Below are positions 1 through 64,000 of a stretch of DNA of 64,000 bases, piece by piece. How positions within the stretch are numbered: the first letter of the stretch is position 1; every line of letters starts with the position of its first letter. This DNA is from Arabidopsis thaliana (lineage: Eukaryota > Streptophyta > Magnoliopsida > Brassicales > Brassicaceae), in the NCBI RefSeq assembly GCF_000001735.4, contig NC_003074.8, positions 4,898,101 to 4,962,100 on the forward strand, in the 5' to 3' direction. The position numbers and the translations under genes were made by a program. The notes under the pieces were generated by a model that did no database searches, was not told the DNA's origin, and worked only from the letters and a program-made list of their open reading frames with translations.

Positions 1-3000
1 AGGATTATATCTGGTATAATAAACGAGATAGAGGAAAGCATCAGACAGTCAAGTTTGCTTGAAGAATTTAAGATGGCTGAGCTCCCAGCGTTGCATGACA
101 AATGTATTGAGCTGGTTCAACTCCTGGTAATTATCTTGTGGCGTTGTGTCAGCTGTTTTCTTATAAATGTAGTAGTTCCAATGGGTATTTTTAATACGTA
201 AGTTCTTCTGTACATTCCAGGTTGAGGGAAGTGCCGAGCAACTCCAGGTTGAGAAAAGCGAAGAACTGCATGGTAAACTTGTAAAGGCTCTTCAGGATAT
301 CTTTGAGCTAGTAACAAATGATATGATGGTACATGGTGACAGGTTAGTGAATTTCGAAGTTATGAAACCCCTGTTGCTTTTAGTTCTCTTTCTGTGAAGG
401 ATTGAACAGGCTAAACTTCCTTAATAATTCTTCGAATGTTTAGAATTCTGGATTTGCTCCAGTCTCGGGAGGGGTCAGGAGAAGACACAGGTATTTTTAT
501 GAGGGTTATAGAACCACAGTTGTTTGAATCCTACGGAGAATGGAGATGCATTCATTTTCCGCTGCCAGATAGTGCTTCATTGAGTGAACAGGTACCATAT
601 GAGCGTGCTGCAATGTGTTCTTAAATGATCCAACCCTGCGAAAATGCTGCACTGTGCTGATATTTCTATGTTGGTTTTGTCAGATCCAGCGTTTTCTGTT
701 ATTGTTAACTGTCAAAGATAGTGCAATGGACATACCAGAGAACTTAGATGCTCGGCGGCGCCTATCTTTCTTTGCTACTTCGCTTTTCATGGATATGCCC
801 GATGCTCCGAAAGTACGCAATATGATGTCATTCAGGTCTGCCTTCACGACTTTACCTTAAAAAGATATACAAATTATTACTTTAGTCTCTAGGAAACTAG
901 AAAAGGAGTACATGCTTGGATCATCAATTGATGACTAACACTTTGGTTGCAGTGTTTTGACACCGCATTATCAGGAGGATATTAACTATTCAACGAACGA
1001 ACTACATTCCACCAAGTCTAGTGTGTCAATCATCTTTTATATGCAGAAGATTTTTCCAGGTAAGTCACAATACGTGTTCATTTTGATTTGTGACTGTCTT
1101 CTCTGTTTGTGTTTCAAGGTTCTAATTTTTGAATTGTTAGATGAGTGGAAAAACTTTCTTGAGCGAATGGGATGTGATAATTTAGACGCCTTAAAGAAAG
1201 AGGGTAAAGAAGAAGAGCTTCGAAACTGGGCATCATTTCGTGGACAAACATTGAGTAGAACAGGTGAGACGAATAAGTGTATGTGAAAATTGTCTAATTG
1301 ACCCTTATCACACTTTGATAGCGAACTAACAAAATTTTGTTTTGTTTTCATGGTTAATACAGTTCGTGGTATGATGTATTGCCGAGAAGCTCTGAAATTG
1401 CAAGCCTTCCTTGACATGGCAGATGACGAGGGTTTGTCAGCTTGATTCTAGCCTATGATCTTTGCAATTTCTTTGGTTGATTCCAATATACTCCTGTTTC
1501 TCCTCTAGATATTCTTGAAGGATACAAGGACGTGGAACGAAGTAACAGACCTTTAGCCGCACAACTTGATGCATTGGCAGATATGAAATTCACGTATGTT
1601 GTTTCTTGCCAAATGTTTGGAGCCCAAAAATCATCTGGGGATCCTCACGCGCAGGATATACTTGACCTGATGATAAAGTAAGCTTTTAAAATTGTACATG
1701 ATCTCAGTTAGATTTAGTAGCCAAAGTTGTACATGCTTCCCTAAAGCACTGTTACATGACTGTTGCACTTAGGTATCCATCTCTCCGTGTTGCATACGTT
1801 GAGGAGAGGGAAGAAATCGTGTTGGATGTTCCAAAGAAGGTTTACTACTCTATATTGGTAAAAGCTGTTAACGGTTTCGATCAGGTATCAATAACTTTCC
1901 TACAATGCTTGATAATTTGATGTACAAGTTGAACTGTAAAATCATAGTAACAGTCGATGACCAAACTTGATTTTGATAATCTAGGAAATTTACCGTGTCA
2001 AACTTCCTGGACCACCTAACATTGGAGAGGGAAAGCCTGAGAATCAAAATCACGCCATAGTTTTCACTCGAGGTGAAGCACTTCAGACGATCGACATGAA
2101 CCAAGTAAGTTTTCTGCCTCTTGGATTTACAATATAATTAATGAACCGCCTTTGTGTCTTCTAAACTTCTGACATAAATGATAGGATCACTACCTGGAAG
2201 AGGCTTTCAAAATGAGAAATCTCCTTCAAGAATTTCTTCGAAACCGTGGAAGAAGACCTCCAACAATTCTTGGTTTAAGGGAACACATATTCACCGGAAG
2301 GTTTGTTCCACACATGCATACATGCATATAAATACCATTCTCCCCGTAACAACCAGAACATGGTATATCTCATAAACATGGAATTTACTGAGTTTCTGAT
2401 ATTGCAGTGTTTCTTCTCTAGCATGGTTCATGTCATATCAAGAAACCAGTTTTGTCACAATCGGTCAAAGGCTTCTTGCTAATCCTCTCAGGCAATAACC
2501 CTTAAGTCCTAAACCCACAAAATCACAGTTTCCACTTGCTGCGGCTACAAAAACCTAACTTTTTTTTTCACTGATTTATAGAGTCCGGTTTCACTATGGG
2601 CATCCAGATGTCTTCGACAGAATATTTCACATAACAAGGGGTGGCATCAGTAAATCATCGAGAACTATTAACTTAAGCGAGGACGTTTTCGCAGGTATGA
2701 AATCACATATTAAAGAGTTGTCTCAGCGATTTCATAAGATTTACTTGTAATTACATTCTTCTTTGTATTATGTAGGTTATAATACTACCTTACGACGTGG
2801 ATGCATAACCTACAATGAGTACCTCCAAGTTGGAAAAGGTCGTGATGTTGGCCTCAATCAAATCTCAAAGTTTGAGGCCAAGGTGGCTAACGGAAACAGT
2901 GAACAGACTATTAGCCGTGACATATACCGTTTAGGACAACGTTTTGATTTCTTCAGAATGTTGTCTTGTTATTTCACAACCATTGGATTCTACTTCAGTA

Positions 3001-4528
3001 GCTTGGTAACGTTCATAAAACTTTAGCTGAATAATTGTTTCAGTTGTAGATGAGCTCTAATTTCTTTTGACGTGTGTACAGATTTCCGTGATCGGGATTT
3101 ATATTTATCTCTATGGTCAACTCTACCTCGTACTCAGTGGGTTGCAGAAGACGCTTATTCTTGAGGCCAAGGTGAAAAACATAAAATCATTGGAAACAGC
3201 CCTTGCCTCTCAATCATTTATCCAGCTAGGTCTCTTGACCGGTCTACCAATGGTGATGGAGATTGGGTTGGAGAAAGGATTTCTTATAGCCTTTCAAGAT
3301 TTCATACTCATGCAGCTACAGCTTGCTGCATTCTTCTTCACTTTCTCTCTAGGAACTAAAACGCATTACTTTGGCAGAACAATTCTCCATGGAGGTGCCA
3401 AATACAGACCCACAGGGCGTAAAGTAGTGGTGTTCCATGCCAACTTCAGTGAAAATTACAGATTATATTCTCGAAGCCATTTCATCAAAGGTTTTGAGCT
3501 CATGATTCTTCTGGTCGTCTACGAGTTGTTCAAGCATACATCTCAAAGCAACATGGCTTACTCATTCATCACTTTCTCAGTGTGGTTCATGTCTTTTACT
3601 TGGTTATGCGCCCCGTTTCTCTTCAACCCTTCAGGCTTTACCTGGGAAATAATAGTCGGTGACTGGAGAGACTGGAACAGGTGGATCAAAGAGCAAGGTG
3701 GAATAGGGATTCAGCAAGACAAGAGCTGGCAATCTTGGTGGAACGACGAGCAAGCCCATCTACGTGGCTCTGGTGTTGGAGCTCGCTGTTTGGAGATAAT
3801 TTTGTCCCTCAGGTTCTTTGTGTATCAGTATGGTTTGGTATATCACCTTGACATTACCCAAAGCAACACAAATATCATAGTCTACGCGCTTTCTTGGGTC
3901 GTGATTCTCGCCACATTCTTCACAGTCAAGGTAAAATCTCTCTTTCTCTTGCTGTGAATAATAAGAAGATGCATAAAAACAGAACCAAACTCAAGCTAAA
4001 CAATATTTTCTGTTTTCTCTCGCAGGCAGTAGACCTAGGAAGACAACTCTTCAGCACAAGAAAGCATCTCGTGTTTCGGTTCTTCAAAGTCTTCGTCTTC
4101 GTGAGCATACTTACAATCATAATCACTCTAGCAAACATCTGTCACCTCTCTGTCAAGGACCTTCTAGTCTCTTGCTTAGCTTTCTTGCCCACTGGTTGGG
4201 GTCTGATTCTGGTACCACAAATGAATCTACCTCTCACTGTTTCTAAAAAGAATATCACATTTACTTTCTTATGACATCCCTTAAATCGTTGTTGCAGATT
4301 GCACAAGCGGTTAGGCCAAAGATAGAAGGAACGAGCTTATGGGAGTTCACACAGGTTCTTGCTCGAGCTTATGATTATGGAATGGGCGTTGTTCTGTTTG
4401 CACCAATGGCTATCTTAGCATGGCTTCCTATTATTTCTGCGTTTCAGACTCGTTTTCTATTCAACGAAGCTTTTAACAGAAGACTTCAAATTCAACCTAT
4501 TCTTGCAGGGAAGAAGAAGAATCGATGA
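1..4528 (+). CDS. GSL04: callose synthase (1,3-beta-glucan synthase, GT48), 3' half
   Basis: This is the C-terminal half (about 1,018 residues) of a plant callose synthase; family members are about 1,900 residues, so the N-terminal half lies left of the window. It is a plasma-membrane enzyme that makes 1,3-beta-glucan from UDP-glucose. Seventeen exons are readable: 1-126, 221-342, 444-591, 684-835, 953-1059, 1141-1263, 1363-1431, 1509-1677, 1773-1884, 1985-2104, 2185-2300, 2408-2491, 2582-2694, 2776-3005, 3082-3930, 4026-4211 and 4298-4528. Family landmarks include NLDARRRLSFF, YVEEREEI, NQNHAIVFTRGEALQTIDMNQ split by the next exon, FHYGHPDVFDR and GRDVGLNQISKFEAKVANG. The long exon 3082-3930 starts the C-terminal membrane region, which runs to the end. 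The intron after 2491 appears to begin with GC. The name rests on resemblance and gene order. Confidence 0.93.
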
Positions 4529-4911
4529 ACATATTCCTCTTTTCTTTCTTCCACTCTTCTGCTTTTGTACATGTTGTAACTATTTCACTTATTATTTGCT
4601 CTGTACAAAAATCCGGTTCATACCAAATATATCACTGTTGTTCAACATAGTGAATTAGGAGTCTTGTACATTAAAACCGCTCCGAACCAAAGTGGAATCC
4701 TAATTGCTGCTACAACTTGGAAGCGAATCAAAATGTTCGGTACATTTGTCTTGTAAACCGGAACTAAACCACAATTTAATCAAACAAACTTTCTGAACCG
4801 AAATATCTGAATACTTTAACCACTTGGTTTAATTTCTTCTTGGACCGTTTTGGTTTCAAAATCATATTTATACAGTTACTAGTTCAAGAGTTTGTGTAGC
4901 AAAAACAAACA
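4529..4911. other. spacer between GSL04 and the PPR gene
   Basis: This 383-bp AT-rich stretch holds the GSL04 3' UTR and the promoter of the next gene, which lies on the same strand. A likely TATA element (catatttatacag) lies near 4862-4874, about 45 bp before the next ATG. I see no RNA gene or repeat. Confidence 0.5.
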
Positions 4912-6129
4912 ATGATTCTTCGGAGGCTTGTTCTGTCTGCAACATCGAATTCAAATCCCAGAAGAAGCCAATCACTTTCATCTTCTGGTGTTCGTATTCT
5001 CTCATCATCATCTTCAGATAGATATACGTCGTCCTCGCAACGATATTCCGGTGACGATAGACTCGCCAGGCTAAGGCACAAGGACTGGTTAGCCCCAAAC
5101 GAAGTTTTGAAAATCTTCGACAATGTCAAAGATCCGAGCTTCCTGCTGCCAGCTTACCAGCATTACTCTAAACGGAAAGACTATCAACCAACGGAATCTC
5201 TCTACGCCCTTATGATCAACAAGTTTGGCCAAGCTAAAATGTACGATGAAATCGAAGAAGTAATGAGAACTATAAAGCTTGAGAAAAGATGTCGTTTCTC
5301 AGAGGAGTTTTTCTACAATTTGATGAGGATTTACGGGAACTTAGCCGGAAGAATCAACCGAGCGATCGAGATATTGTTCGGTATGCCGGATTTTGGATGC
5401 TGGCCAAGTTCTAAGAGTTTCAATTTCATACTGAATTTACTTGTTTCCGCGAAGTTGTTCGATGAGATTCATAAGATCTTTGTGAGTGCTCCTAAGCTAG
5501 GTGTTGAGATCGATGCTTGTTGCTTGAATATACTCATCAAAGGACTCTGTGAGAGTGGGAATTTAGAAGCTGCACTCCAACTGCTCGACGAATTTCCTCA
5601 ACAAAAATCACGGCCTAATGTGATGACGTTTTCTCCTTTGATTCGTGGTTTCTGTAATAAGGGAAAGTTCGAAGAAGCTTTTAAATTGTTGGAGAGGATG
5701 GAGAAGGAACGAATCGAACCAGATACTATCACGTTTAACATTTTGATTTCAGGGCTTAGGAAGAAAGGTAGAGTTGAAGAAGGGATTGATCTTTTAGAGA
5801 GAATGAAGGTAAAGGGGTGTGAACCAAATCCTGGGACTTATCAGGAGGTGTTGTATGGTCTCTTGGATAAAAAGAGGAACTTGGAAGCTAAAGAGATGAT
5901 GAGTCAGATGATTTCATGGGGTATGAGACCCAGTTTTCTGTCTTACAAGAAGATGGTTTTGGGGCTTTGTGAAACGAAGTCGGTTGTGGAAATGGACTGG
6001 GTTTTGAGGCAAATGGTGAATCATGGTTTTGTTCCAAAGACATTGATGTGGTGGAAAGTTGTTCAGTGTGTTGTTTCAAAGAACAATGATGACTCTCAAG
6101 CAAATTTGGATCGTATTACTGCTTGCTAG
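4912..6129 (+). CDS. P-type pentatricopeptide repeat (PPR) protein, intronless
   Basis: A single uninterrupted 405-residue frame encodes a P-class PPR protein. The first 50 or so residues are rich in Ser and Arg with few acidic residues, like an organellar (probably mitochondrial) targeting peptide. Tandem 35-residue PPR motifs follow from about residue 90. The clearest are CLNILIKGLCESGNLEAALQ, TFSPLIRGFCNKGKFEEAFK and TFNILISGLRKKGRVEEGID. No E, DYW or SMR domain is seen, so it is a short P-type protein. By family it should bind an organellar RNA in a sequence-specific way, in RNA processing, stability or translation; its target cannot be read here. The start is the first ATG of the frame, just after a likely TATA element. 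Lack of introns is normal for PPR genes. Confidence 0.93.
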   Translation: MILRRLVLSATSNSNPRRSQSLSSSGVRILSSSSSDRYTSSSQRYSGDDRLARLRHKDWLAPNEVLKIFDNVKDPSFLLPAYQHYSKRKDYQPTESLYALMINKFGQAKMYDEIEEVMRTIKLEKRCRFSEEFFYNLMRIYGNLAGRINRAIEILFGMPDFGCWPSSKSFNFILNLLVSAKLFDEIHKIFVSAPKLGVEIDACCLNILIKGLCESGNLEAALQLLDEFPQQKSRPNVMTFSPLIRGFCNKGKFEEAFKLLERMEKERIEPDTITFNILISGLRKKGRVEEGIDLLERMKVKGCEPNPGTYQEVLYGLLDKKRNLEAKEMMSQMISWGMRPSFLSYKKMVLGLCETKSVVEMDWVLRQMVNHGFVPKTLMWWKVVQCVVSKNNDDSQANLDRITAC

Positions 6130-6347
6130 GAAACTCCTGGTTAAGGTTTTTATACATTCTGCTGTATTGTTTAAAAGATAGAACATGCTGAGCACTGAAG
6201 CTGTCTGATCTTCAAGTAGAAGAAAACAGAAGAAGCAAACAGATTCTCGAAAGTAAGACGAAGACTCAAAACTAAAAAGCTGTACAAGAGTCCTTTGGAG
6301 TACATCTACAACTAACAAAATCAAATTTTTCATCCTCAAGCTTCTGA

Positions 6348-9300
6348 TTATTTACCTATGATTCCTTTTCGATTCTTGGGGGTGGTGACTTTCTCGGCTC
6401 CAGCAAAAGAGTTCCTGGCATCACTATATGTAGTTTCCAAGTTTGCTAAATTTTTCTTTGTTTCCTTGTTTTTCGAATCGTCTTTGGAGTTCGCGGATGT
6501 ATTTACATTATCATCTTCACCTGCCTTGACAGTCTTTCCTTCAAGTTTTGCTCTTCTTAGTGTCCCCAGGTCCTGCACATTGCTAAATGCAGATTTGTCA
6601 TCAGAAGTTTCACTTAGACATTCAGAGTCTTGCTCTGACACAGTTGAACACTCGTCATCTCTTGATTTCCTTGATCCTTTATGCGAAAAAGCATGCTTAA
6701 GGTGTCTTGCAGACTTTTCAGCATGTTTTAGAATGCTTTTTGCAACATCCTTCATGTGTCTCTTGTGCTGACTGTCTTCAGAATCAAAGCTCTCACCTTT
6801 TGGACTTCTTCCTGTGAGAGGCCCCGATAGCCTGTCTTCAACGATGAACTTAACTCCAACATCCTTTTGATTTAACGCCTTCAAATTAATCCGAGGAGAC
6901 CTGATATCCTCTTCAATGCTCCCTGTATGATGACATTCTTCCTTTTTTCCATTCTTATGGAACACTAAACCGATTTTCTTCAGCCCCCAACCAACAGACT
7001 TCATCTCGCTCTTCCCTTCCTGATTTTTATCAGTGCTGCTGCTTTCATTGTTGGGCGACGTAGATGCAGTGGAACGGACACTGCCAGCGCACTGTATTTT
7101 GTTATCAAGGCATCGACTCTTGCCTTTTCTTGGTTCCCAAATCTGTGAGACTTCAGTTCCTGGTTGATGTACCCAAATCCCAGTCTCTTCTTGTCCTTCG
7201 ATGTTTATTGGTTCCATATTATCAGGAACCCTTGGAGACTTGTCAGATACCACTGATGAGAAGGAACCTTTATTTGTAACGTCGGAAGCAAAAGAAGCCC
7301 ACATGTCTTCCTTACATATTGTCACTCCTTCAAACGGATCATCGTTCAACTGTAAAAGAATGCATATTGCATAAGAGTTGATCATGAAACTCTTACGTTA
7401 AAGAAAACTAAACAGAAGAAACTCAATCTACCTTTGCCTCGTCCTCAAGTACGGTTATAGCAAGGTGCAATCTCCCCATTTTAATGTTCTGAAGAGGCAA
7501 CCACATATCATTTCTTTGGCCGCCTCGAAACTCTGCAATGTTCACTGAACAGTCGCCAAGACTGTCATCGCTAAATCGGTCTTTGTCTTGAACTTCAATG
7601 TTAAGAATATTTGCGGAGTCCCATGTGCAGATTGGTATCTTGAACTCTTCTTGCCATTTGGGAGCCAAGGTTTTCCATAGTATCTTGGTTTTGAATCTGT
7701 AAGCGCCAAGCTGCCCTTTCACGTAAGGATCAGCTAAACCTGAAGCATCCAAAACCAAGAAGTTCATAAAACGTAGTTCAAACTACTAAAGCGGAGGAAA
7801 ATAACTCCCTGTGATTTCCAGACTAACCGTTTAGATCTGATGGTTTAACATCACATGCTTCAACGACTTCAACAAGAGCGTGTGCTACTGGTTCTTTCTC
7901 ATCAACAAAGAACCAATTATCTGGAACAAACACAGACAAAGAAGGTACTCATATGGACTGATTGGATGAAGGTTTAAGAAGTTTGAGGAACCAATAAAAA
8001 GAAGTACAAGATAGAAGTCATGGATTGTGAGCATCTCCTGCAATAGTTACCTCCTGACTCTGGGCTAACAAATTTCTCCATATCAACTACCAGCATATTT
8101 GGCTGCAAAATTAGACACAAGCTTCATGTAGCTAGAGTAATTGTAATGCAGTGTTTGCTTAACTACAGAGGGGATTAATCCAGAGCATCCGAAGAGAAAG
8201 GCGACAAACAACAAGAATCTTACCTCAACAAGAGTCTGCTCAAATGCAACAGACAAAAGTTTGTCCTGATTGAGAAAGAAAGATATTGGTTGGAGTGTTA
8301 GAAGAGGAAAAACTCAAAAAATCCAGAGAAAGCTCATCAGGCGTCAGTACTTACTAGCCATCCTGCAATCCCTGGAAGCACAGCAACATCAAGTCCATGA
8401 GTGGTAATTGGTTTAACAGTCATTTGGAAATAAGGTGGCTCTGCAAAACACACTCGTAAACGCCCGAGAAAAGGCCATCGACGAAGGAACTTCACTCCAA
8501 TCAACACCTTCAATAGTTAAAGATACCGATATGAAGTAAGATACTTCATTGAAGGAAGCGTGTAAGTGAAGCTGCAGAAAAGAAAATGCACTACCTTTCC
8601 TTCAACATGCATTCCTGTCAAATGCAACTTTGTCCACATTCCAAACCCAAGTCTTTTTCTTAACTTCACAGCGAGTATTGCGCTCATATCATCTGCTGTG
8701 AGGAAATTCATTCCAAGTTCCAGTACCTGTACACACTCCAATATAAGTTATACTTTCTCTATAGAACTTAGAGCTTATAGAACTGAAATTGTGCAACTAT
8801 ACCAAGTGATCATCACCCGTAGATTGCCGTAGAACCCTAATATCTGTCAACAAAGGAGGGTTTCTTCCCAAATAAAGGTGTTGTATCACAACTTTTTTCT
8901 GCACAAATTATCATTCCATCAATACTAAGTCGGTTTTTCGACTGTAAACTGAGCTACAGTTAGTGGCCTAGCTAGTACTACTACAAAGGGCTAACTAGAC
9001 ACAAAACGAAACTGGAAAGACTCAAAATTTGAAAGAGTTACCGCAGTCCAAGGTCTATACTTGTCCAAGAACCAAGGTATGATCGGACGAAGAATCTTCT
9101 GAGAAGCAATCTGTTCCATACAAATAGGCCATATCCTCTCCACGGCATGATTCAACCACCGCACCGATTCAGAATCAGATAGAACCTACAAAGTTGTATT
9201 TAAAAAATAAAAATAAAAAAAGATTACCATTTCATGCAAACAAAGGTAAAGTCAGTATCTTCCAATACAAGATTGAGAAGAACCCTAGAACTTGAACAAA

Positions 9301-9641
9301 TGTATACACAAAGCAACTTAAAGTCTTAAACAACAAAGTAGAAAATTACACGTCTCTGGTTAGCTTGCTTCCTCTCTTCAAACTGCAATTTCTTCCTCAA
9401 TCTCATCACATAGCGTTCATGAACCTAAAAGAAACCCACCAAAACAATATTTTTCACCAAATCCAATAAAAATTGAAGCTTTAACATCTAAAAGAAACAT
9501 TTCTCCAGAGAAGGAACAACACACCAGGTAAAGATAAACGAGAGAGAGGACATAGAAAACCGCGTGTGATCGATTCAAGTAAGATAGAACCCAAAGTAAC
9601 AGTAACACAATCACCACATGATGGATTACCGAACACTCCAT
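6348..9641 (-). CDS. NTMC2T6.2: membrane-anchored SMP/C2 domain protein (N-terminal-TM-C2 type 6)
   Basis: This eleven-exon minus-strand gene encodes about 737 residues. Exons in transcript order: 9525-9641, 9350-9424, 9042-9185, 8803-8898, 8595-8726, 8355-8507, 8224-8265, 8051-8102, 7828-7920, 7432-7739 and 6348-7349. Exon 1 gives an N-terminal hydrophobic anchor (VIVLLLLWVLSYL). An SMP/synaptotagmin-like region follows (SESVRWLNHAVERIWPICME is its start; later GMWTKLHLTG and GLDVAVLPGIAGWL). One C2 domain follows (ALVEVVEACDVKPSDLNG, then GLADPYVKGQLGAYRFKT). The C-terminal third is low-complexity and charged, with many Ser, Lys and Glu residues. Proteins of this layout tether membranes and move lipids at contact sites; that role is inferred from the family. 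The start ATG at 9641 is chosen because the anchor begins there and every exon junction keeps frame. Confidence 0.9.
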
Positions 9642-10017
9642 TATTATTATACTTCCTTTGGTTACAAAACCCAGAAGTGAACAACAAACTAGTCCAAAGA
9701 TTCTTGCTTTTTTTTCTTAAATCCAAAGGATCAAACAACAATCTCATGAAACAAAACCATCCGAAACGAGTCGCACTTCATGTGTGTTGGTTAGGAAAGG
9801 ACAAAGAAACAAGTAATAAGATGATTTCAGTTTTTGTTTGTTCTCGTGGATTTTGATTAGTTAGTTCAGAGAAAAAGACACAGAGACAGAACCAAAGAAA
9901 AAAAAAACATTTCGATCTAAATTTACTCTGTTTTCTTCCGCGAAGCCAAAGAAAAACGCTGTCGTTTTTTGAAAAGCGAAACGCGTCAACCGCCTGAAAG
10001 AGTGCAAACGTGTCAGA

Positions 10018-10023
10018 CACGTG
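10018..10023. promoter_or_regulatory. G-box (CACGTG)
   Basis: The sequence ACACGTGT is a G-box core about 380 bp upstream of the NTMC2T6.2 start codon on the minus strand. G-boxes bind plant bZIP and bHLH factors (ABA and light responses). Function here is inferred from the motif alone. Confidence 0.4.
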
Positions 10024-10791
10024 TGAGGAGACAAGGATAAAGGTCCCACTCCAATGTCATTGTTCAATTAATCGTGAATTAGACGATCCTATCCGTTCAT
10101 TTTTAAAAGCATTGATCTGATGGACGGCTTACAATTTGACTTGTTTCATATAATCTCATCTCCATAGAATATCTACTTTTATTAGATAACAATAGCTATC
10201 TATTCTACATTTTATATTAAAAATAATGAAATAATTCCACTAAATGGTCAACAAATAATTTAATATTAAATGTTATTCTAATCTATTGTTATGTAGAAGA
10301 ACAAGTGGGATATTTTTCTATATTCATCTCTCTCTTTATCTCTTTTATTATATAATCAAATATTTTTTTGAACTTGCATAATCAAATATTATGCATCTCT
10401 TATTTGAACCCAAAATAAAAATGAAAATATGCAAATTAGAGGTGCATGTCACTTGTTTTAATAGAGAAGAAAATTGTCTTTTTTAAAAGTGAAAAATTGA
10501 ACTAAAAAGAGTATAATTTATAAGGTGAATAATAGTGGAAGGTGCAGTGTCAATTGAGAAAGCCATTGCGACTGTGACATAAACATTAAAGCCAATATGA
10601 TTAAACGATATATAGTTAGAGAATATAGATACAAGAAAGAAATTGAACAAAAAATTTCATTTCCGTCGGTGTTTGTTTTTATATTTAGGAAAAAAAAAGA
10701 GAAGCGAATGTTTCCCCTGGGATTACGCAAATATCAAAGATTATTATAGGAAAATCTGGTTGAGGAAAGCTGACTAACCACCACATAAAAA

Positions 10792-10801
10792 GCCACGTGG
10801 C
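10792..10801. promoter_or_regulatory. palindromic G-box/ABRE-like site GCCACGTGGC
   Basis: A perfect 10-bp palindrome containing the ABRE/G-box core CACGTG lies about 135 bp upstream of the L18ae-like start codon. GCCACGTGGC is a strong bZIP/PIF-type binding sequence. It is the best single cis-element seen in this promoter. Confidence 0.5.
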
Positions 10802-10936
10802 ACATGCACTTCCCCTAGAAATACGAAACTTTAATAAGAAGCATCCAGCAAAACCGAAATCTTGGTTCACCACCGTCTCCAGATCAAAGAAAACAGAGAA
10901 ACATCTGTTTTTTTGTTTAGTTTGATCTGTTGAGAG

Positions 10937-12126
10937 ATGACGAGCGGTGGCGACGATAAAAACAGATCTGTGGTGACAGATCATCAACATCAACAACAGC
11001 CTCCTCCTCCGTTTCAAGGCGTCTCTAACTATCCACCGCAGCAGCAGCCTCCCGCCACCGGTTATCCTCAGCCTGCTCAGCCCTACGCCCAAGGTTTCTT
11101 TCTTTCCTCATCTCTCATTATATGGACAACATCATCAAAGCTGTCGTTTTGTTTTGTTTTGTGTTTTGTTTGGTATAGAAGCTTCATTTTATTCTTGATC
11201 CATTATATCGAAGATCCTTTTTGATCAACTTTTTACCTCATCTAAGATGCTAAGATTCGCATTGGATTAAAATTTGATTATTTGAAAATTCGAGTGATCC
11301 AGTAATTAGAGAGAAATTGTATATTGCCTCTTCTATGATATAAATCAAGATGCTAGATTCACTTGAGAATAATGACATGAAGAAATGAATCTTTTTTATA
11401 AAAAAAAAAATCAGGTTTTTGAAATAGATAATGCAAATAGAAGGTTCTCTTTTGGCGTTTACGTCTTACAATTTGACAAATGATTTTTTTGCTTAGTATT
11501 TTGAACATTGTGGATTCATTTGGAAACAAACATCAGAATCTCTTATCTCATCTGCCAAAATTTCTAGCTAAACTGTAGTTTCTCAAAAGGATTGTATCAT
11601 TATTGCAACGTACACACACCACTTGGCTGTTCTAAAGCTCGTTTTGGTTATCTCTAGTTTTCATCAACTATAGTCTTTGGTCGCAGGTTATGTTGTTAAT
11701 GGAGTAAGACCAACAGAACACGGTCGTTGTTGCGGTATCGGCATTGGCTGGGTATTGTAAGTGATCTTTATCATTTATTTTTACCTAACTTCTCTTCTCA
11801 TTACATTCTTGATAATTTTTGAGAGTTTTTTTTGGTTTGATGTGTCTTGAAGATTCATCCTTGGTTTCTTCTTCGCTTTGCCCTGGTACATCGGTTTCTT
11901 CCTTCTATTATTCTCTAGGAACCCGCGTGAGAGACCAGGATATATAGCTTGCGCAGTTGGGGTAAGTCCACTACTCTATATATCTCTCTCACTCAACAAG
12001 AACCATTTCTCTTTTCTTTATCACAAATATAAATCAATTCTGACTAACCCTTCCTTTTCGCAGGCTGTTTTTGCTACCATTATCGTCATCTTTGGAACCG
12101 TAAGAGGATCAGGGGTGTGGTCATGA
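10937..12126 (+). CDS. small two-helix membrane protein ('ribosomal L18ae-like' family in name only)
   Basis: Four exons (10937-11093, 11687-11756, 11853-11961, 12064-12126) encode 132 residues. The N-terminal part is Gln/Pro-rich (HQHQQQPPPPFQ, then YPPQQQPPATGYPQPAQPYAQ). A short motif with paired cysteines follows (TEHGRCCGIGIGWVLFILGF). Two hydrophobic helices come next, separated by a polar loop with NPRERPGY. Homologues are usually labelled '60S ribosomal protein L18a-like', but no ribosomal L18a sequence is present; the true L18a gene is the next gene downstream. I infer a small membrane protein of unknown function. All splice phases are consistent. Confidence 0.88.
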
Positions 12127-12515
12127 AGGTGAAGATGTCAACAATCTGAATCCGTTGAGATTTTGTTTCAGAAGAAGATCGATCCATAATGTTTGTTTAC
12201 ATAATGTGTATTGTCTCTAGATTACAAAACAGTACTGTATATGTTTCTTTGAAAAGTTCTTCTTCTGAAAACATACTAGTGTTTGCATTTTCAAAGAATT
12301 TTTTTTATATAAAAAATTTGCATTTGTTTAGATGATACGAATTCAAATGAATCTGATTATAAGCTCATTTAGTAAATGTGTTTGACCTGAACCACTGACT
12401 CATAAAAACACTTGAGCTCATTTGACCGGCGACAGTAAAAAAGTAAATTTAATTTACCCGATTTACCCGCTGCAAATATTTTTGTAACGCCAATGTAATG
12501 AGAAGAATAATTAAA

Positions 12516-12563
12516 GGCCCAAGTAGGAAAAAGAAAAGCCCACAGAGACGGCCCCTAGGGTTT
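12516..12563 (+). promoter_or_regulatory. ribosomal-protein promoter module: site II-like GCCCA elements and telo-box
   Basis: Upstream of RPL18AC the sequence has AGGCCCA at 12515-12521, GCCCA at 12538-12542 and TAGGGTTT (the telo-box AAACCCTA on the other strand) at 12556-12563. Site II/TCP elements next to a telo-box are typical of plant ribosomal-protein and other growth-related promoters. The module is 110-160 bp before the ATG. Confidence 0.65.
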
Positions 12564-12672
12564 GTCCTTTAGAGAAACCTCTTTTATAGTTTTCTCATGA
12601 GCGCCACCGTTTAGCTCTTTTCTCTCTGTTTTGCTCTTGGCTGATTCGTTGGAGCTTGATCTCTCCGTGGAA

Positions 12673-13833
<1,161 letters not shown>

Positions 13834-14464
13834 AAGCAACCGACATGATTCTCATCAGAATAGGCTTCTTGTTCCTAGTCTGAACAAAACACTGGAGTTA
13901 TCTTCTTTTGAACATTTTTCAACTTTTTTTTTGTTCTAGATATGATACAATATTAAGGTGACTCATCTCCAATTTTCGTCAGTTTCCAAAGTTTTGCTGC
14001 TTTAGTGTAATGTTGCAGAAAGTTCAAAACTGTACTATCTCCCACTATCATAAACCAATCTGCTTTGTATGCCAACGACCACTAAACTAGCAACACTTCA
14101 TTCTCATTCTTGTATGAAACTATTCTCGCAATTCCATAAATGTCTTCATCTGCAGTCTGGTTTATGCTACATGTCCCCGGAGCTCTCGGCGTCTGACACA
14201 CACTTCACCCAAAAAGGATTGAGAGCAGTTCAATTCATCATGCTCAGTGGATCACTTTTCATGATTTATCGATTAAAAAAATTGCAAGTAGACGAGAACA
14301 GATGGAAAACTCTTACACGCAAGTACACAGAAAAAGCCCCTTTTCCGGCAAAGGATTTGGAGTGTAACTTGTATAATCAAAACTCCAGTGACAGCCAAAA
14401 AGTCTCAATCTTTATAAAGACCCACAAAAACTTGCGGACTCCAGAGTGAGTGTGAGAATCGGAG
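13834..14464. other. spacer between RPL18AC and CYP72A7, with TATA box
   Basis: This holds the RPL18AC 3' UTR and the CYP72A7 promoter. A TATA box (TTTATAAAG) lies at 14411-14419, about 50 bp before the P450 ATG, so the 5' UTR should be only 20-30 nt. An open frame at 14069-14449 runs through the TATA box and is not credible as a gene. Confidence 0.55.
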
Positions 14465-16403
14465 ATGTCTTTTTCAGTAGTAGCAGCTTTACCGGTGCTT
14501 GTAGCAGTAGTGGTACTGTGGACATGGCGGATCGTGAAGTGGGTCTGGATAAAACCAAAGATGCTTGAGAGTTCTTTGAAAAGACAGGGTCTTACCGGAA
14601 CTCCTTACACTCCTCTCGTCGGAGATATAAAGAGGAATGTTGATATGATGATGGAAGCGAGATCTAAACCCATCAATGTAACGGATGATATCACCCCACG
14701 TCTCCTTCCTCTTGCCTTAAAGATGCTCAATTCTCACGGTATAGTGTCTTTTCTTTCTTTGTTTCAGCAGAGTTGGGAAGTGAATTGTGTAGAATTTAGT
14801 TTGACTTGAGATCTCTGTTAGGTTGAATTGTTGGTGCTTGATTGAGTTATGTTGGTGGAACAGGAAAGACTTTCTTCATATGGATTGGACCACTTCCAAC
14901 GATTGTGATAACGAATCCTGAGCAGATCAAGGAAGTCTTTAATAAAGTCAACGACTTTGAGAAAGCTTCTACATTCCCTTTGATCAGATTGTTAGCAGGT
15001 GGGCTTGCAAGTTACAAGGGAGATAAATGGGCGAGTCACAGGAGGATCATCAACCCGGCTTTTCACCTCGAAAAAATCAAGGTTTTGGTTTTTTTCTGTT
15101 GTTTGAATTACGTTAGACTGTGCATATGTGTGTGTGATCGTTTAGTAACCTTTTGTTTGGTTTACAGAACATGATCCCTGCGTTCTACCATTGTTGCAGC
15201 GAGGTTGTCTGTCAATGGGAGAAGCTATTTACAGATAAAGAATCGCCTCTTGAAGTCGATGTTTGGCCTTGGCTTGTGAATATGACTGCGGATGTCATCT
15301 CACATACTGCTTTTGGAAGTAGCTATAAAGAAGGGCAGAGAATATTTCAACTACAAGGGGAATTGGCTGAGCTTATCGCACAAGCTTTTAAGAAATCTTA
15401 CATCCCTGGATCGAGGTAAAACCACGATCTCCATTGTCTCTTTGTTCTGTTGCAAACTAAAGATTTTGAGAATTTGTTGTTTGGTGTAGGTTTTACCCAA
15501 CAAAGAGCAATAGAAGGATGAAAGCAATAGATAGAGAAGTAGACGTAATATTGAGAGGTATTGTGAGCAAACGGGAGAAAGCGAGAGAAGCTGGAGAACC
15601 AGCAAACGATGATTTGTTGGGGATATTGCTTGAATCCAATTCAGAGGAATCTCAAGGAAATGGAATGAGCGTAGAAGATGTGATGAAAGAGTGCAAGTTG
15701 TTTTATTTCGCGGGACAAGAGACAACTTCAGTACTTTTGGTGTGGACTATGGTTTTATTAAGCCATCACCAAGACTGGCAAGCTCGCGCACGAGAGGAAG
15801 TGATGCAAGTACTCGGTGAAAATAATAAACCTGATATGGAGTCCCTTAACAACCTTAAAGTCGTAAGTGAAGAAAACACAACTTTCACCATTCTCGTCCA
15901 TCTAACAACTGCGTTTATAGTTAACAAAGTCAGTTAAATTTCAACTGAAAGGTTGTCTTTGAATGTTTTTTCAACAGATGACTATGATCTTCAATGAGGT
16001 TTTGAGGCTATACCCTCCGGTGGCTCAGCTTAAACGAGTTGTCAACAAAGAAATGAAGCTCGGAGAGTTGACCCTTCCAGCTGGAATTCAAATTTACTTA
16101 CCAACTATTCTTGTCCAGCGTGACACCGAGCTTTGGGGCGATGATGCAGCGGATTTTAAACCCGAGCGGTTCAGAGACGGGCTCTCAAAGGCAACAAAGA
16201 ACCAGGTCTCTTTCTTCCCCTTTGGATGGGGACCTAGGATTTGCATCGGTCAGAATTTTGCTATGTTGGAGGCAAAGATGGCAATGGCTTTGATTCTACA
16301 AAAGTTCTCCTTCGAGCTCTCTCCTTCTTATGTTCACGCGCCTCAAACAGTCATGACCACTCGTCCCCAATTCGGAGCTCATCTAATTCTGCACAAGCTC
16401 TGA
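14465..16403 (+). CDS. CYP72A7: cytochrome P450, CYP72A subfamily
   Basis: Five exons (14465-14738, 14864-15081, 15168-15415, 15490-15862, 15978-16403) encode 512 residues of an ER-anchored, heme-thiolate monooxygenase. The N-terminus is a membrane helix ([17 protein letters not shown]). Catalytic motifs are intact: I-helix AGQETTS, K-helix EVLR in [21 protein letters not shown], and heme loop [16 protein letters not shown] with the axial Cys. It heads the tandem array and is one of the three diverged members (A7-A9). CYP72A enzymes oxidise terpenoids and related compounds such as gibberellins; the substrate of this one cannot be read from sequence. Exon phases match those of all eight array genes. 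Confidence 0.95.
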
Positions 16404-16877
16404 TTTTGTATATCCATGGATATGTCATCAAAAGTCTCATATTATGTAACAAAAAGATGTCATAGAAAGCCCTGTAGCCATATGTTGTGAAATTGTCAAT
16501 ATCTTTGTCTGAAACTAGTCGCTATTCTATAAGGTAAAAGTCTTCTTCAGTCAAGTCTAAGGTCGTTTTCTATCCTGGCTGCATTATTAATCTTGAAAAG
16601 TCTATTCCAAGAAGCCAATTTCAACTCTACCATCTTTAGCATGTGTTTTAGATAAGCCAATCGTTTTTTATGTCATAGGCCAGTGGAGAAAGATTTAGCA
16701 AAAACATAAGTATTTTATGGATTTAGATAATCTAGAACATTCGTTGAATTTTCCTCTGCCTCACACTTTAAAATAACATCAAATCTCTATCTATTTATAC
16801 AAACCCTTTTCATCTGGCATCTTCAGTTCAGTAAAATAGAAGAAAGCATCTAACGAATTTTACAAGTAAGTGCGTTT
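16404..16877. other. CYP72A7-CYP72A8 spacer
   Basis: This 474-bp spacer holds the CYP72A7 3' UTR and the CYP72A8 promoter. A TATA-like TATTTATAC lies near 16792-16800, about 80 bp before the ATG. Nothing else is recognised. Confidence 0.45.
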
Positions 16878-18753
16878 ATGAGTGATACAAAGATATCAGC
16901 AGTAGCAGTTGCTGCTGCTGTAGTGGTGGTAACTACGGTTACGGTATGGATATGGAAAGGTCTGAATGTAGCTTGGCTTAGACCAAAGAAAAATGAGGCT
17001 TATCTAAAGAGACAAGGTCTCTCTGGAACTCCTTTCACCTTTCTTGTCGGAGACATTAAAAGGGAAGCCAGTATGGTGGAGCAAGAAAAGTCCAGACCCA
17101 TCAATCTAACTGATGATTACACGCATCGTGTCATGCCTCTGATACAACAGACCGTTAAGGATCATGGTAAGAAATGGTTTGATCTGAACTCAAAACAGAT
17201 ATCCTCTGTTTTTCTAATTTATGCGTTGGTTAGTGTTAATATCCTCTGTTTCTATGGTTGGTTTTTGTTTAGGGAAGACATCTTACATGTGGATGGGACC
17301 TATAGCGAGTGTGATTGTGACGAAACCAGAACACATCAAAGATGTTCTAAACAGAGTTTACGATTTCCCGAAGCCGCCAGTGCACCCAATCGTTGAGCTC
17401 TTCGCGACTGGAGTCGCGCTGTATGAAGGAGAGAAATGGTCTAAGCACAGGAAGATTATAAACCCTTCTTTTCATCTTGAAAAGCTCAAGGTCTTACTTA
17501 CATCAGTTCTTATGGTTTCACACTTTTTACCAATCCTTATCTGATTGTTTGCTTTTTTCTTTATTTTGTAGATTATGATACCTGCATTCTACGAGAGCTG
17601 CAGCGAGATGATAAGTAAATGGGAGAAGTTGGTGACCGAGCAAGGATCATCGAATGAGATCGATGTTTGGCCATATCTTGGAGATTTAACATCAGATGTA
17701 ATTTCACGTACTGCATTTGGTAGTAGCTACGAGGAAGGTAAGAGAATCTTTGAGCTTCAAGAAGAACAAGGCCGGCGAGTGTTAAAAGCTCTTGAGTTGG
17801 CTTTTATCCCTGGAATGAGGTAAACGGTCTTTAGTGTTCTTTCGCTTTTATAAATATGGAAAGATCATATGCTTCTTCTCATTGTTTAGGTTTCTACCAA
17901 CAAAGAACAATTTGAGGATGAGACAAATTAACAAAGAAGTGAAATCTAGACTGAGAGAGATCATCATGAAAAGACAGAGGGGTATGGATACAGGGGAGGC
18001 TCCAAAGAATGATCTGTTAGGAATACTTTTGGAATCGAATTCTGGAGATCATGGTATGAGTATCGAAGATGTGGTAGAAGAGTGCAGGCTGTTTCACTTC
18101 GCGGGCCAAGAAACCACCGCGGTGCTGCTCGTGTGGACTATGATAATGCTGAGCCATCACCAAAAATGGCAGGATCAAGCTAGAGAAGAGATATTAAAAG
18201 TCATTGGGAAGAACAACAAACCTAATTTTGATGCACTCTCTCGACTCAAAACAGTAAGTACTCTTGTGTATTTTTCTGATAATCAGAGGATTACCAAAAC
18301 TTAGACTTACTTTTCTTTTGACAGATGAGCATGATCTTGAACGAAGTTTTGAGGTTATACCCACCAGGGATACTACTTGGTCGAACCGTAGAGAAAGAAA
18401 CAAAGCTTGGTGAAGACATGACACTACCAGGTGGTGCACAAGTAGTGATTCCTGTTCTTATGGTTCATCGTGATCCCGAGCTCTGGGGTGAAGATGTGCA
18501 TGAATTCAATCCTGAAAGATTCGCAGATGGTATCTCAAAAGCCACAAAGAACCAAGTTTCGTTTCTTCCGTTTGGATGGGGACCAAGATTCTGTCCTGGC
18601 CAGAATTTTGCTTTGATGGAAGCTAAGATGGCACTTGTCTTGATTCTGCAGAGATTCTCCTTTGAGCTGTCTCCTTCGTACACTCACGCACCTCATACGG
18701 TTCTTACACTTCATCCTCAGTTTGGTGCTCCGTTGATCTTCCACATGCTCTGA
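16878..18753 (+). CDS. CYP72A8: cytochrome P450, CYP72A subfamily
   Basis: Five exons (16878-17166, 17273-17490, 17572-17819, 17890-18253, 18325-18753) encode 515 residues. The N-terminal anchor is an Ala/Val/Thr-rich helix. Motifs are complete: AGQETTA in the I helix, [18 protein letters not shown] and the heme loop [16 protein letters not shown]. It is the most diverged member here: its heme loop reads RFCPG where the others read RICIG, and it has EDMTLPGG with one extra residue. This suggests an older copy with its own substrate, which I cannot name. It keeps the five-exon phase pattern of the array. Confidence 0.95.
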
Positions 18754-19397
18754 AATCGAGTCACAGAGTACACCAAATTTCGAAATTCCTCTGTCTTTTT
18801 TGTTTTTCTTAAATCAAATTTCAGTAGCATATATAACCCAATAATACCACGATGAAATCAAGTTCGATTCAAACATTTAGGGAATATTCTCAGAGAACAT
18901 ATCATAAACATTTGAGCATGAACACGTGATTTCTATAATAACTTTCCTATTATGTTAATATAGAATTTTTTACTTGACTAATTACTTTCCATAAAAACTT
19001 GAGAATACTAAACATATGACCATTTTATTTTATTTGCAAAAACAATTGATGACTCGTAATAAGTTAATTCATTTACTGCATGTGTTTCTCTTAGAATAAG
19101 ATGGATTTCGCATGGCTTATTATTGATTAAGTCATTAATAAGTCTGAAGTATAAAAGTATAATATATAACAATAATGGCATATTAGTTAATTGTTTAACC
19201 AAGAATACAAAGACTTGAGGCATGGAAGACAGATGTGGCCAGAGGTCGTGAGGAACCTGAGTAAAGGCCAAAGTTCGACGGTTACAAACAATATTTTATT
19301 GTCCGAACACAAATCTATAAGTACTAAAGACAAATCAGCACATGCATTTTCTTCATCAAAATTCTCAAAAATTTTAAGAGACCAAAAACATCAGCAA
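18754..19397. other. CYP72A8-CYP72A9 spacer
   Basis: This 644-bp AT-rich spacer contains no recognisable gene. A frame in phase with CYP72A9 opens upstream at 19191, but the added residues do not resemble a P450 N-terminus, so they are probably untranslated leader. Confidence 0.45.
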
Positions 19398-21309
19398 ATG
19401 GAGATAGTAATTGCATCATTGGCTTTAGTTGTTGTATTGTGGTGTATATGGAGAATTTTGGAGTGGGTTTGGCTTAAACCTAAGATGCTTGAGAGTTACC
19501 TGAGAAGACAAGGTCTTGTCGGAACTCGTTACACGCCTCTTGTAGGAGATGTGAGAAGGAGTTTTAGCATGTTGAAGGAAGCAAGATCCAAACCGATGAA
19601 ACCAACGGATGATCTCATCTCACTTGTCATGCCTTACTCTTTTCACATGCTCAACACTTACGGTTGAGATTTTAAATTCTTTTTGTATTTACTAGAGGTC
19701 TAAACGGTTCTTCTTCTAATATATATGCATGTATGTATCTGTGGCTACAACAGGGAAGACATTTTTCACATGGTCAGGACCCATACCTGCCATAACAATA
19801 ATGAATCCACAGCTGATCAAAGAAGTGTACAACAAGTTTTATGATTTCGAGAAGACGCACACGTTTCCTTTGACTTCATTGCTAACTGATGGACTTGCTA
19901 ATGCCGATGGAGATAAATGGGTGAAACACCGGAAGATTATCAACCCGGCATTCCATTTTGAGAAGATTAAGGTTTCAAATCCTCTTCTCTAATATTGTCA
20001 CAAAACCATGCATGTTAATATTGCTTCTGGCTGACGAGTGAATGGCCTTTTTTTGTGACCTGATTATGATTTTGTGTATAGAATATGGTCCCTACGTTTT
20101 ATAAAAGTTGCATCGAGGTCATGTGTGAATGGGAGAAGTTAGTTTCAGATAAAGGGTCGTCGTGCGAGCTTGATGTTTGGCCATGGATTGTGAATATGAC
20201 CGGAGATGTGATCTCTCGAACCGCTTTTGGTAGCAGTTACAAAGAAGGACAGAGGATATTCATATTACAAGCAGAATTAGCCCACCTCATCATACTAGCT
20301 CTTGGAAAGAATTACATTCCTGCATACCGGTAAGAAACTTTACTTGTTTTGGTCTCTAATTACTTAGCATGACTCTTGGTTACAATACTCTTCTTGGAAC
20401 TGTGAATTTCATTCTTCTTTGTTTTTGTATGTGTAGGCATTTCCCAACTAAGAATAACAGAAGGATGAAAACAATAGTCAAAGAAATCCAAGTCATACTA
20501 AGAGGGATCATTAGCCATAGAGAAAAGGCGAGAGACGCTGGAGAAGCACCGAGTGACGATTTGTTAGGTATACTTCTTAAATCGAATTCAGAGCAAAGTA
20601 AAGGAAATGGACTGAACATGGAAGAAATCATGGAAGAGTGCAAGTTGTTTTATTTTGCGGGACAAGAGACCACTTCAGTACTTTTGGCTTGGACTATGGT
20701 TTTGTTAAGCCAACACCAAGACTGGCAAGCTCGTGCACGAGAGGAAGTGATGCAAGTTTTTGGCCATAACAAACCTGATCTACAAGGCATTAACCAACTC
20801 AAAGTTGTAAGTATTAACCAAACCAAAAAAAAATCAAGTTGATGCATTTCTTCAATTTTGTTTTGATGATTTTGTTCCTACAGATGACAATGATTATATA
20901 TGAAGTCCTGAGGCTATATCCTCCAGTAATCCAGATGAACAGAGCGACTCACAAAGAGATAAAGCTAGGTGATATGACACTACCAGGCGGTATTCAAGTC
21001 CATATGCCTGTTCTGCTAATCCACCGTGACACTAAGCTTTGGGGCGATGATGCAGCGGAGTTCAAGCCCGAGAGGTTCAAAGACGGGATCGCAAAGGCAA
21101 CAAAGAACCAGGTCTGCTTCTTGCCTTTCGGGTGGGGACCGAGGATTTGCATCGGTCAGAACTTCGCTCTGTTGGAAGCAAAGATGGCTCTGGCTTTGAT
21201 TCTTCAGAGATTCTCCTTCGAGCTTTCACCTTCCTATGTTCATTCACCTTACAGAGTCTTCACTATACATCCACAGTGTGGGGCTCATCTTATCCTGCAC
21301 AAGCTTTGA
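19398..21309 (+). CDS. CYP72A9: cytochrome P450, CYP72A subfamily (reported gibberellin 13-oxidase)
   Basis: Five exons (19398-19662, 19754-19971, 20082-20329, 20437-20806, 20884-21309) encode 508 residues. The start ATG at 19398 gives the family-type anchor [15 protein letters not shown]; an in-frame upstream ATG at 19191 would add 69 unrelated residues. Motifs are intact: [28 protein letters not shown] and [16 protein letters not shown]. From memory of published work, Arabidopsis CYP72A9 13-hydroxylates gibberellins (GA12 to GA53) in seeds; that assignment depends on this being the same gene and is not visible in sequence. It is intermediate between the A7/A8 type and the young A10-A15 block: it has an MEI start but FPFG before the heme Cys. 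Confidence 0.94.
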
Positions 21310-21755
21310 TACTATACTCCACGTGATGTTATCAAAACTTATACATATGAGAAACAAAATTTCATAGAGGAATTTATTCAAGATAATAGTCATATTAACC
21401 ATGTTTTGAATTGAGAATGCTTCCCTAATAACAACTAATCCATCTATTTTTGAGTATTATTTTATACCAAATAGAAATGCCTTAGTGGAAGAGATGATAT
21501 TTAAATAAGAATCTACAAATTTGGGGAAAAAATCTATAAAGTTTAAAATCTCTCAACTTTTGAAATACACAGTTGTAACTCCCCAATAAAAGCAAAATTG
21601 ATCAATTAGTGACTCAAGTAAAGCAAAATATCAATGAGTCAAAATAAAACAATTTTGTCCAAAACACAAACTATACAGTATTTTAAAACATGAGGGGTGG
21701 TAATATCCATATCCATACCTTCTTCGAAACTATCTCTCTTCTCTGGGAGAGAAAA
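21310..21755. other. CYP72A9-CYP72A10 spacer
   Basis: This 446-bp AT-rich spacer holds the CYP72A10 promoter. Just before the ATG is a degenerate copy of the block conserved upstream of A11, A13, A14 and A15 (GGGGTGG, then CCATATCCATACCTTCTTC at 21711-21729). No other feature is seen. Confidence 0.45.
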
Positions 21756-23687
21756 ATGGAGATATCAGTTGCATGCGTAACAGTTTCTGTAGTTGTAGTT
21801 GTTGTGTCATGGTGGGTATGGAGAACTTTACAGTGGGTTTGGTTTAAACCAAAGATGCTTGAAAGTTACTTGAGAAGACAAGGTCTTGCCGGAACTCCTT
21901 ACACACCTCTTATCGGTGATTTGAAGAGGAACGTCAACATGTTGACGGAGGCAACATCCAAACCCATCAAACTAACCGAAGATATCACACCTCGTGTCCT
22001 GCCTCATCCCTTCCAAATGCTCAAGACTCACGGTATGTGTCCTGGTTGGCCTTTTGCTTCCTCTCTGTTTTAAACTGTTGATCAAGAGAAAAAGAGTTTC
22101 AAATTTTGTATATCTATGTGGTTTGAAACAGGAAGGACTTTCTTTACATGGCTTGGACCCAAACCAACCATCACCATAATGGATCCAGAGCTAATCAAAG
22201 AAGTGTTCAACAAAGTTTATGATTATCCGAAGGCGCAAACGTTTCTTTTGGGCAGACTAATAGCCACTGGAATCATTAATTACGATGGTGATAAATGGGC
22301 GAAACACCGAAGAATCATCAACCCTGCTTTTCATATAGAGAAGATCAAGGTTTAAGGCTTTATTTTTCAGTCATGAATCAAGTTGTATGCTCATTTTATT
22401 CTGAACTAATTTGTGCATTCTAACTTCTATGTATAGAATATGGTACCTGCGTTCCACCAGAGCTGCAGCGATGTTGTTGGCGAATGGAGCAAGTTAGTGT
22501 CGGATAAAGGGTCGTCGTCCTGTGAGGTAGACGTTTGGCCTTGGCTTGTGAGTATGACTGGAGATGTGATCTCTCGTACTGCTTTTGGCAGCAGCTACAA
22601 AGAAGGGCAGAGGATCTTTGAGCTACAAGCAGAACTAGTACATCTCATCTTACAAGCTTTTTGGAAAGTTTACATCCCTGGATATCGGTAATAAAAGATC
22701 TCAACCTGCCTGGTTTTAGAACTTCACTAGTGCTGCAAACTATTACAGATTGTGAACCATGATGTGTCATATACTCATATTCTCTCTGTCTTCTGTTTGT
22801 GTAGTTATCTCCCTACGAAGAGTAATAGAAGGATGAAAGCAGCAGCTAGAGAAATCCAAGTTATACTGAAAGGGATCGTTAACAAAAGGTTAAGGGCGAG
22901 AGAAGCTGGGAAAGCAGCACCAAACGACGATTTGTTGGGAATACTTCTTGAATCAAATTTGGGGCAAGCCAAAGGAAATGGAATGAGTACTGAGGATGTG
23001 ATGGAGGAGTGCAAGTTGTTCTATTTCGCCGGGCAAGAGACAACTTCGGTACTTCTGGTCTGGGCAATGGTGCTGTTAAGCCACCACCAAGATTGGCAGG
23101 CTCGTGCACGAGAGGAAGTGAAGCAAGTTTTTGGCGATAAAGAACCTGATACAGAATGTCTTAGCCAGCTCAAAGTTGTAAGTATAAACCAAATCATAAA
23201 CCTTCAGGTGACTTTAGTACTTTTATTGTGTTTAGATGGTTTTGCTGAATGTTTCCAACAGATGACAATGATATTATATGAGGTTCTCAGGCTATATCCT
23301 CCTGTAACTCACCTGACCCGAGCGATTGACAAAGAGATGAAGCTAGGTGACTTGACACTACCAGCCGGTGTTCATATCAGTCTACCTATAATGCTAGTCC
23401 AACGCGACCCCATGCTGTGGGGTACTGATGCAGCAGAATTTAAGCCTGAGAGATTCAAAGACGGTCTTTCAAAGGCAACAAAGAGCCAAGTCTCCTTCTT
23501 TCCATTTGCATGGGGACCGAGGATATGCATCGGCCAGAATTTTGCCATGTTAGAGGCAAAGATGGCAATGGCGTTGATTCTACAGACATTCACCTTCGAG
23601 CTTTCTCCTTCCTATGTTCATGCGCCTCAAACAGTCGTTACCATTCACCCGCAGTTCGGTGCACATCTTATTCTGCGCAAGCTATAA
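21756..23687 (+). CDS. CYP72A10: cytochrome P450, CYP72A subfamily
   Basis: Five exons (21756-22032, 22132-22349, 22437-22687, 22805-23177, 23262-23687) encode 514 residues. Exon 3 has one extra Ser codon (KGSSSCEV) and exon 4 one extra Ala codon (GKAAPNDD) compared with its neighbours, explaining the two-residue length difference. Motifs are intact: [28 protein letters not shown] and [16 protein letters not shown]. It is the first of the young block with an MEISV start and FPFA. Its exon 5 and 3' flank are the source of the pseudogene fragment and spacer found after CYP72A11. Substrate unknown. Confidence 0.94.
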
Positions 23688-24105
23688 TTCTATAACCACA
23701 TGTGCTGTTGTCAAATAAACATAGGAAAATAATCCAGATCATAATATAAAACTCAAATCTTTTTCTTATTTGAAGTCAGAACTTTGTCCTCACATATGTC
23801 TTGAGAAACCAAAATATTTCCAATAAAAAGAGTGAAACGCATGGACCAATAGATTTCTTCCTCTTTTCGTCGCTTTTCACACAAAGTCCAAATATGCTTC
23901 TGCGCTTTGGTGGCATGTGACTGTGAGGGTCCAAGTAAAGCAAAAGATCAATTAAGCACAACAAAATAATTGTCCAAACCACCAAAATATAAAATATAAA
24001 ATAATTTGTGACCATCATCACCACATCCATATCTTCTCCGATATTCTAAACCCTGAGAATGGTCACAAATTCTCTAACTCTCTCTCTCTCTCTCTAGTAG
24101 AAAAC

Positions 24106-26065
24106 ATGGAGATATCAGTTGCATCGGTAACAGTTTCTGTAGCTGTAGTTGTTGTGTCGTGGTGGGTATGGAGAACTTTACAGTGGGTTTGGTTTAAACC
24201 AAAGATGCTTGAGAGTTACCTGAGAAGACAAGGTCTTGCTGGAACTCCTTACACGCCTCTTGTCGGTGATTTGAAGAAGAATTTTAGCATGCGGGCTGAG
24301 GCAAGATCCAAACCCATCAACCTAACGGATGATATCACACCACGTATCGTACCTTATCCGTTGCAAATGCTCAAGACTCATGGTATGCTTCCTTGTTGGC
24401 ATCTTGATTCCTCTTTGTTTAGAACTATTGTAGAGTATCTAGAAAAGGTTTCAACTTTCGTATCTCTATGTGGTTGAAACAGGGAGGACTTTCTTTACAT
24501 GGTTTGGAGCCATACCAACAATCACCATAATGGATCCTGAGCAAATCACAGAAGTGCTCAACAAAGTTTATGATTTCCAGAAGGCACATACGTTTCCTCT
24601 GGGCAGATTAATAGCCACTGGAGTCCTTAGTTATGATGGTGATAAATGGGCGAAACACCGAAGAATCATCAACCCGGCTTTCCACCTTGAGAAGATCAAG
24701 GTTTAAAGGCTTTATCTTCCATAGTCCCCAATCAGATTAGATTGCTTTATGTATGTATGTTCATTTGGCTCTGAACCAAATTGTGCCTTCTGCTTCTATG
24801 TATAGAATATGGTACCTGCGTTCCACCAGAGCTGCAGCGAGATTGTTTGCAAATGGGACAAGTTAGTGTCGGATAAAGAGTCATCATGTGAGGTAGATGT
24901 TTGGCCTGGGCTTGTGAGTATGACTGCAGATGTGATCTCCCGTACTGCTTTTGGCAGCAGCTGCGTAGAAGGGCAGAGGATATTTGAGCTCCAAGCAGAA
25001 CTAGCACAGCTCATCATTCAAACGGTTAGGAAAGCTTTCATCCCTGGATATAGGTAATGAAAAACTCAACTTATCTGATTTAATATAGGTCCTTCTGAGC
25101 TTGACTCTTGATCTTAAAATGTCGCAATCTATTCCTTAAAGATATGAACCGTGTTAACATTATCTTTCTGCCAATCTTTTTCTGTAGTTATCTCCCAACA
25201 AAAGGTAACAGAAGGATGAAAGCAAAAGCAAGAGAAATCCAAGTTATACTGAGAGGGATCGTTAACAAAAGGTTAAGGGCCAGAGAAGCTGGTGAAGCAC
25301 CAAACGACGATTTACTGGGAATACTTCTTGAATCGAATTTGGGGCAAACGAAAGGAAACGGAATGAGTACCGAGGATCTGATGGAGGAGTGCAAGTTGTT
25401 CTATTTCGTCGGGCAAGAGACAACATCAGTACTTCTGGTTTGGACAATGGTTCTGTTAAGTCAACACCAAGATTGGCAGGCTCGTGCACGAGAAGAAGTG
25501 AAGCAAGTGTTTGGCGATAAAGAACCTGATGCAGAAGGACTCAACCAGCTCAAAGTTGTAAGTAAAAGCAAATCATAAACCTCTTGGTGACTTTTGTTGT
25601 GTTTTGATGATTTTTGATGAATGATTTGATCCCACGCAGATGACGATGATATTATATGAGGTCCTTAGGCTATATCCTCCAATACCTCAGCTGAGCAGAG
25701 CCATTCACAAAGAGATGGAGCTTGGAGATCTGACACTACCAGGCGGCGTTCTGATCAATCTACCTATCCTTCTAGTCCAACGCGACACGGAGCTGTGGGG
25801 AAACGATGCAGGAGAGTTCAAGCCAGATAGATTCAAAGACGGTCTCTCAAAGGCAACAAAGAACCAAGCCTCCTTCTTTCCTTTTGCGTGGGGATCGAGG
25901 ATCTGCATTGGCCAGAATTTTGCATTGCTTGAGGCAAAGATGGCAATGGCATTGATACTCCAGAGATTCTCCTTTGAGCTTTCTCCTTCCTATGTTCACG
26001 CACCTTACACAGTCTTCACCATTCACCCACAGTTCGGTGCTCCTCTTATCATGCACAAGCTCTAA
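24106..26065 (+). CDS. CYP72A11: cytochrome P450, CYP72A subfamily, with altered I-helix motif
   Basis: Five exons (24106-24382, 24483-24700, 24806-25053, 25188-25557, 25640-26065) encode 512 residues. The gene is intact and closest to CYP72A13. Two positions near the active site differ from every neighbour. The I-helix reads FVGQETTS instead of FAGQETTS, putting Val at the usually conserved Ala of the oxygen-binding A/G-G-x-E/D-T motif. The heme loop reads [10 protein letters not shown], with Ser for Pro. The axial Cys, the Arg two residues before it, and EVLR are kept. The protein probably still folds and binds heme, but turnover or substrate fit may differ. A CT-rich tract (about 24078-24096) lies just before the ATG. 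Confidence 0.94.
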
Positions 26066-26127
26066 TCGTTCGTAGCAACCCATTTTGTTGTTATCAAATA
26101 TACTTTCCATTCACAGATGAAACAATT

Positions 26128-26428
26128 CCATATCAGTCTACCTATAATGCTAGTCCAACGCGACACCATGATGTGGGAATTCAAGCCTGAGAGATTCAAA
26201 GACGGTCTTTCAAAGGCAACAAAGAGCCACGTCTCCTTCTTTCCATTTGCATGGGGACCGAAGATATGCATCGGCCAGAATTTTGCCATGTTGGAGGCAA
26301 AGATGGCAATGGCGTTGATTCTACAGAGATTCTCCTTCGAGCTTTCTCCTTCCTATGTTCATGCGCCTCAAATAGTCGTCACCATTCACCCACAGTTCGG
26401 TGCACATCTTATCCTGCGCAAGCTGTAA
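26128..26428 (+). pseudogene. CYP72A exon-5 fragment (CYP72A12P-like)
   Basis: About 100 codons of the 3' part of a CYP72A exon 5 lie 63 bp after the CYP72A11 stop codon, without exons 1-4. The fragment runs from [13 protein letters not shown] to the normal end HLILRKL and is nearly identical to CYP72A10. It lacks five codons around [10 protein letters not shown] (CYP72A10 reads [15 protein letters not shown]), and the heme loop has WGPKICIG where intact genes have Arg. It has no promoter, start or upstream exons, so it is a non-functional remnant of the crossover that made CYP72A13. I recall a CYP72A12 pseudogene name in this array but cannot confirm it. Confidence 0.9.
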
Positions 26429-26749
26429 TTCTAGAATCCCATGTGCTCTTGTCAGATAAACAGAGGAAAATAAACCAGATCATAGTATAAAACTCAAATC
26501 TTTTTATTAATTGAATTCAGAACTTTGTGCTCACATATGTCTTGACAAACCAAAATATTTCCAAGAAAAAGAGTGAAACGCATGGACCAATATATGTCTT
26601 CCTATTTTCGTCGCTTTTCACACGAAGTCCAAATTTGCTTCTTGCGCCTTGGTGGCACGACTGTGAGGGTCCAAGTAAAGCAAAAATTAATTAGTCATTA
26701 CAAAATAATTGCCCAAAATATCAAAATATAAAGTATTTAAGACATCAGG

Positions 26750-26764
26750 GGTGATGTCATCACC
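26750..26764. promoter_or_regulatory. conserved palindrome in the CYP72A13 promoter
   Basis: The 15-bp sequence GGTGATGTCATCACC (arms GGTGAT/ATCACC, spacer GTC) lies 96 bp before the CYP72A13 ATG, inside a longer block ending CATCCATATCTTCTCC. The same block lies before CYP72A14 and CYP72A15, and in part before CYP72A11. It resembles a bZIP-type site. Conservation may be recent descent rather than selection. Confidence 0.45.
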
Positions 26765-26859
26765 ACATCCATATCTTCTCCGAAATTCTAAACATTTATA
26801 CATCCTGAGAATGGTCACAAATTCTCTACCTCTCTCTCTCTCTCTCTCTGGTAGAGAAA

Positions 26860-28811
26860 ATGGAGATATCAGTTGCATCGGTAACAGTTTCTGTAGCTGT
26901 AGTTGTTGTGTCATGGTGGGTATGGAGAACTTTACAGCGGGTTTGGCTTAAACCAAAGATGCTTGAGAGTTACCTGAGAAGACAAGGTCTTGCCGGAACT
27001 CCTTACACGCCTCTTGTCGGTGATTTGAAGAGAAATTTTAGCATGCTGGCTGAGGCAAGATCCAAACCCATCAACCTAACAGATGATATCACACCACGTA
27101 TCGTGCCTTATCCGTTGCAAATGCTCAAGACTCATGGTATGCTTCCCGGTTGGCATCTTGATTCCTCTTTGTTTAGAACTATTTTGTAGAGTATCTAGAA
27201 AAAGTTTCAACTTTCGTATCTCTATGTGGTTGAAACAGGGAGGACTTTCTTTACATGGTTTGGACCCATACCAACAATCACCATAATGGATCCTGAGCAA
27301 ATCAAAGAAGTGTTCAACAAAGTTTATGATTTCCAGAAGGCACATACGTTTCCTCTGGGCAGATTAATAGCGGCTGGACTCGTTAGTTATGATGGTGATA
27401 AATGGACAAAACACCGAAGAATCATCAACCCGGCTTTCCACCTTGAGAAGATCAAAGTTTATAAGCTTTCTTTTCCGTAGTCCCAGTTTAGCTTTATGTA
27501 TGTATGTCCATTTGGTTCTGAACCAATTTGTGTCCTCTGCTTTTATGTACAGAATATGGTACCTGCGTTCCACCAGAGCTGCAGCGAGATTGTTGGCGAA
27601 TGGGACAAGTTAGTGACGGATAAACAGTCATCCTGTGAGGTGGATATTTGGCCTTGGCTTGTGAGTATGACTGCAGATGTGATCTCCCGTACTGCATTTG
27701 GCAGCAGCTACAAAGAAGGGCAGAGGATATTTGAGCTCCAAGCGGAATTAGCACAGCTCATCATTCAAGCTTTTCGGAAAGCTATTATCCCTGGATATCG
27801 GTAATAAAATCCCAAACTTGTCTGCTTTTAGAACAAGGCCTTTTAGAGCTTCAGTAGTGCTGCATTCTACTAGAGACTTTGAACCATGTTTTGTAATAAA
27901 AACCCTAACTTGTCTCTCTGTCGTCTGTTCGTGTAGTTATTTCCCTACAAAGGGTAATAGAAGGATGAAAGCAGCAGCTAGAGAAATCAAATTTATACTG
28001 AGAGGGATCGTTAACAAAAGGCTTAGGGCAAGAGAAGCTGGGGAAGCACCAAGTGACGATTTGCTGGGTATACTTCTTGAATCGAATTTGGGACAAACAA
28101 AAGGAAATGGAATGAGTACCGAGGAACTGATGGAGGAGTGCAAGTTGTTCTATTTCGCTGGGCAAGAGACTACTACAGTACTTCTGGTTTGGACAATGGT
28201 GTTGTTAAGCCAACACCAAGATTGGCAGGCTCGTGCAAGAGAAGAAGTGAAGCAAGTTTTTGGCGATAAAGAACCTGATGCAGAAGGCTTGAACCAGCTC
28301 AAAGTTGTAAGTAAACCGAACCAAAAACCTTCAAGTGACGTGAGTTCTTTTGTTGCATTGAAGCTGAAAATTTGATCCCTCACAGATGACGATGATATTA
28401 TATGAAGTCCTTAGGCTATATCCTCCAGTAGTCCAGCTGACCCGAGCCATTCACAAAGAGATGCAGCTAGGTGACCTGACACTACCAGGCGGCGTTCAGA
28501 TAAGTCTACCAATTCTGCTAATCCAACGCGACAGGGAGCTGTGGGGAAACGATGCAGGGGAGTTCAAGCCAGATAGATTCAAAGACGGTCTCTCAAAGGC
28601 AACAAAGAACCAAGTCTCCTTCTTTCCTTTTGCGTGGGGACCGAGGATCTGCATTGGCCAAAATTTTGCACTGCTTGAGGCAAAGATGGCAATGACACTG
28701 ATTCTACGGAAATTCTCCTTTGAGCTTTCTCCTTCTTATGTTCACGCGCCTTACACAGTCCTCACTACTCACCCACAGTTCGGTGCTCCTCTTATCTTGC
28801 ACAAGCTCTAA
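26860..28811 (+). CDS. CYP72A13: cytochrome P450, CYP72A subfamily
   Basis: Five exons (26860-27136, 27239-27456, 27553-27800, 27937-28306, 28386-28811) encode 512 residues. It is the second copy of the CYP72A10/A11 duplication and is most like CYP72A11, but keeps the usual AGQETTT and [12 protein letters not shown] motifs that A11 has changed. It also has [12 protein letters not shown] and FKPDRFKDG. The exon 2 donor reads AAA|GTTTAT instead of the AAG|GTTTAA of its neighbours, a weaker site that could lower splicing. Its 3' flank is interrupted 500 bp downstream by a Mutator-like transposon. Substrate is not evident from sequence. Confidence 0.94.
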
Positions 28812-28929
28812 TCGTATAAACTCCTTGTTCACAAATATACTTTCCAATTTCCATACACAGATGAAACAACTCCATATTATCATACAAAACTCAAATCTTG
28901 ATACGGTTTTGAAGTCACAGAACTCACGG

Positions 28930-29308
28930 AACAAATCTCAGTTGTGAAACAAAAACCCAAGACTATAGACAAGAGATCACAAACCCTTTTTTTGAGAATT
29001 GACTCAGTATTTGTTCTTCATCAACGACTATTCTCTTCCGGTTACTGATTAGAAGCGGCAACGCTTGTATCCAGAGAAGCCGTAGCCAAAACACTTCATA
29101 CCAATCAAACATGTTGGATTACGTCGTGATTTCGCCTCAACAATGCTCAACCAAATCTTACAGTCTCTTTGAAACAGAGTAACCCATAGAATAATCGAAC
29201 GACAGATGAGATTCTCCAAATCGATCGCTTCTGAATTCGCTAAAAACCCCAATTTCTTCATCAACGGTGATATTCGCGGAGGAGAGGTTCTATATGACGG
29301 CGCAATGT
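28930..29308. repeat. 3' flank of CYP72A13, paralogous to the CYP72A15 3' flank
   Basis: This non-coding stretch matches the region downstream of CYP72A15 (about 41380-41730). Shared landmarks in the same order include ACAAATCTCNGTTGTGAAAC, CAGTATTTGTTCTTCAT, ACAGAG, CATCGCTTC/GATCGCTTC and GGTTCT before the GACNGCG segment. The match stops at the transposon target site and resumes after 34361 (GACTGAACGAC). The duplicated P450 unit therefore included several hundred bp of 3' DNA. I see no convincing gene in either copy. Confidence 0.7.
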
Positions 29309-29359
29309 TATAATTTGAGAAAATGTCTGAAAACTCCCTTTTTGTCAAGAGCTAACCTC
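29308..29359. repeat. left 9-bp target-site duplication and terminal inverted repeat of the MULE
   Basis: TTATAATTT at 29308-29316 is followed by a 43-bp terminal inverted repeat beginning GAGAAAATGTCTGAAAACTC (29317-29359). It pairs without gaps with the right end, about 33 of 43 positions matching by eye, including AACTCC, TTTTTG and CTAACCTC. Confidence 0.88.
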
Positions 29360-29731
29360 ATATCTCCCCAACGAAAACAGAAAGGAATTTTGATTTATTT
29401 TTAATTCGTTTTGTATGGATTTTACTTGTATACCCCAACTGAAATCGAATATTTACAATAAAAATTTGGATCTATTCGATCCAGACCCGATCCATTATCC
29501 CAAAGAGAATATATTTTATTGGATCTCTCTTCTATTCTTCGGTTTCTTTTTCTTTTGAAAACGAAACTGAAACTTCTCCTTCTCAATTTCAAAAGCTTTT
29601 CGATTTATGTTCCTCAAACCTCAAACCGCTCTCGATTTCAATCCTCTCCCTTCTCTACTCAAATTCTCAACAAGAATCCTAATCTCTTCTTTCTCAGAAT
29701 CTTTTCTTCTCCTTCTTTAACCCTAACCCTA

Positions 29732-30768
29732 ATGCCGCTGAAAACAATGCTGAGAGGAGTAGGAACGAAGGAGAATTCAACGACGGAGGAGCCTCCGCCG
29801 GGAACGAAGCCAATCGATGCTGTCACAAAGGCAACGACGGAGCCTCCGATGACGACGGAGGAGCCATCAGCGTCGAAGCAAAATCCGGTCGTAATTGAGG
29901 GAAGAGGAGTTGAAGAAGAACAAATCCCGACCATAATCACGACCGTAGTGGAAGAAGGAGAGAAGTCTGACAACAATGAGGAAGAAAATTCTGAGAAGGA
30001 TGAGAAAGAAGAGAGTGAAGAAGAAGAGAGTGAAGAAGAAGAGAAAGAAGAAGAAGAGAAAGAGGAAGAGGAGAAAGAAGAAGAGGGGAATGTTGCCGGA
30101 GGAGGATCCTCCGATGATAGTAGTAGAACCTTGGGCAAAGAGTCCTCCTCCGATGAGAATATGGATGATGAGACTGCAGTGGGAAAGCAAGTGGATATTC
30201 CGGCGGCTATGGTAAGGATTTCTCAAGTATTTGAATGGTGTGAAACTGGTAGAACAGGATAATACTATGATTTCTGTAGAAAACTGTCATTACTAGGATA
30301 TAACTATGTGTATGAATTCTGGGTAACATTGGTAGTACTAAGATAGAACTATGTGTATGATTTCTGGGTAATACTGTCATTACTAGGATATAACTATGCG
30401 TTTCTGGGTAATATTGTCATTACTAGAAAATAACTACGTGTATGATTTCTGGGTAATACTGTCATTACTAGGATATAACTATGTGTCTGATTCTAGGTAA
30501 CGTCGGTAGTAATATGAATGAATGTTTGTTGCAGAAGATCAACGAGATGGGCCAAGAGAATGATGGGGATCCGAAAGAGAAGGATGGTGATCTAGAGAAA
30601 GATGGTGATCAAGAGAAGGACCCGAAAGAGAAGGACCCAAAAGAGAAGGATCCGAAAGAGAAGGACCCAAAGAGAAGGACCCGAATGGTCCTTCAAAACC
30701 CGTGGAAGCAAACTTCACAAGAAGGACCACTCAGAGAACCAAGAGTTGAATTTGGTTGTACTTGTTAG
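29732..30768 (+). CDS. acidic low-complexity protein encoded inside the MULE
   Basis: Two exons (29732-30211, 30535-30768) encode about 237 residues. The ATG at 29732 (MPLKTMLRGVG) follows a short telomere-like CCCTAACCCTAATG; the frame is open further upstream but without an ATG. The protein is Thr/Pro/Glu-rich, then has long Glu/Lys runs, then in exon 2 a repeat of KEKDP. No domain is recognised. The intron contains a 45-bp tandem repeat with YAGTATTAY motifs. After the KEKDP repeats the frame reads KRRTRMVLQNPWKQ; a single-base slip in an A run would instead give KEKDPNGPSKP, so the C-terminus may be frameshifted. As cargo of a transposon it may be an accessory (VANB/VANC-like) gene or a degraded captured gene. 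Annotations list a hypothetical gene here (At3g14670 by order). Confidence 0.6.
30259..30505. repeat. tandem repeat block A, about 45-bp unit, 5-6 copies, in the intron
   Basis: Units of about 45 bp begin ATGATTTCTGGGTAATACTG and continue with TCATTACTAGGATATAACTA, with starts near 30267, 30312, 30357 and 30442 and truncated copies between. Exact RTAATACTR (the reverse of YAGTATTAY) occurs at 30259, 30368 and 30453. The block almost fills the intron of the acidic gene. Confidence 0.85.
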
Positions 30769-30910
30769 GATTTGAATTTGGAATGTTTGGTTTTAGGATT
30801 TGAATGTGGTTTGTTTTGTTTGGATTTGACTCCGGATTTGTTATGTTAGGATTTGAATTTGATAAGTTTTTTTTGAATATCAATTTGGATATGAATTGGA
30901 ATTTGATATG

Positions 30911-31175
30911 TTAGGATTTAACGATAATACTGAGAATACAAGAGAATACTAGGATTTAACGATAATACTGAGAATCCAAGAGAATACTAAGATTTAACGA
31001 TAATACTGAGAATACAAGGGAAAACTAAGACTTAACGATAATATTGAGAATACAAGAGAATACTAAGATTTAACGATAATACAGAGAATACAAGGGAAAA
31101 CTATGATTTAACGATAAAACTGGGAATACAAAGGAATACTTAATGACGATAATACTGGAAATACAAGGGAATACT
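30911..31175. repeat. tandem repeat block B, 38-bp unit, about 6-7 copies
   Basis: The unit begins GATTTAACGATAATACTGAG and continues AATACAAGAGAATACTA. Exact RTAATACTR copies at 30924, 30962 and 31000 are spaced exactly 38 bp, with another at 31149 and one-base variants between. It lies between the convergent 3' ends of the acidic and GRF genes. Confidence 0.88.
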
Positions 31176-31239
31176 CAATAAAAGTCTTACAAACCAAAGA
31201 CAGAAATTAAGTTCACACAAACCCAATAATTCCTCACTT

Positions 31240-31690
31240 TCCACAACAAACTCTCCACAAAGTCCCCATCTTTTTTTGGATCTCATCCAACTCCGAACGC
31301 ATTTCTTGGTTAGAGTACTCCAAGCTTTGAATCTTTTGGTGATGGTTATCAACTTGCTCTATCCCATAGCTTTATCCCAAAGTTTCCGAATGTATAACCC
31401 ATCATTCTACAAAACATGAATTCTTAATAGAAATCAATTATTCTAAAACAAGATTGATGATATTTATATCTTCAATTTACCTTATACACGATGCATTTAT
31501 AGTATCTTTTTCCTTTGTCACCATCGTTCTCAGAGATTTTGTCAAGGATTTGTCCACCACAAGGACAAATTGCCGGAATTCCTTCCATCATTGCAACTTC
31601 TTCAAGTTGCTGTATTATCCTCTTAGCGCTCTTCATCTCATCATACCATGGATCACTCTCACACAATCGATCCATAAATGATTGGAGAGA
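31240..31690 (-). pseudogene. GRF-type zinc-finger protein gene of the MULE, probably broken
   Basis: On the minus strand, the segment from about 31675 down to 31480 encodes MEGIPAICPCGGQ, a stretch with SENDGDKGKR, then YYKCIVYK. This matches the GRF zinc finger (CxCG, then a Ser, an Arg/aromatic pair and Cys) common in small Arabidopsis transposon proteins. A following segment (31360-31240) encodes a coiled coil, GIEQVDNHHQKIQSLEYSNQ, then MRSELDEIQKKMGTLW and a stop, as in the family. The two are separated by an intron-like stretch, and the start of the coiled-coil exon seems shifted by one base (RKLWDKAMG and GIEQVD lie in different frames). Upstream, the frame runs through a Ser/Leu translation of GA microsatellites that is unlikely to be protein. 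Function is not known. Confidence 0.5.
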
Positions 31691-31739
31691 AGAATTTTTG
31701 AGTGAGAGAGAATGAAGAGAATGAAGAGAAATTGAGATC

Positions 31740-31741
<2 letters not shown>

Positions 31742-31774
<33 letters not shown>

Positions 31775-31777
31775 TTT

Positions 31778-31841
<64 letters not shown>
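31742..31841. repeat. (GA)n microsatellites
   Basis: Two GA tracts, 31742-31770 and 31780-31841, are separated by the 9-bp GTGAATTTC, within the 5' region of the minus-strand GRF gene. GA/CT tracts are common in plant 5' UTRs and core promoters. Confidence 0.9.
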
Positions 31842-31844
<3 letters not shown>

Positions 31845-31998
31845 ATTTCGATAGAGATAAATGATTTCGAGAGAGAGAGAAGATATTTTGTGGGAAATTG
31901 GTTTTGGGGGGAATTTGGTTTTGGGGGAAAATTTGTTTTGTTTTGGGAGGAAATTGAAATTGGAGGGAAAGTTAATTTTTGGGGGGAAAGGTGTTTTC

Positions 31999-32004
31999 CA
32001 CGTG
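31999..32004. promoter_or_regulatory. G-box (CACGTG) inside the MULE
   Basis: CCACGTGG lies about 320 bp upstream of the GRF gene's ATG on the minus strand, next to a G-rich/T-rich stretch. It may be part of that gene's promoter; only the motif supports this. Confidence 0.3.
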
Positions 32005-32444
32005 GGCGCAGATATTTAGACATGTGCGCCGTTTTTTTAAAGTTAGTTGTACTCTAGTTTTTGGTTGTACAAAATGCCCACATAGTTGTATTTTTTGTGT
32101 TTTCCAGTTTAGGCAGTATTACATATCTTTTAAGATGATTTATCTAGTTGTTCAGATTAAGGAAGTCTATCATTATAGAATTCTAAAGGTTTAATGTAAT
32201 TATATGTAGACAATATATGAAATTGTAAAATTTCAATCTTAAGTTGGAGTTTATATCAAACGTGAGCTTAAAAGTATAAGGAATATGTAGGATAGTGTCT
32301 ATTAAAATGTGTTTTGACCAAATATTTTTTTTCCTAATTTAATTTGTTTTAATTCATTTTTAAGAGTTCTTCATCTTTGCATAATCTATTTAATATTTGA
32401 TGTTTGAAACAAACATAAATTCGAATTTTAATATCCTTCAATAG

Positions 32445-32615
32445 TATTCCCTTGTATTTCCAGTATTATCTTGTAATCATAGTATTCCCTTGTTTTCCCA
32501 GTATTATCGTCTAATCATAGTATTCCCGTGTATTCTCAGTATTATTGTTAAATCATTGTATTCTCCTGTATTCTCAGTATAACCCTTATGCCAATAAATT
32601 AAAACATAGTATTAC
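32445..32615. repeat. tandem repeat block B', inverted relative to block B
   Basis: Thirty-eight-bp units such as AGTATTCCCTTGTATTTCCA followed by GTATTATCTTGTAATCAT are the reverse complement of block B. Exact YAGTATTAY occurs at 32461, 32499 and 32537 (again exactly 38 bp apart) and at 32607. It lies just past the 3' end of the transposase remnant. Confidence 0.88.
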
Positions 32616-32632
32616 TGAAGGAAAGTCTAGTG

Positions 32633-33464
32633 TTACATAGCTGCACAACACGAATAAGGTTTACAAATCATAAAATCAAATATTATGGGTGCCAAATAAC
32701 AACCATTGCAGCGACTGCCTCGGCCTCCTTTTGTCTGAGTCTTTTGACGTTTTGGATGTCTTTCTCCGGTGGAAAGAAACCTAAGCACTTCTGTTCTACC
32801 CTTCTTCTTTTTCCGAGGCAGAGGTAATACCTTCAACGCTTTGATGTCATCCGGGATATCCCACTGTGATCTATTCGGGACAAAATAAATAGTCCTATAA
32901 TACGCTAATGCCCACAACTCCGCCCAATAATTCTTTGAAACCAATTCATGTAATTCCATATCTCGAGTTCTTGTTGTATCGTGATCCAATCTCAGGATCT
33001 TGAGTATCATCAACCTCCACTATTGCCTCATTTTGTTCTGTTTCTTGTCCCTCCAATTCGCCCATCACGATGGCAGCATTATCTCTCATTTCATCATCAT
33101 TTGAACCCAAATCAGCATAGTTCTTACCAATAGAACTTTTATTGACGACCTCCACTCTCGACAGTTACTTGGGCAATTCCGGTGGAGTGATGACGTCAAC
33201 AGTCAAAGGATATCTACTAACCATTTCACCTGAAGATATATAGACACCGACATCCTCATCATCACTAATGTGTATCTCTTGAGTTGGTCCCAACATCACT
33301 GCATTGCACTTCATTTGCAATTTAACCATACTTTTATCTAATCCAAGCTTCGTGCAAATCCTACTTTCTAACATGGAGAGAGTTATTTTCCCTCCTGGTG
33401 TATTCATCAACAAGTTGTACGCTCGATCTTTCCATATAAAATATATAATCACCTTCTCCACCAT
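32633..33464 (-). pseudogene. MURA-like transposase remnant, N- and C-terminal parts only
   Basis: The minus-strand segment 33165-33464 encodes MVEKVIIYFIWKDRAYNLLM and continues to SDDEDVGVYISSGEMVSRYP, the N-terminal domain of Arabidopsis MULE transposases. An acidic linker follows at 32946-33155 (DEMRDNAAIVMGELEGQETE). Then 32633-33013 encodes a C-terminal part with AYYRTIYFVPNRSQWDIPDD and a basic region, as after the SWIM finger, with only a degenerate zinc knuckle (SRCNGCYLAP). The roughly 400-500 residues of DDE catalytic core and SWIM finger expected between them are absent, and the pieces lie in different frames. This is therefore a deletion derivative, not an active transposase. I infer it was once the VANA/MURA gene of the element. 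Confidence 0.72.
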
Positions 33465-33499
33465 TGTATCCTACAAAATCAATACAAAAACCTCTATCA

Positions 33500-33715
33500 G
33501 ATATACTAGTTATACTACAATTCTGGGTAACACAAGTATAACTAGTTATACTACACATATCTGTATAATACAGTTATAACTAATAATAGTACATGTAAAT
33601 GGGTAATACTACTGTACCTAAGAAATACTACATGTAAATGGTTAATACTAGTGCAACTAAGTCATACTACATACATCTGGATAAAACTAGAGCTACGGGT
33701 AATACTACATATATA
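33500..33715. repeat. degenerate repeat block A' upstream of the transposase remnant
   Basis: Diverged units with ACTAGTTATACTAC, GTATAACTAGTTATACTACA and CATGTAAATGGGTAATACTA share the vocabulary of block A. Exact RTAATACTR occurs at 33603 and 33699. It lies directly 5' of the transposase remnant's start codon on the minus strand. Confidence 0.7.
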
Positions 33716-34309
33716 TTTTTCAATTGAATCATGTGCAATTCTACTCAGTTCTACCAGTTGTATTTCCCGACAATAACTCAAATCGCATGGTTTCGGGTTC
33801 AAAACTACAATTCACTCTGATTCAGTTGTTGTAATCCATTTCTTACCCATTTTACAGATCTATTCAACCCAGGCAGTATGCATAAACTTCCAATGTGCAT
33901 ACCCAAACACAATTTGCTTAATCTCAAATCTAATTGACAACAATCTCCTAGTTTTCTAGGTTCAAAACTTCAATATTAAGCTCTATGCAGCTCGAGTAAG
34001 ATACCTTTTCTTTCTATCTCGACGCAACTCGTCGGAGGGAGAGGATACGACAACAATGGCGACTGAAATCAAATTTCGATGATGAGAGCGATGAGAGCTC
34101 GAGCGAGAAGAAGCTGAGAGGAGAGAGAGAGGAGAGGCAAGAGAGAGTCGAGAGAGAGTCGAGAGATTTTTTTTTTCCTGTTTTATTTTTTTTTTCTTTT
34201 CAAAAACTAAATAATTTAAAAATGAATAAAATAAAGAAGGAGAGGGTAAATTCGTCAACTCACAATTCATTAATAGAGTGGGGGATATGAAGACAAAAAT
34301 AGGATACAA

Positions 34310-34361
34310 GAGGTTAGTGTTTGGCAAAAAAGGAGTTATAAGATTATTTCTCTTATAATTT
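34310..34361. repeat. right terminal inverted repeat and 9-bp target-site duplication of the MULE
   Basis: The 43-bp right end (34310-34352), read inward on the minus strand, begins GAGAAATAATCTTATAACTC. TTATAATTT follows at 34353-34361, identical to the left flank. The sequence after it (GACTGAACGACGCCGTTCG) aligns with the CYP72A15 flank at about 41728. Confidence 0.88.
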
Positions 34362-36377
34362 AGACTGAACGACGCCGTTCGAATAGTTTTTTTAATCATT
34401 GTTTTTTTCCGTTCCAAACTATGTCGTTTGATCAAACTCAATTTGTGCTACCAATTATTAATTTGTGTCATACTTATGCTAAGACCATGCTAATCTTCTT
34501 CTTTTTTCTTTTTTGAAGCTAATGTACTCGGAGGAACAATCGATATATCCACTTCAAAACTGAAGCTATTTCTAGGTGATTTAAGATTTTTAACATCGTT
34601 AATGAGTATTTCATGGGAAGTTCACTATAAATTATAAAGTAACCCTATAATTATGGTTATTGGTGAGTTAATTATATTCAGTAGCACTTTAAAAAGAAAT
34701 GTACGTTCAGTCCAGAACAATTACAGCTTACGATCGAAATCTGAAATCAAATCACTCTAACTTTAAAAAAAAAAAAAAACCTTAAATGTGTAGGTTTTTC
34801 TTTTGGAATGAAAAAGAATAATCCTTGCGTAATAAGATAGCAATTGATTGAAAAACAAAATAGCTCATGTCGGCCTATACACTATAATATTCTAGACACG
34901 TCCCTTTCTGTTGGTTGTTAACTAAAATAGCTCATGGCGGCTATTACAAAATGCACCACTTGAGATGACTATGAAGGTACAACAAAATAAATATTTGTCA
35001 TATGTGAGAGCAAACTAATTGGAAAAACAGGATGAGATTGAGATCATAACAAATGAGCAATACTAAAATACACTAAACCAGGTTTAGTAAACCTTATGTC
35101 CTTATCAGAGTTTTACGCCATTTTATATAGTTTGTGTTTTTGAGGGAGTTGTATATTATTTCTGACGTTGGAGGGATTTAGTAGTTTTACTTTTCTTTTC
35201 TTTTTTTTTGTCGTTTTACTTTTTTTTTTGATATTTCTTTATTTCACGTTTCTATTTAACTTAGAGTTTTTTTTATATATTTATGTTTTTAGTTTCTTCT
35301 CTACATATATAAAAATTCTTAAGTTATTTGTAAGATACGTTTTATTATCTAATTAATAAAAGTAAAGAGTTTTTTTTCTCTAATTGGTAGAATTTCAAGA
35401 ATTTCAATCCTTTCAAGTTCGACAGTTTGACATAATACTTGTTATTCCTATCATAGACATAATGCTTGTTATTCCTAGATATTCTAAATGTGTCAATTTC
35501 TCAAAACATTGTAATTCTCAAATTTAAATATGAAAGTTTTTAGTTATTTTTCTTTTTTGAAAAAAAACTCTTACGGTGATCATCGACAATTTTGTTACGA
35601 TGATCGTAAAACAATATTGTTACGATGATCGACAGTTTTTATTCATTATGATATATTTTAGATATTAATAAGAAGCATATCCTAAGATCTAAGTTAAGAA
35701 AAATTTAGATATTTTATGTGATTATTTATCAGTTTTAAATGAATATGTTAAATTTACTTTAATCAGTGTTTGTTTAGCTAATGTGCTGAGACCGGAGAGT
35801 GCTAAGATACAAGGTCTAAAAGTAAAAAAATAAAATATATAGATATTAATTTATTTTTAATAATAGATATTTTAGGTTTTTGTATATATAACAGCATTTG
35901 GTCTATAAAATATATGAGCAGGGCCTGACTTTAATGCAAAAACAACAGTAGCCTATGTACATGTACAAAAAAGTCGTTTTAGTCAAATGTGAAAATCAAA
36001 TGATTTTGTAATTATTTTTGTTTTAAAGAAATGTCAAAAAGTTGAAGACGTTCATGTCAGAGCATCTTTACTGGTGATATATCCAATATGGATGTCTAAA
36101 ACATTTTTTATAGTTAACTTATTATATATTTTTTTGTTTGGTCAACATTATATTATATTTTAATACGAGTAACTAAGAAACAGGATGGAGTTAGGCGAGA
36201 TGTCAAATTTTGTTTATTACGGCTTCGTGGCAAGGGACTGTGAACCACGACATCAGGGGTGATGTAATCAACTAATCACCGCATCCATATCTTCTCCAAA
36301 AGTTTCAACTTTATGTTCCTAGAACTTTTAGCAAATTATCTACCTCTATCTTTCTCTCTTCTTTAAGAGAAAAAAAA
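34362..36377. other. AT-rich spacer between the MULE and CYP72A14
   Basis: This 2.0 kb spacer starts with the rest of the CYP72A13 3' flank (to about 34430) and ends with the CYP72A14 promoter. Between them I see no gene. Near 35570-35640 is a small imperfect tandem repeat built on TTACGATGATCG. At 36036-36060 the words AAAAGTTGAAGACGTTCATG match the CYP72A15 upstream region (38995), and the following 36061-36210 stretch (GAGCATCTTTACTGG) has no counterpart there and may be a small insertion. Confidence 0.5.
36257..36297. promoter_or_regulatory. conserved promoter block of CYP72A14 (diverged palindrome)
   Basis: GGGTGATGTAATCAACTAATCACC followed by GCATCCATATCTTCTCC corresponds to the palindromic block of CYP72A13 and A15, but has an 8-bp insertion in the centre that spreads the two arms apart. 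It lies about 80-120 bp before the ATG. Confidence 0.4.
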
Positions 36378-38362
36378 ATGGAGATATCAGTTTCTTCGGT
36401 AACATTTTCACTAGCTGTAGTTGTTGTGTCTTGGTGGGTATGGAGAACGTTAAAGTGGGTTTGGTTCACACCAAAGATGCTTGAGCGTTCCCTGAGAAGA
36501 CAAGGTCTTTCCGGAACTTCTTACACGCCTCTAATCGGCGATTTTAAAAAGATGATCAGCATGTTCATTGAGGCAACATCCAAACCCATCAAACCAACAG
36601 ATGATATCACCCCTCGTGTCATGCCTCATCCCTTGCAAATGCTCAAGACTCATGGTATCCTTCCATAGTTCGCTTCTTGATTCTTCTCTGTTTAGAACTT
36701 ATAACAAAACTGTTGCAAAGTATCTGATCTATATATAAACTTTTGTATCTTTATTATGCTCTTGGAACAGGAAGGACTAACTTAACATGGTTTGGACCAA
36801 TACCAACAATCACCATAATGGATCCTGAGCAAATCAAGGAAGTGTTCAACAAAGTCTATGACTTCCAGAAGGCGCATACGTTTCCTTTAAGCAAAATACT
36901 AGGCACGGGACTCGTTAGTTATGATGGCGATAAATGGGCGCAACACCGAAGAATCATCAATCCGGCTTTCCACCTTGAGAAGATCAAGGTTTAAGGCTTT
37001 ATTTCTCAGTCACATATCAAGTTGTATTTTTTCATTTGGCTCTTCTGACCCAACTTTTGCGTGGATCTGCTTCTATCTATTATATATAGAATATGGTACA
37101 TGTGTTCCACGAAAGCTGCAGCGAGCTTGTTGGTGAGTGGGACAAGTTAGTCTCGGATAAAGGGTCCTCATGTGAGGTGGACGTGTGGCCTGGGCTTACG
37201 AGTATGACTGCAGATGTGATCTCCCGTACTGCTTTTGGTAGCAGCTACAGAGAAGGACACAGGATATTTGAACTCCAGGCAGAACTAGCACAGCTAGTCA
37301 TGCAAGCTTTTCAGAAATTTTTTATTCCCGGATATATGTAATGAAAAAACTCTACTTGTCTAGCTTTAATATAGTGCTTTTAAATCTGGATTCTTGATCT
37401 TTAACTTTTAGTGCTGCAATCTATTAGAGATATGACCTGTGTTGTCATAATCATGTGCTTATTGTTTGTGTAGTTATCTCCCAACAAAGGGTAATAGAAG
37501 GATGAAAACAGCAGCCAGAGAAATCCAAGATATACTGAGAGGGATCATTAACAAAAGGGAAAGGGCAAGAGAATCTGGAGAAGCACCAAGCGAGGATTTG
37601 CTAGGTATACTTCTTGAATCAAACTTGGGGCAAACGGAAGGGAATGGAATGAGTACCGAGGATATGATGGAAGAATGCAAGTTGTTCTATTTGGCCGGGC
37701 AAGAGACAACATCAGTACTTCTGGTTTGGACAATGGTTCTGTTGAGCCAACACCAAGATTGGCAGGCTCGTGCACGAGAGGAAGTGAAGCAAGTTTTTGG
37801 CGATAAACAACCTGATACAGAAGGCCTTAACCAACTCAAAGTTGTAAGTATAAACCAAATTTTTTATAAAACAAACTTTTTCAAATGACTTCACTACTTT
37901 TGTTGCATTTTGATGATTTAAGCTGATCCCTCACAGATGACGATGATATTATATGAGGTCCTTAGGCTTTATCCTCCTGTAGTCCAGCTGACCCGAGCCA
38001 TTCACAAAGAGATGAAGCTCGGAGATCTGACTTTACCAGGCGGTGTTCAGATCAGTCTACCTGTTCTGCTTGTCCATCGCGACACGGAGCTGTGGGGAAA
38101 CGATGCAGGGGAGTTCAAGCCTGAGAGATTCAAAGACGGCCTCTCAAAAGCAACAAAGAACCAAGTCTCCTTCTTTCCCTTTGCGTGGGGACCAAGGATC
38201 TGCATTGGCCAGAATTTTACATTGCTTGAGGCAAAGATGGCAATGAGTTTGATTCTACAGAGATTCTCCTTCGAGCTTTCTCCTTCCTATGTTCACGCGC
38301 CTTACACAATCATCACCCTTTACCCACAGTTCGGAGCTCATCTTATGCTGCACAAGCTCTAA
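36378..38362 (+). CDS. CYP72A14: cytochrome P450, CYP72A subfamily
   Basis: Five exons (36378-36654, 36771-36988, 37090-37337, 37474-37843, 37937-38362) encode 512 residues. It belongs to the young MEISV/FPFA block. Motifs are intact: [29 protein letters not shown] and [16 protein letters not shown]. Peculiar to this copy are FTPKML where the others have FKPKML after the anchor, Leu in place of Phe before AGQET, and Ile at the exon 3/4 junction (PGYIYLPTK; others have Arg or Ser), because exon 3 ends AT rather than CG or AG at the donor. It is the first gene after the transposon and shares upstream blocks with CYP72A15. Substrate unknown. Confidence 0.94.
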
Positions 38363-39309
38363 TCACATAACCCCTTGTTTTGTTATCAAATAAACTCATT
38401 ATCTTTTTATGTATCCAAGTCAGAACTCGTGTCATAGTTTAATAAAACCCTTCAAGATGTGTCAAACCCTGGATTGCAATATAATCATCGACTGTTGCTT
38501 GACACTTCTTTTCAAACATCACTAACAAGAGACAAACTATGTCTTTATTAACTCTGATTCTTCCTCCCTAATAATTATGTGTTGCACCAAAAGATATTAG
38601 ACCGAACTCGTGTCTCTCAAACTATTATGAAAACTTCCCACATTAACATTACCAAAACACTTGGAATTCATATCTTTATTTGAAAAGCAAGACCCGAGAT
38701 ACAGAAATGATCGAAATGAATAATACAGTCTCACAACAGAAGAAACTAAATAAAACACTTCCAGAGATACAGAACAAAAACAAAGGGAACAGAGAGATAT
38801 GTAACTTTTTTTTTTATTGAAGTAAAATATTATAACAACCCGTTGAAGAAATACAGAACAAAAACAAAGGGAACAGAGAGATTTAAAGTTTACTTTTTAT
38901 TTTATGTCGACAAAACAAAATACTTCAAGTTCAATGTTTAGGTACCAAAAAACCCATTGATTGGATGGTGGTGGTAAATGACAAAGACACGTCACAAAGT
39001 TGAAGACGTTCGTCCCTTGCCCGCCAGTCAAGTTATGACTTATGAGAGTCACATAACCAATATTAATATATCTCCTATTTTGTCTACTTTTTTTTACAGA
39101 AGTCCAAATTTGGTTCTTGCGCCTTCGTGGCACGCAAAATATCGATTACTTCAAAAGAATTATATCAACACAAACACTATAAAGTATATAAGACATCATC
39201 GGTGATGTCATCACCACATCCATATCTTTTCCAAAGTTTTCAACCTTTTATTCCCCGAAATTTTTTAGCAAATTCTCTACCTCTATCTCTCTCTTCTCTG
39301 GGAGGAAAA
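38363..39309. other. CYP72A14-CYP72A15 spacer with a 32-bp direct repeat
   Basis: This 947-bp spacer contains an exact 32-bp direct repeat at 38767-38798 and 38851-38882 (starts ATACAGAACAAAAACAAAGG), 84 bp apart, and the CYP72A15 promoter with a TATA-like GTATATAAG at 39184-39192. I see no gene. Confidence 0.6.
39201..39215. promoter_or_regulatory. conserved palindrome in the CYP72A15 promoter
   Basis: GGTGATGTCATCACC, identical to the CYP72A13 copy, lies 95 bp before the CYP72A15 ATG and just downstream of the TATA-like element, so it may be in or near the 5' UTR. CACATCCATATCTTTTCC follows. Confidence 0.45.
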
Positions 39310-41210
39310 ATGGAGATATCGGTTGCATCGGTAACAATATCAGTAGTTCTAGCTGTTGTGTCATGGTGGATATGGAGAACTTTACAGTGGGTTTGGTTTA
39401 AGCCAAAGATGCTTGAGCATTACCTGAGAAGACAAGGTCTTGCCGGAACACCTTACACGCCTCTAGTCGGCGATTTGAAGAAGAATTTCACCATGTTGTC
39501 GGAGGCAAGGTCCAAACCCCTCAAACTAACGGATGACATCTCACCTCGTGTCGTGCCTTATCCCTTGCAAATGTTCAAGACTTACGGTATGCTTCCTGTT
39601 ATGGTATCTCTCTTCACTGTTTAGAAGTTTAGAACTGTTGCAGAGTATCTGATGTAGAGAACAGGTTTCAACTTTTGTATTGCTATTATGTGGTTGGAAC
39701 AGGAAGGACTTACTTTACATGGTTTGGACCTATCCCAACCATCACAATAATGGATCCTGAGCAAATCAAGGAAGTGTTCAACAAAGTTTATGATTTCCAA
39801 AAGCCGCATACATTTCCTTTGGCCACAATTATAGCTAAAGGACTCGCTAATTATGATGGTGATAAATGGGCAAAACACCGAAGAATCATCAACCCGGCTT
39901 TTCATATAGAGAAGATCAAGGTTTAGTAACCCGGAATCAAGTTAGATTGTTTATATGTATGTACATTCGTTTGGCTCTGACCCAACTTTGTGATTCTATG
40001 TTTAGAATATGGTACCTGCGTTCCACCAGAGCTGTAGGGAAGTTGTTGGCGAATGGGATCAGTTAGTATCGGATAAAGGGTCGTCATGTGAGGTAGACGT
40101 TTGGCCTGGGCTTGTGAGTATGACTGCAGATGTGATCTCTCGTACTGCATTTGGCAGCAGCTACAAAGAAGGGCAGAGGATATTTGAGCTCCAAGCAGAA
40201 CTAGCACAGCTCATCATTCAAGCTTTTAGGAAAGCTTTCATCCCTGGATATAGGTAATGAAAAACTAAACTTGTCTTCTAGTACTGCAATCTATTAAAGT
40301 AGAACGGTGCTCTCAGAATCTTTGAGCCAATTTTTTGTGTAGTTATCTCCCAACAAAAAGTAACAGAAGAATGAAAGCAGCAGCCAGAGAAATCCAAGTT
40401 ATACTAAGAGGGATCGTAAACAAAAGGTTAAGGGCCAGAGAAGCTGGTGAAGCACCAAGCGACGATTTGCTGGGAATACTTCTTGAATCGAATTTGAGGC
40501 AAACGGAAGGAAACGGAATGAGTACCGAGGATCTGATGGAGGAGTGCAAGTTGTTCTATTTCGCCGGGCAAGAGACAACATCAGTACTTCTGGTTTGGAC
40601 AATGGTGCTGTTAAGCCAACACCAAGATTGGCAGGCTCGTGCACGAGAAGAAGTGAAGCAAGTGTTTGGCGATAAAGAACCTGATGCAGAAGGACTCAAC
40701 CAGCTCAAAGTTGTAAGTAAAACCAAATCATAAAGCTCTTGCTGACTTTTGCTGTGTTTTGATGGCTGATTCGATCCCACGCAGATGACGATGATATTAT
40801 ATGAGGTCCTTAGGCTATATCCTCCAGTAACCCAGCTGACTCGAGCCATTCACAAAGAGCTGAAGCTAGGCGATCTGACCCTACCAGGCGGTGTTCAGAT
40901 CAGTCTACCTATTCTGCTAGTCCAACACGACATCGAGCTGTGGGGAAACGACGCAGCAGAGTTCAATCCTGACAGATTTAAAGATGGTCTTTCAAAGGCA
41001 ACAAAGAGCCAAGTCTCCTTCTTTCCCTTTGCGTGGGGACCGAGGATATGCATAGGCCAGAACTTTGCCCTGTTAGAGGCAAAAATGGCAATGGCATTGA
41101 TTCTGCGGAGGTTCTCGTTTGAGATTTCTCCTTCCTATGTTCACGCACCATACACAGTCATCACCATTCACCCACAGTTCGGTGCTCAGCTTATCATGCA
41201 CAAGCTCTAA
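39310..41210 (+). CDS. CYP72A15: cytochrome P450, CYP72A subfamily
   Basis: Five exons (39310-39586, 39703-39920, 40006-40253, 40343-40712, 40785-41210) encode 512 residues, the last P450 in the array. Motifs are intact: [28 protein letters not shown] (others mostly FKPERF) and [16 protein letters not shown]. Anchor: a hydrophobic stretch of about 20 residues near the MEISVAS start. Exons 3 and 4 are very close to CYP72A11 and A13, while exon 2 differs ([20 protein letters not shown]), hinting at local gene conversion. Its 3' flank aligns with that of CYP72A13. Substrate unknown. Confidence 0.94.
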
Positions 41211-42607
41211 TCAGACAACACATTTGTGTTGTTGTCAAATATACAATAAACTTGTTATACAGAGATGAATCGAGATAGATCATAATACAAAACTCAAATC
41301 TTTCCTTTTATGTTCAAATCAGCACTCGTGTCACACAGATTATAACCCTTGAAGCAGTGATTCCCAAGGAACAAATCTCTGTTGTGAAACTAAAACCCAA
41401 GATAAAAGGATCGAAATTTACGACTCGCCCAGTATTTGTTCTTCATAAGCCATAACCAAACATGCAATGCCAATCAGACGAGTCGATTACCTTTTGAAAT
41501 TGTGCTCAACAGTGCTCGCCTAAAATCTTAGAATCTCTTGAAATTTTGAAACAGAGCACCAATAGAAAAATCGATAACAACATTGGAGATTCCCCAAAAT
41601 CATCGCTTCAGAACGCCCTACGGTTTGACTCGCTAAACCCCCACCCTCCGGAACCCTAATTTCAGAGAACAAATCGAGAGATCAACGGCGAGATTCGCGA
41701 CAAGGTTCTGACAGCGTTTAAGTTCGGACTGAACGACAACGCTGTTAAGTGTTCGACTGTTGGTTTTTACTTTTTACTCTTTCCGTTTATCTAAACGACG
41801 TCGGGTGGTCCTGCGCTTGAGGTGAAAATTCAATTTATTGGCTTTGGGCTTGAGGTGAATTCAATTTTATTGGTTTGTGAAAACATGTTTAGATATGACC
41901 ATGTTTTCAAAAACCAAAAAAACTAGACAAAAACATCTCCCAGACTATTGCAATTTTTGACATAAAACTAGTCTTTTCTCAAGTTTTATTTGGAAAAAAA
42001 AAAAACTACTTTAATCCATCGGATCTAAAGTTTCTGATTCCAAATCCGGATAGTTTTTCTGGTTGGGCCTTTTGTAACTGGAGAGCTACATGTAAAGTTT
42101 AATAGCCTTCCCATTTGAGAGAATTATAGTATTAAAATTATTATGTTTTTGTTAAAAAAACTACTTTCATATTTTCCTCTAAATATAATGCACGGTATAT
42201 ACCCTGACGTGGATTTCGGCTTTTATTTAGTTTCGGCTCGTGCGGTGCAAGGAAATTCTTCTAGTCATCATCAGCCACCAAAACTGGCTTCTCAATTAGG
42301 GCTCTTGGTCAATCCTTAAAAGTTCTATTGATTTTCATCGACTACACTTTTTTGGCGAATTTATGTGATTGAAGTGGAATCTAAGATTGAGGTTCTTTGT
42401 GGTCTTCGGTTCTCGATACATCATCATAAGGTATTGAAAGTTAATTTTCTTATTCTTGTTAGGATTTCTAACTAAGATAGGTCAAAATATAACCTAGATC
42501 TCTCGTATCTCTATCTATATATACGTCACAAGGTATTGAGAATTCACTCATAGCTTCTGAATTTCGCGGTGTCGTGTTTCTGTCTCATCATCGGGGTTTT
42601 GATAAAG
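41211..42607. other. spacer after the P450 array, including duplicated 3' flank
   Basis: The first half (to about 41770) is the paralogue of the CYP72A13 3' flank (28812-29308 plus 34362-34430). The second half is the promoter and leader of the SART-1-like gene, with a TATA-like CTATATATAC at 42514-42523. No RNA gene is seen. Confidence 0.55.
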
Positions 42608-43222
42608 ATGTCTCAGTCCAAAGTAGCTATGAAAAAAGATTCGATGAGGAAGAATAAGAAATTGGTTATAAATATTGCTCTAGATAAAGAAGTTCTTGCT
42701 TCGAGAGTGGAAGCTGATCATGATCTTGGTTCTGTAAGAGATGAGAAAGAGAGGCTTGAATCATCAGAGAGACGAAGAGAGGTTTGTTCCAAAGCTGAAG
42801 ATATTGTTGATAAGGCCATTGATAATCATTCTAGGGTTAGAGGAGATGGGATTATGCGGGAAGCTGATGTCGGGACAGGGTTATCGGGCGCGTTAAACCG
42901 TCTTAGAGAGCAAGGAACTTTCAAGGAGGAAGGCAAGGTTGTTGGTGTTAAGGACAATAATCATGAAGATGACAGATTCAAAGATAGATTTAAGGATATA
43001 CAGATTCAGAGGGTGAACAAGTGGGGAAGGATAATGACTGAGAAAGAAGCGTATCGGTCACTGTGTCATGGATTCCATGGGAAGGGACCTGGGAAGAAGA
43101 AGCAAGAGAAACAGAGGAAGAAGCATGAAGATAAGTCAAAACAGATGGAATCTTCAGAGAGATCTGTGGAAAGAATAAGAGAAATTCATGCCATATCCAA
43201 GACTCCTTACATTGTTCTCTAG
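42608..43222 (+). CDS. SART-1 family protein, short truncated paralogue of DOT2
   Basis: An intronless frame of 204 residues (MSQSKVAMKKDS to TPYIVL) resembles the C-terminal part of SART-1/Snu66-type tri-snRNP splicing proteins. Matching stretches are LSGALNRLREQGTFKEEGKV, the FKDIQIQRVNKWGR segment, FHGKGPGKKKQEKQRK and SVERIREIHAISKTPYIVL. The Arabidopsis full-length protein (DOT2) is about 820 residues. This copy has only the C-terminal region, and also lacks the conserved tail that follows KTPYLVL in DOT2. The ATG at 42608 is preferred over an in-frame ATG at 42569, which would add an odd hydrophobic stretch. It is either a small diverged gene or a decaying partial duplicate; the frame is intact. 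Confidence 0.8.
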   Translation: MSQSKVAMKKDSMRKNKKLVINIALDKEVLASRVEADHDLGSVRDEKERLESSERRREVCSKAEDIVDKAIDNHSRVRGDGIMREADVGTGLSGALNRLREQGTFKEEGKVVGVKDNNHEDDRFKDRFKDIQIQRVNKWGRIMTEKEAYRSLCHGFHGKGPGKKKQEKQRKKHEDKSKQMESSERSVERIREIHAISKTPYIVL

Positions 43223-43444
43223 TCATAAACTTCTCTTTGATTACGATAATCTCAAAGACATTTAATTAAGAACTTCATAAATTTGGTATTTTGCTTTGAT
43301 ATTCTTAAGAGTTCTTGGATGTTTTTACATCACATAAAACATTGCTTTTCACCTATATATGTTACCATTTATTTTGGTATAATCTAACGTTTTTGCATTC
43401 TTCTTTGGAATTATATTTTGGTTTTATTAGGGAAACGATTTTCA

Positions 43445-44955
43445 ATGCATCCCGAGACAGAGCAAGCCTGTTTAGTTCCATCTTCCAAGAAGACTAAGCT
43501 ATGCAGTGAGAACTTTGAAGACAAATTCAGCAGCTTGCTTGAGAGTGTTGTTAGCATAATTCTTAGTCAACTTCCAACTGCTGAAGCTGTTAGTACTTCT
43601 GTGTTATCAAAGTCATGGAAGAACATTTGGACAAACATCACAGATTTACATTTTGATGATACAAAGCAGAGGGATCCGAGTGATTCTCGATTTACTGACT
43701 TCGTTGAGCGTGTGGTTGGCGACATTGGAAGTCCGCACATTAGCAGTTTCTATCTATGCTCTGTTAATACTTTCGATGAGACTCTTCTCTTCTCGTGGTT
43801 ATCAAAGGTACTAAAGCGCAATCTTCAGAGACTTGTTGTCACTTGCAACGATCTAGAGATCATCAGTTTTTCTTCACTTTTTCCTAGTTTTGTTTCGCTT
43901 GTGGAGTTAAGGCTCCGTACAAAAAGCATTCTTGACATTTCGGCTCCCGCTATTCTCCCGAACCTTAAGTTCCTTAGTCTCGAGGATGCTAGAATCTTCA
44001 ACATGTCTTCTGTCTCAAAGAACCTCGTTCTGAACTTTCCTGTCTTGGAAACTTTTGAAGCCTCTTATTGCCGCTGCTTTAGAACCGATACTGTGATCAT
44101 AGACTCTCCATTGCTTAGGATCTTTGAGATGTTCAAGTGTACATCTGAACACGTACCTAATCCTTCTCAAGTGTGTAAGATCAGGGTGTTAGCTTCAAAG
44201 CTTGAGAAAATCACATTCTGTGGAGACGAACCCCGAAAAATCCATCTGTCTTTTCCACCGTCTTTACCTGATGCTTATCTTGCCCTCAGCAGATCCGAGT
44301 GGCCCAAGACGTTTCTACGTAGCTTCACATGCGTGACGAGTTTGGCTCTCGTGGTTAGATAAAAATTACATTACATCTTCCTCTTAACTTTTCAAAGCTT
44401 TTAATGGCTCAAGTCACTCACAACTCTTTATCTCAATGCCCTTTCTTAGCTTAGCAAGGATTTTCATGTGATGGCAGTACCCAAATTCAGCCAGTTGGTA
44501 TACCTGCATTTGATATACGACATGACACAACATTTTAGATTAATGCAGTTCCTTAAATCCGCACCAATACTCGAGATGCTCAGCATCCGCGTAAGTCTTA
44601 ACTATATCGAATGTTGTGACAGTACCAATATCTTTTCTCTTTGGCTGATCTTGCCCTTTTCCGGTGAAACAACCAGGACCTGACATCTCCTCGTTCAACA
44701 CCTACTGCAAAGTCCTTGAAGGAACTACGTTCAGTAGAATCTCCGGATTGCGTTACAACAATGCTCAAAGTCCTGCAGATCAGGAACTTTAAGCCAAACA
44801 GGCTACAGATATCAGTGTTGAGGTACGTGTTGGACAATGCTGAGATTCTTGGATCAGTCATCCTTTCCTCGCCCAATCCAATCACAGAAGAAGAGAAAGC
44901 AAGAATCTTGGCTTTTCCTAAAGCCTCTCCCCATGCCTCTGTCTTGTTCGAATGA
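43445..44955 (+). CDS. F-box/LRR (RNI-like, FBD-type) protein
   Basis: Three exons (43445-44353, 44450-44590, 44677-44955) encode 442 residues. An N-terminal F-box is seen at about residues 26-66 (LLESVVSIILSQLPTAEAVS, then TSVLSKSWKNIWTNI). Leucine-rich RNI-like repeats follow (LFPSFVSLVELRLRTKSILD; ILPNLKFLSLEDARIFN). The last exon holds an FBD-type C-terminus (VLRYVLDNAEILGSVILSSP then TEEEKARILAFP). F-box proteins recruit targets to SCF ubiquitin ligases; the target is unknown. This F-box/FBD class is large and fast-evolving in Arabidopsis. The exon 2 acceptor at 44449 is chosen because it alone keeps frame with exon 1; a second AG five bases downstream would shift it. Confidence 0.88.
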
Positions 44956-47900
44956 CCAAAAGTTGACCTTTTGCAATTCTCAGTTCCTTGTGGGTTACGG
45001 CAAAGTTATTATCTTTGTTTCGATCATCACTGAAACTTTGATATTAAAACTCTATGTGGATTCTCTGATTCAAAGAAAAGAATATGCCTTTTGGACAAGT
45101 TTTAAAGACAGAAACAAGTGTTGTTGATGTGCCCTTAACCACATGCAACTTCTTCTGCCACTCCCACTTGGACCACTTCTATGCATTATATTATGATTTG
45201 TTTATATGATGCAGCATCCTCTATTGTCTTCTTTTATCACCTAGTTTATTGCATTATTTTTTGTATAGTAATATAATTATTTAGACTAAATCTTATGATA
45301 AGAAATGGTCCTCTGTTTTTCTGGTTTTAAAGATTGAAAAAGAAGTTTTGGAGTTATGTGTAAAAGATACTTTTATTTTAGTTGATGTAATAGGTGACAC
45401 AAACTTATTAGCGTAATAATTTTGATAGTGATGTGTTTTAAATATTGAACTATAAATTAGGTTCGTTGATTTTAGAAGGCCACCAAACAAAACAAGAAAA
45501 AGTTCTGCTTGGCAGAGATATTTCGGCTCTTATAATTTACACCACTTTAGAATAAATCCAAAATCAAAGAAAAGTTATGTTTCATGTGGTCGATTTTGTC
45601 ATCTCTACTGTCTTGATTGTTTTAAACGGTAAAAATAGTAAGTGAAAACAAATAGAAAAACCGTAATTTATGATCATTCTAGTGGATTTCTGTTGGTTTA
45701 GTTTTTTTTTTTTTTTGGGTGTGTTTGTTGTTAGTATATATTATCAGTTAGATTTACAGTTAAGTGATGTTTTTTATTGGTTTGCACTTTGCAGCTAGTA
45801 ACCAAAAAATATATATACTATAAACTAATTTTCAATTATTGAAGTTGCTTAATCCGAACTAGAAGAACTCCAAAAAGGTATATAATCTGAATCTGATCAA
45901 GGTCAACAAACCGGAGAGTCATATTTTATGTTCAAAATTTTTGTGATACTTGTTGATACTTCAGCGGTGACATATTATATTGAGCAACTCCCAAACGTAT
46001 GGGAACATTTTGTGATACCCGAGTTATATAAACCAAAAATGTAAGACTAAATCAGCCATTTTTTGTGCAGTGACGTCGAGACACCGAGGTTCACGTTTTG
46101 GTAATACAACCTATTAACAAATACAAAATATAAAAGAGACAATTGGAGAAGTTTATTATTTAAAAAGGGTCACCGGAACGAAGAAAGCGTGATGGAAAAT
46201 GAAAGTTCAACTTTAGCTTAAATGTTAAATTATTATCACTTATTTGACACCTTGCCTTACATTTTTATTAATATATACAATTTGTGTGGCTTACGAGTTG
46301 AGATTCTTTTTCATCTATAATATGTAAATAAGTCTTTTTCATGCTTTTAGCTAATGGACCGACTTTATATCTCACCCATATGTTTACAAAAATCTAAACT
46401 TGAAGAATTAAATTATTCATCCAATAAACTTATATCAAAGTCTTTAATATTAAACTTATAATAAACCATGAGTTAACGTAATTACGTCAACAATATAGGC
46501 TAAAAATGTGAATGGCGAAGTTAAAATATAGTACATTTTAGTCCAACCCTAACAGAAAACTTAGTCTCTTCGTTTTTTTTATTATCAAATTAATTAATTA
46601 CTCAAATACAGTATAAACAATCGATCATTTGCATAAATTTGACCTTGACATCGATAATAATTAATTTTCACAAGTAATATTATACTTATTTTGTTATTTA
46701 TTTATGTTACACTTGAAAGAGAGCCCAACGAAGACTTGCAAGTAAGTTACAATTTTATTTACCTTGAGCTTAACGTTGTAGCGGCAACAACAGTAACTAA
46801 GGAAGGTCGCAGATCACTTGCGGATGTCATTATCCTATTTTGACACTTAATCACTACTATACATTATACAAGAAAAAAAAACTAAAAACTCTTTTATCAT
46901 ACTATTAAATTTGCGACATGTGTATATACATATATAACACATGTGAAATTAATGTTAACGATGATTAGGTAAGTTTTACTGCTATGTAAACTTGTCGGAT
47001 TTATTATGTTATCTTATCTTTATCAAATTTATTGAACCATTAATAATGACAGAGATCAATTTAATATGTTATCTTATCTTTATCAAATTTATTGAATTAC
47101 CATTTATAATGACAGAGATCAAGCTAATAACGACTTAACTGCTCTGAGATCTACACTTTTGGTAAAGTTAGATAGAAAATCAAAATTACCAATAAATATT
47201 ACATAATGTATTTTTAAGAAAATAGTGGTTGAATTTTTATGAGTGAAATAATTTGAGGGTGACACCTAAAAATATTGAAATTGCAACATAGAAATATTTT
47301 AAATAGTAAAACCGGTCCATCGGTAGTTGCCTCACAACGGGTCAATTTCAAAAAGATCACCGACAGTGGACCTAACAAAACTATCAACCCTCAGAGTTTT
47401 ATTAAATTACGAAATTGCCATATCATTCCTCGTGACCTGTACCCCGTACCCAATAAGTACCACGAAAATTGCTAAATTTAGGAAAATCACTTCTTCTTCT
47501 TTTTTTTTTTGAAGAAACAACAAAATTAGAATACACGGAAATTAAAAAGAAATCACATTGCTTATAAAAACATTTCTCATCTTCAGATTTTTATTTTCCT
47601 ATCCGTCTTTTCTCCGATCGCTGGATCTTGAAGATCTCTAGATTTTCTCATCTCTCTCTGTTCACGGACTCTGTGTAGATAGAGTTCGTCTGTTTTTCGG
47701 AGTTCTTGTGAGAATCTAGGGTTTTTTTCTTAAATCTCGATCGGGTTTTGGTTTCTGTGATTTTTTTTTAAAATTTGTGATTCGAAGAATTGCCATTTTC
47801 TTTGATTAGTCATATTTTTTAATTGCGATCTCTACATAGAGATCATCGAGGGGTTTTTAAATTGAATTTTTTGAAATTGACGAAGACGATAGAGTTGTTG

Positions 47901-47956
47901 AGCGGTATTGATCTTTTGGTGTGAAGACGATAGAGTTTAAATTTGATTTGAAGAGG
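44956..47956. other. 3-kb AT-rich spacer before MPK19
   Basis: This is one of the longer gene-poor stretches. It contains the F-box 3' UTR, then about 2.4 kb without any frame or RNA gene I can support, and a probable long MPK19 5' UTR with CT-rich stretches (TCTCATCTCTCTCTG) from about 47590. A 60-bp tandem repeat is listed separately. The AT-rich body could hide old non-autonomous transposons, but I could not find paired ends. Confidence 0.5.
47006..47128. repeat. 60-bp tandem direct repeat, two copies
   Basis: Units at 47006-47065 and 47066-47128 both begin ATGTTATCTTATCTTTATCA, continue AATTTATTGAA and end with AATGACAGAGATCAA. They differ by a few bases and a 3-bp indel, so the duplication is fairly recent. 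It is non-coding. Confidence 0.85.
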
Positions 47957-50806
<2,850 letters not shown>

Positions 50807-51284
50807 AATTTAGCACATTGGCGCTGTTGGCTATTGCCAGAAACTCCTCTTGTTATAGTCGTTATGTAATGTAAGTATTATTCGATCAGGCCTGATTTGA
50901 ACACATTTGAGATTGTAATAAAAATGGTTCAGTTTTAACCCCACCAAACGTCTCAACGAAATCCAAATGTGCTCTCGGAAACTGCTCCGGTAAGCCTGGA
51001 TCATCCAGGTGACATCTTATGGGAAGAGACTAATTGTGGTCTTTCAAGATCAGGACGTTGTTTTTCACTATGTCAAAAAGAAGAAAGGATAACAACAAAA
51101 AAAAGTTGATGTTAGTACAAATTGACCTCTTGGCTAATAAAACAGAGCAATGGCCAAAGAATTTACAAGTCCTAAGATGTGGTTGGTTCGTAGATTTTTA
51201 TAGTCCGTAAACTATTGTCTTTCGCACAACAGAAATAGTAAATTATTACTCAATGGTTACAAACATATCTGATGTCTACCTAAA
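50807..51284. other. convergent 3' region between MPK19 and the minus-strand PPR gene
   Basis: This 478-bp stretch lies between two convergent stop codons and should hold both 3' UTRs and polyadenylation signals. No further feature is recognised. Confidence 0.5.
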
Positions 51285-53246
51285 TTAGTCGTCGACCGTC
51301 ATATACTCATGACCGTGCATATGAGAAATCACTAGGCTTAACCAATCGTGGATAGATTTAAATTCCGGGTGAGTCTGATTGCCGGTAAAGAACGTGTGAA
51401 CACCGTTCTTGAGCACAATCCAGCTGCAACCTGGTGTCTTCTTCACATTCTGTTGTCTCATTGCGTCTCTAACGTCCAACACTTCCTCGTACTTCCCAGC
51501 TTCCACATAAACATTAGACATTAATACATAACCGCCACAATGCTCTGGCTCGAGCTCATGTAGCCGCTTTCCTGCCACCAGTGCGAGATCTTTGTTCCCG
51601 TGGAGACGACAAGATGACAATATTGACCGCCAGACTACAGGATTATCGCAAATGGGCTTTGATATTGCTAACTCATATGCTTCCTCTAGCTTGTCTGCAC
51701 GGCCAAGCATGTCTATTACACAAGCGTAGTGATCACTTGTTGGGAGAATGTTATATACCGTCTCCATCTGTGCCAAAAAATTTCTCCCTTCGTTCAAAAA
51801 ACCAGAGTGGCTACACGCTTGTAGCAACCCAACAAATGTGATTTCATCGGGTTTGACACCGGCTCTGCACATACATGAAAACATATCCAAAGCTAACTCA
51901 CCGCAGCTCTGCACACCATAGCCATTAATCATAATATTCCAAGAAGCTGAGTCTTTAACCCTCATTGAGTCGAAAACCATCCGAGCGTCCCTCAAGTCCC
52001 CGCATTTCACGTACATATCCATCAAAGAATTATGTATAAATTCATTACTAGATTTGCGGTTTAGAAGTCCACTGACGATCATGTACCCATGAATCTCTCT
52101 GCCCTGCCTCAGTGAAGCTAGACGACCGCAGGTGGGCAGAACAGTTGTCAATGTAACAATATCAGGTCGGATTCCAGAACAAAGCATCCTTTCGAAAAGA
52201 GCTAATGTTCCATCATGATCACCACAGTAGTCATGAACACATAAAACAGAGTTCCATGTAAACAGGTCTCTCTCATCCATTGCTTCGAATATACTGTTTG
52301 CCTCTTCTAGCCATTTACTCTTCCCATACATATCAATCAATGCATTTGACACAACAATATCAGAACCAGATCCCGTTTTCACCGCAAGGCCATGGATTGA
52401 CCTACCGTTGTCAATATCCCCTGAAACAGTAAATGCTGATAAGACGCTTGTAATGGTATGCCTGCTCACACCTACACCTTCTTCACGCATTTTACTAAAG
52501 ACTAATAAAGCATCCTCAAATCTAAAAATCTGTGAATACCCATTAACTAAAGCATTCCAAAGCACACTGTCATCTCTATCAGGCAATTCATCGAACACCT
52601 TCTGAGCATCCTCCACTGACATGAACTTCGAGTAAGAAGTAACTAAGCCACTCCCCACATAACAATCGGAATCAAACCCAAGTTTAAACGCCAATCCATG
52701 AACCTTCTTAACATCAGAAAGCTCCATAGCATCGCTTCCTTTTAGCAAACTAGGAAATGTATACTTATCAGGTAAAATCCCATTAGCTCTCATTTCTCTG
52801 TACGTCTCCATCGCATCCAAAGGAGACCCATTTACCACAAACCCAGAAATCAAAGCGTTGTAACCAAATACATCGCGTTCGGATCCACCAAAGACCAACA
52901 CCGCACGCCGCATGAGACCACACTTAGCGTACATGTTAACGAGGCTCGTGCCGGCGCGTGGCGAATCATCCAGAAACCCTTTTCTAACCATGAAACCGTG
53001 GATCTGTTGGCCGGAAACGTAATCTTTGCGCTGTGCACAGCGTTGCAATGTGGCGATACATGTAGCAACATTGTGGTGCTCGTATCTCTTCGGGTTTTCT
53101 TCGATTTGCCCAGAAACAGTCGAATATAAAGATGCTAAAGCAGAAGAAGGCTTTATAGCTGCGAATAAATCTGGGTTCCGTGGGAGAAATCTCAAAATTC
53201 CGGCAGAACAATTTTGAATCTCGATCCGTAGAAACGAGACGGTCAT
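51285..53246 (-). CDS. PLS-type PPR protein with C-terminal E domain, intronless
   Basis: One uninterrupted 653-residue frame on the minus strand encodes a PLS-class PPR protein. The N-terminus (FLRIEIQNCSAGILRFLPRN) looks like an organellar presequence. Repeats begin near residue 55 (TCIATLQRCAQRKDYVSGQQ) and alternate P, L and S types, for example DVFGYNALISGFVVNGSPLD and NALIDMYGKSKWLEEANSIF. It ends with an E/E+ type region (VVWRSILSSCRLHGNKDLAL; GGYVLMSNVYVEAGKYEEVL; KKTPGCSWI) but has no DYW deaminase. E-class proteins usually take part in C-to-U editing of organellar RNA by recruiting a deaminase in trans; its target site cannot be read here. It starts at 53246, only 243 bp from the divergent U6 gene. 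Confidence 0.94.
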   Translation of the reverse strand: MTVSFLRIEIQNCSAGILRFLPRNPDLFAAIKPSSALASLYSTVSGQIEENPKRYEHHNVATCIATLQRCAQRKDYVSGQQIHGFMVRKGFLDDSPRAGTSLVNMYAKCGLMRRAVLVFGGSERDVFGYNALISGFVVNGSPLDAMETYREMRANGILPDKYTFPSLLKGSDAMELSDVKKVHGLAFKLGFDSDCYVGSGLVTSYSKFMSVEDAQKVFDELPDRDDSVLWNALVNGYSQIFRFEDALLVFSKMREEGVGVSRHTITSVLSAFTVSGDIDNGRSIHGLAVKTGSGSDIVVSNALIDMYGKSKWLEEANSIFEAMDERDLFTWNSVLCVHDYCGDHDGTLALFERMLCSGIRPDIVTLTTVLPTCGRLASLRQGREIHGYMIVSGLLNRKSSNEFIHNSLMDMYVKCGDLRDARMVFDSMRVKDSASWNIMINGYGVQSCGELALDMFSCMCRAGVKPDEITFVGLLQACSHSGFLNEGRNFLAQMETVYNILPTSDHYACVIDMLGRADKLEEAYELAISKPICDNPVVWRSILSSCRLHGNKDLALVAGKRLHELEPEHCGGYVLMSNVYVEAGKYEEVLDVRDAMRQQNVKKTPGCSWIVLKNGVHTFFTGNQTHPEFKSIHDWLSLVISHMHGHEYMTVDD

Positions 53247-53423
53247 TGTTTTAGTTCCACCACGATTATATTTGAAATTTACGTGAGTGTGAGTGAGACT
53301 TGCATAAGAAAATAAAATCTTTAGTTGGGAAAAAATTCAATAATATAAATGGGCTTGAGAAGGAAGCGAGGGATAGGCCTTTTTCTAAAATAGGCCCATT
53401 TAAGCTATTAACAATCTTCAAAA

Positions 53424-53434
53424 GTACCACAGCG
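53424..53434 (+). promoter_or_regulatory. upstream sequence element (USE) of the U6 gene
   Basis: GTACCACAGCG matches the plant snRNA USE consensus RTCCCACATCG at 9 of 11 positions. It ends 25 bp before the TATA box, the shorter spacing that specifies RNA polymerase III rather than polymerase II in plants. Confidence 0.8.
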
Positions 53435-53459
53435 CTTAGGTAAAGAAAGCAGCTGAGTT

Positions 53460-53468
53460 TATATATGG
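53460..53468 (+). promoter_or_regulatory. TATA box of the U6 gene
   Basis: TATATATGG lies 21-29 bp before the U6 5' end, the normal place for an external Pol III type 3 promoter. Confidence 0.85.
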
Positions 53469-53488
53469 TTAGAGACGAAGTAGTGATT

Positions 53489-53508
53489 GTCCCTTCGGGG
53501 ACATCCGA

Positions 53509-53540
<32 letters not shown>

Positions 53541-53590
53541 GGCCCCTGCGCAAGGATGACACGCATAAATCGAGAAATGGTCCAAATTTT
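53489..53590 (+). ncRNA. U6-1: U6 spliceosomal snRNA
   Basis: The 102-nt sequence is a full-length plant U6 snRNA. It starts GTCCCTTCGGGGACATCCGA, carries the invariant ACAGAGA box (about 53525-53531), the AGC triad in GATTAGCATGGCCCC, and the 3' stem region CGCAAGGATGACACGC. It ends in a T run (53587-53594) that serves as the Pol III terminator. USE and TATA elements lie upstream at Pol III spacing. U6 is the catalytic core RNA of the spliceosome. The copy name is from gene order as I remember it. Confidence 0.97.
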
Positions 53591-53594
53591 TTTT
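53587..53594 (+). terminator. Pol III T-run terminator of the U6 gene
   Basis: Eight T residues follow CCAAA at the 3' end of the U6 sequence, sufficient for RNA polymerase III termination. Confidence 0.85.
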
Positions 53595-54084
53595 GGCAAA
53601 AATTTTCAGATTTTTTCTTCATCTGTAGATTTCTGGGTTTTTTTTTCCGTTTCGTGAATCATAAGTGAAGTTTTGGATGCAAATCTGCGCGAAAAAAGTT
53701 GGACCTGCAATGAGCTTATTTAGATAGCTAAGACAAAGTGATTGGTCCGTTGTTTCAGTTCTGATTGTCAGAGAGTTTGTTTCGAGACGGCGACACCAAT
53801 GCGTTTTGTTAACCAGATTTCGGGTAAGAAATGTATCGAGAGTTTGTTTCGAGACGGCTACATCATTTTCTTATGAAGGGTGAAATTAGATAGACCAAAG
53901 ATTGAAACACAACATTTCTTTCACAAAAATATAATAAACTTGATAGCATTTAGGATCAGCTACTCTCACTAATCAGATAAATAAGAAGAACAAACGTTTT
54001 AAAACAATCAAATACATGAGTGGAAGCTTCAGAGTTGCAAGCAAAAAAAGCATGGTCTTCAGGTCATGGCCCTTGAGCTTTCTC
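53595..54084. other. spacer between U6 and the PHD gene 3' end
   Basis: This 490-bp stretch contains an imperfect repeat of GAGAGTTTGTTTCGAGACGGC (copies near 53770 and 53839) and the PHD gene 3' UTR (minus strand). No second snRNA copy is seen. Confidence 0.5.
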
Positions 54085-55206
54085 CTACTTTTTATCTTCT
54101 TCTCTGGCAACAATCTTGTACTTTCCACTTTCCTGTTGCTGACAAAAAAAAGTTACCATCAAAAATTGAGCCCTATACAAAACATCCACAACTACACAGA
54201 TCAGAAGAAAGTTGGATACAAATCTTACCCTTTCCCAAAGTTTGGTATGCTCATTACAGAAACCAACAACAATACCACCACTCTTCTTCCCTTCACGATA
54301 CTCAATACAAAGATCTTCCTTTAACCCACAAGTAACATGAAAAGCCAACTTACATCTCATCTCCGAACACTCAATAACACAACCGCGTCTAACCTTACAC
54401 AAATAACACCTATCTTTCCATCTCTTACTCAATACCTCACTACAACAAATCCCTTCTCTTCCTTCAGGATCCTCAAAGTAAACTTCCGGAACAAACAACG
54501 CACAAGTAATATGAGCCCATCTACCATCATTCGTAGGTTTCATCGCCCCGCCTTTAGTTGTACACAAGCAGCAAGAGAAGATCTTTTCTCGGTTCTTCGA
54601 CGATAAACACTGTCTACAAAACCAATCACCTTCTGGAATAGCCTTAACAAGAGGATTCCCATAGCAAGAAGCATGAACCATCAAATCACAACCATCACAG
54701 AACACAATTGGATTCAATGGATCACCATCTGTACTTTGACATACAGCACACATAATCCCATCTTCATCTTCTACTTCTCTATCAGAGAGATCTAAAGCTT
54801 TTCCTTTCCCTAGAGGATCTATATTCTCTTTATCATCATCTTCTTCTACCTCTAGACTAGATTCAACATTTAGAGTTGACTTTTTCTCAATTGATTTCTC
54901 TTCAACATAAGGCTTATACTCTACATTTAGATCAAAAGGCGAAAAGGGGTTACCACCACCGGAGAGAAGATCGGGATCAATCGCCCAGATCCTTTTCTTC
55001 GCCGGAAGACAATGATAGGTGGGATTGGAGTTCTCTGCGTCGTCATCGTCATAATCAACACGAGTCTGCTTCCTCTTCTTTGCCGGCAACTGCAACGACT
55101 TCATCTCCGGTTGGTTCGGTAGCTGGTGCTGTTGAGCAGCTTCGAGATCTCTCTGCAACAGTCTTAATCTTTTGAGAGGAGGTAGATCTTGATATTGAGC
55201 ATCCAT
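54085..55206 (-). CDS. PHD plus extended-PHD (JADE/AF10-type) zinc-finger protein
   Basis: Two exons (54229-55206, 54085-54138) encode 343 residues. The N-terminal half is charged, with basic patches (KKRKQTRVDYDDDDA) and an acidic stretch (EVEEDDDKENIDP). A classical PHD finger follows (MCAVCQSTDGDPLNPIVFCD, then GCDLMVHASCYGNP, then GDWFCRQC). A pre-PHD knuckle and extended PHD come next (CCLCTTKGGAMKPTNDGRWA; HITCALFVPEV; CYLCKVRRGC; AFHVTCGLKEDLCIEYREGK). This PZP module is typical of chromatin readers such as JADE, BRPF and AF10, which recognise histone H3; histone binding is inferred from the family. The short last exon gives the C-terminus QQESGKYKIVAREEDKK; if its intron is retained, a longer hydrophobic read-through appears before a stop. 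Confidence 0.92.
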   Translation of the reverse strand: MDAQYQDLPPLKRLRLLQRDLEAAQQHQLPNQPEMKSLQLPAKKRKQTRVDYDDDDAENSNPTYHCLPAKKRIWAIDPDLLSGGGNPFSPFDLNVEYKPYVEEKSIEKKSTLNVESSLEVEEDDDKENIDPLGKGKALDLSDREVEDEDGIMCAVCQSTDGDPLNPIVFCDGCDLMVHASCYGNPLVKAIPEGDWFCRQCLSSKNREKIFSCCLCTTKGGAMKPTNDGRWAHITCALFVPEVYFEDPEGREGICCSEVLSKRWKDRCYLCKVRRGCVIECSEMRCKLAFHVTCGLKEDLCIEYREGKKSGGIVVGFCNEHTKLWERVRFVSNFLLICVVVDVLYRAQFLMVTFFCQQQESGKYKIVAREEDKK

Positions 55207-55664
55207 GGCTTCTTAGTTTCAGATCTCTGGGTTTGTGTGAATGGAACAGTCGTAGATCTCGGAGAAATTAAAGGCATGAGAAATTGATATTTACCCGCCA
55301 ATTGACTTCTTTGTGCGCCAAATTTCTGAAATTTGTTCCGATTTTAAAATTTCGTTAATTTTCTTCTTCTTCTGTTTTTGGTTCATCAACTGAAACTAAA
55401 ATTTTAGAATTTTACCCGCCAATTGTTAAAAAGAGCGAGGGAGGTGGTCTCTTATGGGCCTTTATTCGGTCCATTGAAGATGTTAATGGGCTTATTTAAA
55501 TTAAAAAAACTGTGGTTTCCAAGTTTCTTACTTAACAACACTTTAATATGTTGGCTTTGTTCACAATCTATCAGAGACTATCAGAGTATACAAAAGGGAG
55601 GCTGCTTTAATTTCATGAGAGTCGCTTGAAAAATGGGCGACTTTGACTTTGAATCTTGACTTTT
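55207..55664. other. spacer between the PHD gene and the FLL1 3' end
   Basis: Both flanking genes are on the minus strand, so this 458-bp region is the PHD promoter and 5' UTR plus the FLL1 3' UTR. Two TTTACCCGCCAATTG words (near 55291 and 55413) resemble E2F sites (TTTCCCGC-like), which would fit a chromatin gene. That is motif inference only. Confidence 0.4.
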
Positions 55665-57273
55665 TCATCGATGTCCTTGTCCTTGTGGTGGCGGCTGCTG
55701 CTGCTGTTGCTGTTGCGGATCGTAGCCACCAGCCCACGCAGCCTGTGGTCCGTAAGGAGGAGGATAATAGCCAACAACGCCTGTTTGTGCCTGAACCAGC
55801 ATTGTTATCATATCAGCACATTACTTTACATGTGTATGAATGTATGCACCTAAAACTACAAGAATAGGAGATATATGAAGATAGATGTTGTTCAGTTACA
55901 TATTCTGTCACAGGTTTCATCGACATCAGCTCACATTGTTGACTTAGATTGGTCTAATAAATCGATTAAGCCAGTTCCGTTTTACATCAGATTGACTTGT
56001 TCGAACTTTAGGCTGTACTATTGGCTACTGAAATTCGGTTTAAATTCAAAGTTCAAACAAAGTGTGAAACTGTGTAGAGAGAATTATGGTGCGTTCAGAC
56101 ATATCATCTACTATGCACACGCAATGTAAAAAAATATAAAAAGTCAAAATTTTATAACTTACTGGATTCATGGTATAGTTGGGTTGATAAGGATTCACAG
56201 GATACCCAGCCTCAGGATTTCCATATCCACCACCATAAGCAACTCCACCTGATCAAAACCATGTTTTTTGATTAACATTGCTATATGCATTCAACTGTTG
56301 ATCGACTGTCTATTGCTAGTTATTAGTTTTCCTTTCTACTTGTGCATTTAATAGGCATTGTGGTGACTGCTTATAAAGGTTTACACTTATTCAAGTTTAT
56401 CATACCAGGATTCCCAACAGGACCATTAGCATAAGCACTCGTTTCTGAGTTAGCAATCTCTGCTCGAAGCTTCTCCAGTTCCCGAGCCATTGCAACTAAT
56501 TTATGCTCCATAATTTTGCCATGCTCGTAGTTTTCCGCGTACCCTTTCTTCTCATAATCAATAGCCGCTCTACAAAACAGAAATCACAGCTTAACATACA
56601 CATTATCATCAATATGAACAAAGGCAAATCTTAAAAAAGAGACTGGTCAAAACCTTGCGCGTTGCAGCTCTTGCTTTGTGTTCTCAATTTCTGCAGTTAA
56701 CGTTGGTATCTGCTGCAAATCTGCTGTAAGTCTAGCTAAATCTTGAGTCATCAGGTGAACCTGACTCGTTAGTTCCTGTCTACCTGAAGTAAACTCTTTG
56801 ATATCCGCACGGATCTTTTGAATCTCAGCTCGCATAGCATCGACTTCACGCAATTCCATTTCGGATCGCATAGATTTATCATACATCTCCCTCATCATAA
56901 TCTCTTCCTCAGCTCTCAAGGAATCAATGTAATGCATTATTCTTTGCAATTCATGCTGAGCAACTTCTAACTCCTGTTTAAGCGCAACATGAGTCGCAGC
57001 CAGTCTCTGGTTATCAGCGAGTAAGCCCTGAACATCTTGATTCTGAGCAGCGAGACGATCCTCCAGAATCGAAAATTGTGGAGGAAGACCTCTTGCATCT
57101 ACTCTAAATTGAGGTTCTCTACTATCATCAATCATAGAAGGATGAGGAGGAGGAGGCACTGGTCCTCCTCCTAAGCCTCTAACGAAAGGCGGTTGATGAA
57201 CCGGAGCTTGTAAACCACTGTAAGATCCACCTTTCATTGATGGAGGAGGAGGTCCACGATTTCTTCCAGACAT
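55665..57273 (-). CDS. FLL1: FLX-like coiled-coil protein
   Basis: Four exons (56654-57273, 56406-56569, 56163-56248, 55665-55790) encode 331 residues. The N-terminus is Gly/Pro-rich (MSGRNRGPPPPSMKGGSYSG). A long coiled coil follows, from ILEDRLAAQNQDVQGLLADN through HELQRIMHYIDSLRAEEEIM and ELEKLRAEIANSE. The C-terminus is Gly/Tyr/Pro- and Gln-rich (NPEAGYPVNPYQPNYTMNP; DPQQQQQQQPPPQGQGHR). This matches the FLOWERING LOCUS C EXPRESSOR (FLX) family; FLX works with FRIGIDA to raise FLC expression and delay flowering. Whether this paralogue does so is not visible. The ATG at 57273 is chosen over an in-frame ATG five codons upstream because MSGRN is the family start. Confidence 0.92.
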
Positions 57274-58339
57274 TATCTTAATGTTCAATACTACGCAGAA
57301 TCAAATTCTAGTTTCACTTCCTGGAAAATTCGAGTGCCAACAGAGGAAACGAAAAGGTGTACAAACTCAGAATCACGAACTGACCTTCGACGACGAACAA
57401 CAGAAGTTTTCACAACCGGAGAAAACAAATTAGGGTTCTTAAGATGACGCCTAGTTCACTAAATCGGAGATCGATCAACTAAAAACTTATTATAAGAACG
57501 TTCGCACAACTGTAGAAAGAATCTCCGATTTGCTCAAGGAGATCAAAACCCTTCCAATTCGCCGGAAAAGTAGATAAAGCGGAGGTTTCGTTTACTAATA
57601 GTAATATTTTAAATTACTCCTTTTAGTAATTTGTATTTACACATTATATCTCCATGATACTACCTGAGTTTCAATTTGCACCAAAATGTTTTGGATGTTT
57701 CAATTTGATCCTTCATCTTTAATTTGTGGTACCACAAGGTCCACTAGGTCCACCCAACAAGAACATGAATAGACATTGTATGGCTCGTGATCTCATCAAA
57801 ACCTTCTGTCCCTACAAGCTATATAGATTCCATACTACAAATCATGCAAGTAACCTCAAATCTTAAAAAAAAATTAATCAAAATTTGACTACCTACCTGA
57901 TTACAATTTGATCATTCATTTCTTTGCTAATCTTGAACCAAAATTTTGACTACCTTCCTGATTAACTCTCAACTTAAAAACAATACGGAAGGTTACACAA
58001 CTTTCCAAAACCTTACAATCATACAAAACGTTACAATCATACGACTAATAACAAATGTTACATTTAATTTTTTTTCGTATGCACAATAAATTTATATAGT
58101 TTGCGTTACGAAGACTACAACGGATATATTTAATACCCCACTTATATCTATACCCAACACAATGAATCAACAAGGTGAGATGAAAGATTTTATTGATGGG
58201 TATATAGAAACTATAGGTTATAAATACCATAATGATGAATAAATCTATAACGGTGGAATTCACATGAAGCTCACCAATTTCACCTATATACTTAGCTCTC
58301 AAGATAGACTACTAAAAAAGACCCCAAATTTAGCAAAAA
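57274..58339. other. divergent promoter region between FLL1 and the small membrane-protein gene
   Basis: This 1.07 kb region has the FLL1 5' UTR (to about 57590, possibly with an intron) and a 58040-58300 AT-rich stretch with no gene. ACCTATATACT lies at 58283-58293, about 50 bp before the next ATG, and may be a TATA element. Confidence 0.45.
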
Positions 58340-58945
58340 ATGGAAGCCTTGTGGAAGTTGGAGGAGAAACTGAAGCTAACTACGAAAGAAGCCGTTGTGA
58401 TCTTGGTCGGAACAGCGGCTGCGGTAACGCTACTCTGCATAGCCGCAGCGTTTCTCAACCGCAATTCTCGAGGGAAGCAAGTAGCAGACGCAGAGTGGGC
58501 GTCTGAAACAGCGTTTGGGTCAAGGACTATGGAGGAAAAGAGGAAATGTAAGTGGAGCAAAGTGAAAAGAACGTTGATGGGTTCTTTTTGTTGGAGCTCT
58601 GCTGCGAAGTGGATGGAGATGGAAACAAGGCGGCAGCCACCATTGCTTGCGGTTAAAGAAAGGAGTCTTAATGCGGTTGATCCGGTTTGGCAGCGACCAA
58701 TTCTGATGGGTGAGAAATGTGAATTGCCTCGGTTTAGCGGCCTTATATTGTATGATGAATGTGGCCATCCGCGTCATCATCCTCAGCTTCAAGAAAAAGT
58801 GAGTGTTAATTTACTCCTGACCTAAATTTAACAACAAAAGTGTTTTTTGGTTTTGGTCAGAGATGGATATAAGTTCTTGTCATTGCTGTTTTTGTAGGTA
58901 AAACAGAGTTCTGTGGTAAGAACAACTCTGAGAGATTTGCTTTGA
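58340..58945 (+). CDS. small single-pass membrane protein of unknown function
   Basis: Two exons (58340-58798, 58898-58945) encode about 168 residues. After a short amphipathic start (MEALWKLEEKLKLTTKEA) there is one hydrophobic helix (VVILVGTAAAVTLLCIAAAF, residues 19-38). A basic, Trp-containing cytosolic part follows (RKCKWSKVKRTLMGSFCWSS; PVWQRPILMGEKCELPRFSG; LILYDECGHP). The protein ends KQSSVVRTTLRDLL if the second exon is used; without splicing it would end VSVNLLLT. I recognise it only as a plant-specific short transmembrane protein with no known domain. Confidence 0.8.
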
Positions 58946-59686
58946 CAGTGATTTTCTCTAGAAGGAAGTCTCTTGAAGTTTCGTGTACTACAAGTTATAA
59001 ACCACAATGAAATTAAAGGTCAGATTCTGAGAGCGCTAAAAAAATGTGTATGTATCAATGTCTTAAGTGATGTAGATGCAAATTTTCTTTCCTTTGTTTT
59101 TTTTGTGTGTGTTATTGATTGCTTAGAGGTACAAAGGAAAAGCACAATCTTATGAACAGACAATTTGCTCCAACTTAGATGGTTTTTGTGTGTGTGTCTT
59201 TTTGATTGCTTGGAGGGACAGAGAAAGTGGAAATCTTATGAACAGACAAAATAGAATAATCCTTAACAAACGTCTTCAAATCAACCCACCAGAGATTTCC
59301 ATATCAAAGAAAAAAAATCTTATGAACAAAAAAATAGAGTAATCTTCAAAAAAAACAAACAATATATGGACAAACGTTATCGACCCACCATGAGATTTCC
59401 ACCACACAAAAACAAAACCCACGTACACCAGTGAATCTGTCATGTGTCTTCACATAATCTTCAGCAATTGAGCCATCAAAACTGAAAAAGACTTCCATCC
59501 TTCGATCATGACAGAAGCAGAGAGAATAAACATCTTCACGCCATGAGAGAATGAAAGCCGGTAGATAGTCACAATGAGCTACACAGAGTAGACAACAATA
59601 ACAACAACAACAAAGAATCTTGATGTCACCACATTTTCTGGTTTCTTTTAATTTCCCCACTATAAATTTGCTTCTTTGCGCGAACC
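58946..59686. other. convergent region between the membrane-protein gene and SWEET2
   Basis: Both flanking genes end here, so their 3' UTRs are within. A diverged 60-70-bp direct repeat is visible (words CTTATGAACAGACAA near 59147-59161 and 59234-59248, with CTTATGAACAAA near 59319). No frame with a recognisable domain is present. Confidence 0.5.
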
Positions 59687-61102
59687 TCACACGTAAGAAA
59701 CAATCAAAGGCTCTTTTGTTTCTTCTTCTATAGAATTCCTGTGGTAGTAACAGTACAAAGCCAGCTGCACAATGCCAAGAATCGTTCCTATTCCATTTGG
59801 TGTCTGAGTGGCCAAAAAAACAACAAGTTTTGTAATTAGTACTATCTAATGAAAGAAAACAGAGATTCCAATAGGAAATATTGTTGAGTAACTTACATAA
59901 ACAAAGGCATCGCTGTTGAATAACCCGTAAAGAAGGAAGGAAGCACTCATCAAGAAAGTCGATAGCGAGAGATAAAACGGCATAAACTCAACGCTCTTAG
60001 TCCGAATCACTAGGTTCTGCAAAGACCAAACAAGTCAGGCAATCAAGAAAGCTACATATATATTTTGAAAAGATTTGTTGACATTTTTTGGGAACTTACA
60101 ATAACAAACAACGGCGAGGCAAACATTGAAACAAGAGAACCGCAGCTCAAGAACCCGACAAAGTACCACCGTGTGAGCTGGTCAGGTATCTGCAAACTTC
60201 CAGCTACAATCACTCCAACCACAGCAAACACCACAAAAAGCAAACCAAGCATCTTCATCTGCCATGATCAAAATGTTGATTTAGAGTTAGAAAAAAAAAC
60301 AATAATTTGTTTGTGTGAGTAAGAAGTAGAAACAATCCAAAAACCTTGTTCTTCTTGTCTGTATGCATGATGAAGAGGATAATGTAGCAAAGCTGAAACG
60401 TAGCTCCAACGGAATTCACAGTCATAAGCATGGCATTGCTGTGTGATATGAAAGGTGTGCCATACCAAAGGCAGATCAAGCAGTTTAAGAGAGCGTAAAT
60501 GTATGGTAAACCGGAGAATTGCTCCGTCGATTTGTTCCTCATGATCCTCCTAAACGTTGGCCTGAAAGAAGAAAAAACAGTCAAGTCCATAGACAAAGAA
60601 AAACTCTGTTTAATACATACAACGAATAAGTGAATAAGAAGAACTCACATTGGTGAAACGAAGAGTCCAAATGCAAATATGTTGCCTGAACACAGAAGAA
60701 CAAATGAAACAGTGATATTAACAAATGGAAAAAAGTTTCTATCTTTGTTTGTGAATTGCATCAATTTGGACTCTACAGAAGCAGATTTCTAGAATTTTTC
60801 CGACAAAATTCAGAAACAAATTTGAATCTTATTAACGTTGTTTCAGTGCCTAGAAAAGGAAAATATGCGGACCAAAAATGGCCAAAATATATACTGATTT
60901 GGGGATATTCATGGAACCTAAGCCAGATCTAGTTATATATATTACATGGAATCAAAAAAGGAATTTGAATATTGGGTTTTACCACAATTAGCTTAAAATT
61001 ACCAAACAAAAAAAAAACAGTGAATAGGATAAAGTTATTACCTGCGATTCCGGCAACATCTTTACACATGGATAAAGAAGCATTGAAAGCAAAAACATCC
61101 AT
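59687..61102 (-). CDS. SWEET2: SWEET sugar transporter (MtN3/saliva family)
   Basis: Six exons (61042-61102, 60649-60685, 60345-60561, 60100-60258, 59897-60016, 59687-59803) encode 236 residues, the usual SWEET length. Two MtN3 triple-helix bundles are separated by a linker helix. Landmarks are AGIAG/NIFAFGLFVSPMPTFRRI, STEQFSGLPYIYALLNCLIC, LWYGTPF, VNSVGATFQLCYIILFIMHT, YFVGFLSCGSLVSMFASPLF, VIRTKSVEFMPFYLSLSTFL, LLYGLFNSDAFVYTPNGIGT and ILGIVQLALYCYYH. SWEETs are facilitative sugar uniporters; from memory Arabidopsis SWEET2 sits on the vacuole membrane and limits root sugar loss. The short hydrophilic tail (EEETKEPLIVSYV) is typical of clade I. Start and all junctions keep frame. Confidence 0.94.
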
Positions 61103-63796
61103 GAGCTTCTCTCTGTCTTAAACTCTCTGTTTTGTTTGTTTTCTCTTCAGAACAACAAAGCTTGTGCTTTCTTTTTTTTCTTGCTCTGTTATGTTCTTAT
61201 GGAAACGGATCAAAACGTTAAAGAGAGAATTAAACAGAGACGAGATTTCTTCTTATAGAAACTTTTATTTTAAAAAAAAAAAAACTGAAACCCAGAAACT
61301 TAAAAGAAGACTTTCTTAAAAAGGTAAGGAGCAAAAGGCTGAATGTGTACGACTATATATATGCGGTCCATATTTGGCTTTGTCTACTGTTTAACTATCT
61401 TACAAACAAATTAATTACGAAAAAGTGTCGTAACGTTATACATATTTGTTAATAAATTCCATTTAAAATAATATAGATCATGAAAAAATTAAGGTAAACA
61501 TATGCATAATGGTCTAAAAATTCTCTTAAAAGTCTTAATGATATTCGAAATTTGATCCCATTGATTAAAAAGATTGAAAAAACTCGAAAGGTTTTGAAAA
61601 TCATGCCTAAAAGAGACACTTAAATAATATGTCTTCTCTGTTTTATAGCCTGAGCTGTAACGTTGATCCCCGTCGACATTGATCTCAACTTGATTATCTG
61701 AAAATAGTTGCTGACCAATCAATTTTTCTCGTTTTTTGGATTGAGTTTGGAGCTTCTTTTTTTTTTCTTTTGAGTGGTCTACATTTGACATTCTCTTAGA
61801 ATTTTAAAATGATAAAGAATAGAATAATATTAATTAACATTTGGTGGTCGTATGTTCTAGTCTACTTCAACAAGCGTTCGGGATTAACTCATGTGTCTCG
61901 CGCTGAGTCACTCATCATAATCTTAAAACCCTAAGGAAAAAGAAAATCCAATGGCACACGTAAATTACACTTTCTTTCTTTTTATAACAATTATACTGTT
62001 TTTAAGAGCATCGTTAATAAAACCCTTCGAGTGATCAAATCCCATTTGGTTTCCAGAAAACCATCATAAACTTATTCTTCTTTCAGGATCTCATTTGCGG
62101 ATTTGCCTCTCAATTTGGTCAACACGTATACTATCCTAGCGAGACGCTACTCATACGCTCATTATTACAATTAAAGTACAATCATTTATATTATGAGTGA
62201 AGTTATTATCTACGTTATCTGAAATTATAACTTACGTACGCGAGTGAATACATATACTCCAACTTGTGAAGAAATTAACGTTTTTCCGATAAATCACTTT
62301 ATTGATATATCAAATTACCGATGATATAGTTGATTAAGCCATGTCGCTGTTTCGCTGAAGTATGTTTAAAGTACGACGCCACGCGATCTGTATAACAAAG
62401 CGTGGGACAATCAATCTTTCAATCTAGCTAACGTTACGCTAATATCACGAATTTTTCTATTCTATATATGTATTCAATGGGTTTGACTTTTACTTTGTGA
62501 CACATTTATTCTTCATTAAGCTGATTGGTTAAACAGATTTAAACCTTTCTCTTTACAATAACCATTATAACCTATATAACATAACTCATGTAATAAGCCG
62601 ATAATCGAGCGCGAGACACATGAGTTTATCCATTAGTCACTGTCAGTCTGTCACCAACCATTCAGAACATTTGTTTTAAATTTTAATTACGTGAATGATC
62701 TAATTACGACATTGTAGTAATCAAGTGGCTAAGCACTTAAGCTTATCCAATTTTCAGAAATTATATATACCATTCGATTTCGGGTGTATACAAAATGTAT
62801 ACGGCATTAAATAAAATAAATATTTGATTTATAATGTAACGTAGAATATATTTTATTTTTGAACAATTACGTAGAAATATCAACTAGATTAACCAGAAAA
62901 ACACGTGAATTAAGCAAAAGAAAAGTCATTAGGAGACTTTTGCTATTGATTTTAAAATATTTGTGGCGCTCTGAATGTCTTGGTTTTGAATATGATGTTA
63001 TTCATTATATAATTTAATTAAACGGAGAAATATATAACCTTTTTTTTGTCAAAAGGAGAAATATATAACCTAAGTAATCAAATGTGTCTAGTTTTGTTAT
63101 TTTTCTAAATAATTATGACCAGGCCTTGTCGAATTAAAAGTTAACAAGTTATGATGAATGTGTCCGAAAAAGTTTGAGATACATAAATCAATAAATCACA
63201 TCACGTAGACATCAACAAATAATTTGTGTATTTCTAAACGTGCAAATATTTCCTCTGTCGCAATTTCCTTGAATCGTACAATAAAAAAAAAAAAACGCAT
63301 GGGTTAAAAAATAAGTGTGGCTGAGAATTGATAGGTAGAAGTTGTTGTTAAATTATTGAACAAGCCAGCTCCATCGGTAGTGTGCCATATGCACCGCAAA
63401 AAAAGTGATTATCAACTACGATGGTTAAAAAAGAAAAATCTTCTCTTACATTAAAAATAATAAATTCTTTTTGTTTTACCGTTTCAAAATGGATTATATT
63501 TCCAAGCAGTATCTATACAAAATTAATTCCATACATACTCTAGTTATTAATATTTTCCATATTTAAAATAAAACTTTGATCTACTTTTCTATTCTTTTAT
63601 CAAATAGATCCGTATTTTGAATATATGTTTTAAGGAATTAGATCTCTCTCTTTTTTCCTGTCATGCAATTCGTAGACAAAAATATAATTTGTAAACTAAT
63701 TAAATATTCGAAAACATAAGTTCAAAGATAACTTAAATGTAAATATTTAGTGTCTTACAAACCATAGGAATAGAACAACTAGATAGAAGATAAAAT
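61103..63796. other. 2.7-kb AT-rich spacer upstream of SWEET2
   Basis: This is the longest gene-free stretch after the MPK19 spacer. It includes the SWEET2 promoter (TATA-like CTATATATATG at 61351-61361 on the plus strand). Small pieces look repeat-derived: AGGAGAAATATATAACCT occurs almost twice (63023-63040 and 63054-63070), and GAGCATCGTTAATAA (62006-62020) resembles the GAGCATC ends of some small transposons, but no matching second end was found. No gene can be supported. Confidence 0.45.
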
Positions 63797-64000
63797 TTAA
63801 AGGCTTAGTTTGTCGTTTTTGTTGTTATCGGTTTGGTTTGCTCTCATAGATGGAGGTACTTGGTCTGGAAACATGTTTTGCATCATGTTAGTCCAAAAGT
63901 CGACATCCTTGAGTTTCAGCTCCATCTCTTCAATCTTCTTCTCCAGCTTGTTCAACTTTTCTTGTGTCTCGAGATACTTATCTTCGTAAAACAAAGATGG
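63797..64000 (-). CDS. C-terminal coiled-coil exon resembling plant Ptta/En/Spm-type transposon protein (partial)
   Basis: A frame open to the right edge encodes PSLFYEDKYLETQEKLNKLE, a heptad-rich coiled coil (KKIEEMELKLKDVDFWTNMM), QNMFPDQVPPSM and a polar tail ending NDKLSL. The pattern, a coiled coil and then WTNMMQNMFP, resembles the C-terminus of plant Ptta/En/Spm (Transposase_24-like) proteins. In the gene order I remember, the next gene (At3g14780) carries such a domain. The rest of the gene lies beyond the window, so whether it is a full transposon gene or a domesticated fragment cannot be told. Confidence 0.5.
   Translation of the reverse strand, partial: PSLFYEDKYLETQEKLNKLEKKIEEMELKLKDVDFWTNMMQNMFPDQVPPSMRANQTDNNKNDKLSL

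Follow-up and report, generated by a model that had tools for sequence, protein, structure and literature searches.

An internally deleted VANDAL21_2-type transposon with dense YAGTATTAY arrays on Arabidopsis chromosome 3, a probable trans target of a VANC21-type protein

The closest described counterpart of the locus reported here is the VANDAL21 system of transposons, in which VANC21 binds the motif YAGTATTAY, both Y end letters included. As reported by Hosaka et al. 2017 (PMC5735166), motif density decides binding, dense arrays set targeting, and non-CG methylation is lost across the whole transposon. The motif named in the initial annotation of this locus is indeed the published one. The same study located VANC21 in introns and intergenic DNA, describes high motif density as unique to VANDAL21 loci and gives the accumulation of T-type motifs (YAGTATTAT) as a trait of VANDAL21_2; its FLAG-VANC21 ChIP-seq and delta-AB bisulfite raw data carry the accessions DRA006001 and DRA006000, respectively. 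VANDAL21_2 (PMC5735166) shares with the element described below the YAGTATTAY arrays of both T and C type within introns and between genes, the VANA/VANB/VANC layout, the degenerate terminal inverted repeats (TIRs) and the 9-bp target site duplication (TSD), whereas our element lacks the transposase core as well as the exons for DUF1985 and DUF287. Hiun, an autonomous VANDAL21_1 copy, has the gene order, the orientation and the non-coding YAGTATTAY sites in common with the element. VANDAL6 and its protein VANC6 are similar in that VANC-type anti-silencing works through tandem motif arrays, but the motif is a different one, AGTTGTCC or AGTTGTAC; the element contains two copies of it (0-3 in the 12 regions compared below) and hence no VANC6 array, and VANC6-type targeting was ruled out for this reason. 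In maize, non-autonomous Mu elements are hypomethylated by the MURA protein of MuDR (PMC10398659), a case that is alike in that a deleted copy is acted on in trans by the protein of a partner, but that differs in both the protein and the target.

The window, that is, the whole 64,000-bp stretch of DNA analysed here, corresponds to C3:4898101-4962100, and the genome scanned for comparison comprised 119.66 Mb in 7 contigs. The element spans positions 29317-34352 of the window (5,036 bp; chr3:4927417-4932452 of Arabidopsis chromosome 3), and its features are listed in Table 1. It is flanked on both sides by a perfect 9-bp duplication, as the initial annotation had noted. The 43-bp TIRs described there are present as inverted ends, but they are degenerate, since the terminal 43 bp agree at 33 positions only; degenerate TIRs are a described feature of VANDAL elements (PMC10398659). 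Besides the TSD and the terminal repeats, the element has the transposase homology of a Mutator-like element (MULE), namely the tblastn matches to VANA and a Plant_all_beta match, with the catalytic core deleted.

Table 1. Features of the element and its borders (positions in the window)
Feature	Position	Strand	Details
Left TSD	29308..29316	.	9-mer TTATAATTT, identical copy at 34353-34361
Left TIR, degenerate	29317..29359	+	33/43 identity to right end; relatives with similar ends
Resident gene exon 1, read as VANC first exon	29732..30211	+	160 codons, acidic, disordered; frame ends ATG, GTAAGG splice donor next
Intron with motif array 1, read as VANC intron	30212..30534	+	GT...TTGCAG borders; tandem repeats
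Motif array 1	30266-30500	-	sites 30259, 30368, 30453, all -; period 45/85; in VANC intron; Tandem Repeats Finder
Deletion 1 junction	30530..30552	.	about 1.5-1.6 kb lost (VANC DUF1985 and DUF287 exons), by comparison with relatives
KEKDP-repeat exon, read as downstream VANC exon	30535..30768	+	fused straight onto exon-2 acceptor by deletion 1
Motif array 2	30915..31175	-	38-bp period, 7 units; exact sites 30924, 30962, 31000, 31149
Broken VANB-like gene	31237..31675	-	GRF-like exon 1, coiled-coil exon 2; 59% identity to Hiun exon
Lone YAGTATTAY site	32114..32122	+	motif scan
Motif array 3	32441..32615 (Tandem Repeats Finder 32441-32580)	+	38-bp period; sites 32461, 32499, 32537, then 32607; inverted versus array 2
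VANA transposase remnant	32729..33491	-	residues about 1-176 and 687-776; tblastn with Hiun VANA; Plant_all_beta above cut-off
Deletion 2 junction	32960..32998 (about 32980)	.	about 1.55 kb lost (DBD, MULE, most of SWIM domain)
Motif array 4	33508..33714	-	period 39; sites 33603, 33699; upstream of VANA
Right TIR, degenerate	34310..34352	-	33/43 identity to left end; relatives with similar ends
Right TSD	34353..34361	.	9-mer TTATAATTT, same as left copy

Fourteen exact YAGTATTAY sites lie inside the element, 8 of them T-type and 6 C-type, and the remaining 59 kb of the window contained a single one. The 13 sites reported by the initial annotation were all recovered at the same positions and on the same strands, and the site at 32114 (+) was added to them. 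The comparison of motif density inside and outside the element, which had been proposed there as a check, revealed a real enrichment over AT-rich sequence: shuffles of the window (n=100) contained 1.96 sites on average and 6 at most, so that none came up to the 15 observed, while 1000 dinucleotide shuffles of the element gave a mean of 0.23 and a maximum of 3. The genome scan counted 5,445 sites, which likewise amounts to 0.23 expected per 5,036 bp, in agreement with the earlier estimate of well under one in 5 kb, and to a 61-fold excess in the element. With the motif reversed as a control, the genome scan gave a higher count (6,841 sites), and YAGTATTAY is therefore not merely a frequent AT-rich sequence. 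It is true that the element is somewhat richer in A+T than the remainder (63.7% against 61.7%) and that sites belonging to tandem repeats cannot be treated as independent of each other; nevertheless, the shuffles of the element never exceeded 3 sites and the relatives carry arrays at homologous positions, by which an origin of the excess from chance or composition, having next to no probability, was ruled out. The genome contains 87 pairs of motifs at a spacing of 14-44 bp, compared with 34 for the reversed control, and 4 of the 87 are within the element. Fifty-nine of these dense pairs are located no more than 5 kb from DNA relatives of the element (43 of the at least 86 matches were used), 11 at three further loci with DUF1985 or DUF287 matches and 17 elsewhere, which places the element among the few loci so dense in motifs.

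Tandem Repeats Finder detected four arrays in the element, holding 11 of the 14 sites; as to the other three, 30259 is on the edge of array 1, 32607 lies 27 bp beyond array 3, and 32114 stands single. On the gene reconstruction made here, all 14 sites fall in introns or intergenic DNA. Arrays 2 and 3 have one motif per 38-bp unit, and the motif carries one mismatch in 3 of the 7 units of array 2. Conservation within the 38-bp units was 0.94 for the motif against 0.86 for the rest, with one motif position at 0.72, so the signal of selection on the motif is weak, the motif standing barely above the remainder of the unit. Arrays 2 and 3 are inverted to each other, with arms of 147 nt, 83% complementarity and a distance of 1,376 nt, and relatives share this layout. 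Such a structure might act mainly as a source of small RNAs feeding RdDM against related copies, in which case the element would promote silencing; RdDM and VANC overlap in their targets, and autonomous copies are reported to be silenced through non-autonomous ones (PMC10398659). The inverted layout is ancestral to the family, however, and one read-through transcript spanning both arrays is hypothetical, and we regard this role as improbable.

The coding capacity of the element was examined by comparison with its relatives, which located two deletions. At the point of deletion 1, C3:11412403-11410837 holds about 1.57 kb and C4:5568723-5570360 about 1.64 kb, with DUF1985/DUF287 matches inside. 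No DUF1985 or DUF287 match was found in the element, whereas tblastn with the Hiun DUF1985 exon matched 8 of the 11 related regions, the remaining 3 being partly covered or much shortened sequences. At the point of deletion 2, two relatives are themselves shorter: C3:11404268-11413614 retains about 0.77 kb there and C2:4826-4827 kb about 0.53 kb. In tblastn with Hiun VANA, residues 177-686 are absent from the element; in Hiun these residues contain the DBD (210-271), the MULE domain (405-499) and most of the SWIM domain (649-689). What is left of VANA, with ORFs at 33470-33165, 33164-32946 and 33019-32633, contains a stop and also changes frame. The VANB-like gene has an early stop after DKAMG, where 6 of the 7 matching relatives read VEEVNRLREQ instead. 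Its GRF match is below the Pfam threshold (21.4 bits, cut-off 25.9) and the Hiun counterpart of the exon has no Pfam match, so the name VANB is given by position. An autonomous VANDAL21 copy has working VANA and VANC; here the VANC domain exons and the VANA core are deleted, and stops and frame changes are present. Judged by its sequence, the element is non-autonomous, with VANC and VANA gutted by deletions and VANB broken in frame.

The resident gene looks like an in-frame fusion of VANC exon 1 with a downstream VANC exon, and its apparent nature as a VANC remnant had been missed by the initial annotation. Exon 1 matches the sequence that immediately precedes the DUF1985 exon of three relatives, and the relatives place the KEKDP-repeat exon downstream of their DUF1985/DUF287 exons. 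A splice acceptor ending in TTGCAG is found on both parental sides of the deletion 1 junction, and the fusion thus retains acceptor and frame. Spliced, the two exons encode 237 aa, of which 72 are acidic and 34 basic. Pfam gave no support for the acidic exon (best E 0.061, short of the cut-off), and Hiun VANC exon 1 had no tblastn match in the element at 1e-4; we assigned the exon to VANC by its position and its matches to the three relatives. On this reading the gene would be a by-product of the VANC deletion. From the gene order, the gene is probably AT3G14670. PMC11817481 includes AT3G14670, as a hypothetical protein, in its list of wholly disordered proteins; the main text of this paper lacks the word stem 'transpos', and it was the only literature on the gene found by name or UniProt code. 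The present reading suggests that what is in print as a wholly disordered hypothetical protein is the remnant of a transposon gene, a point that would be of consequence to surveys of protein disorder. It is the two-deletion anatomy and this re-reading of the resident gene that are new here. The system is a known one to which one further copy is added, so the published VANC mechanism gains no new principle, and the copy may already be in the supplementary lists of PMC5735166. One might go further and regard the element as a cheater on anti-silencing, in which the deletion concentrated the arrays and created an in-frame, domain-less, acidic and disordered VANC of 237 aa under a VANC-responsive intron; VANC21 would then switch on a decoy locus together with a truncated VANC that titrates or modulates the system. 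We give this idea very little credence.

A DNA search of the genome with the element returned at least 86 matches (67 candidates, of which 40 were scored), and among the matches listed about 10 other copies share long segments with it at 70-93% identity by segment. The region C2:10001001-10011000, which by its position and content we take to be Hiun, aligns with the element in four segments at 68-78% identity and contains a VANA frame open over 793 aa together with DUF1985- and DUF287-bearing exons of VANC type; its exact ends are represented by one weak candidate, with 11 of 20 terminal bases matching. Kinship with VANDAL21 was judged from these four segments of the presumed Hiun region, and the dense YAGTATTAY arrays in non-coding DNA agree with it. 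A best match to a non-VANDAL family, an outcome against which the initial annotation had set its proposal, was not obtained, the closest relatives among the matches listed being VANDAL21-type elements. At 2.78 motifs per kb the element is the densest of 12 regions (0.28-2.05 in the others, 1.60 in the Hiun region), several bounds in this comparison being approximate or cut by the sequence end and the Hiun region including flank; it is the coding deletions that left the element with this density. All but one of the 11 family regions (the element included) have T-type motifs, whereas 15 of the 16 motifs in the Hiun region are C-type and 1 is T-type. By sequence, the element is a member of a small family with the same arrays, to which Hiun, the VANC21-encoding VANDAL21 copy, is more distant kin, and the accumulated T-type motifs, beside the C-type ones, fit the published VANDAL21_2 subgroup.

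Taken as a whole, the element is most likely an internally deleted, non-autonomous Mutator-like transposon of VANDAL21_2 type and a passive target in trans of a VANC21-type protein, a reading that we hold with good confidence. It no longer has a working VANA, VANB or VANC, whereas the ends and the putative VANC-binding arrays have been kept. A VANC21-type protein from another copy would bind the YAGTATTAY arrays, methylation would then be lost across the element, and VANA supplied in trans could mobilise it; where such a VANC21-type protein is lacking, the element would stay silenced. We infer binding, demethylation and mobilisation from the published VANDAL21 system, of which trans-demethylation of the element is a strong prediction (Hosaka et al. 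2017). With the targets present and the effector missing, the element could respond in trans only. T-type arrays dominate in it, in contrast to the C-type Hiun, and the affinity of Hiun VANC21 for it could therefore be lower; binding of T-type arrays by the Hiun protein is supposed from the pooled motif reported in PMC5735166.

The arrays might alternatively be inert relics, neither bound nor demethylated, because they are decayed or T-type, or because the copy is euchromatic and was unmethylated from the start. The mismatches in array 2, a private divergence of 4.0% and the situation on a chromosome arm are in line with this, but 14 exact sites at the top density of the 12 regions have been kept, and it is density that determines binding, to a motif including both Y ends (PMC5735166); we consider relics unlikely. 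Cytosine transitions in the element (CG 0.058, CHG 0.078, CHH 0.040, against 0.009 at A/T sites) have a spectrum like that of the relatives, so they do not mark the element as unusually unmethylated and bear no trace of past demethylation, and the substitution patterns revealed nothing distinctive about its age and methylation history.

The P450-like frame upstream, which includes a haem-binding stretch, has its end at 28811, leaving 505 bp between it and the element. The initial annotation, whose sites and motif enrichment stand, had also suggested an influence on the CYP72A13-CYP72A14 interval. This part found no support: in the published accounts VANC-induced hypomethylation is confined to the target transposons (PMC5735166; other VANDAL literature, PMC10398659), and a literature search for CYP72A13 and CYP72A14 jointly with 'transposable element' found nothing. 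Nothing in the present analysis tied the element to P450 expression; an effect on the CYP72A genes was dropped, and the idea that the element influences them is conjectural.

As a chromosome-arm copy with target arrays and without effector domains, in which any demethylation must consequently act in trans, the element provides a natural setting in which the VANC system can be put to the test. A protein acting on it could come from more than one place, as the relative at C4:5567-5576 kb has DUF1985 and DUF287 exons free of internal stops and is a possible source of VANC additional to Hiun.

Among the copies similar in DNA to the element, the internally deleted VANDAL21_2-type MULE, one on chromosome 4 carries DUF1985 and DUF287 exons (VANC domain exons) without internal stops, and is a candidate source of a VANDAL21_2-type VANC. 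Another relative, on chromosome 3, contains about 2.0 kb of extra DNA; since this stretch is missing at the corresponding point both in the element and in a further chromosome 3 copy, it is probably an insertion specific to that relative. Apart from the relatives found, two overlapping dense pairs of the YAGTATTAY motif (at least three motifs) lie on chromosome 5, perhaps in another VANDAL21 fragment.

Within the element, the leader of the VANB-like gene contains a (GA)n stretch some 50 units long, and relatives have related GA runs as well. A stop-to-stop open frame of 100 aa spans the left end of the element and the TSD. Because the C-terminal part of this frame is host DNA, the element may have inserted where a small minus-strand gene begins.

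Coordinates of the features (window positions unless a chromosome, C, is given)
Feature	Position	Strand
Open frame	29049-29351	-
(GA)n run	31742-31841	
Relative with VANC domain exons	C4:5567383-5575604	
Extra DNA in relative	C3:11406726-11408743	
Copy lacking extra DNA	C3:13136116-13138050	
Dense motif pairs	C5:13498141-13498230
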